A stretch of DNA of 64,000 nt from Altererythrobacter aquiaggeris (lineage in GTDB: Bacteria; Pseudomonadota; Alphaproteobacteria; Sphingomonadales; Sphingomonadaceae), in contig NZ_JBANRL010000001.1 of the NCBI RefSeq assembly GCF_037154015.1, positions 124,001 to 188,000 on the forward strand, read 5' to 3'. A program made the position numbers and the translations under genes. The stretch's first letter is position 1; each line of letters begins with the position of its first letter. Positions 1 through 64,000 of this stretch are shown here, piece after piece. The notes under the pieces were generated by a model that saw nothing but the letters and a program-made list of their open reading frames with translations, did not search any database and was not told the origin of the DNA.

Positions 1-793
1 TGGTTGCCGCGCCGGCCTTGATGTTGGTCAATGATCCGAAGCTGGGCATCGGCAAGCCATCATCGGCTGCGTCTTCCTCTTCTTCGTGCACGCCCAGTCC
101 GGTCGCGCCGTGCTGCGGGTTCAGCGCAGCGTCAGCCGAAGGGCCATCGGCCCAGTCGGTCAGCGCGTCTGCTTCGCGCGGCTGTCCGTCGCGCTCGCCG
201 CCGATTGCCTGATCGATTTCAAGCAACAGTTCGTCGGTGGTGATCTGGTCGGCCATTTCTTTCCAGTTGATCACACCGTAAATGAAATCGATCGAATCGT
301 CATCGCTGGAAAACGGCAGCAGGATGCCGCGATACAGGATTGTTGCGCCGCGCTGGTTCACGAATTCTGCTTCAAAGCCGATCGGGGCCTGATTGGCGAT
401 AATCTGCATGTAATGGTCGGTGATGCGTGACAGCAGGCTGCGGCTGGGAACATCCGACAGCTGATCGATGTTTTCCGTCGCATCACATTCGGTAGCCAGC
501 TTGTCGCCAAGATACTGGATCGTGGGATCCTCGATACCGTTGGTGAAATCCAGCAGCACGCTGAAAGGACCGAAATCGGGCAATTCTTCGGGGACAAGGT
601 CCTCGACCGCCGGATAATGCCGGTCATTCAGCAGGCTGGCCCAGTGATTATATGCGCGCACCTGCATCCGGCGTTCATCCTGGCCGATCGCCAGTGGCGG
701 TTCCTCGCGGCCCGTCTCTTCTTCACCGACATCATAGTCGCGATCATCGTCCGAAAAGTCGGTCGATCCAAAATTGCCGCGTAGAGTATCCAT
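1..793 (-). CDS. PAS-domain-like protein, C-terminus cut by window edge
   Basis: At least 264 codons are open from an ATG to the window edge, so the C-terminus is missing. After an acidic N-terminal segment of about 40 residues comes a region (about residues 45-185) that resembles the alphaproteobacterial PAS_5-type fold: residues around 73-85 read GPFSVLLDF, followed by an alternating helix/strand pattern ending near FIYGVINWKE. The remainder is acidic and low in complexity (DDG, EEEE runs). No catalytic or output domain is visible in the part present, so a sensory or regulatory role is only inferred. Family assignment rests on pattern recognition. Confidence 0.6.
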   Translation of the reverse strand, partial: MDTLRGNFGSTDFSDDDRDYDVGEEETGREEPPLAIGQDERRMQVRAYNHWASLLNDRHYPAVEDLVPEELPDFGPFSVLLDFTNGIEDPTIQYLGDKLATECDATENIDQLSDVPSRSLLSRITDHYMQIIANQAPIGFEAEFVNQRGATILYRGILLPFSSDDDSIDFIYGVINWKEMADQITTDELLLEIDQAIGGERDGQPREADALTDWADGPSADAALNPQHGATGLGVHEEEEDAADDGLPMPSFGSLTNIKAGAAT

Positions 794-844
794 GGCCTCA
801 TAGCCCCCGTTTCGTGATCAGGGGACCCTTTTGGCGCGACATGG

Positions 845-859
845 TAAACAAGCCGTTAA
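845..859 (-). promoter_or_regulatory. CtrA-like site upstream of the PAS-like gene
   Basis: The minus strand reads TTAA, seven bases, then TTTA, one mismatch from the CtrA consensus TTAA-N7-TTAA. It lies about 50 bases before the start of the PAS-like gene. One-mismatch sites are expected a few times by chance in a window this size, so this is tentative. Confidence 0.25.
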
Positions 860-899
860 GTTGTCCGGAAGACGCCAAAATTTTTCATGACGTCAGATT

Positions 900-919
900 A
901 CCGGTGCCGCGGCACCGGT
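900..919. repeat. 20-bp perfect palindrome
   Basis: ACCGGTGCCG followed directly by its own reverse complement. It sits 26 bases past the stop of the DUF2141 gene and could form a cruciform or a hairpin in that transcript. No T-tract follows, so it is not a classical terminator. Confidence 0.6.
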
Positions 920-920
920 G

Positions 921-940
921 GCCGGGCCGGGCCGGGCCGG
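921..940. repeat. Four tandem copies of GCCGG
   Basis: A pentamer repeated exactly four times, next to the 20-bp palindrome and between the DUF2141 stop and the PAS-like gene. It is too short to class as a minisatellite family but could vary in copy number. Confidence 0.6.
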
Positions 941-945
941 GATCA

Positions 946-1449
946 TCAGAACATATACCGCAACCGGATGGTCTGGCTTACCGGTTTGCCCGCGACGTCA
1001 AACGCGGCATCGGCGAATTTCGGCGGCGCCATCATGACTTTGGCGTCACGCGAGAATCCGAACCCCTCCTTGGGGATCATCGACAGGGCGCGGTCCGCTT
1101 TGCCATTGTCGTTTTCGTCATGCAGCAGCGCGATGGCATAAGTGCCCGGCCTGACATTTCTGAAGGTCAGCACTGCGCCCGATCTGGCTGCGACGGCAAG
1201 TTTGACCGCTCTGGCATCGCCGCGGCAGGTTTTTGGAAAACCGCTGCTGTTGGCGGTCATGCAGGCGCGGATGACGCCCTTTTCGTTGCGCACGTCGGTA
1301 ATCCGAACCGTGACGTCAGCAGTTTTATCGGCATCAATGCCCGTCGATATCACCGCCGCAGGGGCTGGCACGGCACTGGCGAGCAGCGGCGCAGCACAAA
1401 TTGCGGCCACCACAGTCAGGGCGCGGAAATACCTTTGTCGGTGCCGCAC
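946..1449 (-). CDS. DUF2141-family exported protein
   Basis: A protein of about 167 residues. An N-terminal signal peptide (RYFRAL then a hydrophobic run ending ASA) is followed by a small beta-rich domain with the DUF2141 pattern: G-V-I-R-A-C-M near residue 60, a Gly-Thr-Tyr-Ala strand, H-D-E-N-D-N-G-K, then a G-F-G-F-S segment. It is probably periplasmic or secreted; the function of the family is not established. I chose a GTG start preceded by GGGA because it gives a normal signal peptide; an ATG 13 codons upstream would overlap the hydroxylase gene more deeply. The reading overlaps the end of the upstream hydroxylase gene, which suggests co-transcription. A second DUF2141 protein is encoded at 21284-21772. 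Confidence 0.75.
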   Translation of the reverse strand: MRHRQRYFRALTVVAAICAAPLLASAVPAPAAVISTGIDADKTADVTVRITDVRNEKGVIRACMTANSSGFPKTCRGDARAVKLAVAARSGAVLTFRNVRPGTYAIALLHDENDNGKADRALSMIPKEGFGFSRDAKVMMAPPKFADAAFDVAGKPVSQTIRLRYMF

Positions 1450-2129
1450 AGGTGATCCCAAAACCGGAAATACAGGCCGTAATTGCATGTGTAGCGCTCA
1501 TGATGCTGATTGTGATGGCTGGCGGTTATCACGTATTTACCGAATCTGGAATGAACAAACCGTTGGGGAAACAATTCCCAGCCCATGTGATTGGTCACGC
1601 CCATCAAGGTCATGATTGCCAGCACTGCGCCCAGCATGGCTACATGGATGGGGATCAGGAACACCAGCGCGGGGATGACAACCGCGCCGGTAATGGCTTC
1701 AACCGGATGGAAGCTCATCGCCGCCCACGCGGTCGGCGGACGGCTGGCGTGATGGACTGCATGGGCGATTTTGAAAAGACGCGGCCGGTGCATCCAGCGA
1801 TGCGTCCAGTAAAACCACGTGTCATGCGCCAGCAGGTATGCGATTAGTGACAGCGGCAAATACCACAGCGGGAAATCATTCCACCCTGTGTAAATCCGTG
1901 TCCAGCCGTGCGATTGCCAGCCCCAGGCGACAATCCCTGCAGGCACACCGTAAATCGCCGCGGAAGCCAGCGACCAGAATATTTCCTTCCTGATCTGCGC
2001 TTGACGCCCGGCATACTGGCCGGGGCGAACCTTCGCCGTCGCTAGCGCAAAAGCCCCGCTGACGACCAGATAACGAACCGCGACAATCACAGTCATGGCC
2101 GCCGCAGAAATGATTATTGGCGCTAACAT
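1416..2129 (-). CDS. Sterol desaturase / fatty acid hydroxylase superfamily membrane protein
   Basis: A 237-residue integral membrane di-iron enzyme. The histidine clusters are visible: H102-D-T-W-F-Y-W-T-H110, H123-A-V-H-H127, and S204-H-H-N-Q-H-H210, with H141 and H181 between them. Hydrophobic segments lie at about 5-30, 50-70, 90-100 and 145-178. The family inserts oxygen into or desaturates lipid-like substrates such as sterols, fatty acids or carotenoids; the substrate here cannot be told. The protein is longer than a typical CrtZ carotene hydroxylase (about 160 residues). An upstream in-frame extension runs into mmcB and lacks coding character, so the ATG at 2129 is preferred. Confidence 0.8.
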   Translation of the reverse strand: MLAPIIISAAAMTVIVAVRYLVVSGAFALATAKVRPGQYAGRQAQIRKEIFWSLASAAIYGVPAGIVAWGWQSHGWTRIYTGWNDFPLWYLPLSLIAYLLAHDTWFYWTHRWMHRPRLFKIAHAVHHASRPPTAWAAMSFHPVEAITGAVVIPALVFLIPIHVAMLGAVLAIMTLMGVTNHMGWELFPQRFVHSRFGKYVITASHHNQHHERYTCNYGLYFRFWDHLCGTDKGISAP

Positions 2130-2190
2130 CCCCGCATATATGCCCTGCGGCGAAATCGGACGCCAGCGTTTTCCCCGCCAGCTTTCTTGC

Positions 2191-2691
2191 TCAGAACTCG
2201 CCGCCCCACGGCGAACAGGTCGGGTCCTCGGCAATCTGCATCCGGCGCATGGCAGTACGGGCCAGCTTTTCCACTTCGACCTTGCGCCGCGCGGCGGCCA
2301 GCGAACGGGTGGGCGCGGGGCGGATGATTTCCGCGTCATAGCCATCACCCACAATCACGCCGCAACAATCCGGCTTGAACCCGTCGCCATCCAGACAGGT
2401 GCGGTCGAGACCGGGGGCCAGCCCCCAGTAAAATCGGTCACAATGGTCCAGATAATCAGGCCATTTGTTGTCACCAAGCAAATCGGCCCGAGACACCTTG
2501 ATCTCGACGATCACGACGCGGCCTTTCGGGTCAACACCCATCAAATCGGCACGTCGCCCGCCGCGCAGCGGCATTTCCGCAAGGCACCAGATGTCATTGC
2601 GCGCAAACAGCCGCATAATCCCGCGCGTTACCGCAGCCGAATCGTGTAAAAGAGGGTGGGCGGGCGTAACTATTGCAAGCGAATCAACCAT
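2191..2691 (-). CDS. mmcB: MmcB family DNA repair protein
   Basis: A 166-residue protein matching the MmcB/DUF-type family described in Caulobacter for mitomycin C damage repair. A restriction-endonuclease-like core is visible: D49 in RRAD, then E63-I-K65 in IVEIK, i.e. the D...E-x-K metal-binding pattern of PD-(D/E)XK nucleases, in a compact alpha/beta fold. A basic C-terminal helix (about 130-155) follows. It starts at an ATG, and 61 bases separate its stop from the next gene on the same strand. It is expected to act on damaged DNA in the cytoplasm; the nuclease activity is inferred from the motif. Confidence 0.85.
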   Translation of the reverse strand: MVDSLAIVTPAHPLLHDSAAVTRGIMRLFARNDIWCLAEMPLRGGRRADLMGVDPKGRVVIVEIKVSRADLLGDNKWPDYLDHCDRFYWGLAPGLDRTCLDGDGFKPDCCGVIVGDGYDAEIIRPAPTRSLAAARRKVEVEKLARTAMRRMQIAEDPTCSPWGGEF

Positions 2692-2750
2692 GCCCCAAAT
2701 TGGAACATAGCATGAACTCGGTCAAGCCGTAATGATGGTTTGCGACCAGA

Positions 2751-3179
2751 TCAGGCGCTGCGCAGCGGACCCAGCGCGGCATTTTCCGGTAACAATGCCA
2801 GCAGGCCCGCACGGGCCGCCTGAAATTCGCGCCACAGCGTCTGCGCGGGCACTGCCGCATCCTGACCGCGCGCCGAAACCGCCAGAAGCGCCGCCAGGCC
2901 CGGTTCCATGAAGGACGCCAGATCATCCAGTCCGTCATTGACCAGCTTGAGCCGCCAGCTCTCGCAATCGCGCATGATCGCGGGAAAATTGCGGACTTCG
3001 GACGTAGTTCTTTCGGCCGGCATTCCCGCCATCAGCGCAACCGCGTTGCCGGCATCATTCAGCGCCGCCCAGCGTGTCGCCACCGGGCCGGGGGGGCGAC
3101 TGCCGCGCGCCTCGTTTTGCGATGTTGCCCGGGATCCGGGCGCTTTGCTGAAGCCTCGTTTGGCAGGATCTGCGTTCAT
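2751..3179 (-). CDS. Hypothetical protein upstream of mmcB
   Basis: A 142-residue protein I cannot assign to a family. The first 35 residues are basic and Ala/Pro-rich and probably disordered. The rest is mostly alpha-helical, with an Asp/Glu-rich stretch near residues 80-92 and Ala/Leu-rich helices to the end. There is no signal peptide, membrane segment or cysteine pair. Codon use matches its neighbours, and it lies 59 bases before mmcB on the same strand, so the two may be co-expressed. Confidence 0.6.
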   Translation of the reverse strand: MNADPAKRGFSKAPGSRATSQNEARGSRPPGPVATRWAALNDAGNAVALMAGMPAERTTSEVRNFPAIMRDCESWRLKLVNDGLDDLASFMEPGLAALLAVSARGQDAAVPAQTLWREFQAARAGLLALLPENAALGPLRSA

Positions 3180-3296
3180 GCGCTGTATTTAGCGCGGCGA
3201 ACTTGCCAAATTGCTAATTACCGCAAGGGTTGCAAAACCGCTGGCGCAGCGTGCAGGCAATTGCTAGGCGCGCCGTCTTGGTAGTCAGCCAAACTG

Positions 3297-3373
<77 letters not shown>

Positions 3374-3522
3374 TTATTTTCAATGACTTAATCAATCAAC
3401 CGCGTGTATCATTTGGTTGCAGGTAGCATATAGGTAGCAGCCAGCGAGAAATTTGAGCAAAATGTAATTGTTTCCTTCAACGGTTCCATGCCATTGTGAA
3501 GTCTGGGGATTTGGGGGCAACA

Positions 3523-3924
3523 ATGAGAATTTCATTAGCAATTTTTGCATCGCTGTTGATGGCCGGACAACCCGTTGCAGCGCAAGCCGAATACGATGCT
3601 GCTTTTGTAGCCAAACGTATCGGGGAATTGAGCGCGATATACCCGGCGTATGCAGCTTGTGCCGACACCCCAATTGCCAAATCCAATTTCGAAAACTTGA
3701 AATATAATGTCCGAGAATTTTTTGGTGATGATGCCGCTGAACGTATGCAAACAAACTTCGACAAAATGATTAACCAACTAAGCGAGTTTGCGCCATCCAT
3801 AAGGCGCGAAACCGCCATAGATATGGAGTGCCATTCAAAAGAACAGTCAGCCGCACAAGAGCTGGCGACACTCTTTGAGGATTTGGAGTTCTTTGCAAAA
3901 AAAGCCAGCGAGCAAGCCGAATAG
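3523..3924 (+). CDS. Small exported hypothetical protein in the tRNA-Arg island
   Basis: A 133-residue protein with a clear signal peptide (MRISLAIFASLLMAG, cleavage expected near QPVAAQA) and a helical mature part. Two cysteines (one in YAACAD, one in MECHSK) could form a disulfide in the periplasm. The ATG chosen follows a GGGG ribosome-binding sequence; an in-frame ATG nine codons upstream lacks one. Base composition is visibly less GC-rich than in the flanking genes. I recognise no family. It lies just past tRNA-Arg and faces the other island genes. Confidence 0.6.
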   Translation: MRISLAIFASLLMAGQPVAAQAEYDAAFVAKRIGELSAIYPAYAACADTPIAKSNFENLKYNVREFFGDDAAERMQTNFDKMINQLSEFAPSIRRETAIDMECHSKEQSAAQELATLFEDLEFFAKKASEQAE

Positions 3925-3925
3925 T

Positions 3926-4165
3926 TCAGCTAGGATATTTGGCGCAAAGAATGCGCTGGCCAGTCTCATTGGCGGCGCGATGAATGAATGCGGGCAACCC
4001 TTCATCAAAATGGCGCGTGCGCTCGCCATGACAACCAAATGCGCCCACAACCGGCCTAGCGTCATCATCAGGGTGTATTGTGATGATGACCGGCGCAAAG
4101 GCTCGCTTATGGCGATTGCGGCGTTCCTGGCGAGCGATACGGGCCTTAAGGGTGCGATAGCTCAT
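3926..4165 (-). CDS. Hypothetical island protein (79 aa)
   Basis: A short basic protein starting MSYRTLKARIARQERRNR, followed by a strand-rich part with PVIITIHPDDD and a His/Gly-rich tail. Its ATG overlaps the stop of the upstream gene by one base (TAATG), which indicates translational coupling and supports it as real. No family is recognised. The coupled, compact layout with its two upstream neighbours resembles small phage gene sets. Confidence 0.5.
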   Translation of the reverse strand: MSYRTLKARIARQERRNRHKRAFAPVIITIHPDDDARPVVGAFGCHGERTRHFDEGLPAFIHRAANETGQRILCAKYPS

Positions 4166-4479
4166 TACCGGCATTCCAGCGCGTCTAGGCGGTCAGTCAG
4201 CTTATCGACCTTTTCGCGCTCAATATGGCGCGATAGCACTTCCAGCGCATAGATAAGCTTGGTTCCCTTTGCAGCAGGAATTTCGCTAGCTTTCATGCCG
4301 CGATAGACCTTGGCAATTTCACGCCGGATTTGAGGGCCGTTTTCAAGCCGCATTCGTTTTGACACTGGCTTGGGGGACGGGGGTTTATCCTGAACGCCAG
4401 CATCAACGGCGGGTGCACCCCAACCCGCCGCGCCATTTTCTGCATTTACGGGTGTATAATCAGGCCAAGCGTTTGCCAT
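4165..4479 (-). CDS. Hypothetical island protein (104 aa)
   Basis: Starts MANAWPDYTPVNAENGAAGW, has a Pro/Lys-rich linker near residues 35-50, then a helical, charged C-terminal half (RREIAKVYRGMKASEIPAAKG, later IEREKVDKLTDRLDAL) that could form a coiled coil. It overlaps the upstream gene by 20 bases and the downstream gene by one base, so the three are probably translated from one message. Function unknown; phage-like by context only. Confidence 0.5.
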   Translation of the reverse strand: MANAWPDYTPVNAENGAAGWGAPAVDAGVQDKPPSPKPVSKRMRLENGPQIRREIAKVYRGMKASEIPAAKGTKLIYALEVLSRHIEREKVDKLTDRLDALECR

Positions 4480-4774
4480 TTTCTGCTTCCAAATCTTGGC
4501 CCGGTCCAATTTCAAGTTGGTCCATGATAGCTTTTCGCGCAAGGTCAAAAGCAGCAATCCGATTAGCTTTTGTGTTTTTCTTATCGCGTGCAATGGCCAA
4601 TGCCTTACCTGCAATTTCAGCTAATATATCAATTGGGTTTATAGTAGTATTAGAAGCGGGTGTTTCAGCATCGCCGCTTTGCTTGGCGACTGTTTCGTTC
4701 CAAATCTTAACGCTTTGGCCAGGTGAATATTTGCTACCCATTCCGCTGTCATCGCCGGAATAATATTCGGTCAT
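4460..4774 (-). CDS. Hypothetical island protein (104 aa), first of a coupled trio
   Basis: Starts MTEYYSGDDSGMGSKYSPGQ after a GGAG ribosome-binding sequence six bases or so upstream. The N-terminal half is polar and probably disordered. The C-terminal half is helical (IDILAEIAGKALAIARDK, later ANRIAAFDLARKAIMDQL), somewhat like small DNA-packaging or adaptor proteins, but no specific family can be claimed. It heads the coupled minus-strand trio in the tRNA-Arg island. Confidence 0.5.
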   Translation of the reverse strand: MTEYYSGDDSGMGSKYSPGQSVKIWNETVAKQSGDAETPASNTTINPIDILAEIAGKALAIARDKKNTKANRIAAFDLARKAIMDQLEIGPGQDLEAENGKRLA

Positions 4775-4842
4775 TTTGATTTTCTCCAATATGCCCACAA
4801 TGGGATTGTGAAGCCGCATCGCCCGCTACGGCTTCAGGTTGA

Positions 4843-5313
4843 TTATCGTTTTACGTTTCGGTTTGTGGCGTTGTTGACCGCCGCCGCGATTGCCGCTTTT
4901 TTAGCCCGTTCACGCCATGCGCCGGGTTCAGTTCCAGCCCGCAATTTGGCGGTCATTTTCAAAGCCGGAATAGAAGCGGTTTCCATCTTTTCCAACGCCA
5001 GCTTCAATTGGTTGCGCAGTGCCAAACGTTGCGGGTCTAGCTTATTGAAAACCCGCTCTTTGATACTATCACGTTGTTCAGCGGTTAAGCCGGTCAAAAA
5101 CAGCGGCGCTTCAATCAGGGTTGCCAATGCGCCATTTTCGCCTTGCTGAATAAGGTCATTCAAAGTTTGAACGCGCTGTTCAGGCTTCATGTAACTAAAC
5201 GCCGCCGTGACAGCATTGAAATGAACATCATTCGATTTTAAGCCAGCATCAAATTCTAAGTTTGCTTCAACGTTGGCGAGTTCACGCTTCAATTCAGCCT
5301 TTGCGCCGTCAAA
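4843..5313 (-). pseudogene. 5'-truncated island gene joined to the glyoxalase-like gene
   Basis: A helical, charged reading frame of about 156 codons with no proper start: going upstream it runs to an in-frame TAA at 5314-5316, and beyond that stop the same frame continues into the truncated glyoxalase-like gene. A TTG at 5292 could in principle restart it. Recognisable segments are ELKRELANVEANLEFDAGL, a middle part with TLNDLIQQGENGALATLI, and a basic Ala-rich C-terminus. It is probably the tail of a mobile-element gene whose beginning was lost on recombination. Base composition is lower in GC than the flanking chromosome. Confidence 0.55.
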
Positions 5314-5598
5314 TTACGCGCAATAGTTTTTCTCGAATTTTTCGACACGCTCAGCCGCGCGAACCGATGCTTCGGTAGCATCAATGTCATCAACCCCGAT
5401 TGAGATAACGGGCAATTGCGTACCCGAGCCAACTTGGGAGGCGGTGTGCAGCTCGATCTTCTGCGCCGCGTCTTTTGTCAAAAACGAGATCCATCCCATA
5501 TCGAGAGCTAAATCCAGATCGAAGACTTCTTGGTAAAATTTGGCTAGCGGTATTGGGCCGGGCGCAAAGAGATTGGCGACGCTTCTCGTGACACCCAT
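5314..5598 (-). pseudogene. Truncated glyoxalase/VOC family protein
   Basis: The first 82 residues or so match the vicinal-oxygen-chelate (glyoxalase/bleomycin resistance) fold: an opening strand with a metal-ligand region, KFYQEVFDLDLALD, a strand ending IELH, then VISIGVDDIDAT and a helix ending VRAA. A normal member continues for another 40 or more residues with further metal ligands; here the frame changes character to ERVEKFEKNYCA and stops at TAA. The foreign tail is probably from the adjacent island. As it stands only part of the metal site is encoded, so it is likely non-functional. It is divergent from the molybdenum hydroxylase operon. Confidence 0.7.
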
Positions 5599-5765
5599 AG
5601 CTGAAAGACTCCTGCAATCCAGCTCGCGCGGGTGCCGCTAAAGCATGACTTGGGGGATGTCCGCAAACCGCATATGACCGCATTTCACGCCGCCGCAATA
5701 TATGGCAGATATTATCTGGACACCTTTCGGCTCCCGAGAGTTGAGAAAGGGAAGGAGGGATCCCC

Positions 5766-6275
5766 GTGACCCAATCTATTTCCGTAAATGGTACACAGCA
5801 CCTGATGCCGGACGATCCGCGGGTGACCCTGCTTGATTTTCTACGACACGATGCAGGCCTGACAGGCACAAAAAAAGGCTGCGATCATGGCCAGTGCGGC
5901 GCCTGCACGGTGATCGTGAACGGCGTTCGGATCAACAGCTGCCTGACGCTGGCCGCGATGCATGACGGCGACAGTGTCACCACCATCGAAGGTATCGGGA
6001 CGCCCGGCAGCCCCTCCGCGCTCCAGCGTGCGTTTCTTGAACATGACGGCTTCCAGTGCGGTTATTGCACGCCCGGACAGATTTGTTCTGCAACCGCGCT
6101 GATCGAAGAACTGGCGAGCGACTGGCCAAGTGACGCAAGCGGTAATCTGGAAGGCAAGATCGAGATCACCGGCGAGGAAATCCGCGAGCGGATGAGCGGG
6201 AACCTGTGCCGCTGCGGGGCCTATGCAAATATTGTCGCAGCCATTCGCGAAGTCGCAGCGGAGCAAGCGTCATGA
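5766..6275 (+). CDS. Molybdenum hydroxylase, [2Fe-2S] subunit (PaoA-like)
   Basis: A 169-residue iron-sulfur subunit of the xanthine oxidase family. The plant-type cluster is at GCDHGQCGACTVIVNG with a further Cys in NSCLTL; the second cluster is at CGYCTPGQIC and CRCGAYANI. The part between carries the acidic insertion typical of PaoA-like aldehyde oxidoreductases. E. coli PaoA is exported by the Tat system; no twin-arginine signal is present here, so this enzyme is probably cytoplasmic. It starts at GTG with a perfect AAGGAGG seven bases upstream. First gene of a five-gene operon; it passes electrons from the Mo site towards the FAD subunit. Confidence 0.92.
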   Translation: MTQSISVNGTQHLMPDDPRVTLLDFLRHDAGLTGTKKGCDHGQCGACTVIVNGVRINSCLTLAAMHDGDSVTTIEGIGTPGSPSALQRAFLEHDGFQCGYCTPGQICSATALIEELASDWPSDASGNLEGKIEITGEEIRERMSGNLCRCGAYANIVAAIREVAAEQAS

Positions 6276-7258
6276 GGCCATTCCAGTATAATCGGGCAAC
6301 ATCGCTGGCCGGCGCAGCGAATATCACCGGCACTGATGGTGCGGTGGCCATTGCGGGCGGGACCAATCTGCTTGATTTGATGAAGCTGCAGATTGAAACC
6401 CCTGACCAGCTGGCTGACATCAATCATCTGGGGATGGCCGCGATCACCGATAATGACGATGGCGGCTTGCGGATCGGAGCATTGGCGACCAACACTGCAA
6501 CCGCAGTTCACCCGCGCGTTCGGGCCGATTACCCTGTGCTGGCCCGCGCCATTCTGGCCGGTGCGACGCAGCAGCTTCGTAACAAGGCGACGACCGGCGG
6601 CAATTTATGCCAGCGCACACGTTGTTTCTATTTCACCAATATCGATCAGCCATGCAACAAACGCGAGCCGGGCACCGGCTGCGGTGCAATCGAAGGCGTC
6701 GCAAAACTCCATGCGGTGCTTGGAACCAGCGACCAGTGCATCGCCACCTATCCCGGCGACATGGCGGTGGCGATGACTGCACTTGGCGCGAAGGTACATA
6801 TTGCTGGCATGGACGGGGAAGAACGGACTGTCCCTGTGGCAGATTTTCACTGCCTGCCCGGCGATACGCCGTGGCGTGAAAATGTCCTCGAGGCGGGCGA
6901 ACTTATCACTGCCGTTACGCTGCCTGCGCCAGTGGGCGGCACGCAGATTTACCGCAAGGTACGCGAACGATCGTCCTATGCCTTTGCGCTCGTGTCGATC
7001 GCGGCTGTTGTCGAAATTGGCGGCGGTGTTTTCACACGGGCGGACCTGGCATTTGGCGGTCTGGCGCACAAACCATGGCACGATCCGCGCATTGCGGATG
7101 TTTTGATCGGCCAGAAGCCGGCAGAAACGCTGTTTGACCAGGCGGCCGATATCCTGCTGGGCGGGGCGCGGGGTTATGGCGAAAACGATTTCAAGATCCC
7201 GCTTGCCCGAAGGACGCTGCACGCGGTCCTTGCCCAGGCGGCGGAGGAGGCGGCATGA
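6272..7258 (+). CDS. Molybdenum hydroxylase, FAD subunit with extra [4Fe-4S] site (PaoB-like)
   Basis: A 328-residue FAD-binding subunit (CO dehydrogenase flavoprotein fold): the AGGTNLLDLMK flavin loop is at about 28-38 and ATTGGNL near 106-112. An insertion carries four cysteines, C113, C118, C128 and C137, matching the extra [4Fe-4S] cluster known in E. coli PaoB and 4-hydroxybenzoyl-CoA reductase. It overlaps the previous gene by ATGA and the next by GTGA-type overlap, so the three subunits are translationally coupled. Role: accepts electrons from the [2Fe-2S] subunit and hands them to the final acceptor. Confidence 0.92.
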   Translation: MRPFQYNRATSLAGAANITGTDGAVAIAGGTNLLDLMKLQIETPDQLADINHLGMAAITDNDDGGLRIGALATNTATAVHPRVRADYPVLARAILAGATQQLRNKATTGGNLCQRTRCFYFTNIDQPCNKREPGTGCGAIEGVAKLHAVLGTSDQCIATYPGDMAVAMTALGAKVHIAGMDGEERTVPVADFHCLPGDTPWRENVLEAGELITAVTLPAPVGGTQIYRKVRERSSYAFALVSIAAVVEIGGGVFTRADLAFGGLAHKPWHDPRIADVLIGQKPAETLFDQAADILLGGARGYGENDFKIPLARRTLHAVLAQAAEEAA

Positions 7259-9444
7259 GCGCACATCTGAAACAGGACAAGCCTGACACTGCCAACCGGC
7301 TCGACGATATGAAGCAAGGCATTATCGGTCAGCCGCTACCGCGCGTCGATGGTTTGGCCAAAGTAACCGGCACTGCCACTTATGCCGCTGAATACCGGAT
7401 GGAAAACTGCGCGGAAGGCGTGCTGGTCACCGCCACGATTACCCGCGGTGAAGTCACCCTGATCGACAAGGACAGCGCACTGTCAATGCCCGGTGTTATC
7501 GCGGTTATCGATGACGAACGGCTCACCACGCGGGCAGCACAGGGCACAGCCGACGAGGCACCCCGGCAATCGCCGCAGACAGTCTGTTACTGGGGGCAGC
7601 CGATTGCATTGGTAGTGGCCGAAACTTTCGAGCAGGCGCGCGATGCTGCAAAGCGTTTGAGAGTGGAATATCGTGAAAACGCTGGCGCACCCGTTTCGCC
7701 CGGCGCAGAAAAACCGGAAGAACAGCAAGACGACACCGTGAGGCAGGGCGACCTTGCCAAAGCCATGTCGGATGCGGCCCACAGCGTGGACATCACTTGT
7801 ACGACGAAAGGCCATGCATCTGCGGCGATGGAGCCGCACGCTGCCATTGCAGAGTGGGACGGCAAGAAATTGACCGTTCACGCATCGCTGCAAATGCTCA
7901 ATTTCAACATCACCGAACTGGCCGACGCACTTGGTATGAAAGAAGCCGGGATCCGGCTGGTCTCGCGTTTCGTGGGCGGCGGTTTCGGGTCCAAACTTGG
8001 CATTAGCGAAGAAACGGTCGCAGCATCGATCGCGGCTATGGAGCTAGGCAGGCCGGTGCGCGTGGTGATGTCACGGCAGCAGGTTTTCCAGTGCATCATG
8101 CGCCGCTCCGAAACGACCCAGCGTTTGCGGCTTGCCGCAGATTCGGACGGCAAGCTGACCGGGTTCGGCCACGAAGCACTGGTGTCCAACCTTCCGGGCG
8201 AAACCTTTGCCGAACCGGTTCTTCAGTCATCCCATTTCCTGTACGCTGCGGAAAACCGCGAATTGACGCTCAATCTCGCGCGCACACACCAGATGACCGC
8301 AGGATCGGTTCGGGCGCCCGGCGAAGCGGTGGGTATGCCTGCCCTGGAAGGTGCGATGGATGTTCTTGCCGAAAAAGCCGGCATCGATCCGGTACAACTG
8401 CGCCTGATCAATATTCCGAAGAAAGATCCAGAAGAAGGCTTGCCGTTTTCGTCGCACAAACTGGCCGAATGCCTCGAACAGGGCGCGGCGGCTTTTGGCT
8501 GGGATACGGGCCCGCGCAAACCCCGCCTCAGGCGCGAGGGGGAATGGTGGGTCGGAACTGGCATGGCCAGTGCGGCGCGGGTGCATAATGTTTCCGAGGC
8601 AAAAGCGCGTGTCACGCTAAAGCCCGACGGAACCTGCCTGGTGCAAACGGATATGACCGATATCGGCACCGGGACCTATACCATCCTGGCGCAGATTGTT
8701 GGCGAAATGCTCGGCCTTGAAATCGATCGGGTGCTGGTCGATCTCGGGGATACGCAGCACCCCAGGGGCCCCGGATCGGGGGGAAGCTGGGGCGCCGCTT
8801 CTATCGGCTCTGCGGTTTATGCGGCGTGTCTGGCAATTCGCGAGCAATTGGCCAAGCGCGCGGGCACGTCCGACGCCGGGCTTGATCTGGCCGATGGCAG
8901 GATAGTTGGCGGGCAAAAGCTGACCGAACTTTTGAACGGCGATGAAATTTCCCAAGAGGGCCATTACGAACCCGGCGATATCAAGGATGATTACACGGCT
9001 TCCGGCTTCGGGGCATTTTTCGCGCAGGTCCGGGTCAATCGCTTCACTGGCGAAACGCGGGTGGACAGGATGCTCGGCGCCTTCGGCTTTGGCCGTGTGT
9101 TGAACCACAAGACAGCCCGTTCGCAATGTCTGGGCGGCATCACCTGGAGCATCGGTGCCGCATTGACCGAAGCGCTGGAATTCGATCCAGTCGACGGGCA
9201 TCTGGTGAACTGCGATCTGGCGGAATATCATGTCCCTGTGCACCGCGACGTACCGGATCTGGAAGTGATTATGGTCGAGGAAAGAGATCCCTCTGCAAGT
9301 CCGATCCAGGCCAAGGGGATCGGCGAGCTGGGGATGTGCGGAGGTGCGGGTGCCATTGCCAATGCCATTTACAACGCCTGCGGCGCGCGCCTGTTCGATT
9401 ATCCCATGACCCCGGACAGGGTGCTGGCGGCCATGCCTGAATGA
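7255..9444 (+). CDS. Molybdenum hydroxylase, molybdopterin-binding subunit (PaoC-like)
   Basis: A 729-residue catalytic subunit, close to the 732 of E. coli PaoC. It opens with the GQPLPRVDGLAKVTGTATYA signature, has the cofactor-binding segment VGGGFGSKLG, then GGSWGAASIG, and the base-catalyst region KGIGELGMCGGAGA, whose Glu is the conserved active-site residue. It probably oxidises an aldehyde or N-heterocycle; which one cannot be told from sequence. The substrate class is inferred from the PaoABC-like architecture. It overlaps the XdhC-like gene by four bases. Confidence 0.92.
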   Translation: MSAHLKQDKPDTANRLDDMKQGIIGQPLPRVDGLAKVTGTATYAAEYRMENCAEGVLVTATITRGEVTLIDKDSALSMPGVIAVIDDERLTTRAAQGTADEAPRQSPQTVCYWGQPIALVVAETFEQARDAAKRLRVEYRENAGAPVSPGAEKPEEQQDDTVRQGDLAKAMSDAAHSVDITCTTKGHASAAMEPHAAIAEWDGKKLTVHASLQMLNFNITELADALGMKEAGIRLVSRFVGGGFGSKLGISEETVAASIAAMELGRPVRVVMSRQQVFQCIMRRSETTQRLRLAADSDGKLTGFGHEALVSNLPGETFAEPVLQSSHFLYAAENRELTLNLARTHQMTAGSVRAPGEAVGMPALEGAMDVLAEKAGIDPVQLRLINIPKKDPEEGLPFSSHKLAECLEQGAAAFGWDTGPRKPRLRREGEWWVGTGMASAARVHNVSEAKARVTLKPDGTCLVQTDMTDIGTGTYTILAQIVGEMLGLEIDRVLVDLGDTQHPRGPGSGGSWGAASIGSAVYAACLAIREQLAKRAGTSDAGLDLADGRIVGGQKLTELLNGDEISQEGHYEPGDIKDDYTASGFGAFFAQVRVNRFTGETRVDRMLGAFGFGRVLNHKTARSQCLGGITWSIGAALTEALEFDPVDGHLVNCDLAEYHVPVHRDVPDLEVIMVEERDPSASPIQAKGIGELGMCGGAGAIANAIYNACGARLFDYPMTPDRVLAAMPE

Positions 9445-10295
9445 CAACCATCGAAAGTTTGTCCCGCGTCTGTCAGGACGAAGATCACGCGGCGCTGTAT
9501 GCTGCGTGCGAAACCGGTGTGGGACTTTGCACCATCGTTGGTATCGACGGCAGCTTTTCGCGGCGTATTGGCGCACAGCTGGCCATATTGCCCGATGGTA
9601 CAACCGCCGGAAGCCTTTCGGACGGGTGTCTGGAAGCCCAACTCGCCGCCGATTTGCGCGGGGCCGAAGTGCCGAAAATCATCCGCTATGGTCAGGGGTC
9701 CGCAAAAATCGACTTTCGTCTTCCGTGCGGCGGAGGGCTGGACATATTGCTTGACCCGCGGCCGGACCGTGACGATTGCCGGCAAGCAGTCCGGTCGCTG
9801 GAGGATCGCTGTCCCGCAACGATTGCGCTGCCGAAGCCAACGCCTTTGGCCGTGCGAAAGTATATTCCGCAATTGCGGATCATCGCGGTGGGCGAAGGGC
9901 CGGAACTGGAGGCTTTCGGGAAGCTGGGCGAAGCGGCGGGTGCGGCGATCGCGGTTCATCCGGCAGACAATCTGCCGCTGAGCGCGCCCATGCAGATCGG
10001 ACCGCTGGACCGTTGGACTGCCGTATTGCTGTTGTTCCACGATCATGAACGCGAGTTAGCGCTGCTTGCCGATGCCCTGTCGGGCGGGGCGTTCTATATC
10101 GGCGCACAGGGGGGCGAAAATGCGCGCACCTCGCGCGTTCTGGCGCTGGCTGCGAATGGTATTTCCGAAGAGGATATTGCGCGTGTCCGCAGCCCCGTGG
10201 GGCTGATTGCGGGATGCAAATCGCCATCGACACTGGCGCTTTCGGCACTGGCTGAAATTGTCGGCGAATATGAGCATATGCGTGCCGCAGATTGA
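9441..10295 (+). CDS. XdhC/CoxI family Mo-cofactor maturation factor (PaoD-like)
   Basis: A 284-residue chaperone. The N-terminal XdhC domain shows IDGSFSRRIGAQLAILPDG and a cysteine loop SDGCLEAQL (usual form SGGC-E), the C-terminal part a Rossmann-like fold with YIGAQGG and a conserved GLIAGCKSPSTLALS segment close to the family's GLDIGA/PEEIALS pattern. Such proteins bind the molybdenum cofactor, help add the terminal sulfur ligand and insert the cofactor into the apo-enzyme. It starts at ATG overlapping the catalytic subunit gene, so it clearly serves that enzyme. Confidence 0.88.
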   Translation: MTTIESLSRVCQDEDHAALYAACETGVGLCTIVGIDGSFSRRIGAQLAILPDGTTAGSLSDGCLEAQLAADLRGAEVPKIIRYGQGSAKIDFRLPCGGGLDILLDPRPDRDDCRQAVRSLEDRCPATIALPKPTPLAVRKYIPQLRIIAVGEGPELEAFGKLGEAAGAAIAVHPADNLPLSAPMQIGPLDRWTAVLLLFHDHERELALLADALSGGAFYIGAQGGENARTSRVLALAANGISEEDIARVRSPVGLIAGCKSPSTLALSALAEIVGEYEHMRAAD

Positions 10296-10839
10296 TCCGG
10301 ATATAGGGATCATACTGCTTGCGGCGGGCCGCGGTAAACGCTTTGGCCAGGACAAATTGCAGCAGACCTATCGCGGCCGCCCGTTATGGACCTTTGCCGC
10401 AGAAGCGGCCGAAAATGCAGGTTTTGCAAAACGATATCTCGTGCGCGGACCGCATTCTCCTGCTTATTTGCGCGCCGGGTGGTGCGAAGTTGTCAATCCC
10501 GGCGCGGACGAGGGTATGGGAACCTCGATCGCTGCCGGAGTTGCGGCGGCACAAACCTGCACGCGTCTGGTGGTGACGCTGGCCGATATGCCGCTTGTCG
10601 ATCCGGCGCATCTCGTCAGGCTGGCCGTGGGAAACGGAACCGTTTTCACGTGCTACGCCAATGGAAAGTCGGGTAGTCCGGCGGCATTTCCGGCAATTGC
10701 GTTCAGTCAGCTACGCAGCCTTGCAGGCGATGCAGGTGCCAAAACACTGCCGCTTGAGAATGTCACTGCAATCAAACCACATGATATGGGTTCATTGCGC
10801 GATGTCGATACGGCGCAAGACCTGCTTGATCTTGATTGA
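10270..10839 (+). CDS. MocA/MobA-like molybdenum cofactor nucleotidyltransferase
   Basis: A 189-residue NTP transferase. The nucleotide-binding loop is ILLAAGRGKRFGQDK near residues 13-27, and the metal-binding Asp lies in TLADMPLVD. This matches CTP:molybdopterin cytidylyltransferase (MocA), which makes the cytosine dinucleotide cofactor used by PaoABC-type enzymes. The ATG lies 26 bases inside the XdhC-like gene; a longer in-frame form would lie deeper in that gene without added homology. Last gene of the operon. CTP rather than GTP preference is inferred from the neighbours. Confidence 0.88.
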   Translation: MSICVPQIDPDIGIILLAAGRGKRFGQDKLQQTYRGRPLWTFAAEAAENAGFAKRYLVRGPHSPAYLRAGWCEVVNPGADEGMGTSIAAGVAAAQTCTRLVVTLADMPLVDPAHLVRLAVGNGTVFTCYANGKSGSPAAFPAIAFSQLRSLAGDAGAKTLPLENVTAIKPHDMGSLRDVDTAQDLLDLD

Positions 10840-11061
10840 AGAAAGCGACGTTTATTTGCAGGTGACTGGAGTGTCCGCCAAAATTTAGCGAGAGATGCCA
10901 AAGCTTTAGCCAGGCAATTGCGTGCATACTTGCTTACTACTTCTCGCTTTTGTCCTGCGATCGCTCTAGTCTGGTGGCAGGTGCAGTCACGAGCGGCTTC
11001 GGCATTTTGCGAAACCCTTCGCAGGGCGGAGCTTTGGTAAAGCAGTACCGGGGAGAATAAT

Positions 11062-11816
11062 TTGGCTGTCAAAGACGCAAAGTCCCAGACAGGAAAACCG
11101 CCGCGTTATATGCAATTGGCGGGGGAGCTGCGCGAAGCAATCGTGGCGGGCAAGTTTGCCGAAGGCAGCCAATTTCCCACCGAAAACGCGCTTTGCAAAC
11201 GATATGAAGTCAGCCGGTTTACCGTCCGCGAGGCGCTGCGCCGCCTGCAAGCCGAAGGATTGATCGCGCGCAAACGCGGCTCGGGCACGACTGTGCAGCG
11301 CGCTGCCGCGCGCAGCGGTACGCTGCACCAGCCGCTGAGCAATGTGGGCGAAATTCTGCAATATGGGGGGGCAGTAAGGTTACCTACGTGCCAACCGGCC
11401 GCGGCAGTTTGCCCGGACATTTGGCGGAGCAGATTTACGGTGATGTAACCGGCGAATGGCACTGTTTTCGCGGCGTTCGCCGCCATGCGGACCATTTGCT
11501 GCCAATTGCCGTAACCGATGCCTATTTCCATGAAATGCTGGGAGATGCTGTCGGTATGCTGGACCTGAGCGGTGGCACCTTGTTCAACCAGATCGAACGT
11601 CTTTCCGGCGTGGCGATCGGCAGGGTCACGCAGTGCACGCAGGCAATCGCTGCGACGAAGGAAGTTGCCGCCTTGCTGGAAATGGATACCGCGTCACCGG
11701 TGCTCCGGATCATGCGAGTCTATACCAACCCGGCCGGACAGATTTTCGAAATTTCAGCCAGCCATCATCCCGGCGGCCGGTTTGCCTATATGATGCATAT
11801 CGACGTCGATAGCTGA
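11062..11816 (+). pseudogene. GntR-family regulator with UTRA domain, frameshifted at a G7 run
   Basis: The first frame gives a winged-helix GntR domain (PRYMQLAGELREAIVAGKF, FPTENALCKRYEVSRFTVRE, EGLIARKRGSGT) and ends early. The UTRA effector-binding domain continues in another frame from about 11372 (VTYVPTGRG, then FNQIERLSGVAIGR, and ISASHHPGGRFAYMMHID). The switch falls at seven G residues, 11365-11371; one more or two fewer would restore a single protein of about 250 residues. The start is TTG with GGGGAGA upstream. It could be a sequencing error, a true inactivating mutation, or a phase-variable tract. The ligand is unknown; it is convergent with the CoA-transferase gene and downstream of the Mo-hydroxylase operon. 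Confidence 0.8.
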
Positions 11817-11829
11817 TCCGGATACGCAA

Positions 11830-12933
11830 TCAGGAAAGATCGGGCACTTGACCTGAAACCGTGCGTCGGGCTTGCGATGCGAAGCGGATAGCCGGGGCAA
11901 TCATATGCCGCCCGCCTGTTTCGATCCACAAACCGCGTTCGGCAAAATGCGCGCTGTCGAGCGCCTCGCGGTAATCCAGCACGGGCGAGAAAGCGACGTC
12001 CCTGCCCGCAAACCACTGCACCCACTCGCCGCGTGTTTTGGTGGCGAAAATTTTTCGCAGGTCAGCGATAAGCTGGTCCTGTTCACCAGCCTCGCGCATG
12101 GCCTCCTCCACGCGTTCCGGCATACCCAGCGCGCCCAGTAAGTTGCGCGCGAATTTTTCCTCGCGCCCGCCCAGAACTATCTGACGCGCGTCCAGTGTCG
12201 AATAGACATTGTAGAATGCAGCCCCGCCAAGCGATCGCTGACTGGCAGAGCGCGGACTTTCGCCGCCCGCAATCGCGGTACCTGCGGTATGGCTGCACCA
12301 TGGCATCATCGCATCCAGCATCGCGCAGTCGATATAATCGCCGCGCCCCGATTTCTCGCGTCCGATCAGCGCCATCAACACTGCGGAAAGGCCAGTCAGC
12401 CCTGCCGCCATATCCGCGCTCGGGACGCCCGGCACCACCGGGATTTCGTTTGGCCCATCGTTAACCGACAGCGACCCCGCCACTGCCTGCACGGCCATAT
12501 CATGCGCCGGATGGTGCGCCATCGCGCCATCCTGCCCAAAGGCGGAAATCGAACAATAGACGATCCGCGGATTGCGCGCCGATACCGCCTCGTAATCAAA
12601 GCCAAGCCGCTTCATCACGCCGGGGCGGAACCCTTCGATCATGACATCCGCCTGTTCGAGCAAAACCCACATTGCCTGTTTTCCGGCGGCGGATTTGAGG
12701 TCAAGCGTGATACTGCGTTTGCCGCGATTGAGGTTGGTAAACCAGACCGAGTGGGTTCCGTTTTCGCCAGTTTCGAAAGGAGCCATGGCGCGCGCCGGAT
12801 CGCCGCCCGCCGGCTCGACTTTCGTCACTTCGGCGCCCTGATCCGCCATCATCAATGTCAGCGCCGGGCCGGGCAGGAACTGTGACAGGTCCACCACTTT
12901 GATGCCTTCGAGTTTACCCGCAGCGTTCGTCAT
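11830..12933 (-). CDS. CaiB/BaiF family CoA transferase
   Basis: A 367-residue class III CoA transferase. It opens with KVVDLSQFLPGPALTLMMADQGAEV, the usual CoA-binding start, and has NLNRGKRSITLDL (about 68-80) and the catalytic aspartate D145 in AHDMAVQAVAG. These enzymes move CoA from one carboxylate to another through aspartyl-CoA anhydride intermediates. At 367 residues it is slightly shorter than the usual 380-400 but complete. It follows a MarR-type gene by 54 bases on the same strand, so it may be under that regulator. Substrates cannot be told. Confidence 0.88.
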   Translation of the reverse strand: MTNAAGKLEGIKVVDLSQFLPGPALTLMMADQGAEVTKVEPAGGDPARAMAPFETGENGTHSVWFTNLNRGKRSITLDLKSAAGKQAMWVLLEQADVMIEGFRPGVMKRLGFDYEAVSARNPRIVYCSISAFGQDGAMAHHPAHDMAVQAVAGSLSVNDGPNEIPVVPGVPSADMAAGLTGLSAVLMALIGREKSGRGDYIDCAMLDAMMPWCSHTAGTAIAGGESPRSASQRSLGGAAFYNVYSTLDARQIVLGGREEKFARNLLGALGMPERVEEAMREAGEQDQLIADLRKIFATKTRGEWVQWFAGRDVAFSPVLDYREALDSAHFAERGLWIETGGRHMIAPAIRFASQARRTVSGQVPDLS

Positions 12934-12987
12934 GAATGTTCCCTACTCCCCCCTCCAGGGCGCTGTTTTCAAACCGAAGCCTGCGGC

Positions 12988-13422
12988 CTAATTTGCCGAA
13001 CGCGCATTGTCATCGAGCTCGACCAGGCGGTTTTTCATCCGCTGCAGGATGGCTGCCGTTTGCGCCAACTCACCGGTTGAAAGCCCTTCGGTCATCGAAT
13101 GATCGAGCGCGAGGGCTTCGGGGAGAACCTGGTCCAGCTTTTCTTTGCCGGCATTGGTTAAAAACAAATGCTTTGATCGCCGGTCGCCGGGGTCCGCCCT
13201 GCGTTCGACATATCCGCGTTCTTCCAGCCGGTCGATCTGGGTGCCCAGCGCGACAGCACCGATATCGAGCAGGGTGGCGAGATCGACCTGCCGCATTTCG
13301 CCCTCATGATTGTCGAGATGCAGCAGCATCCATCCCTGCGCCCAGGTAATCTCGAACTCGCGCATAACCCGGTCTGCGACAGTCCGGCGAAGCCGCGACA
13401 CGTCGTGGAGCAGGCTGCCCAA
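12988..13422 (-). CDS. MarR family transcriptional regulator
   Basis: A 144-residue winged-helix regulator. The helix-turn-helix region is QVDLATLLDIGAVALGTQID, followed by the wing RRADPGDRRSKHLFLT and a long dimerisation helix to the C-terminus. The only standard start codon in frame is a TTG at 13422. However, a good ribosome-binding sequence (AAAGGGG) lies eight bases before an ATT at 13446, which would give an eight-residue extension; upstream of that the frame is closed by TGA. It is followed by the CaiB-like gene and preceded by the M20 gene, which are likely targets. Confidence 0.82.
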   Translation of the reverse strand: MGSLLHDVSRLRRTVADRVMREFEITWAQGWMLLHLDNHEGEMRQVDLATLLDIGAVALGTQIDRLEERGYVERRADPGDRRSKHLFLTNAGKEKLDQVLPEALALDHSMTEGLSTGELAQTAAILQRMKNRLVELDDNARSAN

Positions 13423-13491
13423 TTGTAACGGCTTTTTGTGCGGAATATTGTTTGCCCCTTTATCCGAATGTCACCCGACACAAACCGATTG

Positions 13492-14688
13492 TCAATCAAA
13501 CCCGCGTTCCAGGAACCGCACCGCACAACCCGCCAGCATGGCAGACCCGTTAGGCAGCGCGGTTTCATCCACCATCATGCGGTTCGAATGGATACCGCAG
13601 CAGCTGGACCAGTCAGCGCCCTGCTTGGCCACGCCCAGAAAGAACATGGCGCCCGGCACTTTTTCGAGCAGGTATGAAAAATCTTCCGCGCCCATGATCG
13701 GGCTGGGCAAAGTCTTCCAGCTGTGCGGTCCAAACAATCCGGTCGCCACTGCTTCGCCCAGCGCAACCGCTTTGCTGTCGCAGATCGTTACAGGAAATCC
13801 CTCGGTGATCTGGACGTCGGCTGCCATATCGTGCGCCCCGGCGATCCCTATGGCGATGCGTGTGATCGATGCTTGCACCTCTGCCCGGTTTTCCGGCGAC
13901 AAGGTGCGCATTGTGCCTTTAAGCGTGGCCGTATCGGGAATGATATTATGCGCGCTACCCGCGTCCAGTTGCGACACGGTAACAACCACCGCTTCCGCCG
14001 CATTGAAACGCCGCGTAACCAGGCTTTGCAGAGCGGTCACAATTTCGCACGCGACCGGAACCGGATCGCGTGTATCATGCGGCATCGATGCGTGACCGCC
14101 GCGCCCCTTCACGGTGATTTCGAACTGGTCCGCCGCAGCCATCAGCGCGCCGCTTCGCCCGGCGATTATGCCATGCTGCGCGTTGGGCATGATGTGCAGC
14201 GCAAAGGCAGCTTCGGGCAGCGGATCGATCAGCCCGTCATCCAACATGAAGCGTGCGCCATGATAGCCTTCTTCGCCAGGTTGGAACATGAACTGCACCT
14301 CGCCTGCCAGCTGATCTTGCATACCGCAAAGGATATGCGCTGCACCGGCCAGCATCGCAGTATGCGTATCATGTCCGCAAGCATGCATCCGGCCCGCAAT
14401 CGTGGAAGCGAAGTCGAGACAGGTTTCTTCCTGCATCGGCAGCGCGTCCATATCACCGCGCAACAAAACGCGCCGGCCCGGCTGCGCCCCTTTCAATGTG
14501 GCGACGGCACCGGTCGTTGCGCCGCCTTCGCGCCATTCCAGCGGCAGTCCGGCGAGCTCCTGCCTCACCTTGGCCATGGTCAACGGCGTTTGCAGGCCAA
14601 GCTCCGGCTCGGCATGGATTGCGCGGCGCAAATCGACAATGCGGTCTGCAATGCTGCGGGCGTTTTCTATCAGATCGGTGGTCAGCAT
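13492..14688 (-). CDS. M20 family amidohydrolase (hippurate hydrolase type)
   Basis: A 398-residue metallopeptidase-like amidohydrolase. Visible zinc-site elements are RGDMDALPMQEE, HACGHDTHTAM (Cys, His, Asp/His ligands), FQPGEEG and, near the end, MGAEDFSYLLE with a following His (GIHSNRM). The family removes N-acyl groups from amino acids or cleaves aromatic amides, e.g. N-acetyl- or N-benzoyl-amino acids, in the cytoplasm. It starts nine bases downstream of the flippase stop, so the two may share a transcript. The exact substrate cannot be told. Confidence 0.88.
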   Translation of the reverse strand: MLTTDLIENARSIADRIVDLRRAIHAEPELGLQTPLTMAKVRQELAGLPLEWREGGATTGAVATLKGAQPGRRVLLRGDMDALPMQEETCLDFASTIAGRMHACGHDTHTAMLAGAAHILCGMQDQLAGEVQFMFQPGEEGYHGARFMLDDGLIDPLPEAAFALHIMPNAQHGIIAGRSGALMAAADQFEITVKGRGGHASMPHDTRDPVPVACEIVTALQSLVTRRFNAAEAVVVTVSQLDAGSAHNIIPDTATLKGTMRTLSPENRAEVQASITRIAIGIAGAHDMAADVQITEGFPVTICDSKAVALGEAVATGLFGPHSWKTLPSPIMGAEDFSYLLEKVPGAMFFLGVAKQGADWSSCCGIHSNRMMVDETALPNGSAMLAGCAVRFLERGFD

Positions 14689-14697
14689 TTGGGTAAA

Positions 14698-16029
14698 CTA
14701 GCGCGAAATTTGTGCAGAGTCCTCACCAGAATTTTCGCGCGCAAGACGCCGCAGCGTAAGCCACGCCATCGCACCCATGACCAGATAATGCACCGCGCCG
14801 CCCAGCGCCACCGACCACGCCGCAGCGGGTCCGCCACCTTTTTCGACAACCAGAAACAGCGCGGCAAGCATGGCGCACACTGCGACAAGGCGCGATGCAA
14901 GCGCATTGCGCGCCTTGCCGGAGGAATGCAGCACAGGCTCGAACGCGACGCTGCCCAGTTCGAAACACGCGGCCACGGTTAGCGGAATAAGCACTTCGTA
15001 GGCAGGACGGAACTCCTCGCCCGCCAGTAGCGCCAGCATATGCCCGCCGATTGCGACGGCCAGTCCGATCACGATTGCCCCCGCAGCACCGGCCAGTTTG
15101 GTGGTCTGGATCGCCAGCTTGCGAAATTCCATCACGTTAGCCGCGACGCTGGCGCGGGCAATCTCGGCATAAGCTGCCTTGGTCAGCACATTGGTCAGTT
15201 TCGACAGCCCCTGCGCCAGTTGATGCGCCAGGCGGTAAAGGCCGGCTGCACTGGTGCCGACAAAGTATCCCACTGCCAGAAGCGGGCCGTGGCGCATCGT
15301 CGCTTCCAGAGTGGCGCTTGCATAAGTGATCATGAAAAACCGCGTGATGCCGGGGTTTTCCTGGCGCGTACTGCGCCACTGGAACGCGTTGCGCAGGTTG
15401 ATCGATCCTGGAGCCAGATATCTGGCCATACACCAATATGCAGCGGCTTCGATCAGATCGACAAGCGCCCAGACGATCAGAAATTTGACCAGTGTCGGCC
15501 CTGTCAGCCAGATGATCAGCGCGCCGAGCAAGCGCCCGCTTGGCACCAGCGCTTCGACATATACCGCCATATCGAACCGGTCGAGCGCACGAACGATACC
15601 CGTGGGCGCGGACACCAGCGCCCACAGCGCGGCGACGACAAACCAGAATGCAATGTCGGAAAGCTCCGGATTGATGTCGAGTACGTCGCCGAATTGATAA
15701 ATCGCGATATAGGCGACCACGGTACCCAGAACCGCGCCCAGCGCATCGATTGCACCAGCCATCAGGCCCAACCGGCCGAACGCGTCCCACTCCTGTTTGT
15801 GCACATGGCCCACGCCGTAGCGCACGACCACGCGCCAGGTTTGAAAACCGGCAACGGCAATGAGTGCTTGCGACGCGCCGAAGATCAACGAAAAGTGACC
15901 GAAATCTTTCAGTCCAAGCGATCTGGTCAGGATGGCCAGATAGGCCAGGCTACAAATCGCGCCAAAGGTTTTGCCGCCCAGCAGCCATGCGACATTAGCA
16001 AACATCCGGCCCAAAAGGGATTCGGGCAT
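14698..16029 (-). CDS. Polysaccharide/lipid flippase (Wzx/MOP superfamily)
   Basis: A 443-residue membrane protein with about 12 hydrophobic segments, starting MPESLLGRMFANVAWLLGG and continuing with the LAILTRSLGLKDFG motif typical of O-antigen/teichoic acid flippases. The family moves lipid-linked or amphipathic substrates across the inner membrane. I chose the second ATG because it begins the conserved part; one seven codons upstream is also possible. It is divergent from a LicC-like cytidylyltransferase gene and close to CDP-alcohol and lipid kinase genes, so the cargo may be a lipid rather than a sugar repeat; that is inference. Confidence 0.8.
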   Translation of the reverse strand: MPESLLGRMFANVAWLLGGKTFGAICSLAYLAILTRSLGLKDFGHFSLIFGASQALIAVAGFQTWRVVVRYGVGHVHKQEWDAFGRLGLMAGAIDALGAVLGTVVAYIAIYQFGDVLDINPELSDIAFWFVVAALWALVSAPTGIVRALDRFDMAVYVEALVPSGRLLGALIIWLTGPTLVKFLIVWALVDLIEAAAYWCMARYLAPGSINLRNAFQWRSTRQENPGITRFFMITYASATLEATMRHGPLLAVGYFVGTSAAGLYRLAHQLAQGLSKLTNVLTKAAYAEIARASVAANVMEFRKLAIQTTKLAGAAGAIVIGLAVAIGGHMLALLAGEEFRPAYEVLIPLTVAACFELGSVAFEPVLHSSGKARNALASRLVAVCAMLAALFLVVEKGGGPAAAWSVALGGAVHYLVMGAMAWLTLRRLARENSGEDSAQISR

Positions 16030-16172
16030 GGGACGTGCTTTGCCGATCATGGATGGCTATGTGGACGAGCGCTGCGATACGCGCAAGCAGCGGCTCGCAA
16101 CACGCAATGCGTGATCAGCGATTGCTTGAACGCATATTGCGAGTTGTGGGCGGACGCACTAGGTGCGCGTGG

Positions 16173-16922
16173 ATGATCGAACATGCCATACTTCTCAGCG
16201 CCGGCCAGGGCTCGCGTATGCTGCCGCTGACGACCGAACGCCCGAAATGCCTGATCGACTTCTCCGGAAAGTCCTTGATCGAATGGCAAGTCGAACTGCT
16301 CGCCAGAAACGGCGTAAAGCGGATTGATGTCGTCACCGGTTTCATGACCGAGAAAGTCGAAGCGGTACTGCACGCAATGGATATTCCGGGAGTTACCGTC
16401 CGCACGCTGTTCAACCCGTTCTTCGAAGTTGCCGATAATCTGGGCAGCTGCTGGATCGCGCGCGCAGCAATGGATGGCGATTTTCTTATCCTGAACGGTG
16501 ATACGCTGGTCTCCGACGAGGTCGTGAAGCGTGTCCAGCTGGGCAATGATTGGCCGATAGCGGTTACGGTCGATATCAAGCAGGCTTACGACAGCGATGA
16601 TATGAAAGTGACCCGCGCCGATGATGGCCGGTTGCTGCGGATCGGCAAGACGCTGACCGCCAGCCAGAGCAATTCGGAATCGATCGGCTTTCTGGCATTT
16701 CGCGGCGAAGGTGCGGCGCTTTTCAAGGAGAAAGTACGCGCCACGATGCGGACGCCGGACGGAGTCAAACACTGGTATCTCAAGGTCATCGACAGTCTTG
16801 CGCAGGAAAGTGATCGTGTCGGGACGCTGTCGATCGAAGGGTTGGGCTGGGCGGAAGTCGATTTCCTGACTGATATTGAAATCGCGACCAAACTTACCGA
16901 TCGCTGGATCGCGCAGGCTTAA
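16173..16922 (+). CDS. Phospho-alcohol (LicC/IPCT-like) cytidylyltransferase
   Basis: A 249-residue nucleotidyltransferase. The signature loop LLSAGQGSRMLPLT (7-20) with K25 in RPKCLIDF binds the nucleotide; D110 in LNGDTL is the metal site. DNLGSCWIA (88-96) and DSDDMKV resemble phosphocholine and inositol-phosphate cytidylyltransferases more than sugar-1-phosphate enzymes. It would make a CDP-activated alcohol. The ATG has AGGTG seven bases upstream. It ends four bases inside the convergent HIT gene. Its place next to a CDP-alcohol phosphatidyltransferase supports the assignment; the alcohol is unknown. Confidence 0.75.
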   Translation: MIEHAILLSAGQGSRMLPLTTERPKCLIDFSGKSLIEWQVELLARNGVKRIDVVTGFMTEKVEAVLHAMDIPGVTVRTLFNPFFEVADNLGSCWIARAAMDGDFLILNGDTLVSDEVVKRVQLGNDWPIAVTVDIKQAYDSDDMKVTRADDGRLLRIGKTLTASQSNSESIGFLAFRGEGAALFKEKVRATMRTPDGVKHWYLKVIDSLAQESDRVGTLSIEGLGWAEVDFLTDIEIATKLTDRWIAQA

Positions 16923-17365
16923 TTTTCAAACGCGTTCCTGAGCCATTCCGCCAGCGCGTCAAGCTCGGTTCCCTCGTGCAGAACCGCGTGACCCAGATCT
17001 GGCATCTTTGGCCAGCCGATGTCGACGAATTCCCGTACATCCGATGACGGGGCGCCCCATTCGCGCACGCCTTCGTACCGCGGGATGACATGGAAATGGA
17101 CGTGCGGGTCGACCATCATCAGCATCAGATAGTTGATCTTGTCATACCGCACCGCGCCGCGCAGCGCATTTTCGATTGCGACGGTGACAGATTTCAATTC
17201 GGCATGAGCCGCGGCGGGTAAATCCGCAAATGCCTGTTCATTCGATTTCGCCGCAAGTACCAGACTCCCAAGCGTCGGCTGGGCGGGCCGGGCCAGCACC
17301 ACCCAATGGCCGAATTCTTTTACGAGGCTTTGCGGGAAGCCGAAATTCCGGATGGTTTCGTTCAT
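16919..17365 (-). CDS. HIT family nucleotide hydrolase/transferase
   Basis: A 148-residue HIT protein with the histidine triad H88-V-H90-F-H92-V-I followed by PRYEG. HIT enzymes act on nucleotide phosphoanhydrides or phosphoramidates. The ATG overlaps the stop of the upstream CDP-alcohol phosphatidyltransferase gene (ATGA), so the two are coupled and the HIT enzyme may recycle or proofread a CDP-linked intermediate; that role is inference. An upstream in-frame extension lies inside the neighbour gene and shows no homology. Confidence 0.85.
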   Translation of the reverse strand: MNETIRNFGFPQSLVKEFGHWVVLARPAQPTLGSLVLAAKSNEQAFADLPAAAHAELKSVTVAIENALRGAVRYDKINYLMLMMVDPHVHFHVIPRYEGVREWGAPSSDVREFVDIGWPKMPDLGHAVLHEGTELDALAEWLRNAFEN

Positions 17366-18507
17366 GCCCCTTCGCCCGACAGCCAGGAATTGATCGGGTG
17401 ACCCTGCCTGCGGGCAGCCTGGGCCTGGAAAATCCGCACCGTGTGCACTGCAAGGCTGATAAGCGTCCACACCGCGACCGCGACCAAACCAATGTCGGGG
17501 CGATAAAACAGCATTGCGGCAAACAGGATAACCATATTCGGATTGCGCCGTGCCGTCACAAGCCGGAAGCGGCTGTCAAACCGCCGCCAGACATGAATAT
17601 GCATCATGCCGTTCTGGCGCATGAAAATCCCTTCGATCAGGCGCTGGAGCAAATACCCGCCCTGGATGACAAACATCGTCAGCCAGAACATCGTATCGGA
17701 TAGCGGAAGGCCGTAAGCTGCAAGACCTGTGGCCCAAAACCACCACCAGAAAGGCGGATGTATCAAATCGATGCCATGATCGAAAATATTTCCCCACCAG
17801 CTTGATGTGACGGTGCACCGCGCAAGTTTGCCGTCAACCGTATCGAGCACCATGAAAATCAGCCCGGCACCCATGCCCAGCCAATATTCGCCCTGCGCAA
17901 ACAGATAGGTCGCAGCCACAACGCAGACAAAACCGATCGCGGTGACCATGTTTGGCGTCATGCCCAGTTTTGCTGCGATCCGGGTCAGGACCAGAGCCCA
18001 TTCAGGCCACAAAAACTTGGTTAGAATGTCGGTGACGCCCTTGTAAGCGCCAAAATAGCTCGCTCTTTCAAGCGGCCGGACATTGCTTTTCGTCAACGGC
18101 ATCAGAAACGGTGTCTCGCGCTTCCGCAACTGCTTGTTTTCGATCAAGGGCCGGTCTTCGAATGCCAGGACGTTCAGACCGGCATGGGGATCAGGCGCAG
18201 AGCCGGATTCCATGGCGCTTGCCAATCGCTGTTCTTCCGACCCGTCGCGGGCATGGGCAAGCACCGGAACACCGTCCAGCGTCAGCACCAGGCCCGGCTG
18301 GGTGGAGAGATGACGCATCCACGCCGGATCATAGGCAACCGCATTGTTCGACAGAATTGTCCCTGCAGAACCGTCACCGTGCAAATCCATGGAGCGTGCC
18401 AGCCGGCGGACACGCTCGTCCATCGTCATACCCCAAAGGCGGACGGGATTGTTCCCGACACTCCTGACCTTCAATTTGGCGTTTGAACCGGATTGTGCCT
18501 CTTGCAT
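17362..18507 (-). CDS. CDP-alcohol phosphatidyltransferase with N-terminal extension
   Basis: A 381-residue protein. The C-terminal 230 residues are a membrane-embedded CDP-alcohol phosphatidyltransferase with the complete signature D222-x2-D225-G226-x2-A229-R230-x8-G239-x3-D243-x3-D247 and about six hydrophobic segments. The first 150 residues are soluble and contain NPVRLWGMTMDERVRRLA and LVLTLDGVPVLAH; this arrangement recalls the fused inositol-phosphate cytidylyltransferase/phosphotransferase enzymes, but the nucleotide-binding loop is not visible, so the domain is either degenerate or different. It would join a CDP-activated group to an alcohol to make a phosphodiester lipid. The ATG at 18507 is preferred because upstream codons run into the divergent promoter. 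Confidence 0.85.
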   Translation of the reverse strand: MQEAQSGSNAKLKVRSVGNNPVRLWGMTMDERVRRLARSMDLHGDGSAGTILSNNAVAYDPAWMRHLSTQPGLVLTLDGVPVLAHARDGSEEQRLASAMESGSAPDPHAGLNVLAFEDRPLIENKQLRKRETPFLMPLTKSNVRPLERASYFGAYKGVTDILTKFLWPEWALVLTRIAAKLGMTPNMVTAIGFVCVVAATYLFAQGEYWLGMGAGLIFMVLDTVDGKLARCTVTSSWWGNIFDHGIDLIHPPFWWWFWATGLAAYGLPLSDTMFWLTMFVIQGGYLLQRLIEGIFMRQNGMMHIHVWRRFDSRFRLVTARRNPNMVILFAAMLFYRPDIGLVAVAVWTLISLAVHTVRIFQAQAARRQGHPINSWLSGEGA

Positions 18508-18604
18508 TACAACGGCGCATATTATGAGCAGCCCTGCGGCGCAACTCGTAGATGCAAGAAGAAGTTGCGTGATTCGCGCGTCGCACACGGCTAGGGGGGC
18601 CATT

Positions 18605-19639
18605 ATGAACCGGTTGACCCACCCGTTTGAAGAAATGTCAGGCCCGTCGGCTCAGTCTGCCGGCACGTCTGAAATGCCGCCGCGCCGCAATCAGGATGGC
18701 CGCCCCCTGATAGGTGTCGTGCGCAACCCGCGCAGCCACCGGAACAAGGGGCGCAACTCGCAATTTTCCGGCCATCCCGATGTTATCGTCGCGGAGCCTT
18801 CGGGCAGAATGGATCTACCGCGCGTGCTTGGCGAACTGGCGGACAAAGGGATCGATTATCTGGTGATCAATGGCGGCGATGGCACCATCCGCGATGTTAT
18901 TACAAAAGGGATCCCGATTTTCGGTGATAATTGGCCGGGGATCATTATTCTTCCCAAAGGCAAGACCAATGCGCTGGCTGTCGATCTGGGCTCGCCGGCG
19001 GACTGGTCGCTCAAGAATGCGATGGACGCAATCGACAGCGGCCGGTTTATTGAACGCCGGCCTATCGAAATCAGCCCCAAGGCCGATCCGGGCACCCAGA
19101 TCAGCGGTTTCATATTTGGCGCCGGCGCATTCACCATTGGCATCAGGGCGGGTCAGCAAGCGCATAGCTGGGGCGCATTCAATTCCTTTGCCGTTGGCGC
19201 GACCGCATCCTGGGGTGTTTTACAGGGATTTTTTGGCGGCGCGGACAACCGCTGGCGCAAGGGTACGGGGATGAAGCTGTGGCTTGGCAAAAAGCGCCTG
19301 CCGATGAAGCATAGCGGATATGGGGATCCTGATCGCCGCTGGCTGTTGCTGGTTTCCACGCTGGAGCATTTCCCGCTCGGCATGAAGATTTTCGGGCGCC
19401 TGGGGTCGGGTCTGAAGCTGGCAGTGCTGGATGCGCCGCGCCGGCGGATTCTGGCGGCGCTACCCGTCGTTCTGTTTGGCTGGGACAGGGCCTGGATGCC
19501 CCGCGCTGGTCTCCATCGGCGGGTGGCGCACGAATTCGAGCTTGACCTGGAAGACCAGTTCATTCTCGACGGGGAAGAATTTCCCGGCGGCACATATATC
19601 GTGCGCGAAGGACCACTGCTGCGGTTTGTTGTCCCGTGA
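18605..19639 (+). CDS. Diacylglycerol/lipid kinase family protein
   Basis: A 344-residue protein. A polar 30-residue start is followed by a DAGK catalytic domain: GVVRNPRSHRNKG (phosphate-binding), LVINGGDGTIRDV with GGDGT at 90-94, and IILPKGKTNALAVDLG. The C-terminal part is beta-rich, ending with FILDGEEFPGG, as in YegS/DgkB-type kinases. It probably phosphorylates a diacylglycerol or other lipid alcohol at the membrane. The ATG follows an AGGGGGG sequence. Its stop overlaps the GTG of the next gene. It is divergent from the CDP-alcohol phosphatidyltransferase gene, with 97 bases between. Confidence 0.85.
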   Translation: MNRLTHPFEEMSGPSAQSAGTSEMPPRRNQDGRPLIGVVRNPRSHRNKGRNSQFSGHPDVIVAEPSGRMDLPRVLGELADKGIDYLVINGGDGTIRDVITKGIPIFGDNWPGIIILPKGKTNALAVDLGSPADWSLKNAMDAIDSGRFIERRPIEISPKADPGTQISGFIFGAGAFTIGIRAGQQAHSWGAFNSFAVGATASWGVLQGFFGGADNRWRKGTGMKLWLGKKRLPMKHSGYGDPDRRWLLLVSTLEHFPLGMKIFGRLGSGLKLAVLDAPRRRILAALPVVLFGWDRAWMPRAGLHRRVAHEFELDLEDQFILDGEEFPGGTYIVREGPLLRFVVP

Positions 19640-20532
19640 GCTCGCTTGACCAGCGGATTGCCGCGCAGCTTGAAGCGGATGTCGAACCTGCCGTGAGGCA
19701 ATTCGCCGCTGCGCTGGGCAAGGATGCGGGCGCGCTGGCGGTGCTGTTTTACGGTTCGAACCTGCGCACCGGCTCGCTTGATGGTGTGCTGGATTTCTAT
19801 GTCATGCTGGACGGGGAGGAAGAACGCGGCATCTGGCCGCGCGTATCCTATCACGAGCGTGATCACGGCGGCGAGACATTGCGAGCCAAAGTCGCGACGA
19901 TGAATCTGAAAACCTTCCACGCAGCGGCATCGGGCCGGAGGATGGACACGACGATCTGGGCCCGTTTCGTCCAGCCATCGGCGCTCGCCTGGATGGGTGA
20001 AGCTGATACGAGGAACCGCATAATTTCTGCTATTGCGCAAGCGGCCCAGACCGCATCGCGGCTAGCGGTCGCTTTGGGCCCGGAACGCGGCCGGGAGGAA
20101 GATTATTGGCGGGCCTTGTTCCAGGCCACCTACGCTGCGGAGTTTCGCGTCGAAAAGGCGGGGCGCGAAAATTCGATACTGGAAGCAAACCGGACACATT
20201 TCGACGGCTTGCTGCCAGCATCGTTGTCGGCTCAGGGCTTGCCGTTCGAACGCGAAGGCAACACGCTGCGCCCGTTGATAGAGGGCGAACAGCGGGCGCG
20301 CACTCTCAACTGGTGGAACAGGCGAAAACGCTTGGGCAAACCGATCAACTTTGCGCGGCTATTGAAAGCGAGCACCACTTTCGAGGGTGCGGCGCGCTAC
20401 GGCGCCTGGAAAATTGAACGGCACACAGGTATTCCCGTCGAGCTCACGCCGTGGCGCGAAAAGCATCCGGTTCTGGCAGCTCCGGCCGTGCTGTTCGATG
20501 TTTGGCGTAAAAAAAAGAAGGCTGGATCTTGA
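19636..20532 (+). CDS. Tam41-like nucleotidyltransferase (possible CDP-diacylglycerol synthase)
   Basis: A 298-residue soluble protein. It has a nucleotidyltransferase-like core: VLFYGSNLRTG (YGS at 39-41) followed by VLDFYVML with D53, then LRAKVATMNLKTF and AASGRRMDTTIWARFVQP. That order resembles mitochondrial-type CDP-diacylglycerol synthase Tam41 (YGSG, DFI-V, K-x-V, AGR-KP). The match is by eye only. GTG start overlapping the lipid kinase stop (GTGA), and its own stop overlaps the next TTG start, so it is coupled to both. Phosphatidic acid from the kinase would be a fitting substrate; that is inference. Confidence 0.55.
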   Translation: MSSLDQRIAAQLEADVEPAVRQFAAALGKDAGALAVLFYGSNLRTGSLDGVLDFYVMLDGEEERGIWPRVSYHERDHGGETLRAKVATMNLKTFHAAASGRRMDTTIWARFVQPSALAWMGEADTRNRIISAIAQAAQTASRLAVALGPERGREEDYWRALFQATYAAEFRVEKAGRENSILEANRTHFDGLLPASLSAQGLPFEREGNTLRPLIEGEQRARTLNWWNRRKRLGKPINFARLLKASTTFEGAARYGAWKIERHTGIPVELTPWREKHPVLAAPAVLFDVWRKKKKAGS

Positions 20533-21293
20533 AGCCGTCTGCTCTGGTTCTGGCTGGTTCGCGGGGGGAGCGCGACAGCGTAGCGTTGAAGGAAAATGTG
20601 TCGCACAAGTCGCTTGCGCTGGTCGAAGGCGAAACTCTGCTGGCCCGCGTTATCGGTGCTCTGCGCGATGCCGGATTGACCACTATCAGCGTTTCGGCGG
20701 ATGACCCCGACGTTATGGCCGAAGCGTTGCGGCTGGGTGCCGAAATTTCGCCGCCCGAAAGCGGCCCCAGTGGCAGTGTCGCGCGCGGGTTTGCCGCGTC
20801 AGGCGCTCCGCTGCTGGTGACGACCGCCGATCACGCGCTGCTGAGGGGGGAGTGGGTTACCAGCTTTATTGCGGACCTGCCGGCAGGGGCAGATATCGGC
20901 GTCGCTTTGGCACCGCGCGCAGCGGTCGAAGCTGCTGTGCCGGGCAGCAAGCGAACATATCTGAAATTTGCCGATGGCGAGTGGAGTGGCTGCAATCTTT
21001 TTTTGCTGGCGACGCCGCAAGCCGCGCAAGCGATCGAGGCGTGGCGCTCGGTCGAAGCCAACCGGAAGCGCCCGTGGCGGATTGCCGCGCGCCTTGGCGT
21101 CAGCACTTTGTGGGCCTATTTTCGCGGTCGCCTGACGCTGGACCAGGCCATTGTCAGACTTGGAAAAAGGCTAGGTGTCGAAGCGCGGCTGGTCCCTGCC
21201 AAGGACGGATTGGCGGCTGTCGATGTCGATAAACCGCAGGATCTGGCAGAAGTCCGCATGATTGCGGCGACGGCAAAGACCCGTCAGCGATAG
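20529..21293 (+). CDS. MobA-like NTP transferase family protein
   Basis: A 254-residue protein. It opens LVLAGSRGERDSVALKEN, a variant of the MobA nucleotide loop in which the second basic residue is followed by R-D, then SHKSLALVEGETLLARVIGAL; TTADHALL supplies a metal-binding Asp. The C-terminal part (about 165-225) carries KRPWRIAARLG, which in related sphingomonad proteins accompanies lipid genes. It is TTG-initiated with a four-base overlap (TTGA) with the Tam41-like gene. It probably activates a phosphorylated alcohol or sugar with CTP; the substrate is unknown. It overlaps the convergent DUF2141 gene by ten bases. Confidence 0.7.
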   Translation: MKPSALVLAGSRGERDSVALKENVSHKSLALVEGETLLARVIGALRDAGLTTISVSADDPDVMAEALRLGAEISPPESGPSGSVARGFAASGAPLLVTTADHALLRGEWVTSFIADLPAGADIGVALAPRAAVEAAVPGSKRTYLKFADGEWSGCNLFLLATPQAAQAIEAWRSVEANRKRPWRIAARLGVSTLWAYFRGRLTLDQAIVRLGKRLGVEARLVPAKDGLAAVDVDKPQDLAEVRMIAATAKTRQR

Positions 21294-21772
21294 CGCATCC
21301 GCACATTGATGGATTCAACAGTGTTACCGACCGCAAATGCAGCCTTTTTGTAATTCGGTTTCCCAAGATTGAGGATGTTGATGCTCGGGTTGTTGGAAAT
21401 CGCCCCGCCATCGGAAAAAATGTCTGTCTTGCGGTCACCGTTAAGGTCATGCCGCACCGCCACACCGTATGTGCCGGCACTTGGCGCAGGCAGGCAAAAG
21501 GTCATCGTTCCCGCACGCGCGGGGGTTTCGATCCGGTTGAGCCAGCGACCTTTTTCGAGCCATTCGGACTTTGTTGCCCGATATAGCTGAACGCGCATTG
21601 TGCCGGACCCGCTCTTGACGCCCGTAACTGTCACTTTGACAGCCGGCCCGCTGCCGCGGCATTTGGACATGTCGTTGCTGATTTTTTGTTTGTATTGGCC
21701 ATATGCGGGCGCCGACATGGCAAGGCCGCCAATTGCCAACGCCGCCAAGGCGGTGTTCAGAATTTTTACCAT
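21284..21772 (-). CDS. DUF2141-family exported protein (second copy)
   Basis: A 162-residue protein with a signal peptide (MVKILNTALAALAIGGLAM, cleavage near APAYG). The mature part has the DUF2141 pattern: VKVTVTGVKSGSGTMRVQLY, a strand FCLPAPSAGTYGVAV, RHDLNGDRKTD and GGAISNNP. It is probably periplasmic or secreted, role unknown. The ATG follows GGGGAAG; an upstream in-frame extension has no coding character. It lies downstream of the RiPP exporter gene on the same strand, 118 bases away, but probably is not part of that pathway. Paralogue of the gene at 946-1449. Confidence 0.78.
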   Translation of the reverse strand: MVKILNTALAALAIGGLAMSAPAYGQYKQKISNDMSKCRGSGPAVKVTVTGVKSGSGTMRVQLYRATKSEWLEKGRWLNRIETPARAGTMTFCLPAPSAGTYGVAVRHDLNGDRKTDIFSDGGAISNNPSINILNLGKPNYKKAAFAVGNTVESINVRMRYR

Positions 21773-21890
21773 CAATCTTCCCCTGGTCCCACGCGCCTCG
21801 CATCTAAGGATGGGAGCGCATGGCCAAAATTTGTCCCGGCACACGGCCCGGGTTCGACGTTTTAATAGTCCCGAAGCGCTGAACAGCGAC

Positions 21891-23621
21891 TTAACCCTGG
21901 CAATTGTCCAGGTTCAGTTGCGGCGATCTGACATAACCGTCCTCCAGCTCCCAAACGTGGTCCGCGATGGTTGTCAGCGCTCCGCGGTGCGCGATGATCA
22001 GCATGGTCAGCGTCCCTTTCAGCTGCGTCAAAGCCTTTATCACAGCCGATTCCGAGACACTGTCGAGGGCACTTGTCGCCTCGTCCAGGATAAGCAGACT
22101 AGGGCGAAGAAGCAGCGCCCGGGCGAGTGCGATCCGCTGGCGCTCCCCCCCCGATAGCTGTCTTCCGCCTTCACCAAGTGGGCAGTCAATCCCGCCGGGA
22201 AAATCGAATACGAAATCAGCAGACGCCATCCGGATCGCTGCGGCAAGTCCCGCTTCGCTGGCATCCGGCGCAGCCCAAAACAGGTTTTCCCTGACGCTGC
22301 CACCGAATAGAACCGGTTCCTGCTGCACATACACCACGCCGCGCCGCCACGCGTTTCGCAGGGCGCCGGATAGCGCCCGGCCATCAAGCAGAACTTCGCC
22401 TTTATCGGGCGAAATCAATCCGCCGAAGATATCCGCAACAGTGCTTTTCCCCGCACCCGACGCACCGATCAGCGCGGTGCAGCTGTTAACCGGAAGCGCA
22501 AGGCTGACATCTTTCAAAACCGCTCTTCCCCCGCGCAGGTTGAGCGCCGCATTGCGCAGTTCGATCGCGGAACGCAGTTCCGGTATGGCATCCGCGATCC
22601 AATCGGTTTGCTCTGCAGCGCCTTCTGCCTGCTCGATTAGGCTGCGTGCAGATTGCAATGCAGGTGCGTTGTGAGCCCAGATTTGCCAGCAGGTTTGCAG
22701 CGCGGCAAGCTGGGTCACCGCACGCGCGAACAGCGCGACAAGCGGCAGAATAATTGCCGGCGCCAATTCCCATTTTTCCAGCGCAAGCCAGACGAGCATG
22801 CTGAGCGAAATCGCCGCTGCCGCTTCGAACGCGATCCTGGCCTGGCCGACAACTTCGAGGTATCTTAACTGCGCTGCACGCAAACCGGCAAATCCGCCGC
22901 TTACCCGGACCTCGGAAGCCTGCTCCTTGCCATGCAATTTTATCAGCCGCAGCGCGCCCAGTGTCTCTTCGAGCCGGGCGTGAATAATGTCGTAATTTCG
23001 TTCCAGATCGCGGCCCAATGCAGCAGCGCGGCCGCGCAGCCCGCTATATGCAAACAGGACAAGGAGGCCAGCGACACTGGCGGCGGCAGCGACCAATGGC
23101 GAGATCAGGAAGGCGGCCACGCCAATCGCCGCCAGCCCGAGCAAGATCCGCATGGCTGCAAAGGCACTATCGGCTGCATCACCGACGCGGTCGATCGAGG
23201 AAATCAACAGGGCGCGGTTGGCGCTCTGGTCCATAGTTGACAGCATCCGCCATTCAGCCCGCACCACCGCGCCGATGGTGCGCGCACGCAGCCCGTCGAT
23301 CACTGTGATCTGCAGATTGAACGCCGCCAGCCCGCGCAGATATTCGAACACCGCGCGCAAAATCACCAGCATGGCCGCGGCCACCAGCCATGCTATAGGC
23401 GAAAGCTCAGGCAGCCAGCTGCTTGCAAGTGATCCGGCTGCGGATTGCCCGCCATCGAGCGATGCCAGCAGCGGAACCAGAACAGCAAATCCGGCACCTT
23501 CCAGAACCGCAACCAGACCACTGAGCGCCGCCAGCCAGACCACCTTGCGCAGCCCGGCCAGCGCCAAGAACTGCCGGGCGGAACCGGTTTTTTGTCTCAG
23601 CGTATGTCGTTCACCCGTCAT
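21891..23621 (-). CDS. ABC transporter of the lasso-like RiPP operon (type D)
   Basis: A 576-residue half-transporter: six membrane segments in the first 310 residues, then an ATPase with Walker A GASGAGKST, signature LSGGERQRIALARAL and Walker B LLILDEATSALD. There is no N-terminal C39 peptidase domain, so it exports an already processed product. The ATG overlaps the stop of the cyclase gene (ATGA), so it is coupled to it. It corresponds to the D protein of lasso peptide operons, which exports the mature peptide and gives self-protection. Confidence 0.88.
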   Translation of the reverse strand: MTGERHTLRQKTGSARQFLALAGLRKVVWLAALSGLVAVLEGAGFAVLVPLLASLDGGQSAAGSLASSWLPELSPIAWLVAAAMLVILRAVFEYLRGLAAFNLQITVIDGLRARTIGAVVRAEWRMLSTMDQSANRALLISSIDRVGDAADSAFAAMRILLGLAAIGVAAFLISPLVAAAASVAGLLVLFAYSGLRGRAAALGRDLERNYDIIHARLEETLGALRLIKLHGKEQASEVRVSGGFAGLRAAQLRYLEVVGQARIAFEAAAAISLSMLVWLALEKWELAPAIILPLVALFARAVTQLAALQTCWQIWAHNAPALQSARSLIEQAEGAAEQTDWIADAIPELRSAIELRNAALNLRGGRAVLKDVSLALPVNSCTALIGASGAGKSTVADIFGGLISPDKGEVLLDGRALSGALRNAWRRGVVYVQQEPVLFGGSVRENLFWAAPDASEAGLAAAIRMASADFVFDFPGGIDCPLGEGGRQLSGGERQRIALARALLLRPSLLILDEATSALDSVSESAVIKALTQLKGTLTMLIIAHRGALTTIADHVWELEDGYVRSPQLNLDNCQG

Positions 23622-25525
23622 AGGTCGTTCCGGCCCTCGACATGGCCGACGAATTGCGCTGCCGCAATGGCCCGCGTTATGCCAAGCGAACGCGGATATA
23701 TGTCGGCCGGATGGAGCGGAGTGGCCGCGGGCCATTCGGCAAGCAACGACTGAAGTCTGTCGACATCGATCAATTTTCGCAGTTCCGGATGCGACCTGAT
23801 GTTTTCGGCATAGTCGGAAAGCTCCTGCCTTCGCCGCCCCATCCGGATATGCCAATCGACATTGTGCGCGCCGTGGCGAGGATTGCTGCGCTGCTTTTCG
23901 GGCATGATGTCTTTGGCCAATTGCTTGGCTAGCCAGCGTTCCTGACCGGCTGACACAAATGCGCGCGTCGGCAGGGCAGCTGTAAATTCGAATAGCGGGC
24001 GATAAGCAGTCACGTCACGGTGCCGCAGACCGTAAACCTGCTGGAACGCCAGATTTACATCGGCGGCGCCGCCATCTCCTTCGGAATAGATGGTCCGTTG
24101 CCACAACGCCCTGCCCATAGGGGTTTCAGCGGCATCTGCGCCCGATCTGTGGCGGCGTTTCAAGCCATTGATCGCTTGCGGCATCAGCAATGCACCGTGG
24201 TGTAAAAATGATCTCGAGCGAGCGTGCGCCAGCCCCCGGACGGCTGCCTGAACTGGCTTTGGCATCAGCGGCAAAACCGACAGGCTGGCAAATTTGCGCC
24301 AAACCGGCCGGCTGTCTCCGCGGCGGTGTTTCAGGGTCAGATACAACTCCCGCCAATGCCCCTGCAAAAAGTCCTCGCGGTAGGACCAGCTGCCATCCGC
24401 GCTGAAATTGTCGTTGCCCCGTTCCGCATCAAGCAACCAGTCGCAGCCTTCGCTTTTCGCCTTTGCCCAGACCCCGTGAAACATTCCGATATTGGCGATA
24501 TTGATGGTAGTCATGTCGGATGCCCGAAACAGCTCGCGCAGTTTGTTGTCAAACCCGCCTTCTCTTGTGAAGTGCACATCAAGTCTGGGATGCATTTTGG
24601 CGAAGGCGGATACGAAACCGGCTTCGTCACCCATCAGCGTTTCAGGGACAATTCCGTCCCATTCCTCGTCTGGCCTGAAAGTTACTGCTGTCAGCCGCCG
24701 GTCAGGCGGCGTCTGTTCGAGAATTTCGGCAGCGATCCGGGGTGAGTCCAGCCCGCCGGACAAAGCCAGTGCAGGCTTGGCCGGTGCCGACAACGCACAC
24801 CGCGTCGCATCGCGCAACAATTCGGCGGCGCGGGCGACATAATCCTGCGGGTCGGCGTAATGGATTGGCGTGATATCGCTGGGATCATAAAGCCGGCGTA
24901 GTGAAATACTTCGATCGGGCCGAAGTTCGGTGATGCATCCCTGCGGGACCATCCGGACGCCTTTGTACCATCCGTTCGGATTTTCCGGATCCGCATTTAG
25001 GTAAAGCGATTCTGCCAGATAATCGTAATCGATCCGCTTGGGATGGCCTGCGGCGAAGATCGTCCGAACGACGGTGCTGGCAACCGGACCGTTAGCAGTG
25101 ACGGCATAGTACAGCGGCGGAGCAGTCCAGGGGCTGCGGATCAGGCTTACATTGCCAGATGACGAAAAAATGATCGCGCTATAGGACCCGATCAACCGGA
25201 TATGTGCGGCATCCCCCCAGCGCTGGGCAGCAAGCGCCAAAATGAGCGCATCATTTTGATAGGGTGCCGACAGGAGATCCGCAATTTCGCGGCCATTGTC
25301 GAGCCAGCCGTCAAAGGCAACCTGCAGCCCGGTTTCGCTGGCGGCGAAACAATCCAGCGGTGACCGATTTTTCTGTACCGACGCCGCTGCCAGCCGGGCT
25401 GTGCCCGGAGCCCTCGTTAGCGTAACGCCTTGCGCGTATTTACCCAGCGCAGCCGAAATATCGGCGTCGTGCTGCTTGCCTGAACGACCGGATAGACATG
25501 CAGCGGCAAACCAACCGGCAATCAC
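23618..25525 (-). CDS. Asparagine-synthetase-like RiPP cyclase (lasso C protein)
   Basis: A 635-residue homologue of asparagine synthetase B. The N-terminal Ntn-type domain starts MIAGWFAAAC, without the catalytic Cys2 needed for glutamine hydrolysis, as in lasso cyclases. The ATP pyrophosphatase loop is SGGLDS at 256-261. In lasso pathways this enzyme adenylates an Asp or Glu side chain of the core and joins it to the peptide N-terminus. It starts at GTG, eight bases after the precursor stop. The precursor lacks an obvious acid acceptor, so its exact reaction here is open. Confidence 0.85.
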   Translation of the reverse strand: MIAGWFAAACLSGRSGKQHDADISAALGKYAQGVTLTRAPGTARLAAASVQKNRSPLDCFAASETGLQVAFDGWLDNGREIADLLSAPYQNDALILALAAQRWGDAAHIRLIGSYSAIIFSSSGNVSLIRSPWTAPPLYYAVTANGPVASTVVRTIFAAGHPKRIDYDYLAESLYLNADPENPNGWYKGVRMVPQGCITELRPDRSISLRRLYDPSDITPIHYADPQDYVARAAELLRDATRCALSAPAKPALALSGGLDSPRIAAEILEQTPPDRRLTAVTFRPDEEWDGIVPETLMGDEAGFVSAFAKMHPRLDVHFTREGGFDNKLRELFRASDMTTINIANIGMFHGVWAKAKSEGCDWLLDAERGNDNFSADGSWSYREDFLQGHWRELYLTLKHRRGDSRPVWRKFASLSVLPLMPKPVQAAVRGLAHARSRSFLHHGALLMPQAINGLKRRHRSGADAAETPMGRALWQRTIYSEGDGGAADVNLAFQQVYGLRHRDVTAYRPLFEFTAALPTRAFVSAGQERWLAKQLAKDIMPEKQRSNPRHGAHNVDWHIRMGRRRQELSDYAENIRSHPELRKLIDVDRLQSLLAEWPAATPLHPADIYPRSLGITRAIAAAQFVGHVEGRNDL

Positions 25526-25533
25526 ATCCGCAC

Positions 25534-25668
25534 TTACGACCTGTTGTTAGAGCCGCTGCCTTGCCCGACACCAGTATTCGCCCCGGCGACATCAGCCATT
25601 TTGCCAAGTTTCGCAAGCTCCGGCCTGTTCCATTCTTTCTTGCTTGAAGTCGTGTCACGGTCAGACAT
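25534..25668 (-). CDS. Lasso-like RiPP precursor peptide (44 aa)
   Basis: A short gene between the B2 and cyclase genes, with AGGA seven bases before its ATG. The leader has W13-x2-P16-x-L18-x3-G22, matching the lasso leader pattern Y-x2-P-x-L-x3-G. With canonical spacing the core would begin at G29 or A30 and the leader's usual penultimate Thr is Ala28 (or Val27). The tail (ANTGVGQGSGSNNRS) has no Asp or Glu; the last acid is D26. Gln36 falls at core position 7 or 8, where the macrolactam acceptor normally sits. It is therefore either a non-canonical lasso-type substrate or a different RiPP. It is too short for routine gene callers. Confidence 0.8.
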   Translation of the reverse strand: MSDRDTTSSKKEWNRPELAKLGKMADVAGANTGVGQGSGSNNRS

Positions 25669-25713
25669 GATGGGATCCTGAAAGTCGGTGCAAAATCGCA
25701 TGATCTGCGTAAC

Positions 25714-25738
25714 AAAAGCGCAGCGATTTCGCAAGCGC
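25714..25738 (-). terminator. Hairpin with T-tract between B2 and precursor genes (possible attenuator)
   Basis: On the minus strand GCGC-TT-GCG, loop AAAT, CGC-T-GCGC forms a seven-pair stem with a small internal loop, directly followed by TTTT. It sits in the 101-base gap between the B2 gene and the precursor gene, inside the operon. It looks like a weak intrinsic terminator or attenuator, or a processing/stability stem that sets precursor mRNA level apart from the enzyme genes. Not tested by folding software. Confidence 0.45.
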
Positions 25739-25769
25739 AACAAATTGCCGGGCACATACAGGCTCGCGT

Positions 25770-26195
25770 CTAACCATGCGATATTATCCGGAACAGGTCG
25801 ATATGGGCATCTTGCGTATCGCCAAACACCGGCTGCCGGTTTATTTCGACCCACGCGTGCAGGTCATCGACCGAACCGCGCGTTTCGCCCGGCAATATAC
25901 CGAAAACCAGGGCGGACCTGCACCCTCTGCGCGATAACATGATATGCAGCGCCATCGCCCTTGGCAGGCAAAGGGATGCAGGTAGGCGCTGCCCGGCGCG
26001 GCTGGCAGCGGCAACAAGCGCCCGCACCAATCGCAGATCTGCGGGCTCTACCGGCGGAATGTTCGGGGCGTTCTGGTGCAGGCTGCCCAACCAGCCCCGC
26101 CAACGCCCGAAACTGACCCGGCGAATGACGATCCGGGAAAGCCAAACCAGAACCATCGCTTCCGCGACGCGCAGGCGGTGCCGCCATTTTTCCAT
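25770..26195 (-). CDS. Lasso-type leader peptidase B2 (transglutaminase-like)
   Basis: A 141-residue protein of the Transglut_core3 type. The catalytic triad is visible as C76 (ASLCLPRAMAL), H113 (DLHAWVE) and D126 (FGDTQD), the arrangement of McjB-type leader peptidases. It would cut the precursor at the leader/core border after the RRE partner presents it. Its ATG overlaps the stop of the RRE gene by one base (TGATG). In many lasso systems B1 and B2 are split exactly like this. Confidence 0.88.
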   Translation of the reverse strand: MEKWRHRLRVAEAMVLVWLSRIVIRRVSFGRWRGWLGSLHQNAPNIPPVEPADLRLVRALVAAASRAGQRLPASLCLPRAMALHIMLSRRGCRSALVFGILPGETRGSVDDLHAWVEINRQPVFGDTQDAHIDLFRIISHG

Positions 26196-26458
26196 CAGCA
26201 ATCAATAAAGCCGTTTGCTTCCAGGTCAGCAAGGAAAGCCGCAACATCGGCTTGCACAGTGGCTTCCGGAGCATCGAACAGGGGGAGCAAATACCGCGTC
26301 AGATCTTCCGGACTGCGCACATCATTGATTGCATTCCAGATCGCGAGAGCCGTGTCCCTGAGCGAATAAAACTCGCCATTCGCCAAGCTAACGACAATCA
26401 ATTCGTCATCGACACGGGTTTCGATCAGGTCGGCTTGTCTCTTGCTAATCTTGGTCAT
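26195..26458 (-). CDS. RiPP recognition element protein B1 (PqqD-like)
   Basis: An 87-residue PqqD-family protein: three strands (LIVVSLANGEFYSLRD) followed by helices (TALAIWNAIND, then VQADVAAFLADLEANGFI). This is the RRE fold that binds the precursor leader and delivers it to the B2 peptidase and the cyclase. The ATG used begins the conserved domain; a long in-frame extension upstream enters the rpe gene region and is not coding. First gene of the five-gene operon, with a 166-base divergent promoter region shared with rpe. Confidence 0.88.
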   Translation of the reverse strand: MTKISKRQADLIETRVDDELIVVSLANGEFYSLRDTALAIWNAINDVRSPEDLTRYLLPLFDAPEATVQADVAAFLADLEANGFIDC

Positions 26459-26624
26459 GGTCGTGATTTCAGTTCCGGTTTCAGTGAATATAGCGGGTCT
26501 GACTGCAAAAAGGTCATTATTGTAGGCAAACTGGTCTGGCCAGTGTGGAAAAGGCTGCGCGGTAACTTGTGAGCGCATTAGGGGGGTTGTAGTCGCGGTG
26601 CTTCCAAGAAACTCTGGCGCCACC

Positions 26625-27287
26625 ATGACCGCTCCGCTGATATCTCCTTCGATCCTGTCTGCCGATTTCGCCCGGCTGGGCGAAGAAGTGCGTGCCATGG
26701 ATCAGGCCGGCGCGGACTGGATCCATGTGGATGTGATGGACGGACATTACGTGCCCAACATTACAATCGGCCCCGCGGTCGTGAAGGCGCTGCGCCCGCA
26801 TACGGCAAAGATATTTGATGTCCATTTGATGATCTCGCCGGTTGATGCCTTTCTCGAAGATTTTGCCGCGGCGGGTGCCGACATCATCACCATTCATCCC
26901 GAGGCCGGGGCGCACAGCCACCGGACGGTTCAGGCAATCAAGGGACTGGGCAAGAAAGCGGGCATTTCGCTCAATCCCGGAACTGCGGTGGGCGAGCTCG
27001 ACTATCTGATCGACGACATTGACCTGGTGCTGATCATGAGCGTCAATCCCGGTTTTGGCGGCCAGAGCTTTATTTCCAGCCAGTTGCGCAAGATTGAGGC
27101 AGTCCGCCGGATGATTGACCGGACCGGCCGCGCAATCCATCTCGAAGTTGATGGCGGTGTAAATCCCGAAACCGCGCGCCGATGCGTGGACGCAGGGGCT
27201 GATGTGCTGGTGGCCGGATCGGCAACTTTCAAGGGCGGGCCCACGCAATATGCTGCCAATATCGCCGCCCTGAAGGGCAACGGGTGA
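26625..27287 (+). CDS. rpe: Ribulose-phosphate 3-epimerase
   Basis: A 220-residue TIM-barrel enzyme that interconverts ribulose 5-phosphate and xylulose 5-phosphate in the pentose phosphate and Calvin pathways. Family motifs are clear: [28 protein letters not shown] (metal ligands), [18 protein letters not shown] and LEVDGGV with [13 protein letters not shown]. The ATG at 26625 matches the usual start; nine codons upstream are open but unconserved. Divergent from the RiPP operon; its stop overlaps the next gene. Confidence 0.97.
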
Positions 27288-29164
27288 TGACCGATGCTGC
27301 GACCTCCGAACGGCTGGTCGCTGCAGACCGGAATGATAATGACGACGAGCCTATGGCAGTTCCGTTGAACGACAAGGCGGGCGAACCGCTGGCTTCTCAC
27401 GCCGCCGACAACTCGGCTGAACTGTTCGAGCCGGGGCGCGCGCTGGCGTTGGCGGATTTCCAGCCACCCAAAACAGGCGCGGGTGAAAAGCTGATCCGCC
27501 TCGCATACCGGTTGGGTGTACCCGGTTCCACTTTGACTGCACCATTCCGAAAACCGGGCAAATCGCGCCTTCTTGCCACGGTCGAGAGCCCGCTGACGGG
27601 TGACCGCAGCGCGGGGGTCGCGCTGCGCGCCGGCCATTTTCTGGTGCACGGGGTAAAAGCTCCGATCACGCAAATGGATTTTGCGCCCAAGGCGCTGCTG
27701 ACACCCCCTTTCGAGCGTACCGTTCACGGCTTTTCATGGCTGCGCGATCTGGCGAGCTGCGGCCCCCGCGAACAATGTGCACCCACGGCCGAACGCGTCC
27801 TGACCGCTTGGCTGGATGCCAATCCCAAAACCGGCAAGGGGGCTGCATGGTCGGTTGAAAATGCTGCCCACCGGTTGCTGAACTGGCTGGTTCACGCCCC
27901 CCTTCTGATCGGCGGACAAGACAAAAAACTACGCAACCGCACGTTAATCGCTGCCACCGAAACGGCGCGCTGGCTTGACCGGAACGTGGGTAAGGCGGAC
28001 GACCGGCTGTCCGAAGTTGCCGGGTGGACAGCCATTACCGCCGCCGGACTGCTGCTTCCTGACGGCAAGCCAAGGCGGCTGTTTGGCGAAGCCGGCCTGA
28101 TGAAGGCGCTGGGCGAACTGGTTGGCGAGGATGGGGGCGTCCTGTCGCGATCGCCGCTCGACCAGATGGATGCAATTGCGCTGCTGGTAGAATTGTCAGC
28201 CTGTTACCGCGCCACGCGCCGAGATCCGCCCGATGCCATCGAAGCGATGCTGGGATTACTGGTCCCGCCGCTGCTTGCGGTGGTTCATTCCGATGGGGCC
28301 ATCGGCAGTTGGCAAGGCGCAAATGCGGTTCCTGCAGACCGGATTTCCGCGCTCGTCGAAGCAAGCAATGTCCGGGTCAGGCCACTGCGGGATGTGCGCC
28401 AATGGGGCTATCAGCGGGTCAAGGCCGGCAAGAGCGTACTTCAGTTTGACGCCGCGCCCCCGCCTCTGGCGCGGCACACGCGGACAGGCTGCGCCTCGAC
28501 GCTGGCGCTTGAATTTTCACATGCAGGCCAGCGCATTTTCGTCAATTGCGGCGGCGCGGGTGTGGCTGGAGGCCAGACTCCCGTGCGGATAGAGCGCGGC
28601 CTGCGCGCCACGGCGGCCCATTCCACCCTGGTGCTGGATGACGCGAATTCGACCGCTGTGCTTATTCGCGGCAAGCTGGGTAGCGGGGTTGGCGAAGTTG
28701 AAGTTGACCGGCGGACAATGCAATTGCCGACCGCCAAGGGGCAAAGCGGAACAGCTACGCGGATAGAAGCCAGCCATGATGGTTACGCTGCGCGCTTTGC
28801 ATTGACCCATCGGCGCATTCTGACGCTTCGAGATGAAGGTACGGAACTTCGCGGCGAAGATATGCTGGTCCCGTCGGGCCGCAAGGCAAAACGCGGCAAG
28901 GTCGGTTATGCCATCCGGTTTCATATCGGACCCGGCGTCGAACTTGGTCTGTCGGACGACAAGCGCGGCGCTGGGCTTGCCTTGCCCGACGGATCATATT
29001 GGCAAATGCGGATGGGCGGCGATGAGCCGGGCAAGCTGGAAATTGAAGAAAGCCTGTGGATCGATGCAGACGGCAGGCCGCAGCCGATCCAGCAATTGGT
29101 GCTTCAGGGCATGGTCTCTCGCGGCGGGGCAAATTTTACCTGGTTGCTGAAGAAAATGGGCTGA
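27287..29164 (+). CDS. Heparinase II/III family protein
   Basis: A 625-residue protein with the two-part heparinase II/III layout: an alpha-helical toroid (about 100-380, [26 protein letters not shown]) and a beta-sandwich (about 400-610, including [17 protein letters not shown] and [10 protein letters not shown]). There is no signal peptide, so it is probably cytoplasmic, unlike secreted lyases; cutting an oligosaccharide or cell-envelope intermediate is likely but unproved. The ATG overlaps the rpe stop; a GTG one codon earlier is also possible. It lies between rpe and purH. Confidence 0.82.
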
Positions 29165-29195
29165 CCGCCCAGCATTAGACGAACAGGAAACAAGT

Positions 29196-30785
29196 GTGAG
29201 CGATATGACCATCAAACGGGCGCTGCTATCAGTGTCCGACAAGGCCGGTTTGGTAGAACTTGGTCGCGCGCTGGCGGCGCATGGTGTCGAACTGGTATCG
29301 ACCGGCGGGACGGCAAAGGCGCTGCGCGATGCGGGGATGGCGGTGCGTGATGTTTCCAACCTGACACACTTTCCCGAAATGATGGACGGGCGGGTCAAGA
29401 CACTCCACCCCGCGGTCCACGGCGGTTTGCTGGCAGTGCGCGATAATCCTGAACACGTCGCCGCAATGGAAGCGCACGCGATCGGCGCGATCGATCTGGT
29501 CGTCGTCAACCTGTATCCTTTCGAAGCCACGGTTGCGAAGGGCGCCGACCGCGAAACCATTATCGAAAACATCGATATCGGAGGACCATCGATGGTCCGC
29601 TCTGCGGCGAAAAACCATGCCTTTGTCACCATCGTAACCGACCCGTCCGACTATGCCGTGCTGACGGCGGAACTGGATGCGAAGTCGGGGGCGACTTCGG
29701 CCAAATTGCGCAAGGCCATGGCGGCCAAGGCATTTGCGGCAACTGCGGCTTACGATGCGATGATCAGCCAATGGTTCGCCTTTGCCGATCAGGGGCAGAC
29801 GTTCCCCGATATGCTGGCGCTGAACGGGAAAAGGCCTGCAGAACTGCGCTATGGTGAAAACCCGCATCAAAAGGCTGCGCTCTATACGCCGGTCGGCCCT
29901 CATATCCAGGGTATCGCGCAGGGCGAACAGTTGCAGGGCAAGGCGCTCAGTTACAACAATTACAACGATGCCGATGCGGCGTTCGAACTATGCGCGGAAT
30001 TTGCCGGCGGCGATCCGGCGGTAGTCATCGTAAAGCACGCCAACCCCTGCGGCGTGGCGCAGGCGCCGACATTATTGCAGGCTTGGGAGGATGCATTAGC
30101 CTGCGACAGTGTTTCGGCCTTTGGCGGGATTGTCGCGGTCAATGTTCCGCTCGATGGCCCGACTGCCGAAGCGATCTGCCAGATTTTCACTGAAGTCGTT
30201 ATCGCGCCAGCGGTTGACGATGCCGCACGCGCAGCCTTTGCCAAGAAGAAAAACCTGCGCCTGCTGATAACGGGGCCCTTTCCCGATGCGCGGCGCGGCG
30301 GCTTGCAGGTAAAGCCGATTACCGGCGGCTTGCTGGTGCAAAGCCGGGATAATGGCGCGGTCAGTCAAGCTGACCTGAAAGTGGTAACCAGGCGCGAACC
30401 AACCCGGCAGGAACTGAAGGATTGCCTGTTTGCATGGACTGTCGCGCGGCATGTCAAATCAAATGCGATTGTTTATGCCAAAGACGGCGCCACGGCGGGC
30501 ATAGGCGCAGGCCAGATGAACCGCCGCGACAGTGCGCGGATTGCCGCAATCAAGGCTGCCGAGGCGGCAGAAACCCATGGCTGGGACCAACCGCGCACTG
30601 TCGGCAGTGCGGTCGCATCGGATGCATTTTTCCCGTTCGCCGATGGATTGCTGTCGGCTGCCGAAGCAGGCGCCACTGCCGTTATCCAGCCCGGCGGTTC
30701 AATCCGCGATGATGAAGTGATCGCGGCCGCAGACGAGAACGGCCTGGCAATGGTGTTCACCGGGATGCGGCACTTCAGACATTAA
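29196..30785 (+). CDS. purH: Bifunctional IMP cyclohydrolase / AICAR transformylase
   Basis: A 529-residue enzyme for the last two steps of IMP synthesis. The N-terminal cyclohydrolase shows [27 protein letters not shown] and [13 protein letters not shown]; the C-terminal AICAR transformylase shows [52 protein letters not shown] and [13 protein letters not shown]. It starts at GTG after AGGAAAC. Cytoplasmic housekeeping enzyme; it is convergent with the META-domain lipoprotein gene, with one base between the stops. Confidence 0.98.
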
Positions 30786-30786
30786 C

Positions 30787-32079
30787 TTACTGGTTTGGCG
30801 CAGGCCGAACGGGAGGCGCTGGCGGTGGGGGAGGCTCGGGCGGCGGAGATGCCGGTACGTTTCCGGAATGTCTCCACGTGCTTCGTTTTCGGTCCATCAC
30901 GCTTTTGCGGCACAGGCTCAGCCTGCCGCGACTTGTGCGCAGAAACAGGCGGCCCTCATTGTCAAAGCCGAAGCCGTCGGGTCTCAGAACGGCGAGCGGC
31001 GACACATCGCCTCCAATGTCAACGGTATTTGCGCCGTCATAGGGCCCGGCGGGCGGCGCGGCGCAAGCGGGTCCGGATGCCGTTTCGATGGCCAGTTTGG
31101 GACCGTCGGCTTTGTAAACGGCTTTGCACCCGGCATTGTCGATCATTTCTTCGCCCGAGATGCTCAATCTTACCTCGCCCGAATGCGCCGCACCCAGCGT
31201 CGTATTGCCGCAATGCTCGTATTCGCCGGCAAGTTGGCGGTCCGCAGCAAGTGGGCGGCGCAGAATAATTTCCTGAGGCCCGATCAGGCGCAGCGTACCG
31301 TCAGGCATGAAATCATGACCGACAACGCCTGAAATCGCAGCAAACAGTCGGTCATCCTGTTGCTGCATCACGGCGCTGCAGCCCTGTTGTGTCGCCGCGC
31401 CTCCTGGCCCGATCCTAACGCCGCGCGGCGTCAGGATATAACCGGTCCATAATGCGTTGCAATCTGCCGCTGCGCTGACCCCGCGGCGATCAAAATCGAC
31501 ATAAGCATCAGTGCCGAGCTGCGCGCTGCCGATGCTCAAAACACGCCATCGGCCTGCGATTTCCGGAGCGGGCGGTGCGGGCGCTTTCAGCACCGCAACG
31601 ACGCCATCGCCAGTAGTCAGTTCCAGCGTGCCAGCATCGATTTTGCGCCAGCCTGCCAATTTGTCGATGAAGGCGTTGACCAGCCGCTCACGCTGCATCG
31701 CGGCGGCGTCCGGGCATTTGCCGACTTGGGGCTTTTCGCGCCTGCTGACCGAAATGGTCTGGCCGGCCAATGCGTAAAAAGCGGGCTGGCTGCCGCCGCA
31801 GCCGCCGCTGTGATTGATGAACCCGCCTTCCATAAAATGGATAAAGCCTTCGTTGCTTGGCCGGTCTGCAACATCGGCAGGCGGAAAACGTGTTCCTCCG
31901 ATCCGCTCGAACACCCAGACGCCTTCCAGCGGATATATCTGCGCGAGATAGGTTCCGTCATCCACCGGGCCTGATGCCGCCGGACTGTAGTCGGCAGGCG
32001 CATCATCGCCATTACCGGTTTGCGCAGCGGTGCAACCTGCTAGGGCTAGGAGGCATAATCCCAATGCTACACACTTCAT
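30787..32079 (-). CDS. META/HslJ-like domain lipoprotein
   Basis: A 430-residue lipoprotein: signal MKCVALGLCLLALAGC with lipobox LAGC, then repeated META-like units (LEGVWVFERIGGTRFPPADV with a paired Cys loop; IAGRWRVLSIGSAQLG; LAGEYEHCGNTTLG), each with conserved cysteines (GGCGGS, AADCNALWTGY, TQQGC). The C-terminus is Pro-rich. META domains occur in envelope-stress and heat-shock lipoproteins such as HslJ; the function here is unknown. The ATG at 32079 has AAGGAG nine bases upstream; an earlier ATG touches that sequence and is unlikely. It overlaps the upstream oxidoreductase gene by four bases. Confidence 0.75.
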   Translation of the reverse strand: MKCVALGLCLLALAGCTAAQTGNGDDAPADYSPAASGPVDDGTYLAQIYPLEGVWVFERIGGTRFPPADVADRPSNEGFIHFMEGGFINHSGGCGGSQPAFYALAGQTISVSRREKPQVGKCPDAAAMQRERLVNAFIDKLAGWRKIDAGTLELTTGDGVVAVLKAPAPPAPEIAGRWRVLSIGSAQLGTDAYVDFDRRGVSAAADCNALWTGYILTPRGVRIGPGGAATQQGCSAVMQQQDDRLFAAISGVVGHDFMPDGTLRLIGPQEIILRRPLAADRQLAGEYEHCGNTTLGAAHSGEVRLSISGEEMIDNAGCKAVYKADGPKLAIETASGPACAAPPAGPYDGANTVDIGGDVSPLAVLRPDGFGFDNEGRLFLRTSRGRLSLCRKSVMDRKRSTWRHSGNVPASPPPEPPPPPAPPVRPAPNQ

Positions 32080-33644
32080 CGCAGCCATCTCCTTCGGGAC
32101 TTCAACACCGCAGCCGCGCAATTGTGCCCCGGAGCACCGGTCACGCCGCCGCCGGGATGGCTGCCTGCACCGCATAGCCACAATCCGTCCAACGGGGTCC
32201 GGTAACTGCCCGCTCCCATCACGGGCCGGGCACCCCATAACTGGTCGAGGCTCATCCGGCCGTGGAATATATCTCCGCGATAAAGGCCGAACTTTGCTTC
32301 CAGCGCGCGCGGTGTGTGCACTTGCTTGTGAAGCACCAATTGGCGGAAACCGGGGGCATGGTGCTCAATCGTATCGAATACTGCCTCAACTGCTTCCTCT
32401 TCGCGCTCCTCGGGGAGATCGGGATCGACGTGCTGGCAGAACAGGCTGGCTACGTGCTGACCCTGCGGCGCGAGGCTATGATCGACGAGGCTGGAGATCA
32501 GAATCTCGACAATGGGATTTTTACTGAAACCATCCGCTTTGGCCTGATGAAAAGCGCGGTCCATATAATCCAGATCGGGCGCGATAATGATACCGGCCTT
32601 GAGATAGTCTTGCGTTGCAGGCTGATCACGAAATTGCGGCAAGCCCGACAAGGCAATGTTCAACCGCAGCGATCCGGAGCCTGCCCGAAATCCGTCCATC
32701 GCGCGGCTGAAATCTTCGGGCATTGCGCTGCGCGGCACCAATCGGCCGAACAAGGGTTTTGGCCCCATGTTCGAAATGACATGGTTGGCCCGAATTTCCT
32801 CCCCGCTGGCCAGCTTTAGTCCGGTGGCCCTGCCGCCGGTAACCAGCACCTTGTCGACCGGAGCATCAACCATGATTTGCGCGCCCGCTTCGCGCGCTGC
32901 CTCTGCCATCAATTCGGTGATCCGGCCCATTCCGCCCACCACATGACCCCATGCGCCGCGCTTGCCGTTCACTTCCCCAAATACATGGTGAAGCAGGACA
33001 TACGCGCTGCCCGGCTCGTCGGGCGATGCATAATGGCCAACGGTCGCATCGAAGCCGAATGCGGCCTTGACTGCATCGCTTTCAAACCAGTCGTCGAGGA
33101 TATCGCGTGCGGACCGGGTGAACAGCGCAAGCACCTCGCGCTTGGCGGAAAGCGGTAATTTTGCCATCCCGCGCAACTGCAGCGCAGCATCGACCATCGC
33201 CGGCAGGCCGCCGTCGGGTGCCGGCGGAATGCGAAGCGCCAGATCGCGCAGCACATCGGCAACGCGTTCCAGCATTGCATACCATTGGGGCAACACTGCC
33301 GCGTCTTTTGGCGAAAAGCGCGCAAATTCGGCCTGTGTCGCGGCCGCTCCGCCGCCGACCAGCAGATGGCCGCCCTCCAGCGGCAGGAAGTTTGAAAACG
33401 GGCGTTCGATTACGCGGTAACCGCGCTCGACCAATTGCATATCGCTGATAATTTTCGGCTGCAGCAGACTGACGGTATAGCTGGCGGTGGAATTGCGGAA
33501 CCCGGGGGCAAATTCTTCGGTGACTGCGGCGCCGCCGACCACATGGCGTGCCTCGAAAACTTTCACCTTCATACCGGCCTTGGCCAGATAGAAAGCACAA
33601 ACCAGCCCGTTGTGTCCGCCCCCGATAATGACTGCATCAAGCAT
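32076..33644 (-). CDS. PYROXD2-like NAD(P)/FAD-dependent oxidoreductase
   Basis: A 522-residue flavoprotein of the phytoene-desaturase-like superfamily. The FAD Rossmann motif is DAVIIGGGHNGLVCAFYLAKAG with the acidic tail KVFEARHVVGG; the C-terminal FAD segment is GLWLCGAGSHPGGGVTGAPGHNCA, the form found in PYROXD2-type proteins rather than in carotenoid desaturases. Substrate unknown. The ATG at 33644 starts the conserved motif. It is divergent from the 45-residue peptide and msrA genes and coupled to the META lipoprotein gene. Confidence 0.85.
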   Translation of the reverse strand: MLDAVIIGGGHNGLVCAFYLAKAGMKVKVFEARHVVGGAAVTEEFAPGFRNSTASYTVSLLQPKIISDMQLVERGYRVIERPFSNFLPLEGGHLLVGGGAAATQAEFARFSPKDAAVLPQWYAMLERVADVLRDLALRIPPAPDGGLPAMVDAALQLRGMAKLPLSAKREVLALFTRSARDILDDWFESDAVKAAFGFDATVGHYASPDEPGSAYVLLHHVFGEVNGKRGAWGHVVGGMGRITELMAEAAREAGAQIMVDAPVDKVLVTGGRATGLKLASGEEIRANHVISNMGPKPLFGRLVPRSAMPEDFSRAMDGFRAGSGSLRLNIALSGLPQFRDQPATQDYLKAGIIIAPDLDYMDRAFHQAKADGFSKNPIVEILISSLVDHSLAPQGQHVASLFCQHVDPDLPEEREEEAVEAVFDTIEHHAPGFRQLVLHKQVHTPRALEAKFGLYRGDIFHGRMSLDQLWGARPVMGAGSYRTPLDGLWLCGAGSHPGGGVTGAPGHNCAAAVLKSRRRWLR

Positions 33645-33768
33645 TCCGTGGTCCTGTCTGAAGCATTGTGCCGGATTTCCCGGATGAATATTTGCTGACG
33701 GCGCATTCACCCAATTGCAAGTGGTGGCGCGCTAATGCCAGGATTGAAAATCTAGAAAGAGACAGTTC

Positions 33769-33906
33769 ATGGGCCTTTTCGCATCAGATCTTTATCGCAA
33801 TTTCGCCATCGGATTCACCGCGGGCGCTATTGCCGTTGCAGCCCAGATGGGGCCGAATATGATACCCGAGGCTGCAATCCGGGCCATCGCATCGATTTTG
33901 GGCTAA
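33769..33906 (+). CDS. Small hydrophobic peptide (45 aa), conserved-looking
   Basis: A 45-residue ORF, ATG to TAA, starting MGLFASDLYRNFAIGFTAGA and ending AIRAIASILG. One weak hydrophobic segment (about 10-27) could insert in the membrane. An AGAAAGAG ribosome-binding region lies about six bases before the ATG, and it is ten bases before the msrA start, so it is probably co-transcribed with msrA. No family is recognised; evidence is the ribosome-binding site, codon pattern and spacing. Confidence 0.55.
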   Translation: MGLFASDLYRNFAIGFTAGAIAVAAQMGPNMIPEAAIRAIASILG

Positions 33907-33916
33907 GGCGCACATC

Positions 33917-34597
33917 ATGAAGAATGCCATGGTTCCCGTGTTTGCCGCAGCGCTCGCTTTATCAGCCTGCCAGCAAAACGACGCGGTTGCCGCAGAAAAT
34001 GTGGTGCGCGCACCCGTTGCCGAGCGGACGGCTAAAGAAGCCGGCGGACTTAAAACTGCCGTTTTTGCAGGGGGCTGTTTCTGGGGTGTGGAAGCGGTCT
34101 TCAGCCACACGAAGGGCGTAACCAGCGCTGTTTCGGGTTATCATGGCGGGAGCGCTGCAACCGCGACTTATGCACGCACCAATACCGGTGTTACCGGTCA
34201 TGCGGAGGCTGTGCGGGTCACTTATGATCCCGCGGTCATCCGCTACGACCAATTGCTGCAGATATTCTTTTCGGTTGTGGCCGATCCGACATCGAAGAAC
34301 CGGCAGGGCCCTGATGTGGGCTCGCAATACCGTGCGGCTCTGGTTCCGCTGAATGCGGAACAGCGTTTGGTCGCTGGTGCCTATCTCAAGCAGATGCAGG
34401 CTTCCGGAAAATGGCAGCGCCCGGTCGTGACGGAGATCGAAACATACCGGAAATTCTATCCCGCAGAAACTTATCATCAGGATTTCGCGGTTAAAAACCC
34501 GGACCATCGCTATATCCAGCGCTGGGACAAGCCCAAGGTCGCCGCGCTCAAACGTCTGTATCCTTCCGCCTATCGCGCGGGTTTCCAGCGCAACTGA
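33917..34597 (+). CDS. msrA: Peptide methionine-S-sulfoxide reductase, lipoprotein form
   Basis: A 226-residue MsrA. The N-terminus is a lipoprotein signal (FAAALALSAC with lipobox LSAC), so it works in the periplasm, not the cytoplasm as usual. The catalytic motif is AGGCFWGVEAVF, followed by SGYHGGSAATATY, TGHAEAVRVTYDP and GPDVGSQYRAAL; no C-terminal resolving Cys is seen. It reduces the S-form of methionine sulfoxide in exported proteins. An exported MsrB is encoded at 49747-50238, so both stereoisomers could be repaired outside the cytoplasm. Confidence 0.92.
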   Translation: MKNAMVPVFAAALALSACQQNDAVAAENVVRAPVAERTAKEAGGLKTAVFAGGCFWGVEAVFSHTKGVTSAVSGYHGGSAATATYARTNTGVTGHAEAVRVTYDPAVIRYDQLLQIFFSVVADPTSKNRQGPDVGSQYRAALVPLNAEQRLVAGAYLKQMQASGKWQRPVVTEIETYRKFYPAETYHQDFAVKNPDHRYIQRWDKPKVAALKRLYPSAYRAGFQRN

Positions 34598-34634
34598 TTG
34601 AAGTTTGCCCCATGGCTGCCCTATATGGTCAGTG

Positions 34635-35096
34635 ATGAGCGGCCATTCCCATCATGAACATTCGGGCCGCGGCCTTGTGGATGCCGCGCGCAAATCTCTG
34701 ACCGACGGCGGCGAACAGTGGACTGCCTTGCGGGCCGATGTGTTCGGTGCGCTGATTGACCGTGAAACACCGGCGTCGGCGTATGATATCGCTGAAAGCC
34801 TGTCGGACAAACGCGGCAAGCGCGTGGCTGCCAACAGCATTTACCGGATCCTCGATCTGTTCGTCAGGACAAATCTGGCGAACCGTATCGAGAGTGCGAA
34901 CGCATATCTGGCGAACAGTCATCCTGGTTGCCGGCATGATTGCATTTTTCTGATTTGCGATATCTGCAATGCTGTCACACATATCGATGATGACGTGATT
35001 ACATCCGCGCTCAAGATTAGCGGCGAAGGTGCCGGCTTTTCCGATGTGCGCCCGGTGGTGGAGCTGCGCGGACGGTGCGACAATTGTTCGGCGTAA
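34635..35096 (+). CDS. zur: Fur family regulator, Zur type
   Basis: A 153-residue winged-helix repressor with an N-terminal His-rich stretch (SGHSHHEH). The DNA-binding domain includes LIDRETPASAYDIAESL and ANSIYRILDLF. The structural zinc site is seen as CDIC with a later CDNC, and HPGCRHDCIFL is part of the regulatory metal site. The spacing and the HDC signature fit Zur, which shuts off zinc uptake genes when zinc is plentiful, more than Fur. The ATG at 34635 gives the normal length. Confidence 0.82.
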   Translation: MSGHSHHEHSGRGLVDAARKSLTDGGEQWTALRADVFGALIDRETPASAYDIAESLSDKRGKRVAANSIYRILDLFVRTNLANRIESANAYLANSHPGCRHDCIFLICDICNAVTHIDDDVITSALKISGEGAGFSDVRPVVELRGRCDNCSA

Positions 35097-35160
35097 AGTG
35101 CCATGATGCAGACCATCGTGTTCATCGACAGGCGATAATTACCATTGTAAGCACCTATCC

Positions 35161-37086
35161 ATGAGTGAACGCCCCGATACGCCGCTGCTCGACACTGTCG
35201 ATGTGCCAGCCGACCTTCGCAAGCTACGGCCCGAGCAATTGCGCCAATTCGCCGATGAACTGCGCTCCGAGATGATCAGTGCTGTCGGCTCTACGGGCGG
35301 GCATCTGGGTTCGGGCCTGGGTGTGGTCGAATTGACCACGGCCATCCATTATGTCTTCAACACACCCGACGACCGGTTGATCTGGGATGTCGGCCATCAG
35401 GCGTATCCGCACAAGATCATCACCGGACGCCGCGACCGTATTCGCACGCTGCGTCAGGGCGGCGGCCTGTCGGGTTTTACCAAACGCAGCGAAAGCGAAT
35501 ACGACCCCTTCGGTGCGGCACATTCCAGCACTTCGATTTCCGCAGCACTCGGTTTTGCTGTTGCGAACAAGCTGAACGACAAGCCCGGCCGCGGCATTGC
35601 GGTAATCGGTGACGGCGCGATGAGTGCCGGGATGGCCTATGAAGCGATGAACAATGCCGAACAGGCTGGTAACCGGCTGATCGTCATTCTCAACGATAAT
35701 GATATGTCGATTGCCCCGCCGGTAGGCGGCCTCAGCGCATATCTCGCGCGGATGGTTTCGAGCAGCGAATATATGGGGCTTCGCAGTCTGGCGAGCCGGA
35801 TCACGAGGAAATTTTCGCGGCGTGTACATAACAGTCTGGAAAAGGCTGAAGAATATACCCGCGGCATGGTGACCGGCGGGACGTTGTTCGAAGAGTTGGG
35901 TTTTTATTATGTCGGCCCCATTGATGGGCACAATCTGGACCATTTGATTCCCGTTCTGGAAAATGTCCGCGACACTGATCAGGGGCCGATACTTGTCCAC
36001 GTGGTGACTACCAAGGGCAAGGGCTATGCGCCCGCCGAAAGCAGCGCCGACAAATATCACGGCGTCGCAAAGTTCGATGTCGTATCGGGCAAGCAGGACA
36101 AGGGTCCGGGCGGCGGACCACCCAGTTACCAGAATGTGTTTGGCGAAACTCTGGCCAAGCTTGCTGAAACCGACGACAGGATCTGCGCGATTACCGCTGC
36201 CATGCCTAGTGGAACGGGCGTCGATAAATTTGCCCAGGCACACCCCGAACGCGCGTTTGACGTGGGGATTGCCGAACAGCACGGTGTGACCTTTGCGGCG
36301 GGACTGGCGGCCCAGGGGATGCGCCCGTTCTGCGCGATTTATTCGACTTTTTTACAGCGCGCCTTCGATCAGGTCGTGCACGATGTGGCGATCCAGAACC
36401 TGCCTGTGCGGTTCGCGATCGACCGTGCGGGTCTGGTCGGCGCTGACGGCGCTACGCACGCGGGCAGCTTCGATGTGACCTATCTCTCCACTCTGCCTAA
36501 CATGGTGGTGATGGCGGCTGCCGATGAAGCGGAACTGGTCCATATGACCTATACAGCCGCATTGTATGACAGCGGGCCGATTGCATTCCGCTATCCCCGC
36601 GGCGCGGGCACCGGTGTGGAAATGCCCGCCGTGCCGCAGCAACTCGAAATAGGTAAGGGCCGGATAGTCCGCGAAGGTAGCAAGATTGCGCTGCTCTCGC
36701 TTGGTACGCGGCTGGCCGAAGCGCAGAAGGCGGCAGACGAGCTTGAGGCAAAGGGTTTATCGACAACCGTAGCCGATCTGCGGTTTGCCAAGCCACTCGA
36801 TAGTGAACTGATCGAAAGACTGATGCGCACGCATGAAGTCATCATCACGGTGGAGGAGGCCGCGATCGGCGGTCTTGGCGCGCATGTCCTGACTCTGGCC
36901 AGCGACAGGGGGCTGACCGATGCCGGCCTCAAAATCCGCACATTGCGCCTGCCTGACAGTTTTCAGGATCACGATTCGCCTGCCCGTCAATATGACGAGG
37001 CTGGCCTCAACGCGCCGCAGATCGTGGATACCGTCCTGACCGCGCTGCGCCATAACAGCACGGGCGTGGAAGAGGCGCGGGCTTGA
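35161..37086 (+). CDS. dxs: 1-deoxy-D-xylulose-5-phosphate synthase
   Basis: A 641-residue thiamine-diphosphate enzyme, the first step of the MEP isoprenoid pathway, joining pyruvate and glyceraldehyde 3-phosphate. Motifs: [15 protein letters not shown] near the start, [32 protein letters not shown] (TPP/Mg binding), [18 protein letters not shown] and [15 protein letters not shown]. Isoprenoids feed carotenoids, quinones and hopanoids typical of this group. It is followed 13 bases later by a hydrolase gene, probably in the same transcript. Confidence 0.98.
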
Positions 37087-37099
37087 GCGCAGGCGAATA

Positions 37100-37894
37100 G
37101 TGGCATTTTTGCTGAAGGCTGTTTTGGGCCTTTCGGCGGTTTATCTGGTTCTGGTTGCTGCCCTGTTTTTTGCCCAGCGAAGCCTGATCTTTCCGGCGCC
37201 ACCTGGTGGTGCAGGAGCCATTCCGGCGGGTTATGACAGGATCAGCTACATCACATCAGACGGCCTGCTGCTGAAAGCAGGATACAAACCCGCATCGCAG
37301 GGCTGCCCGACGATTCTGTATTTTCACGGCAATGGCGCGGACTGGCAATCCAGCACTATTGCCAGCAGACAGCTTGCGGCGAGCGGTTACGGGGTTCTGG
37401 CCGCTGAATACCGCGGCTATCGCGGCAATCCGGGCACCCCGTCTGAGGCAGGCATTTATCGCGATGCCAGGGCTGCCGCGACATGGCTTTTCGCCAATGG
37501 TGTGCCAGCTGAACACATTGTGCTGATCGGTAATTCGATTGGTTCGGGCGCTGCGACCCAACTCGCAACCGAGTTGGCACCGAAAGCGTTGATCCTCATT
37601 TCGCCCTTTTCCAGCCTTGAGGCGGCGGTCGGTGAAAAGGTCCGCTGGGCACCGGCAGGTTGGCTATTGAAAGACGAATTCGACAACCTTGCGAAGTTAC
37701 CCGAAGTGAAGGCGCCCGTGCTTATTCTGCACGGCGACGCTGATGATCTGATCGGCGACTGGCATTCGCGCGCGCTGGCCAATGCGCGTCCATCTGCCAA
37801 ACTGGTCATCGTACCGGGCGCAGGACATGATCTTGCATGGTCCGGGGTAGCCGGCGCGGAATTATCCCGGTTTCTCAGCACAATGCACCGTTAG
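37100..37894 (+). CDS. Alpha/beta hydrolase, membrane-anchored (ABHD17/BEM46-like)
   Basis: A 264-residue protein with one N-terminal membrane segment (LLKAVLGLSAVYLVLVAALFF) and an alpha/beta-hydrolase domain facing the periplasm or cytoplasm. Features: FHGNGADWQ (oxyanion loop), LIGNSIGSGAA with the nucleophile Ser, LILHGDADDLIG (Asp) and GAGHDLAW (His). The family includes depalmitoylases and uncharacterised esterases. It starts at GTG a short distance after dxs. Substrate unknown. Confidence 0.85.
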   Translation: MAFLLKAVLGLSAVYLVLVAALFFAQRSLIFPAPPGGAGAIPAGYDRISYITSDGLLLKAGYKPASQGCPTILYFHGNGADWQSSTIASRQLAASGYGVLAAEYRGYRGNPGTPSEAGIYRDARAAATWLFANGVPAEHIVLIGNSIGSGAATQLATELAPKALILISPFSSLEAAVGEKVRWAPAGWLLKDEFDNLAKLPEVKAPVLILHGDADDLIGDWHSRALANARPSAKLVIVPGAGHDLAWSGVAGAELSRFLSTMHR

Positions 37895-38071
37895 CCGGCC
37901 AAGCGCCAAAGTGCGGCGTGGGGTGCCGCCCGGCCAGATTTACAGCCACCCACCTTCAGACGACGGCGCCGGTGCGACGGCTCAAAATGGCGCGACTTTG
38001 GACTGTCACCCGGCTGCAGCCAACGGGAGGTTTGCAAAGCGCACACATTGTGCAGGCCGCAGGCGATGTAT
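37895..38071. other. Gap between convergent genes, nothing recognised
   Basis: The 177 bases between the hydrolase and the thioesterase hold no credible gene. A short GC-rich stem (GCGGC, loop, GCCGC at 37913-37929) follows the hydrolase stop but lacks a T-tract. Confidence 0.4.
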
Positions 38072-38509
38072 TCAGCGCCCTGTCGGGATGATTGTGGCCT
38101 GTGCGATTGCGACCAGAACCGGGACTTCGTCTGCGCGTTCCGACCACACGTCTGCACGTACGACGGCCTGACGCTTGCCTTCCTTCAACACCCATCCTTT
38201 GGACCGCAAGTGCGTGCCGCGCGCAGGCGCCAGGAAGTTGATAGTATAGTTCCCCGTCACAACATCACCGAGCGCGCTTGCCCCCGCCCAGGCACAGGCA
38301 TTATCAGCCATCAGCCCGATTATCGCGCCATGCGCAAAGCCGTGATGCTGCGTCAATTCATCGCGCATCGCGAGCAGAAGTTCGGATTCGCCCTGCCACA
38401 CCCTGATCGGTTCGACGCCCAGCCAATTGGAAAAGCCCGACCCCTTGACCGCAACTTCTTTCATATATGCCAATGACGATTCTTCACTTACGAAACGGGA
38501 GTCAGGCAT
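38072..38509 (-). CDS. PaaI-type hotdog thioesterase
   Basis: A 145-residue hotdog-fold protein: FVSEESSLAYMKEVAVKG at the start, HHGFAHGAIIGLMADNACAWA with the helix and catalytic Asp of PaaI-like acyl-CoA thioesterases, then strand TGNYTINFLAPARG. It would hydrolyse acyl- or aryl-CoA esters in the cytoplasm; the substrate cannot be told. The ATG at 38509 has GGAG six bases upstream. It is divergent from an HxlR regulator; the gap holds two matching inverted repeats, one just upstream of this start. Confidence 0.82.
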   Translation of the reverse strand: MPDSRFVSEESSLAYMKEVAVKGSGFSNWLGVEPIRVWQGESELLLAMRDELTQHHGFAHGAIIGLMADNACAWAGASALGDVVTGNYTINFLAPARGTHLRSKGWVLKEGKRQAVVRADVWSERADEVPVLVAIAQATIIPTGR

Positions 38510-38523
38510 ACGAATCTCCATAG

Positions 38524-38538
38524 GTCTGAAATACAGAC
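38524..38538. promoter_or_regulatory. Putative HxlR operator 1
   Basis: The inverted repeat GTCTG-N5-CAGAC lies 15 bases upstream of the thioesterase start, in the divergent gap with the HxlR gene. A near-identical copy lies 44 bases away at 38568-38582. Spacing of four helical turns suits cooperative binding by a dimeric winged-helix regulator. Assignment to this HxlR protein is inferred from position. Confidence 0.5.
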
Positions 38539-38567
38539 TATATGCCTCTTGCACCACACGCGGATAA

Positions 38568-38582
38568 GTCTGTAAAGCAGAT
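38568..38582. promoter_or_regulatory. Putative HxlR operator 2
   Basis: GTCTG-N5-CAGAT, one base off the perfect repeat in operator 1, directly before the ATG of the HxlR gene. Binding here would block the regulator's own ribosome-binding/promoter region and suggests autoregulation. Confidence 0.45.
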
Positions 38583-38584
38583 GC

Positions 38585-38923
38585 ATGAAGAAATACATCG
38601 CTTCTCGTGCCCCCTGTCCGGTGGGGCGGGCATCCCGTTTGTTGGGTGACCGATGGGTGATCCTGATTCTTCGGGAGGCATTTTTGGGTGCCCACCGATT
38701 CGAACAGTTTATGGGCAGGTTGCCGATCAGCCGGGCGGCACTGTCATCCCGGCTGGCGATGCTGGTCGAAGCCGGCGTGTTGGAACGTGATCCACCGACA
38801 GGGAGCCGCGCCCGCTACAATCTTACGCCGGCGGGCGACGAATTGCGCCCGATGTTCACCGAAATGTGGCGCTGGGGCAAAAAGCATTTATTTCGGCCAG
38901 GCGAGTTTACGCCCGGATACTAG
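38585..38923 (+). CDS. HxlR family transcriptional regulator
   Basis: A 112-residue winged-helix regulator of the HxlR type: CPVGRASRLLGDRWVILILREAF, then the recognition-helix segment LPISRAALSSRLAMLVEAGVLERD, and a wing with SRARYNLTPAGDEL. A Cys near the N-terminus (APCPVG) is positioned as in redox- or electrophile-sensing members such as HypR. It probably controls the divergent thioesterase gene and itself through the GTCTG-N5-CAGAY repeats. The inducer is unknown. Confidence 0.9.
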   Translation: MKKYIASRAPCPVGRASRLLGDRWVILILREAFLGAHRFEQFMGRLPISRAALSSRLAMLVEAGVLERDPPTGSRARYNLTPAGDELRPMFTEMWRWGKKHLFRPGEFTPGY

Positions 38924-38924
38924 C

Positions 38925-39425
38925 TCAGCGGCCTGTGATACCCAGAAGCTGTACTTTGAACATCAGGGTCGCGCCGCCGGGAATCGAACCACGGCCGGCC
39001 GGGCCATAACCCAGGCTGGCAGGGGAGACGATTTCGATCGTGTCCCCGACGCCCATTTGCGGGATTGCAAGCTGCCAAGCCCTGACCACTCTGGCAAGCG
39101 GGAATGTCGCTGGCCTGCCCCCGCCAAACGAACTGTCGAAAGTGGTCCCGTCCACGAATGTCCCGGCAAAATGGACCGTGACGGTATCGGTTGGCAGCGG
39201 CTTTTCACCCGTGCCGTTTCCGTCGATCCGCCGCCAGTATAGTCCGTCAAGATAACTCCAGCCCGGATCCGCCGCGAGCCTGGTAAGCGCCCATTGCTGG
39301 CTGCTTTGCCATGCATCGTCCTGCGACTGAGCACCCGGGGTCAGCGAAAAGCCGTCCTGCGCGCCCACCGGCGTCGTCGCTGTCAGCGCAGCAGCGATGA
39401 AAAGCAATTTACGCACCGGTTTCAC
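38925..39425 (-). CDS. FKBP-type peptidyl-prolyl isomerase, exported
   Basis: A 166-residue protein with a signal peptide (LLFIAAALTATTPVGAQ) and an FKBP domain: TVTVHFAGTFVDGTTFDSSF, then GVGDTIEIVSPASLGYG and IPGGATLMFKVQLLGI. It should catalyse proline cis/trans isomerisation during folding in the periplasm. It is coupled by a four-base overlap to the amidohydrolase gene upstream, suggesting a role in folding exported enzymes of this operon. Confidence 0.9.
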   Translation of the reverse strand: MKPVRKLLFIAAALTATTPVGAQDGFSLTPGAQSQDDAWQSSQQWALTRLAADPGWSYLDGLYWRRIDGNGTGEKPLPTDTVTVHFAGTFVDGTTFDSSFGGGRPATFPLARVVRAWQLAIPQMGVGDTIEIVSPASLGYGPAGRGSIPGGATLMFKVQLLGITGR

Positions 39426-40714
39426 CAGTCATAGGCTTTGGGTAAGTCAGTTTCATCCAGATCGCGGTAGCGTTCGCGCAGCCGGGACTGGTGGCTGTCC
39501 ATCGGCTGTTCGACACCATCGATGAAGACCTTCACAGGAGCCGATGATACTTCGAGCGGATCACCGTCCCAGATAACCACATCACCCGCTGCGCCGGGGC
39601 TTAGAACACCGGCCATCCCGCCGATCCCGGAGATTCTGGCCGGCACCGAACTGATCGCCGCAAAGGCTTCACCCCAAGTCAGACCGGTTGCGCCCGGGAC
39701 GTTGTTCAATGCCACCAGGTTTCCCGCATATTGGGTAACATAGGCGGGTATTTCCTCGCCGAAAATCCGTCCGATAGACACTTCCACACCGGCATCGACC
39801 ATCCGGCCGATGTTGCTTTGTGTCGCACCCAATTGTTCGAAACTCTGCGGCAAATCGTCCAGAGCATCGGCGATTACCGGTACGCCTGCCCGGGCGATAT
39901 CGTCCGCGACCAGCCATCCCTCGCTCGCTCCGACCAGCACCAGATCGAGCATGGGAAACTCATCGCCAAGCGCCAGCACTGTGCGAATATCCGAAGCGCG
40001 CTCAACCTCGACATAAAGCCGTTGTTTGCCGGATACGACTGCGCCCAGCGCCTCGGCATCAGCGCGGGTAAGCAGCGCTTCTTCGCCTCCCCACGTCCCC
40101 GCCGCGAAAGCGCGTGCTTCGCGCATGGCATTGCGCAGATAAACATGCGCCGCGACTCGGCTGCCGCCAGCCAGTTGCGCGCCGCCTTCGCCCAGTTCGA
40201 CATATTGGAAAGCGCGGGCTTTCATCACCGCATCAGCATCCGCACCCGTATCGACCACCGCGCCCTGGCCCGCAAAGATCGAACCGCGCGCATTGTTTAC
40301 CACGCTGGCGCGGGTCACCCCGCCTGCCCGCGCAAGTTTCATTTGCTGGGCGGCGGGATTGATTGCAGGGGAAATGTCGAGTGCTGCACTAAACGGCCCG
40401 CTGCCGCCTGAAATATCGTTGCTTTCCGACACTGCACCAACGTCGTAAATGCCGATATCGGTGAGCGCGACGACCAGACCTGGCGTTACCCAGGAACCGG
40501 CTGCGTCCAACACAGCCATACCGGCAGGCACAGCGACCCCGGCACCGGCCGCGACGATCTTGCCGCCGCGCACAACCACTGTTCCGCGCTCAACCGGTTC
40601 GCTGCCATCGCCGATCGCAACGGTCGCACCGGTAATTGCAAAATCCTGAGCAGATGCAGCAGCCGGCAAGGCAAGCGCCGCCAGAGCACCGATCATTATG
40701 CTGCGCGCGCTCAT
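39422..40714 (-). CDS. Amidohydrolase-like protein lacking metal ligands
   Basis: A 430-residue exported protein (signal ends AASAQ) with the overall layout of imidazolonepropionase-like amidohydrolases: DFAITGATVAIGDG start, SWVTPGLVVALTDIG where the family has a metal-binding H-x-H, and the C-terminal DVVIWDGDPLEVSSAPVKVF. Only two histidines (AAHVY and DSHQS) remain in the whole protein, so the binuclear site is absent. It is probably a non-catalytic partner of the intact paralogue encoded directly upstream, with which it overlaps by four bases. Confidence 0.8.
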   Translation of the reverse strand: MSARSIMIGALAALALPAAASAQDFAITGATVAIGDGSEPVERGTVVVRGGKIVAAGAGVAVPAGMAVLDAAGSWVTPGLVVALTDIGIYDVGAVSESNDISGGSGPFSAALDISPAINPAAQQMKLARAGGVTRASVVNNARGSIFAGQGAVVDTGADADAVMKARAFQYVELGEGGAQLAGGSRVAAHVYLRNAMREARAFAAGTWGGEEALLTRADAEALGAVVSGKQRLYVEVERASDIRTVLALGDEFPMLDLVLVGASEGWLVADDIARAGVPVIADALDDLPQSFEQLGATQSNIGRMVDAGVEVSIGRIFGEEIPAYVTQYAGNLVALNNVPGATGLTWGEAFAAISSVPARISGIGGMAGVLSPGAAGDVVIWDGDPLEVSSAPVKVFIDGVEQPMDSHQSRLRERYRDLDETDLPKAYDW

Positions 40715-42087
40715 TTCACGTCTCCTTCGCCGGGTTGACCCAGTTCGAAATCGCTCACCGGCCGGCGTTTTCTGTCGATTGAATCAAACAACATCGCACC
40801 ATCCACCCAAACTTTTTCAGGGCGCGAATACACGCTGAGCGGGTCGCCGTTCCACAAAACGATATCGGCCATTTTGCCCGTTTCCAGACTGCCTGTTTGA
40901 TCGTCGATACCCATGGCTTTGGCGGGGTTGAGCGTAATCCAGCGGATAATCTCCGCGTCCGGGATTTCGATGCCCATGCGTTTGCCCGATGCCTGCGCCT
41001 TGGCAGCTTCCTGATTGAGCCGCTGGATTCCGTTTGCGCTGTCCGAATGGACAATTACGCAGGCACCCGCCTGATGGATCAGAGCGGCATTTTCGGGGAT
41101 ACCGTCGTAAGCTTCCATCTTGAAGCCCCACCAGTCCGCCCAGATCGCGCTGCAGACATCCGCATCACGCAGAAGGTCGCCGATCTTGTAGCTTTCCACA
41201 GCATGGTGAAAGGCGGTTACCTTGTACCCGGCTTCCTTCGCCATATCGAGCACCTGCGCCATTTCGTCAGCGCGGTAGCAATGGTTGTGGACCAGAATGT
41301 CGCCGTCCAGCACACCGGCCAGCGTTTCCTTGGCCAGACTGCGTTTCTCGCGGTCGCCGCCGGCATATTCCTTTGCATCCGCCCATGTCTGGCGGTTTAC
41401 GGCAAAATTGCCCATACGGGTTGAAGGACCGCGGCTTGAATAGACGCGTTTGGGATTTTCGCCGCAAGCCATTTTGAAGCCGTAAGGTGCGCCCGGGAAT
41501 TTCATTCCCTGCACTGTGCGACTGGGAACATTTTTAAGTGTTACCGACCGGCCGCCCATCAGATTGGCCGAGCCGGGCAAAATCTGCAGGCTGGTGACAC
41601 CGCCATTTGCGAGTGCGCGGCTGAAACCGGGATCCTGCGGCCAGACAGAATGTTCGGCCCAGACTTCGGGCGTGGTCGGGCTGGTCGCTTCATTACCATC
41701 GGAATGGGCAGCAACCGAAGGTGTGGGATAATCGCCCAGGTGGCTGTGTATATCGATCACGCCGGGCGTCACGAATTTGCCTGTCCCGTCGATCCGCGCG
41801 TAACCATCCGGTATTGCCAAGCCGGCATCGCCCACCGCCGCAATCTTGCCGTCGGCAAACAGCACTGTGCCATTTTCAATCCGGTTTCCAGCCCCATCGA
41901 ACACAGTGGCGCCGACCAGCGCGGTCGGCAATCCGGGATAAGCCTTGTAGGTTGACGGGAAAGGGGTGCCCAGCGCCGCCTTGCTCGCCGAGCTATCTGA
42001 CGCGCTGGCAGCTTTACCACTGTCAGTCGTGGAACAGGCGGCGAGCGCTACCGCGCTCCCTAAAATGACGAGAGCACGATAGCGCAT
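40711..42087 (-). CDS. Amidohydrolase family lipoprotein with intact metal site
   Basis: A 458-residue exported lipoprotein (MRYRALVILGSAVALAAC, lipobox LAAC). The metal-binding H-x-H is in VTPGVIDIHSHLGD, with further His in LVHNHCYRADEM and KVTAFHHAVES and an Asp/Ser segment IVHSDSANGIQRL; the end is DIVLWNGDPLSVYSRPEKV. It would hydrolyse amide or peptide-like compounds in the periplasm. The ATG at 42087 is chosen (GGGAAAA upstream); one five codons earlier is possible. It heads a coupled run with the metal-less paralogue and an FKBP, downstream of a POT transporter: a likely peptide-use system. Confidence 0.82.
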   Translation of the reverse strand: MRYRALVILGSAVALAACSTTDSGKAASASDSSASKAALGTPFPSTYKAYPGLPTALVGATVFDGAGNRIENGTVLFADGKIAAVGDAGLAIPDGYARIDGTGKFVTPGVIDIHSHLGDYPTPSVAAHSDGNEATSPTTPEVWAEHSVWPQDPGFSRALANGGVTSLQILPGSANLMGGRSVTLKNVPSRTVQGMKFPGAPYGFKMACGENPKRVYSSRGPSTRMGNFAVNRQTWADAKEYAGGDREKRSLAKETLAGVLDGDILVHNHCYRADEMAQVLDMAKEAGYKVTAFHHAVESYKIGDLLRDADVCSAIWADWWGFKMEAYDGIPENAALIHQAGACVIVHSDSANGIQRLNQEAAKAQASGKRMGIEIPDAEIIRWITLNPAKAMGIDDQTGSLETGKMADIVLWNGDPLSVYSRPEKVWVDGAMLFDSIDRKRRPVSDFELGQPGEGDVK

Positions 42088-42118
42088 CGGGTGTTTTCCC
42101 ATTGAGTAGTGTATTGTT

Positions 42119-43759
42119 CTAGTTACGGGTTGCGGGGTGAATTCCGGCTGCTTGCGGCTCGCCGATTTCGCCCTGACCCAGCAGATCGTCAGACACGTCG
42201 TCATCCGCCAGCGTATCGAGATGCATCAGCTTCTTGATCAACGGGCTGATTACCATGGCCGCTACGCCGACACCCACAGCGGTCCAGCCGACTGTTGAAT
42301 AGACGCCCAGCACAACTTCCTTGCCGGATGTTTCGCCCACACCTTCTGCACCTGTTGCAGATGCAATCAGGCCGGCTGCGAAATTCCCGCTGGCAGAAGC
42401 GAAGAACCAGGTGCCCATGATAAGCGACGCCATATGCGACGGTGCAAGACGGTTCATCGCTGACAAACCGACCGGCGACAAGCAAAGCTCGCCAGTGGTG
42501 TGGAAGAGATACAACAGAAAGATAAACAGCACCGGTGTCGGTACGTTCACGCCAACCGATTCGGCACCCCAGACAAGCACCAGGAACCCGAGGCCGACCT
42601 GAATGATCGCCAGCCCGAATTTCATCGGTGCAGATGGCTCCAGTCCCGCGCGCCCAAGCATCGTCCAGAGCCCGGCAAACAACGGCGCGAGCAGGACGAT
42701 GTAAATCGCGTTGATCGACTGGAACATCGAAGCCTCGACACCTGCCCGGTCAACGTGACGGTCGGTGAACAGGTTGAGCGACGAGCCAGCCTGTTCGAAC
42801 AATGCCCAGAAGATGATCGAAGTCAGGATCAGGAACATCGCGGCAAAGATGCGGTCGCGTTCGTCGGGTTCGAGTTTCGTGACAGCGGTGAACAGCACAT
42901 AGAGTACCAGAGCGCCGCCGAAGATGCCCAGAACATAGCCGACAAGATCCTGGTATTGCACAGCTGTCCAGCAAATCGCGACCATCAGAAGTCCGATGCC
43001 GTAGATGCCCCATTCGCGCGGAATGCCGGCGACCTTCTCCCTGAGCAGGGCAGGGTTTTTCGGTTCGCCATTGCCCAGCAAAAGCGGGCGGCCAAAATGG
43101 AAGAAGATCAGACCGATCAACATACCGAACCCGGCAAGGCCGAAGCCGTACTGCCAGCCGTAAGTCTGGCCGAGATAACCGCAAATGATCGAGGCTGTCG
43201 CAGCGCCGACATTTATCCCCATGTAGAAGATCGTGTAGGCCGGATCGCGGCGCGGATCGGTACGGGTGTAGAGCTGTCCCACGATCACCGAAATGTTGGC
43301 TTTCAAAAATCCGGAGCCCACGATGATGAGCGCCAGTGCGAGCCAGAAAACATTGATGACTGGATCAGCCTGCCCGCCGGAACCCTCGAATGCCATGAAG
43401 AAGTGCCCGAATGTCAGCAGGATGGCGCCAAACAATACCGCCTTGCGCTGTCCCAGATAGCGGTCGGCCAGATAGCCGCCGACAACCGGAGTGATATAAA
43501 CTAGCGCGGTATATGCCCCGTAAACGACACTCGCCTCGCTGTCCGAGAACATCCAGTGCTGGACAAGGTAGAAAATGAGCAGCGCACGCATGCCGTAATA
43601 GGAAAAGCGTTCCCACATTTCGGCAAGAAACAGGACAAACAGTCCCTTGGGGTGACCTGCAAATTCAGGTTGCGGCCTGGTCACGATCGCAAGACCGCCC
43701 AGAAGGAATGCGGCCAGTACGATCACTGCCCCATAAAAAAGTACAAGTTCGAAAGTCAT
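42119..43759 (-). CDS. POT family proton-dependent oligopeptide transporter
   Basis: A 546-residue inner-membrane transporter with about 14 hydrophobic segments. The family signature is present: EMWERFSYYGMRALLIFYLV at the start (E-x-x-E-R-F/Y), GGYLADRYLGQRKAVLFG, and GELCLSPVGLSAMNRLAP later. It takes up di- and tripeptides with protons. It lies directly upstream of the two exported amidohydrolases and the FKBP on the same strand, so peptide hydrolysis outside and uptake inside fit together. Confidence 0.93.
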   Translation of the reverse strand: MTFELVLFYGAVIVLAAFLLGGLAIVTRPQPEFAGHPKGLFVLFLAEMWERFSYYGMRALLIFYLVQHWMFSDSEASVVYGAYTALVYITPVVGGYLADRYLGQRKAVLFGAILLTFGHFFMAFEGSGGQADPVINVFWLALALIIVGSGFLKANISVIVGQLYTRTDPRRDPAYTIFYMGINVGAATASIICGYLGQTYGWQYGFGLAGFGMLIGLIFFHFGRPLLLGNGEPKNPALLREKVAGIPREWGIYGIGLLMVAICWTAVQYQDLVGYVLGIFGGALVLYVLFTAVTKLEPDERDRIFAAMFLILTSIIFWALFEQAGSSLNLFTDRHVDRAGVEASMFQSINAIYIVLLAPLFAGLWTMLGRAGLEPSAPMKFGLAIIQVGLGFLVLVWGAESVGVNVPTPVLFIFLLYLFHTTGELCLSPVGLSAMNRLAPSHMASLIMGTWFFASASGNFAAGLIASATGAEGVGETSGKEVVLGVYSTVGWTAVGVGVAAMVISPLIKKLMHLDTLADDDVSDDLLGQGEIGEPQAAGIHPATRN

Positions 43760-43957
43760 CGGGCTGCGCCCTCCCTCAAAATTCTGGCCGGTCGCTACGG
43801 ACAGGTCCTAATGCCGCGCACCCTAGCGCCTGTTTTGCCTATGTGAAGCAGTTGTTTCACGCGAATTTGCCTTAACCCACGCTGTCCGGATGTCCCACCG
43901 GAGCTTGACCCGACGCGCTGTATTATGGCACTGATGCACTTGAAACAGGAAATGACC

Positions 43958-44299
43958 ATGACACAACAAGGCCGGCCCGTTTATCTGCGCCTGAGAGATC
44001 TGATTGCAGCAGCGATTATCGAAGGGCGTTATCGCGAGGGCGAAATGCTGCCATCTGTCCGTGCCTTTGCCGCACAGCAAGGGGCCAATCCGCTGACTGT
44101 CGCCAAGGCATATCAGCAATTTCAATCAGATGGCCTGGTCGAAGTGCAGCGCGGCGTCGGGATGTATGTCGTCGAAGGCGCCGCGGACCGCCTCCGGGCA
44201 AGCGAACGTGAAAGTTTCATCAGCCGTGACTGGCCGGAAATTCGCACCCGTATGGATAGACTGGGCATTGTGCCAGCGGACCTGTTCCAAAGCAGTTGA
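43958..44299 (+). CDS. GntR family regulator, short YtrA type
   Basis: A 113-residue regulator: winged helix (VYLRLRDLIAAAIIEGRYREG, LPSVRAFAAQQGANPLTVAKAYQQFQ, GLVEVQRGVGMYVV) plus a short C-terminal helical part, the YtrA subfamily layout without a large ligand domain. Two ATGs a few codons upstream are in frame; the chosen one has AGGAA six bases before it. It is divergent from the POT transporter gene. YtrA-type regulators often control transporters, so that gene is a possible target. Confidence 0.85.
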   Translation: MTQQGRPVYLRLRDLIAAAIIEGRYREGEMLPSVRAFAAQQGANPLTVAKAYQQFQSDGLVEVQRGVGMYVVEGAADRLRASERESFISRDWPEIRTRMDRLGIVPADLFQSS

Positions 44300-44481
44300 G
44301 CCGCAGCCTGCAAGCAATCTACGACTGACAATTAAAGAAATTTCCTAACCTGCGTTGCGAAATGTCCGCACATTTGGCACAAAGGCCGCCTGAGGTTGCA
44401 CATCGACGTTGCTCTGGTGCGAGCCAAGCGATCTTTACCTACACCGATCCTGCATACAGGACGGTTTCGAAAGGCTTTCAA

Positions 44482-44760
44482 ATGATCCGTTCCGAACTGC
44501 TGCAGGAAATAGCCAAGGAAAACCCCGAACTTCGCGCCGATGAGGTCGAGCGGGTGGTGGACATTTTCTTTGACGAGATTGCAACCCGCCTCGCAGAAGG
44601 CGGCCGGGTGGAACTTCGCGGCTTCGGAGCGTTCTCCACGAGAGAGCGCGACGCACGCAAAGGACGCAACCCGCGGACCGGCGAGGCGGTAGATGTCCCG
44701 GCAAAGCGCGTACCTTATTTCAAGCCAGGCAAGGAAATGCGCCGCGCCCTCAATGATTAA
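44482..44760 (+). CDS. ihfB: Integration host factor beta subunit
   Basis: A 92-residue HU/IHF protein: [20 protein letters not shown], the helix [19 protein letters not shown], then [28 protein letters not shown] and [14 protein letters not shown]. The RNPRTGE arm with the inserted Pro bends [11 protein letters not shown] is typical of IhfB. It works with IhfA as a nucleoid-associated heterodimer. The ATG at 44482 is used; a longer frame enters the promoter region. Direct repeats follow its stop. Confidence 0.93.
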
Positions 44761-44800
44761 GGCCGGGGAATGATCAGGTTCGCGGCATGATTAAGGTCGG
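44753..44800. repeat. Degenerate 14-bp direct repeats at the ihfB 3' end
   Basis: ATGATTAAGGCCGG (44753-44766, spanning the ihfB stop) recurs as ATGATTAAGGTCGG (44787-44800), with a weaker copy ATGATCAGGTTCG between. It may be slipped-strand duplication of the gene end. The remaining sequence up to the tRNA-Leu has no gene. Confidence 0.5.
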
Positions 44801-44983
44801 ATTTTGATCCGGCCGATGGCGGCTTGACCTCTGTAGTCCCTGTAATCCCTGCAATGACTGTAAACCCGGCAACCGAAACGATGTTCGGACGGTGTGTCCT
44901 AATTTTCCTATCGTAACCGGCAATGTCGATTGCGGCGGTACGCTGTGCTCGCTAGGGCGGTTTTGCGCGGCGCCTCCAGGCCT

Positions 44984-45068
44984 GCGGGTGTGGCGGAATG
45001 GTAGACGCCGGGGACTTAAAATCCCCTGATCATTGATCGTGCTGGTTCGAGTCCAGTCACCCGCACCA
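44984..45068 (+). tRNA. tRNA-Leu (anticodon TAA)
   Basis: An 85-base class II tRNA. The acceptor pairs GCGGGTG with CACCCGC, the anticodon stem GGGGA/TCCCC encloses CTTAAAA (anticodon TAA, reading UUA), a long variable arm follows (TGATCATTGATCGT region), and the T arm has GGTTCGAGTCC. CCA is encoded. Confidence 0.97.
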
Positions 45069-45174
45069 GCCCTCCCATTATGGTCTGTTAAGGGTAACTA
45101 CTAAGCATATCCGGTACGCCACATTAAAGCTCCTATGGTTAGTCGGAACGCGGACACAGGAATGGGGCATCGCG

Positions 45175-45813
45175 ATGGATCAATTTACGGCAGCCTGGGA
45201 TGGAGTTTTGCCGCCCGAGGAAACCTCGGCTGAATCGCGTGAGGCGCCGCGATTTACCCTGTTGATGCGCGCCGCAAAGCTGATTGTCCCGTCAGGTGAA
45301 TTTCTTTGCATTGTCCGTGACGTTTCATCCACCGGTTTGTCGACCAGGAACTTCCACGCACTGCCGCCCGGCCGCCCGATCATTCTGGTGCTCCAAAACG
45401 GCGACCAGCATCAAATCGAAAAGATGTGGGAGCGGGACGGAGCAGCCGGCTTCCAGTTCGCAGAGCCGGTCGATATCGTGCGGTTCCTGAGCGAACATGG
45501 CCGCTATCCCAAGCGGCCGGTCCGTCTGTCTCTCAATATTCCGGCGCAAATCGCAAGCTACGGTTCGTCACAGCATGCCCTGATCGAAGACATTTCACAG
45601 CAGGGCGCACGGATCGAATGCAGTTCGCGATTGGCGATCGACCAAACGTTCAGGATCGAGGCCAAAGGCCTGCCCGAAATTCGCGCCAAGGTGCGTTGGC
45701 GGCGCGACAGGAAATACGGTCTTGTCTTCGAAGATACTTTCCAGTTTGCCGAACTGGCCAGCCTGGCTGTGACCGTCCAATGCCCCGATCTTGCAATGCA
45801 CGTGCGGATTTAG
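45175..45813 (+). CDS. Tandem PilZ-domain protein
   Basis: A 212-residue protein with two PilZ-like units. The first has R25-F near EAPRFTLLMRAA and the motif DVSSTGLS; the second has YPKRPVRLSLNIPAQI and DISQQGARIE, close to the R-x3-R and D/N-x-S-x-x-G signature of cyclic-di-GMP binding. The basic cluster is better in the second unit, so that one is more likely to bind the nucleotide. No output domain is attached, so it probably acts on a partner protein. It lies upstream of an envelope-glycan-like gene run. Confidence 0.85.
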   Translation: MDQFTAAWDGVLPPEETSAESREAPRFTLLMRAAKLIVPSGEFLCIVRDVSSTGLSTRNFHALPPGRPIILVLQNGDQHQIEKMWERDGAAGFQFAEPVDIVRFLSEHGRYPKRPVRLSLNIPAQIASYGSSQHALIEDISQQGARIECSSRLAIDQTFRIEAKGLPEIRAKVRWRRDRKYGLVFEDTFQFAELASLAVTVQCPDLAMHVRI

Positions 45814-45878
45814 CGATGTTCATGACATGGGCTGACGGCAGGCTTGCCAACCGGGACGTTGCCGGTGTGCCGGCCGCG

Positions 45879-45893
45879 TTAACGATCCCCTAA
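45879..45893 (+). promoter_or_regulatory. CtrA-like site upstream of the FAD oxidoreductase gene
   Basis: TTAA-N7-CTAA, one mismatch from the CtrA consensus, about 47 bases before the GTG start of the oxidoreductase gene. It would place this cell-envelope gene run under cell-cycle control, but chance matches of this quality are expected in such a window. Confidence 0.25.
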
Positions 45894-45939
45894 CCAATTT
45901 CCTTCACTTCCGGTGAGGAGATTGAATTGGGGGCTATAA

Positions 45940-47529
45940 GTGAGCGATAAAATTACTCAGAACCTGAATGTCGACGCGGTTATCGTTGGCGCGGGCCCCG
46001 CCGGCCTGACCGCAGGCTATTTGCTGACAAAGCAGGGCAAGACTGTAGCGATTATAGAAAAAGATGCACGATACGTCGGCGGAATCAGCCGTACGGTGGA
46101 ACACGAAGGTTACCGGTTCGACATTGGCGGCCACCGGTTTTTTTCCAAAAGCCGGCAGGTGGTCGATCTGTGGAACGAGATCCTGCCCGATGACTTCATC
46201 CAGCGGCCGCGGATGAGCCGGATTTATTACGAGGGCAAGTTCTACAGCTATCCGCTGCGCGCATTTGAAGCTCTGGCTAATCTGGGTTTGTGGCGGTCGT
46301 CGGCCTGTATGGTCAGCTACCTCCGGTACAAGGTTTTCCCGGTCAAGTCCGTGAAGAGCTTTGAAGACTGGACGACCAACCAGTTCGGCAAAAAACTTTA
46401 TTCCATATTCTTCAAAACCTACACCGAGAAAGTGTGGGGTATGCCGTGTGACGAAATGAGCGCGGATTGGGCCGCCCAGCGCATCAAGGGCCTGTCGCTG
46501 TGGAGCGCGGTCATTGACGGCCTGAAACGCAGTCTTGGTTTGAATAAACAGCCCAATGACGGCCAGGCTGCCAAAACATTGCTCGAGACATTCCGTTATC
46601 CGCGGCTTGGCCCCGGTATGATGTGGGAGGCGGCCCGCGACAAGATCGTGGCGGCCGGAGGACATATGATAATGGGGCATGGCCTCGAACAGCTCGCCAG
46701 CGATGGTGAAGGCGGTTGGCGGCTGAGCGCATCGGGATCGGCCGGCAAGATCGTGATCAAGGCGAAAAATGCCATCAGCTCAGCACCCATGCGCGAGCTT
46801 GCCGCACGCCTGAGCCCGTTACCCGATACTGCGCTCGATGCTGCGCAGCTGAAATATCGCGATTTTCTGACTGTCGCTCTCAAAATCCGATCGGACGATC
46901 TGTTTCCTGATAATTGGATTTATATCCACGACGACAAGGTTCAGGTCGGGCGGGTGCAGAATTTTCGCAGCTGGTCGCCGGAAATGGTGCCGGACAAGGA
47001 TGTTGCCTGCGTCGGACTGGAGTATTTCTGTTTCGAGGGAGATGGCCTCTGGTCAATGCCCGACGATAGGCTGGTCGAACTGGCGAAGGCGGAAATGGAG
47101 ATATTGGGGCTTTGCGATCCGGCAGATGTCATCGGCGGCGCGGTAGTGCGGCAGGAAAAGGCATACCCCGTCTATGACGAAGATTATGCTGCGAATGTAA
47201 CCGCGGTTGCGCGCGAACTGGAAGACAGGTTCCCCACACTTCACCTGGTCGGCCGCAACGGGATGCATCGTTACAATAATCAGGATCACGCCATGATGAC
47301 GGCAATGCTGACAGTCGAGAACATCCTGGTTGGTGACCGCGTATATGATACCTGGTGTGTCAATGAAGATGCCGAATACCACGAGGCCGGCGATGAAGGT
47401 GCCGAAGCGGCAATCCCGCGCCGCGAAGTAACCGACGATCAGGCGGCAGCGCTGAATTCCTTGCGCGGCGTTCCCGAACGGATTTCGCAAGCCGACGACG
47501 ATTCGCAAACCGGCCGGAAAGTCGCCTGA
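45940..47529 (+). CDS. FAD-dependent amine-oxidase-like protein (UDP-galactopyranose mutase-like)
   Basis: A 529-residue flavoprotein. The FAD motif VDAVIVGAGPAGLTAGYLLTK is followed by IIEKDARYVGGISRTVEH and FDIGGHRFFSKS, as in protoporphyrinogen-oxidase-like and UDP-galactopyranose-mutase-like proteins. The C-terminal FAD segment is LVGRNGMHRYNNQDHAMMTA. Proteins of this kind often accompany GtrA and membrane glycosyltransferases in surface-glycan clusters, as here. The substrate is unknown. GTG start after a GGGGG sequence; the last 60 residues are an acidic, probably disordered tail. Confidence 0.8.
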   Translation: MSDKITQNLNVDAVIVGAGPAGLTAGYLLTKQGKTVAIIEKDARYVGGISRTVEHEGYRFDIGGHRFFSKSRQVVDLWNEILPDDFIQRPRMSRIYYEGKFYSYPLRAFEALANLGLWRSSACMVSYLRYKVFPVKSVKSFEDWTTNQFGKKLYSIFFKTYTEKVWGMPCDEMSADWAAQRIKGLSLWSAVIDGLKRSLGLNKQPNDGQAAKTLLETFRYPRLGPGMMWEAARDKIVAAGGHMIMGHGLEQLASDGEGGWRLSASGSAGKIVIKAKNAISSAPMRELAARLSPLPDTALDAAQLKYRDFLTVALKIRSDDLFPDNWIYIHDDKVQVGRVQNFRSWSPEMVPDKDVACVGLEYFCFEGDGLWSMPDDRLVELAKAEMEILGLCDPADVIGGAVVRQEKAYPVYDEDYAANVTAVARELEDRFPTLHLVGRNGMHRYNNQDHAMMTAMLTVENILVGDRVYDTWCVNEDAEYHEAGDEGAEAAIPRREVTDDQAAALNSLRGVPERISQADDDSQTGRKVA

Positions 47530-47550
47530 CCGGGGTTTATGGGGCATCCG

Positions 47551-47952
47551 ATGACAGCCTATATCGATAAGTTGAGAGACATTCGTCTGCTGCGCTATTT
47601 GCTGGCTAGCGTTGGCGCACTGGCCGTCGATCTTGGATTTTTCCTCGTTCTGCTTGCTGCTGGCACGGGTGCAGCAGCGGCCTCCGCAGTGGCTTATTGC
47701 ACCGGAATTCTGACCCACTGGATGCTTTCCAGCCGCGCGGTTTTTACCGGCTCCGTGGCTGAGCGCGGCCCGCGCCGGACGAAGCAGAAGGCGCTGTTCG
47801 TGATATCCGCACTGGTGGGTCTGGCGCTGACAACATCAATCGTCGGGCTGGCCGATTATCTGACATTCGATCCGCGCGGCGCCAAGCTGCTGGCCATCGT
47901 CATAAGTTTCACGGTCACCTGGTTGCTACGCAGCCGGGTGGTGTTTCGTTAA
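47551..47952 (+). CDS. GtrA family membrane protein
   Basis: A 133-residue protein with four membrane segments (LLRYLLASVGALAVDLGFFL, the segment with AYCTGILTHWML, ALFVISALVGLALTTSI, and AIVISFTVTWLLRSRVVF), the GtrA/DPMS pattern. GtrA proteins help move bactoprenyl- or polyprenyl-linked sugars across the inner membrane for modification of surface glycans. The ATG at 47551 has GGGG six bases upstream; another ATG four codons earlier is possible. It lies between the FAD protein and a GT-C-like protein, all on one strand. Confidence 0.85.
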   Translation: MTAYIDKLRDIRLLRYLLASVGALAVDLGFFLVLLAAGTGAAAASAVAYCTGILTHWMLSSRAVFTGSVAERGPRRTKQKALFVISALVGLALTTSIVGLADYLTFDPRGAKLLAIVISFTVTWLLRSRVVFR

Positions 47953-47961
47953 GTCTGGCGC

Positions 47962-49746
47962 GTGGACACCGATCGCCGCCTGCGCGGACATGAAAGGCCG
48001 AACCGGCGCATCCTGATTGTCTGGGCGTTGTTGAGCGCGATATTCCTGGTGATCGGCTGGCCCGGAATCCAGCAAGGCCAATTCCCCGATCCCGATGACG
48101 CGCTGCGATTTGTGCAGGTTCGAGATTTGCTGGCGGGGCAACCGTGGTTTGATCTTCATCAATACAGGATCGCGCCGCCGGACGGCGTGGTGATGCATTG
48201 GTCGCGTCTGGTCGATGTACCGCTTGCAGCGATCATTCTCGCGCTCACGCCGCTTCTCGGTGTATCTTCTGCAGAATTGGTAGCGCTGATAGCCGTTCCC
48301 CTGCTGACGCTGGGCGCAGTGCTGTTCATGATCGGGCGGCTGGCCTGGCGGCTGTTCGATGTCGATGTAGCCGGCCTCGCCTGCCTGTCGGTCGGATTGT
48401 TTGCGCCGCTCGTTTTCCAGCTTCAGCCGATGCGGGTCGATCACCATGGCTGGCAGATATTGGCCGTGGCAGCGGCGCTGTGGTCCATATCAATGCGCTA
48501 TTACCTTTCGGGCGGCAGTCTTGCGGGGCTCGCCATGGCAACCGGTTTGTCGATCTCGATCGAGCTGCTGCCGATCGCGGCGGCATTCGGTTTAGTTCTG
48601 GCGCTGCGCTGGTTGCGCGACCCGGCGGCCCGCTGGTGGCTGGTATCCTATATGCAGGCTCTCGCACTCGGCCTGTTTATTCTTTTCTTCGCGACCCGCG
48701 GGATTGCAGGGCTGGCGCAATATTGCGATGCTATTTCCCCTGCGCATCTCGGGTTCTTTTTGATCGCGGCGATCGGAACAGGTGTGATCGCCGCAATGCC
48801 GCGAATGCCCATGCCGGTGATAGCCGGGCTGTTCGGTGTAACGGGCGCTGTGGGCCTAGCATTTTTTGCCCTGTCTGCACCTGCCTGTCTGGCTACGCCG
48901 CTGGGCGACCTAGACCCGCTCGTGCACAAATTCTGGTATCTCAATATCGCGGAAGGCCGGCCGCTTTGGGAGCAGGATCCGTGGCGGGCAATACCGGTTT
49001 TCCTACAGATCCTCGTCGCATTTGTGGCGAGTATCACTCTCGCGTTGCGTTCGCACGATTGGCTGCGGTCATGGTGGACCGAATATACCCTTTTGTTCGC
49101 TGCGGCGATCCTGTTGTCGCTGTTTGTCTGGCGTTCGGCCGCATTCGCTGCGGTTTTGGGAGCGGTCCCGCTCGGCTGGCTTGCGAGCGGGTTGCTGCAC
49201 CGCTTCCGGATTGCTCAGGGCGCGGGGCAGAAAATTACCCTCACGCTGGCTATCCTGATGGTGTTTGTGCCGTCTGCACCGTTTAATCTGGCCGCTAAAT
49301 TGATGCCCGGTCAAACCCATGTTCCGGCATTGTCTGCCGAAGCCAGTGGCTGCGCGATCAGGCAACAAGCGAGACGGTTGGACCGATTGCGGCCGGCGAC
49401 GATTTTCGCACCCTTCGATGTTGGGCCTGCCCTGCTGGTGGGAAGCGGGCATTCGGTTGTGGCAACCAGCCATCACCGCGCGGAGGCGGCGATGCATGAT
49501 GTCATCAAAGCATTCACAAGTCCGGCAGACGGGGCGAGAGCCATAATCGGCAAATATGACGCTGATTATGTCGTCATGTGCACCGATCTGGCGGAGCCCG
49601 CGCTGTTTGCCTCGGCCAATCCTGATGGTCTGGCGGCCGACTTGCTGGCAGACCGCGCGCCGGCCTGGTTGCAGCCGGTTTTTATTCCCGCCGGCAGCGC
49701 AACTTTCAAAGTCTGGAAAGTCCGCAAGGACCAACCCGTGGACTGA
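47962..49746 (+). CDS. GT-C-like membrane glycosyltransferase
   Basis: A 594-residue protein with about ten membrane segments. After the first one comes a periplasmic loop with FPDPDDALRFVQVRDLLAG, an acidic pair in the position of the GT-C catalytic motif, then W-F-D-L-H-Q and MHWSRLVD. The C-terminal 130 residues form a periplasmic domain. This layout suits transfer of sugars from polyprenyl-phosphate donors, which GtrA would supply. Acceptor unknown. GTG start, nine bases after GtrA; it ends directly next to the convergent msrB stop. Confidence 0.7.
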   Translation: MDTDRRLRGHERPNRRILIVWALLSAIFLVIGWPGIQQGQFPDPDDALRFVQVRDLLAGQPWFDLHQYRIAPPDGVVMHWSRLVDVPLAAIILALTPLLGVSSAELVALIAVPLLTLGAVLFMIGRLAWRLFDVDVAGLACLSVGLFAPLVFQLQPMRVDHHGWQILAVAAALWSISMRYYLSGGSLAGLAMATGLSISIELLPIAAAFGLVLALRWLRDPAARWWLVSYMQALALGLFILFFATRGIAGLAQYCDAISPAHLGFFLIAAIGTGVIAAMPRMPMPVIAGLFGVTGAVGLAFFALSAPACLATPLGDLDPLVHKFWYLNIAEGRPLWEQDPWRAIPVFLQILVAFVASITLALRSHDWLRSWWTEYTLLFAAAILLSLFVWRSAAFAAVLGAVPLGWLASGLLHRFRIAQGAGQKITLTLAILMVFVPSAPFNLAAKLMPGQTHVPALSAEASGCAIRQQARRLDRLRPATIFAPFDVGPALLVGSGHSVVATSHHRAEAAMHDVIKAFTSPADGARAIIGKYDADYVVMCTDLAEPALFASANPDGLAADLLADRAPAWLQPVFIPAGSATFKVWKVRKDQPVD

Positions 49747-50238
49747 TCAGCCGGCAATAAAGTCCATCGCGGTGCCATTGATGCAATGCCGCTTGCCAGT
49801 CGGTTTTGGCCCATCGTTGAAGATGTGGCCCAGATGCCCGCCGCAATCCGCGCAGTGAACTTCGGTGCGCGGAAAACCGATCTTGTAATCGGTCGTGGTT
49901 CCGACAGCGCCGGGCAACGCCTTCCAGAAACTGGGCCAGCCCGTGCGGCTGTCGAATTTGGTTCTTGATGAGTATAATTTGTTGGAGCAGCCGGCGCACA
50001 CGAATGTTCCTGCGCGGTTTTCCTTGTCCAGCGGCGAACTGTATGGCCGTTCCGTCGCAGCCTTGCGCAATACGTCGAATTCAGACTTTGTCAGCCGCGC
50101 CCGCCATTCGGCTTCAGTGCGTTTTACCGGAAAGGCCTTGGCTTCTGCGCGGCCAGAACCGCAGGCCGCCAAAATCGGCAAGGCGGTGCCGATACCCAGC
50201 AGTGTCAAAATTTTGCGACGTGAAGTTACCTGTTCCAT
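49747..50238 (-). CDS. msrB: Peptide methionine-R-sulfoxide reductase, exported
   Basis: A 163-residue MsrB. A twin-arginine-type signal with a lipobox (SRRKILTLLGIGTALPILAAC) sends it out of the cytoplasm. Two CxxC zinc pairs are seen in VCAGCSN and HCADCGGHLGH; the catalytic Cys is in KRHCINGTAMDF, with SRTGWPSFW upstream. It reduces the R-form of methionine sulfoxide and complements the exported MsrA encoded 15 kb away. The operon partner is not adjacent. Confidence 0.92.
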   Translation of the reverse strand: MEQVTSRRKILTLLGIGTALPILAACGSGRAEAKAFPVKRTEAEWRARLTKSEFDVLRKAATERPYSSPLDKENRAGTFVCAGCSNKLYSSRTKFDSRTGWPSFWKALPGAVGTTTDYKIGFPRTEVHCADCGGHLGHIFNDGPKPTGKRHCINGTAMDFIAG

Positions 50239-50281
50239 ATCGCACTATACGCAGAGGAATTCCGAACGGTTTCTGAACGGG

Positions 50282-51613
50282 TTAAAAGCGCGTCATTTCC
50301 ACTTCCAGTTTGCGGAAGCCGTGAACGAAGTTGGCTCTTACTCGCTCCACATCGCCGGCAACATGCACGCGGATCCGGCGCTTGTGCATTTCCTCCAGCA
50401 GGATTTTCAATTGCAGTTCCGCAAGACGCGCACCGACACAGCGATGGATGCCATATCCGAATGCGATATTACGGCGGGCATTTTCGCGGGTAATATCCAG
50501 CTTGTCGGCATTGTCGAAAACGGTCTCGTCACGGTTTGCGGAAAGATACCACATGACCAGCTTGTCGCCCTTTTTGATTTGTTCGCCGAACAGTTCGGTA
50601 TCTTGCGTGGCCGTACGCCGCATATGTGCCAGGGGGGTCTGGTAACGAATGCATTCCTGGACTGCATTCGGGATCAGATCGGGATTTTCTTCGAACAGTT
50701 TGCGCTGATCGGGAAATTTATCAAACCCGTGAATGATGCCCGACATTGTATTGCGCGTCGTGTCGTTTCCGCCCACGATCAGCAGCACCAGATTGCCCAT
50801 GAATTCCTGCGGGTCCATCTGGTTCATCGCGGGGCTGTGGATCATCATCGAAATCAGGTCCGGGCCGGGTTCTTCGCTGGATTTCCTGATCCATAGTTGC
50901 TGAAAATACGCAGCCATTTCGTGGAGGATTTCGCGGCGCTGTTCGTCCAGTTCGCGCGCCAGAGACAATTCGGTATCGCCAGCCCAGTCCGACCAGTAGG
51001 TCAAAAGTTCACGGTCTTCCCATGGAAAATCGAACAGGATCGCAAGCATACCCGTGGTAAGCGGAATCGACACTTTTTCGACCCAGTCGAACGTTTCACC
51101 CTCGGGCAGCGTATCAAGCAATTCGCCCGTACGCTGGCGGATTTCGTCGTCCATCCGCTTCATTTCGCCTGGCGCAAAAGCCGGGGCGACGGTGCGGCGC
51201 TGGCCGGTGTGCTTGGGCCTGTCCATCGCGATGAACATCGGCAGCTGAAAGCGTTCTTCGCCTTCCGCCAATTCCTGTTCCCAGTCGGGATCGGTGATCG
51301 TAATCCCGCCATGTTCCCAACTTGACGAGAATAAATCGGGCAGGGATTCGACGTGCTGGATCGCCTTGTGCTGCACCACATTCCAATAGGGCCCGAACGG
51401 GCTTTCTTTTACGTAATGCAGCGGACCTTTGGCGCGCATTTCGGCGAAAATCGGCTGCCAGCGGTCTTCGACATAAATATCGCTGCGGCTGACATCGAAA
51501 GGTTCGGTATGGCTGGGGATTTTCTGCGGATTGTTCAGCAGAAACTCCGACAATGCCTCATAAGCCGTGGGCGACGTGCGCCATTGCGGCTTTTCGGCTG
51601 CTTGGGTAGCCAT
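50282..51613 (-). CDS. Cytochrome P450, CYP153-like
   Basis: A 443-residue bacterial class I P450. The heme-binding motif is FGYGIHRCVGARL with the ligand C392; the I-helix oxygen-activation region is VGGNDTTRNTMSG, and the K-helix E-x-x-R is in QECIRY. The stretches WQPIFAEMRAKGPLHYV, FGPYWNVV and KLVMWYLSANRDE resemble CYP153 enzymes that hydroxylate alkane or fatty-acid ends. It needs a ferredoxin and reductase; a reductase gene lies about 4 kb away, no ferredoxin gene is in the window. The ATG at 51613 is preferred over one nine codons upstream. Confidence 0.88.
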   Translation of the reverse strand: MATQAAEKPQWRTSPTAYEALSEFLLNNPQKIPSHTEPFDVSRSDIYVEDRWQPIFAEMRAKGPLHYVKESPFGPYWNVVQHKAIQHVESLPDLFSSSWEHGGITITDPDWEQELAEGEERFQLPMFIAMDRPKHTGQRRTVAPAFAPGEMKRMDDEIRQRTGELLDTLPEGETFDWVEKVSIPLTTGMLAILFDFPWEDRELLTYWSDWAGDTELSLARELDEQRREILHEMAAYFQQLWIRKSSEEPGPDLISMMIHSPAMNQMDPQEFMGNLVLLIVGGNDTTRNTMSGIIHGFDKFPDQRKLFEENPDLIPNAVQECIRYQTPLAHMRRTATQDTELFGEQIKKGDKLVMWYLSANRDETVFDNADKLDITRENARRNIAFGYGIHRCVGARLAELQLKILLEEMHKRRIRVHVAGDVERVRANFVHGFRKLEVEMTRF

Positions 51614-51693
51614 ATCATCCTCTCCTGTTCCGCATGTCAATTTGCTGCAGAATCGTCAGGCCAGTCTGGACTTACTTACCTCAATGTCAATAG

Positions 51694-52983
51694 TCAGTTG
51701 CTGGATGCAACCTCTACCGGCACGGCTTTGCCATAGCCGGCGCGGGAGCGCCATCTTCGATGGAAACCGAAGCGGCGGCGTTTCTTCACGCCTTGTGGTC
51801 CAGACTTCATTACCCGGCGGCGGAACAGCGAAGCCCCCATTTTAATAAAGATTGCCACCCAAAGTGTTTGCCACATAAGCGCCAGAACATGCGGCCAGAT
51901 TTCCGGCTGCAAAGCCGCGCGGGCCAACATCGCAAAAGAGGAACTAAGCGGGAAAACAATTGCCGCATATTCGGCAATGGTGCCGGGATGCGCCATCGCA
52001 AAACTTGCAAAGAAGAAGTTCATCAACTGCAGCATCGTAACCGGCATGGACAGCGTTTGAACCTCGCGGACGGTCGCTGCCATCGAACCGATAGCCAGGA
52101 AAACCGAACCGATCAGTAAATAGCCCATCGCGAAATAGACGATGCCAAGGCCGACAAACAAAGGCCAGCCAACAGCCGGTTCGGGTAACGCGCCCGCCAG
52201 CGGATTCAGCAACACGATAGCTCCGGCCGCGCCGGCCCAGACACTGATACCGACGAATGAAACACCCAGCATAGCGAACAGTTTGCCCAGGAACACAGCA
52301 TCCATCGGGATCGCCGCAGCTAGGATTTCGATAATCTTGTTGCCCTTTTCCTCCACCAGATTGGACAACACCATCCCGGCCAACAGCATGGTCAGCAAGA
52401 ACAGCAACATCTGTCCCACTTGCGCGGTTTGAACACGGCTGCGTTTTTCATTGGCGCCACTGGTGGCGACGGTCTGTTTTGTGACTGCGGGAAAATCAGG
52501 TGAGCGCTGGGCAAGCGCGGCGCCGGCGATCAGGGATACGCGGCCTTCCCAGCGATCAACCCGGTCGCCGGTAGCGGTAAGGACCGGCCGGGCTGGAGAA
52601 CCCGTCACAATGGCCGCCAGATTACCGCTGCTTGCCATCAATTCTTCCCGTGGGTCCAGTTTCGTCCCGTCTTCAGGCACATCCAGAGCTATTAATGGCG
52701 GAAGAATGCCGCCAATTTCGGTCGCCAGCTGTTCGCGGGCAGCTAGCATTGCGGCATTGTCCGATTGGCTCATGGCGACGCCGATGACCGGGTCTGCAGC
52801 GCTTTCCGCTACTTGGGCACCAATCCCGCCGGCTGCGACACCGACAAGAATGGGGAACAGCGGCCCGAGCAGGAAAAACACAAAACTTCTGCTGAACAGG
52901 ATCGCCACGAAATCCCGCCGCGCGATAACGAATGCAGCCTGCCAAATGGAAAGGCGGCCCGGTGTCGTAAGGTTGCGGTTCAT
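51694..52983 (-). CDS. ABC-2 type transporter permease (NatB-like)
   Basis: A 429-residue membrane protein: one segment near the N-terminus (FVFFLLGPLFPILVGVAAG), a periplasmic domain of about 150 residues, and a cluster of about five segments (from LLFLLTMLLAGMVLSNLVEEKGNKIIEIL on). VEEKGNKI is the hallmark of NatB-type permeases. It works with the ATPase encoded just upstream, whose stop it overlaps by four bases. The substrate may be sodium, a drug or a lipid; it cannot be told. Confidence 0.85.
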   Translation of the reverse strand: MNRNLTTPGRLSIWQAAFVIARRDFVAILFSRSFVFFLLGPLFPILVGVAAGGIGAQVAESAADPVIGVAMSQSDNAAMLAAREQLATEIGGILPPLIALDVPEDGTKLDPREELMASSGNLAAIVTGSPARPVLTATGDRVDRWEGRVSLIAGAALAQRSPDFPAVTKQTVATSGANEKRSRVQTAQVGQMLLFLLTMLLAGMVLSNLVEEKGNKIIEILAAAIPMDAVFLGKLFAMLGVSFVGISVWAGAAGAIVLLNPLAGALPEPAVGWPLFVGLGIVYFAMGYLLIGSVFLAIGSMAATVREVQTLSMPVTMLQLMNFFFASFAMAHPGTIAEYAAIVFPLSSSFAMLARAALQPEIWPHVLALMWQTLWVAIFIKMGASLFRRRVMKSGPQGVKKRRRFGFHRRWRSRAGYGKAVPVEVASSN

Positions 52984-53993
52984 TGCGCCATCTCCGCTTG
53001 ACGGTCGGCATCAAGTTGCCTTGCAGCGGCTTCGCCGGCAATCGCAACGAATGCATCGTGCAGTCCGGCGCGTTCGATCGAAAGCGATAAAATGCCTGCC
53101 TCACCCTCGATCAGCGCGCGCAGCAGGGGTTCGATACCGCTATCGGGCAAAGAGAAAAACCAGAAGTCGCCTTCGCGCCGCGCATCGCGTGGCAATGCTG
53201 CGCGCCAGGGGCCATCACCGGCCCGGGTTTCCAGCCTGACCTGCGCGGGAATGCGGTCGCGTGCCTCGTCCACCTGCCCTGCAAAGGGCACTTTGCCGCC
53301 AGCGATAATGGCGATGCCTTCGCAAAGCCGTTCGGCGTGCGCGATGACGTGGGTGGAGAAGATCACCGTGGTGCCTTCGTCGGCCATACTCCGGATCATC
53401 TGTTCCAGTTTGCCCTGGTTGATTGCATCGAGCCCCGAAAACGGTTCGTCCAAAACCACCAGTCTGGGCTTATGCACGAGCGTGCCGAGCAATTGCACGG
53501 TTTGCGCCATACCTTTCGAAAGCTGGCGGATCTGGCGGTCAACCGCGTGACCAAGGCCGTTGCTTTCCATCAGTTCCTTGCCCCGCCGCCGGCCTTCCGC
53601 CAGTGGAACCCCGCGCAGTGCGCCCATGAACGCGATGGCTTCATAAGCTTTCATCGACGGGTATAATCCGCGTTCTTCGGGTAGATATCCGATCAGACGC
53701 GCAATGTCGTAGGGCCTGTCGGTGCCAAGGATTGTCCGCGTTCCTTCATCCGGTTCGATAATGCCCAGCAACATTCGCAGAGTTGTGGTTTTGCCCGCTC
53801 CGTTAGGTCCCAGTATTCCGTAGATTGCGCCTTCCGGCACGGTAATATCGACGCCGTCAACCGCCAGTATCCCATCAAACCGTTTGACCAGTCCCCGCGC
53901 TTCGATAGCGGGGGGGCGCCCTGCTGACGCTGAAGTTGGAGCTGACGCTCCTGCATTGCCCATCCGGGCCGTATTGCTTAGCGCGCTATCCAT
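52980..53993 (-). CDS. ABC transporter ATPase (NatA-like)
   Basis: A 337-residue ATPase: Walker A GPNGAGKTT, Q-loop region IGYLPEERGLYPS, signature LSKGMAQTVQLLG (a variant of LSGGQ), Walker B RLVVLDEPFSGLD and switch His in STHVIAHAE. A C-terminal domain of about 90 residues follows. YLPEERGLYP is typical of NatA. The first 30 residues are low-complexity. It pairs with the NatB-like permease. Confidence 0.88.
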   Translation of the reverse strand: MDSALSNTARMGNAGASAPTSASAGRPPAIEARGLVKRFDGILAVDGVDITVPEGAIYGILGPNGAGKTTTLRMLLGIIEPDEGTRTILGTDRPYDIARLIGYLPEERGLYPSMKAYEAIAFMGALRGVPLAEGRRRGKELMESNGLGHAVDRQIRQLSKGMAQTVQLLGTLVHKPRLVVLDEPFSGLDAINQGKLEQMIRSMADEGTTVIFSTHVIAHAERLCEGIAIIAGGKVPFAGQVDEARDRIPAQVRLETRAGDGPWRAALPRDARREGDFWFFSLPDSGIEPLLRALIEGEAGILSLSIERAGLHDAFVAIAGEAAARQLDADRQAEMAQ

Positions 53994-54037
53994 TGCGGGT
54001 CGTTAACCGTCAGGGATGAACAGGAGCAACAGCGAAA

Positions 54038-55114
54038 TTGGTTAATCCAGCGCAACTTTCCGATTTACAGGAGCGTTTGAGGAACCACGCTGCAGCGCTG
54101 GGCTTTGCGACGATTGGCTTTGCCCCCGCCCGGGATGATCCTCTGCGCGCCCGGCGGCTGGAAAAATGGCTTCAGGCCGGCCACCACGGCACAATGGACT
54201 GGATGGAGGACCGCGCCGATGTCCGCCGCGGCCCGCAAAGCATGTGGCCCGAGGCACAAAGCGTAATCGCGCTTGGCATGAGCTATGCGCCCGCTGTCGA
54301 TCCGATGGCACTTGAGGGGATCGGTAACCGCGCCCGGATTTCGGTGTATGCGCAAGGCGGCGATTATCACGTCACGGTGAAGAAAGCGCTGAAATCATTG
54401 GCTCGCTGGCTTGTTGCCGAAGCTGAAAAGGCCGGTTTAGCAGCTCCTCGGCTTAAGGTGTTCGTCGATACGGCGCCGGTCATGGAAAAACCGCTTGGCG
54501 AGGCAGCGGGTATCGGATGGCAGGGCAAACATTCGAATCTGGTCAGCCGGAAACATGGTAGCTGGCTGTTTCTGGGCGCCATATACACCACACTGCCGTT
54601 TGCGTCCGACACGCCGCATGATGATCGCTGCGGCTCGTGCAATGCATGCCAGACCGCGTGTCCGACGGATGCGTTCCCGGCACCCTATCAGGTCGATGCA
54701 AGGCGCTGCATTTCATACTTAACGATCGAGCATAAGGGCCCCATACCCGAGGAGTTTCGCAAACCGATCGGGAACCGCATCTACGGCTGCGACGATTGTC
54801 TGGCCGTTTGCCCGTGGAACAAATTTGCCGATCAGGCAGCGCGTAACAAGGCTTTTGCTACCCGGGCAGAGCTTGCTGCACCAAGGCTAGGCGACCTGCT
54901 GACGCTTGACGATGCCAGTTTTCGCACGCTGTTTTCGGGAAGCCCGATCAAACGCATCGGGCGCGACCGGTTTGTGAGAAATTGTCTGATTGCTGCGGGC
55001 AATAGCGGCGACGCGGAGCTGTTGGTCCAGGTTGATGCGCTAGCCGCTGATGCTGATCCGGTGGTGGCGGAAGCTGCAGTGTGGGCGGCTTTGCAGCTCA
55101 GAGCATGTCTTTAA
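54038..55114 (+). CDS. queG: Epoxyqueuosine reductase
   Basis: A 358-residue cobalamin-dependent enzyme for the last step of queuosine tRNA modification. It has [19 protein letters not shown], the central [19 protein letters not shown], and two [4Fe-4S] sites, [12 protein letters not shown] and [11 protein letters not shown]. The start is TTG with no better ATG in frame; the sequence after it matches the family's beginning. It ends 17 bases inside the convergent ferredoxin reductase gene. Confidence 0.95.
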
Positions 55115-56324
55115 GCGGCGTTTCGGTATCGGCCAGCAGCGCCGGATCGATCTGAGCACGCGCCTCCACCAACTTGCGGCCCTGCACGTAATCCCTTGTG
55201 GCGTTGACGCAGTCGAGCGCGATAACCCGGCCTTCCCTGAGGTAAATTACCGAAAAAGACCGTGTGGCAGGATCGCCGCGCAAGACAGTCTGATCATGAT
55301 CCAGGCTATGGCCCGCTGTCTGCAGGCGCAGATCATACTGGTTGGACCAAAACCATGGCAGCGCGGCATAAGGCTCTGCATCACCGGTTATCGCCCGCGC
55401 GACAGTGGCCGCCATATCATGGGCATTCTGGACCGACTCGAGCCGCAGCACAGCGCCATCTGCATAAGGATTGGAATGCGCCGCGCAGTCGCCGATTGCA
55501 TAAATTCCCGGAAGCGATGTCCGGCAATACTCGTCAACATCAACCCCGTTCGCGCCGGCTGCGCCCGCGGCAATCAGCGGGCCGATCGCCGGCACAATGC
55601 CGATACCCACTATTACAATATCCGCTCGGATCTCGTGGCCGTCAGCCAGTTGAACGCCCGAAACGCGGCCGTCCGAACCATGAATTGCTTCTACCGAAAC
55701 GCCGGTTTGCAAATTCACACCATGCGCACGGTGCTCGGCCTCGAAGAAGCGTGACAGGTCTTCTCCCGCCACCCTTGCGAGCACTCTGGGGAGAGCCTCT
55801 AGAACGGTCACTTCGCACCCAAGCCTGTTCAGGACAGCGGCTGCTTCCAACCCGATATATCCCCCGCCCACCACAACGGCAGTGCGTGATCCCCCTTCCA
55901 ATTCTGCCTTCAGCCTGTCGGAATCAGCAAGGTCGCGGACCGTATAGACACCGTCCAGATCCGCACCGGGGCAGGACAAAGGTCGGGGATTGCCTCCGGC
56001 AGCCCAGATCAGCCGATCATATTCGATCTGGGACTTGTCCGACAATGTTACGAATTTTGCGGCCGGATCAACCGCTGTCACCGATTTACCGAGCCGCAGG
56101 TGAACGTCGCGATCAGTCCAGAATGCCGGTGGACGGATAAGAATTCTTTCGAACGCCTTGTCGCCCGAAAGATACTCCTTCGACAATGGCGGCCGTTCAT
56201 AAGGTGGGTGCCTGTCACGCCCGATCATCATGATCGAACCCTCGAAGCCCTTTTGACGAAGCGCGATAGCAGCGCTTGCCCCGCCATGGCCTGTCCCTAC
56301 AATAACAATATCCGCATTATTCAT
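55098..56324 (-). CDS. Ferredoxin--NAD(P) reductase (rhodocoxin/putidaredoxin reductase type)
   Basis: A 408-residue FAD enzyme with two Rossmann folds: [21 protein letters not shown] (FAD) and [22 protein letters not shown] (NAD), then [25 protein letters not shown] is typical of P450-serving reductases. It passes electrons from NADH to a [2Fe-2S] ferredoxin and so on to a P450 such as the CYP153-like enzyme 3.5 kb away. A ferredoxin gene is not seen nearby. Confidence 0.9.
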
Positions 56325-56375
56325 GCGCGGACTTTGGCCTAACCAGCGCGCGAATCCAACCTCTTGAATTTTAGG

Positions 56376-59300
56376 CTAACGGCCCAGCAGGTTCCGCGCC
56401 TGACTGGCGATCTGTGCCAGCATTGCGGGGGCGACCGAAGATTGGGCCTGCGCCCGCGCGACCATCTTGCGAAACTGGGCTATCGCATCGGCATTGCTTT
56501 CAGCCCATTGTTCGACCGTAGAGGCCGGGTCTGATTTACCATCTTTGCGGCGGGACATCCGGCGCAGGAAATCGAGCCGCATCTGCTGGAAATCGCGTGC
56601 AAGTCCCGAAACCAGCATGCGCTCCCACACATCCGATGAATTCATCATCGCTGCAGTTCCCTGCGCCCAGGCAAGCCCAAGCTTCGCGCCCAGTTCCGTA
56701 AATGCGGCAGTCAGTTTGCGCGGATCGATTTCTGCGTCTTTGGCCAGATTGGCGATGCCGACCGCACCATCCATGTCAAACAGGTGGGTGACCATCGCAG
56801 CCTCGGTTTCCCCGGCGCCAGCAGCGACCAGTTCATGCCGCAGCTTGGCCGATTGTTCTTTCGATTCGTCTGCCAGATGGCTTTGCGTCAGGCTGGACAG
56901 AGCGGTCACGCCTTTTGCCAGACGGCTGACAGTGTCGGACGGCTGCACATCGCCCGCGCCCACTCTCAGCAGGTCGGCAGCCTGGTTGGCCATTCCGGCA
57001 GAATAGCGGTCAAACAGCTTGAGACGGGCCGTTTCCGAAATGTTTGCTTCATCCAGCTTTGTCCAGGTTTCCGCAAATCCGAACAACCGTTCAGCGGCGA
57101 CAAATGCGCTGGCAACCTGGGCCAGCCCTGTGCCTTCTTCTTCGGCCAGTTCAAAAGGATGCACCACCCCCATCCGGTTGACGATCTGGTTTGCCAGAAT
57201 TGTTGCGATGATTTCGCGGCGCAACCGGTGCTCTTCGATGGCCTTGCGGTATTTGCCGCGCATCGGCTGCGGAAAGTATCCGGTGAGTATTTCTATCATG
57301 CCCGGATCGTCGGGGAGGTCGCTGGCTTCGATTGCTGCCTGCAATGCCAGCTTGGTCGAACTGAGCAGGACGGCAAGTTCCGGGCGCGTGAGGCCTAGCC
57401 CGTCGGCAGCGCGGCGCGACAGTGTTTCGCTATCGGCGAGGCCTTCCGTTTTCCGGTCGAGATTGCCGCCATCCTCGAGCTTTTCGATCAATCTCAGATG
57501 CGATTCGGTTGCTTTCGCGCCGCCTACCTGTGCGACGGATAAAGCAAGTGCCTGCAAGCGGTTATCTTCAAGCACAATCTCGGCGACTTCTTCAGTCATC
57601 GAAGCGAGCAAGCTGCTGCGCTTCGCTTCGGACAGCTTGCCGGACTGGCTTGCCGTACGCAGTGCAATCTTGATATTCACTTCGTTGTCCGAACAATCGA
57701 CGCCAGCCGAATTGTCGATAAAGTCGGTGTTCAAACGTCCGCCGCCAAGTGCGAATTCGATGCGCCCGGCCTGCGTCACACCCAGATTTGCGCCTTCGCC
57801 GATTACTCTGGCACGCAACTGGTTCGCATCGACTCGCAGCCTGTCGTTGCCCGGATCGCCGACCTGTATGTTATTTTCGCTGCCGGCTTTGATGTATGTT
57901 CCGATACCGCCAAACCAGATCAGATCGACCGGAGCGGTCAGGATGCCGGATATCAGGGTTTCGGGATCCATCTCCTGCTGGTCGAGCCCCAGCGCAGTCT
58001 GTGCGGCAACCGACAGCTTGATAGTTTTGGAGGCACGGGAATAGACTCCGCCGCCACGCGAAATCAGGTCTTGGTCATAATCTTCCCAGCTCGAACGCGC
58101 GAGCTGGAACAGACGTTTGCGCTCTTTCCAGCTGGCTGCCGGGTCTGGGTCGGGATCTATGAAAATATGCCTGTGATCGAATGCGGCAACCAGTTTGAGC
58201 GCTTTTGAAAGCAACATTCCGTTGCCGAATACATCGCCTGACATATCGCCGCAGCCGACCACCTGGACGGGTTCGTGCTGGACGTCGACGCCCATTTCCA
58301 GAAAGTGTCGCTGCACTGACACCCAGGCGCCGCGCGCGGTAATGCCCATCGCCTTGTGGTCATAACCGTTCGAGCCGCCGCTTGCGAAAGCATCGCCCAG
58401 CCAGAAATCGTTCTTCTCGGCAATGGCGTTGGCCACGTCGGAGAAACTGGCAGTGCCCTTATCCGCCGCGACCACGAAATAGGGGTCCGGACCATCGTGG
58501 ATCACGACCCGGTCGGGGTGAACCAGTTTATCGCCGTTATAATCATCGGTCACGGACAAGAGAGTGCGAATGAAAAGTTCGTAACTGGCCCGACCTTCAG
58601 CAGCCCATCCTTCGCGATCAGTCGCCGCGTCGGGCAGTTGCTTGGGATAAAAACCGCCCTTCGCGCCGGTAGGCACGATGACCGCATTTTTAACACGCTG
58701 CGCTTTCATCAAGCCGAGAATTTCCGTGCGAAAGTCATCCCGCCGGTCCGACCAGCGAAGCCCGCCGCGAGCGACGGGTCCGGCGCGCAGGTGAATGCCT
58801 TCCACCCGGCGTGAATAGACCCAGATTTCGCGCCATGGCACAGGCTTGGGGAGATTGGGCACGAGCGACGAATCGATTTTGAATGCCAGCGCCTCACGCG
58901 CTGCCGGTGCGAAAGCATTGGTGCGCAAAATGGCTTCTGCGACGGCTTGATAAAGCCGTAACAGCCGGTCGTCATTGATAGCCGATACTTTTGCCAGACC
59001 TTTGCGAATGGCGTCTCTCGCGGTCTGGGCCGCATCTTCGCGATTACCGCTGAAATCCGGGTCGTGCCTGGCGATAAAAAAGTCGAGAATACCGCGTGTG
59101 ACCGACGGTGCCTGACGCAGGGCATCGACCACCGTATATATCGTGAAGCCCATGCCGGTCTGGCGCAAATATCTGTAAAACGCCCGCAAGCCGTTTGCTT
59201 CGAGTGATGTGAGCCCAGTACCTACCACCAGGCGATTGAAGGGATCATCCTCGGCAATGCCGTTCAGCACATTGGCAATAGCGTGTTCGATCGCATCCGC

Positions 59301-61082
59301 ACGGTCGAGCAGCGGCCCAACGTCAACGCCTTCGGCAAGTGCCAGCGTAAAATCGTGGACCGACCCCAAGTCGCCACCTTGCAGCATCGTGGGAACTTCG
59401 GTCAGAACATGGAAACCGAAATTTTCGAGTGCCGGGACGGTATCGGACAGCGAAATCGAGCCGGTTTGCTGGTAAATCTTCAGACGGAGCCGGTTTTCCG
59501 CATCTCCGCTGAAGCGATAAAGGCGCGCATCCCTGAGAGTTCCGGTCGCTGCACTATCCGTAGAAAGCGCGCGCAACCTGCGAATGTCCAGCGCGGCTTC
59601 GGCGGCGCCGTAATCAGCGCGGTAAGCTGCCGGGAATGCATCGGCATAACGGCCGGCAATGGCGGCTGCCCGTCCGGGCTCTACACCTTCGGCAAGCTCG
59701 GCCTCGACCGCGTCACCCCATCCGCGCAGCAATGTCTGCAATTGCGCGTCCAGCGCGGCCTGGTCGGGAAGTCCCTTCGTCCCGCGAATGTCGAGTACAA
59801 AGCGCAAGGTAGCAAGTGTGCCGCCTTCGACTTGCAACGACCAGTCAAGCAGTTCCGCCCCGGTATGTTCGATCAGCAAATCGCGAATTTGCAGGCGCAC
59901 CTGCGTCGAAAGCATGTCGCGCGGCAACCAGACAAAGGCAAACATATGCCGGGCAAGCGGTGCCTCGACCAGTGCCAGACGGGGGCGCGGGCGATCGACC
60001 AGGCTCATCAGTGCGCTTGAAACAAGTTCCAGATCGGCTTCGCTGAAACCGATCGCCAGATCATGCGGCAAAGTGGTCAGGGCGTGGATCAGCGATTTGG
60101 CTGCATGGCCGCCCGGTATGAAACCGAACCGCTCCATCAGCGTCTCGAGACTTTCGCGCATGACGGGAATATCGCGCGGCGGGGCGGCAAGCGCTGCACT
60201 GGTCCAGACCCCGGCATGGATAGACAAAGCGGTCAGCTTACCGTCCTCGACCAAGGGAACGACGAACAGATCAAGCGGAACACGGCGGTGGACATTGGCA
60301 ACCCGGTTGGCCTTGATGATCAGCGGTGCCTTGCCGCGCCCGAACTCTGGCGCATCATCAAAGTACTTGAAGGCATTTTCAAAGGATGAATCGGCCAGCA
60401 GACCCTGCGACGTCCGGCGGCATATCCCCAGCAATCCCGAATGGCTGCCATCACGCTTTCGGGTGAGATGGCCCAGTTGGGTCAGCATCCCCGCATTGAG
60501 CCAGCGAAGCAGTTGCGCGCCTGCTGTGTCGCCCAGCGAATCCGCGTCCGCGCGCATCGCTTCCTGCAATTTGGGCCAATCGCCGACTGCTGCGTGCACA
60601 TCGGACAATGTGGTATCAAGGGCTTTCTTCAATGCCGAGCGCTGCCGCGCGTCGATCCGGCCCGTCTCCAGATAAATCATCGATTCCCGGGCGATGTCAC
60701 CGTCGGCGGAAATCCGCTCCAGTCTGTTTTTCTTGTCACGATGAACGCTGACGACCGGATGTACCAGCCGGTCGATCGTCAGGCCCAGCGCAGCAATCGT
60801 TGCCGCAATCGAATCCACCAGAAACGGCATATCGTCATTGACGATGGCAATCCGCATTATGCGGCGTGCATCAGCAACCGTGCCGGTATTGATCGTGATG
60901 GAACTGCTTCCGGCCTTGCGCGCATTGGCGGTTTCCAACAGCAGAGTCGCCGCACCGTCCAGTTCGGCAGGCACGAAAGGCGCGTCGCCCGGGAGTAGAG
61001 AATCGCGGATCTGTGCAGCAAGCGCTGCAACCAGTTTGGCAGATTTCTGCTTGCCCATCCCGACCATTAAACATTGCTCCAT
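56376..61082 (-). CDS. NAD-specific glutamate dehydrogenase, large GDH2 type
   Basis: A 1568-residue protein of the 180-kDa GDH family (usual length about 1600). The N-terminal 600 residues hold ACT-like regulatory domains (e.g. [20 protein letters not shown]). The catalytic core includes [50 protein letters not shown] and [9 protein letters not shown]-like segments ([12 protein letters not shown]), then a C-terminal domain. It oxidises glutamate to 2-oxoglutarate with NAD, allowing amino acids to serve as carbon source. Start: the first of three close ATG candidates (61082, 61067, 61058). Confidence 0.95.
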   Translation of the reverse strand: [1568 protein letters not shown]

Positions 61083-61313
61083 TCAGGCGTTCAAATCCCC
61101 CGCCGACCGGCAATTGGCTGGTTACGAGCGCAACTATATTTCGTTCGATAGGCGTCTCGCGTTGGGCGGGCAAGCGAGCATTCAGCGAATTTTTCCGCTC
61201 TGGCGCCCGGCTCTGGCAGCGCCTCTCTATAACAGTATCAGGTGCATCTGGCGGCCCAAGGTTGGTCCCTTCCGCCGCCGTTTGTACCGGTTAGTCACTG
61301 GCTTGTTCCCCGG

Positions 61314-61330
61314 GCCCCGCATCGGGGCCG
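61314..61330 (-). terminator. Hairpin after the LLM monooxygenase gene
   Basis: GGCCCCG-CAT-CGGGGCC, a seven-pair GC stem with a three-base loop, 20 bases past the stop of the LLM gene. No T-tract follows on the minus strand, so it may be a 3'-end stabiliser rather than an intrinsic terminator. The rest of the 267-base gap up to gdh shows nothing else. Confidence 0.4.
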
Positions 61331-61349
61331 ACCCGCCGAGCCCGTTTGA

Positions 61350-62363
61350 TCAGCTTGCGATGGCTTCCATCGTGAGCCGGATCGAGCGGGTTCGTGCGTC
61401 AGGGTCGAATGTCGCGCCTGAAACGATTATTTCGTCAGCGCCGGTTCGTTCTACAAATGCCTTGATCGAATTCGCGACCGTCACGGGCGCCCCTACCGCG
61501 CGTGCCTGACCGATATGTTCCAGCATCGCTTGCAAGTTGGCGGGCAGGGACGCACGGTATCCGGCAACCGGCGGCGGCAGTTTTCCCGGACTGCCGGTTC
61601 TGAGCCTGACGAAGCTCTGTTCCAGCGACGATGCGAGGAACTCTGCTTCTTCATCCGTATCCGCCGCGATTACCGTCATCGCTGCCATGACATGTGGCCT
61701 TTCAAGAGCGTCCGATGGCTGGAAATCGCGGCGGTACAGGGCCAGCGCCGCATCGAGATGGTCGGGCGCGAAATGGCTTGCAAAGGTATATGGCATACCC
61801 AGTTTTGCCGCGAGCCGTGCGCCGAAAAGGCTTGAGCCAAGCATCCACATCTCGACATCCGCACCGAGCCCGGGCGTCGCTGACAGTGCGAGTGCTGGCT
61901 TGCCCGTGAACAGCGCGCGTAATTCCTGCACATCTTGCGGGAAATATTCTGCCGCTTGTGCCAGGTTCTTGCGGAAAGCGGCGGCAATGCGGCTGTCGGC
62001 ACCGGGTGCGCGGCCAAGGCCGAGGTCAATCCGGCCGGGGAACAATGCGTCCAAAGTTCCGAATTGTTCTGCAATCACGAAAGGGTTGTGGTTGGGCAGC
62101 ATGATCCCGCCCGACCCGATGCGAATAGTGTCGGTCGCATGGCCGATGGCAGACAGCACCACCGCTGCCGCACCGCCCGCAATGCCGTCCATCGCGTGAT
62201 GTTCGGCGACCCAGAAGCGGGCATACCCTGCATCCTCGGCGGTTTTCGCAAGATCGACCGCATTTGCGATGGCTTCACGCACCGTTCCGCCTTCACGGAC
62301 AGGAACGAGGTCAAGGACGGACAGGGGCACGCTCAATCGACTTGCCTCATGGGTTTGGCTCAT
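61350..62363 (-). CDS. LLM class flavin-dependent oxidoreductase (YhbW-like)
   Basis: A 337-residue luciferase-like TIM-barrel enzyme. It starts with LSVLDLVPVREGG, typical of the MsnO8/YhbW subgroup, then FWVAEHHAMDGIAGGAAAVVLSAI, IRIGSGGIMLPNHNPFVIAEQF, FPGRIDLGLGRAPG and VEMWMLGSSLFGARLAA. It should use reduced FMN and oxygen; the substrate is unknown. It overlaps the TPR gene upstream by 17 bases, so the two are probably in one transcript. Confidence 0.92.
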   Translation of the reverse strand: MSQTHEASRLSVPLSVLDLVPVREGGTVREAIANAVDLAKTAEDAGYARFWVAEHHAMDGIAGGAAAVVLSAIGHATDTIRIGSGGIMLPNHNPFVIAEQFGTLDALFPGRIDLGLGRAPGADSRIAAAFRKNLAQAAEYFPQDVQELRALFTGKPALALSATPGLGADVEMWMLGSSLFGARLAAKLGMPYTFASHFAPDHLDAALALYRRDFQPSDALERPHVMAAMTVIAADTDEEAEFLASSLEQSFVRLRTGSPGKLPPPVAGYRASLPANLQAMLEHIGQARAVGAPVTVANSIKAFVERTGADEIIVSGATFDPDARTRSIRLTMEAIAS

Positions 62364-63207
62364 TCAGCTGCGCGAGATAGGATGTCGCCGTCTCTGCCGC
62401 CGTAGATGCAGGAGCAGCTATGATGACCGATTCCCAGCTTTTCCTCGCCGCATCTTCGCGGCCTGATAATACAGCGATCAGTCCCGCCTCAAGCCCGATT
62501 GCAGGATCGTCTGGCGCCAGGATTGCAGCACGCTCAATCTGGTTTTGCGCGGCGGTCAGATCGTCCATCCGGCGCGAAAGGGTGGCGGACATAAGCCAGG
62601 CATCTGCATTGTTTGGCAATTGCGCGCGCGCGGTGGCAAAATACGGAGCGGCATCAACCTCACGCTTTAGTGCGACCAAAGCTCGGCCGCGGTCCAGCGC
62701 GAGTTCGCCATCAAAACGGGTTGTACCCGCTTGCCTCGCATCCGCCTCGGCAATGGCGATTGCTGCCAGCGCATCATCCGGTGCGCCAGCGCCGATCAGC
62801 GCATTTGCCGCGAGCATACCCAATCGGGCGCGGTACAGTCTTGCGTCAGGCATTGCATTTTCTCGTCCGCTGACAAAAGCCGCAGCGGCTTCCTCAAGGC
62901 GGCCCAATCCGGCCAGTGCCAGCCCACGGCAATGGTTGGCCGATGCCTTGAGATTGCCCTCAGCCCGCACCAGCCATTCGTTCGCTGTGATTTCGGCCTG
63001 CGCGGGGTTGGTTTTTGCCAGCTCGGTGCATTCGGCAAATGTGCGGTTGATAGTGCGCGGTACAGGGGCCGGAGCATTTTCGCGTTGCCGGCGCCGCAAT
63101 TCTTCGAGTTCGGGCGGATTGGTTATGTCGGTCGCCGCTGATGGGTTGGGTCCGATTTGCGCAGGTGTGGCAAAAGCCAGTGCGGGGGCCAATAGTATCG
63201 AAAGCAA
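62347..63207 (-). CDS. Exported TPR-repeat protein
   Basis: A 286-residue protein. A short signal (LLSILLAPALAFA) follows a TTG start with GGAGA seven bases upstream; no ATG is in a suitable place. The mature part has tandem helical repeats of TPR type (e.g. ANHCRGLALAGLGRLEEAAAAF, LDRGRALVALKREVDAAPYF, NADAWLMSATLSRRMDDLTAAQ). It probably mediates protein contacts in the periplasm. It sits 13 bases after the alpha/beta hydrolase gene and overlaps the LLM gene. Confidence 0.78.
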   Translation of the reverse strand: MLSILLAPALAFATPAQIGPNPSAATDITNPPELEELRRRQRENAPAPVPRTINRTFAECTELAKTNPAQAEITANEWLVRAEGNLKASANHCRGLALAGLGRLEEAAAAFVSGRENAMPDARLYRARLGMLAANALIGAGAPDDALAAIAIAEADARQAGTTRFDGELALDRGRALVALKREVDAAPYFATARAQLPNNADAWLMSATLSRRMDDLTAAQNQIERAAILAPDDPAIGLEAGLIAVLSGREDAARKSWESVIIAAPASTAAETATSYLAQLNEPNP

Positions 63208-63220
63208 GTGGTCTCTCCGG

Positions 63221-63958
63221 TCAGCCTGTCGGCAAGTTCTGGATCGTGCGCAGTAGCAGCGCGATGTCTTCGCCGTTTGACATGCGGTGGTCCGCATCTT
63301 TGACCAAGGTCACCTGAACATCCCTGGAACGTATCGCCTCCGCCAGCCTCAGCGAGGTTTCCCATGGCACATCGGCGTCATTCTGGCCGTGCAGCAGGCG
63401 GACGGGGCAGTCTATGGCAATCTCGCGGTCCAGCATTTTATGTGCCTCGCCATCAGCCCAGAATGCCGCATAGGTCGGGGTTGGTTCGGGGCCGTAGGGA
63501 TTGACTTCAAACACCGTCTCGCCCGCCGCCAGCTGGGCCTTTTGTGCATCGGTATAACCCCAGTTTGTGAAATCGGGCGCAGCGGCGATGCCGACAATTC
63601 CGGACATTCTCGAGCCCAGGGTTTCGGCGATCATCAGCATCAGCCAGCCGCCCATCGACGATCCGACCAGCGTTATACGGTCTATGGCGAGCGCCGTTAC
63701 AAGCCCGAGCACTTCATCGCGCCACTTTGATAAGGTGCCGGTAGCGAAATCGCCCGAACTTTCGCCGCAGCCGCTATAGTCGAGCAGCAAGCAGGCGCGG
63801 CCATTTTGTTCGGCCCATTCCATCACGGCGATCGCCTTGCCGCCCGCCATGCCGGACATGTATCCTGGCAGAAATACCAGTGCCGGATCGCTTCCCATCT
63901 GGTGACGAAAGGCGATCCGGCAACCCTTTTGTATTTCGTGAAATTCTACTTCGCTCAT
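63221..63958 (-). CDS. Alpha/beta hydrolase
   Basis: A 245-residue cytoplasmic hydrolase. The elements are FLPGYMSGMAGGKA (oxyanion loop), LDYSGCGESSGDF, the nucleophile elbow LVGSSMGGWLM, LLHGQNDADVPW with the acid and the histidine in KDADHRMSNGED. It resembles carboxylesterases/palmitoyl-protein thioesterase ABHD10-like proteins. Substrate unknown. The ATG at 63958 begins the conserved part; a GTG at the very edge of the window would add a low-complexity extension. First of a three-gene run with the TPR and LLM genes. Confidence 0.85.
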   Translation of the reverse strand: MSEVEFHEIQKGCRIAFRHQMGSDPALVFLPGYMSGMAGGKAIAVMEWAEQNGRACLLLDYSGCGESSGDFATGTLSKWRDEVLGLVTALAIDRITLVGSSMGGWLMLMIAETLGSRMSGIVGIAAAPDFTNWGYTDAQKAQLAAGETVFEVNPYGPEPTPTYAAFWADGEAHKMLDREIAIDCPVRLLHGQNDADVPWETSLRLAEAIRSRDVQVTLVKDADHRMSNGEDIALLLRTIQNLPTG

Positions 63959-64000
63959 GCACCGCCTTGTGCGGCGGGGCGGAGCGCAGGGCAAGCTCAC

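Follow-up and report, generated by a model that had tools for sequence, protein, structure and literature searches.

Lasso peptides are defined by an isopeptide bond to Asp or Glu, and the rules used to mine genomes for them require that acid at core position 7-9. The closest described systems to the locus analyzed here are lasso peptides with split B1/B2 proteins and a C-terminal Ser kinase, such as paeninodin and SyanA/SyanK of Sphingobium yanoikuyae, and Ile(-2) lasso peptides such as Bradymonas BsfA. The present operon resembles these in its RRE, B2 peptidase, Asn-synthetase-like cyclase C and exporter, in the aromatic-xxPxL leader and the C-terminal Ser of its precursor, and in an Ile/Val(-2) residue like that of BsfA. 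It differs in that the acceptor column of its precursor family is Gln (or Glu) rather than Asp, in the Gly/Ser/Asn/Pro-rich cores, in a GxH instead of a GxQ cyclase loop and in the absence of a kinase from the operon. No Gln-acceptor lasso peptide was found in the literature library searched, which did not extend to the cyclase-engineering study PMC12373128 or to the supplements listing Sphingomonadales Ile/Val(-2) precursors. The ring-closing enzyme of this operon probably performs chemistry not yet described for its enzyme family.

The operon and its precursor

The analyzed window is a stretch of 64,000 nucleotides from Altererythrobacter aquiaggeris (contig NZ_JBANRL010000001.1, positions 124,001 to 188,000). 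The original prediction, that the window carries a lasso-like operon whose precursor lacks an acidic ring acceptor, was confirmed. All five genes are located on the minus strand (Table 1), with overlaps at B1/B2 (TGATG) and C/D (ATGA).

Table 1. Features of the operon and its flanks, in window coordinates
Coordinates	Strand	Feature	Description and supporting matches
26598..27287	+	rpe (ribulose-phosphate 3-epimerase, probable)	Conserved left edge of the operon's site; not part of the pathway
26195..26458	-	B1	PqqD-type RiPP recognition element (RRE), 87 aa; PF05402 8e-15; NF033536 6.4e-10 (below its strict cut-off)
25770..26201	-	B2	Leader peptidase, transglutaminase-like cysteine protease with C76/H113/D126 (numbered from an alternative ATG start at 26195); NF033537 62.7 bits (cut-off 33); PF13471 4.3e-17
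25534..25668	-	Precursor A	44 aa; leader W13..P16.L18...G22...D26V27A28; inferred core G29-S44 (GANTGVGQGSGSNNRS)
23618..25525	-	C	Asn-synthetase-like cyclase, 635 aa; SGGLDS at 256-261; HGAHNVDW loop (551-558) in place of the acid-type [RK]GxQxxDW; no Cys2 glutaminase residue; PF00733 above cut-off; weak NF033561/NF033535 lasso-cyclase hits below cut-off
21891..23621	-	D	ABC exporter, 576 aa; PF00005 7.3e-30; PF00664
21284..21844	-	DUF2141-type secreted protein (putative)	Conserved right edge of the site, present also without the operon

The precursor reads MSDRDTTSSKKEWNRPELAKLGKMADVAGANTGVGQGSGSNNRS, with no Asp or Glu after D26. It is not a chance open reading frame, as homologous precursors lie next to the cyclase in about 50 other genomes. 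A search of the same genome returned no other precursor-like hit (next best E 0.2) and only one match to this cyclase. The original prediction placed Gln36 at core position 7 or 8. This can be refined in that Gln36 is at position 8 if the core starts at the conserved Gly29 (Val at -2), and at position 7 by strict Y(-17) spacing. The missing Thr(-2), which was also noted in the original prediction, is less unusual than it appeared: Ile/Val(-2) leaders, although a minority, are reported for lasso peptides of Sphingomonadales, Acidobacteriaceae and Bradymonadales (PMC10368454).

Conservation of core position 8 and of the cyclase loop

A further 53 precursors from the same cyclase clade were collected within one GTDB family and compared with that of the window. 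Counting from Gly29 as residue 1, position 8 is Gln in 47 of 54 precursors; two have Gln9, three have Glu8 and two oddities have Asn9. Thirty-two of the 54 cores lack any acid and 37 have no Asp or Glu at positions 7-9. The entropy at position 8 is 0.83 bit, compared with 2.0-3.4 at core positions 2-7 and 9-14. Spacing from the leader to Gln8 is fixed while the tail varies from 4 to 18 residues, as expected for a ring. The Gln codons (CAG 35, CAA 10) indicate selection on the residue. The Glu8 members form two lineages (homologous loci L049 and L051+L114) that nest inside the Gln clade (SH-aLRT 99), and the acceptor states need only 4 changes. Sister cyclases in the same family (L063-L065, L067 and L073) share the leader motif and the C-terminal Ser, but have precursors with Asp8/Asp9, carry the GxQxxDW loop and are not located at the same chromosomal site.

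The cyclases of the clade keep the ATP motif but share changes elsewhere. At the GxQxxDW position, 50 of 53 have His (46) or Trp (4), whereas Gln is found in 28 of 33 others. By HMM alignment, this position lies in the loop that carries Lys443 of beta-lactam synthetase. An AlphaFold model of C is predicted with high confidence (pLDDT 91), and its nearest folds are TsnB9 hydroxyamidotransferase, beta-lactam synthetase and asparagine synthetase (Foldseek probability 1.00, TM about 0.5-0.65). These share the ATP-pyrophosphatase SGG motif with C but act on small carboxylates and are only 12-16% identical over the aligned structure. C residue 368 aligns with the SGE Glu of TsnB9, but a reacquired catalytic acid at this position was rejected since only about two thirds of the clade has Asp or Glu there. 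The cyclase changes are one clade event shared by Gln and Glu members and do not by themselves show amide specificity.

Proposed ring closure and its alternatives

The reading that is somewhat more likely than not is that this is a lasso-derived RiPP operon of a distinct, mostly vertically inherited clade, in which the ring-closing residue is Gln (occasionally Glu) at core position 8. In this model, B1 binds the WxxPxLxxxG leader, B2 cuts before Gly29 to free the alpha-amine, the ATP-dependent cyclase joins that amine to the side-chain carboxamide carbon of Gln36, and D exports the product. The result would be an 8-residue N-terminal macrocycle with a Gly/Ser/Asn-rich, Lys/Arg-Ser-ended tail. 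No product is known, and the cleavage site, the bond, ATP activation of the amide and the topology are inferred. The original prediction allowed for a different acceptor, a ring made elsewhere or a different RiPP class sharing lasso enzymes; the homologues favor the first of these over a ring made elsewhere, although the chemistry is unproven. The simplest product is an isopeptide lactam, formed with a net loss of NH3. A cyclic amidine, formed with loss of H2O (18.011 Da) after adenylation of the Gln8 carboxamide oxygen and attack by the N-terminal amine, is unlikely but not excluded. This would be a new reaction for lasso-type cyclases and a new RiPP subclass, with Glu8 members giving the lactam. 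The nearest known product would then probably be the bottromycin macroamidine, which appears to depend on a different enzyme family (YcaO), and no YcaO was seen in the operon. Several homologues have tails of 4-6 residues without aromatic plugs, so an unthreaded lariat is possible for at least those. Some evidence weighs against Gln8 as the acceptor, in that known lasso systems tolerate substitution poorly at the acidic residue (PMC13352647), the clade members L066 and L112 have neither Gln8 nor Glu8, and the C-terminal Ser is even more conserved than Gln8 (56 of 57 precursors) and could carry another function.

Several alternatives were considered, each of which is less well supported. Gln8 could first be deamidated to Glu by B2, by C itself or by a host enzyme and then closed by ordinary lasso chemistry to give the same lactam. 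Glu8 members nested in the Gln clade imply that Gln and Glu are interchangeable, and B2 belongs to a transglutaminase-like superfamily, some members of which may deamidate Gln. However, no extra conserved gene lies in the operon, the N-terminal glutaminase-like domain of C lacks Cys2, and it is unclear why selection would keep Gln in 47 of 54 precursors if an acid is all that is needed; this possibility is unlikely. It is more doubtful that Gln8 is only a recognition residue and that the cyclase activates the C-terminal Ser carboxylate to make a head-to-tail ring. The C-terminal Ser is found in 56 of 57 precursors, with Lys/Arg before it in 38 of 57, and several tails are too short or plug-less for comfortable threading. 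This Ser is also present in the Asp-type sister precursors and is the phosphorylation site in paeninodin-type lasso peptides (PMC9266682), so it is ancestral, and conservation at exactly core position 8 with Glu as the main alternative fits an acceptor better.

Least likely is that the cyclase has lost ring-closing activity and that the product is a linear or phosphorylated peptide signal. Loss of the exporter in some members and replacement of B2 suggest relaxed or changed function, but the ATP motif is intact across the clade (SAGLDS in L039), many active-site positions are near-invariant and the precursor ring region keeps Gln/Glu8. Cleavage just before Gln8 to give an N-terminal Gln or pyroglutamate would also explain Gln/Glu exchange; although not separately tested, it does not fit the DVA|G spacing and would put a variable ring-like stretch in the leader. 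If Gln8 is the acceptor, the clade would extend the chemistry of Asn-synthetase-like cyclases, reveal a group of peptides that acid-based mining rules would miss and offer a cyclase for making peptides closed on Gln.

Genomic site, leader peptidase and kinase-like genes

The clade was found in roughly a tenth of the sampled genomes of this family. The operon sits at one conserved site (rpe–operon–DUF2141), with rpe next to the operon in about 50 genomes and next to the DUF2141-type gene in operon-less genomes. The fixed chromosomal site suggests a resident physiological role rather than a mobile antibiotic. Some operons lack B2 and initially appeared to represent a different pathway, but another B2 gene was found elsewhere in every such genome sampled. 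In total, B2 is present in cis or in trans in 30 of 30 genomes sampled with the operon versus 9 of 25 without (Fisher 7e-8, a test that ignores relatedness), so a free N-terminus seems needed. Simple relocation of B2 was rejected because most trans-B2 genes form a different clade, and for this reason co-occurrence is not proof of use.

Unlike the paeninodin-type clusters, the operon in the window has only 139 bp between B1 and rpe, so no kinase gene is located there. HPr-kinase-like hits lie just upstream of C in some members of the clade (genomes G222, G180 and G094), and such hits also occur elsewhere in all sampled genomes.

Operon and collection of related precursors

The original prediction described a lasso-like RiPP operon in which B1, B2, a precursor, a cyclase and an exporter are encoded on one strand, with overlaps at B1/B2 and cyclase/exporter. 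All five genes are present as proposed, on the minus strand and with these overlaps. B2, which carries C76/H113/D126, passes the curated lasso B2 model and B1 is a PqqD-type RRE, while C is an Asn-synthetase-like protein that matches the curated lasso cyclase models only weakly, below cut-off, and D is an ABC exporter. The precursor is MSDRDTTSSKKEWNRPELAKLGKMADVAGANTGVGQGSGSNNRS and, as originally predicted, has no Asp/Glu after D26. The host genome (2.64 Mb, two contigs) has one match to this cyclase and no further precursor. Its other Asn-synthase-family hits are one strong hit, not further identified, and weak local ones.

Location of the operon site and of the other strong Asn-synthase-family hit
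Feature	Position	Sequence
Operon site (rpe / DUF2141-type gene)	21284-27287	window
Strong Asn-synthase-family hit	1.27 Mb	host genome

Related cyclases were found in 52 of 301 genomes of the family at E<=1e-20, and more were recovered from order and class searches. The neighbourhoods of these cyclases were then retrieved and searched with a leader profile built only from the leader residues W..DVA, so that the core was not used for detection. The first members used to build the profile had themselves been found with a leader motif and not a core motif. Two precursors with unusual starts, from loci L036 and L050, were added by reading the frames. The resulting collection consists of 54 precursors in the window's cyclase clade plus 3 from an Asp-type sister clade. 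One locus, L048 in genome G016, encodes two precursors in tandem, both with Gln8 (GKPVPFRQAHNNRKS and GKPVPVLQDAGNRKS).

Acceptor position and cyclase sequence

When the core is taken to start right after DVA/DIA, position 8 is Gln in 47/54 precursors and Glu in 3, and Gln9 occurs in 2. The entropy at position 8 is 0.83 bit, against 2.0-3.4 for core positions 2-7 and 9-14. The frequency of Gln elsewhere in the cores is 3%, which gives a nominal binomial probability of 1e-63, although this value ignores shared ancestry. Both CAG (35) and CAA (10) codons are used. Thirty-two of the 54 cores have no acid at all and 37 have none at positions 7-9. Sister groups have Asp9 (loci L063-L065) or, in more distant ones, Asp8 (locus L067). 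On the cyclase tree the Gln/Glu clade (55 rows) has an SH-aLRT support of 99, Glu8 occurs in two separated places that are each next to Gln8 relatives, and acceptor states need only four changes. This pattern fits a ring acceptor in which a carboxamide has replaced a carboxylate, with occasional return to (or retention of) the acid.

The ATP motif SGGLDS of the cyclase is intact, with the cyclase of locus L039 reading SAGLDS. The predicted structural model is confident (pLDDT 91.1) and matches the folds of TsnB9, beta-lactam synthetase and asparagine synthetase. Compared with acid-type relatives, the clade shares several changes, namely Phe283 versus Ser/His/Ala, Gln545 versus Val/Ile, Ala367 versus Gly, frequent loss of the basic residue before the loop Gly, and His (46) or Trp (4) among 53 rows at the position that is Gln in 28/33 others (GxQxxDW to GxHxxDW). 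The HMM alignment with beta-lactam synthetase puts this loop at the Lys443 region. These are clade-level changes shared by the Glu8 members, so they are a hypothesis about amide handling and not a proof. Two genomes of one genus (G199, locus L066, and G769, locus L112) carry a fast-evolving version at the same chromosomal site, whose precursors have neither Gln8 nor Glu8 but Asn9 in both, and whose cyclases have Thr at the loop position (GxT instead of GxH).

Leader peptidase and chromosomal site

The operon sits between rpe (plus a heparinase-like gene) and a DUF2141-type gene in almost all members, including loci L031-L060 and L092-L112, which span many genera. Operon-less relatives such as genomes G148, G004 and G017 have precise empty sites, with rpe and the DUF2141-type gene 200-330 bp apart, so this is one fixed site, which is unusual for a RiPP cluster. 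In a few members the exporter is missing from the locus, and in L033-L037, L054 and L099 the DUF2141-type gene directly follows C in such a reduced operon.

B2 is missing from the operon in a large subclade, but every one of 30 genomes sampled has a B2-type protein somewhere, against 9 of 25 genomes without the cyclase (Fisher 7e-8). Genome G148, from a genus where the operon is common, lacks both. Most of the B2 genes encoded in trans form a separate clade, so this looks like replacement. The B2-type peptidases encoded away from the operon (loci L121-L135) sit in one genus beside an ABC transporter and, in two of its genomes, an HPr-kinase-like gene, and in several others beside unrelated genes such as an acyl-CoA dehydrogenase-like gene. 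The co-occurrence of B2 with the cyclase supports a need for leader removal and a free N-terminus.

Possible ring chemistry and topology of the product

The best supported mechanism, which is inferred, is the formation of an 8-residue ring between the N-terminal amine and the Gln8 side chain, catalysed by C. Three chemical routes to such a product remain. The lactam could form by direct transamidation or with the assistance of ATP, in either case with loss of ammonia, or the same lactam could result from deamidation of Gln8 to Glu followed by canonical chemistry. Alternatively, adenylation of the amide oxygen could lead to an amidine with loss of water. Enzymes of the wider ATP-pyrophosphatase group probably adenylate amide-type oxygens (argininosuccinate synthetase on citrulline, QueC on an amide) and YcaO enzymes appear to make the bottromycin macroamidine, so this last route is chemically reasonable but unproven here.

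Reviews state that lasso cyclases activate Asp or Glu at positions 7-9 (PMC9266682, PMC8498205) and that the acidic residue tolerates substitution poorly (PMC13352647). The nearest described groups are the kinase-type lasso peptides with a C-terminal Ser (PMC9266682) and those with Ile/Val(-2) (PMC10368454). No report of a Gln acceptor was found in the literature searched, which did not extend to subscription papers and supplements. The operon is real, conserved and unexplained by known lasso rules. It is of the lasso type among RiPPs, but membership as a lasso peptide fails on the acidic acceptor.

Tails of 4-6 residues occur in eleven precursors and almost all tails lack aromatic plugs. Threading is therefore uncertain and a lasso fold is not claimed. 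In the longer tails, Lys/Arg at the penultimate position (38/57) could act as a plug. The precursor cores of loci L046, L053, L110 and L111 have two Cys residues and are possibly a disulfide-bearing subgroup.
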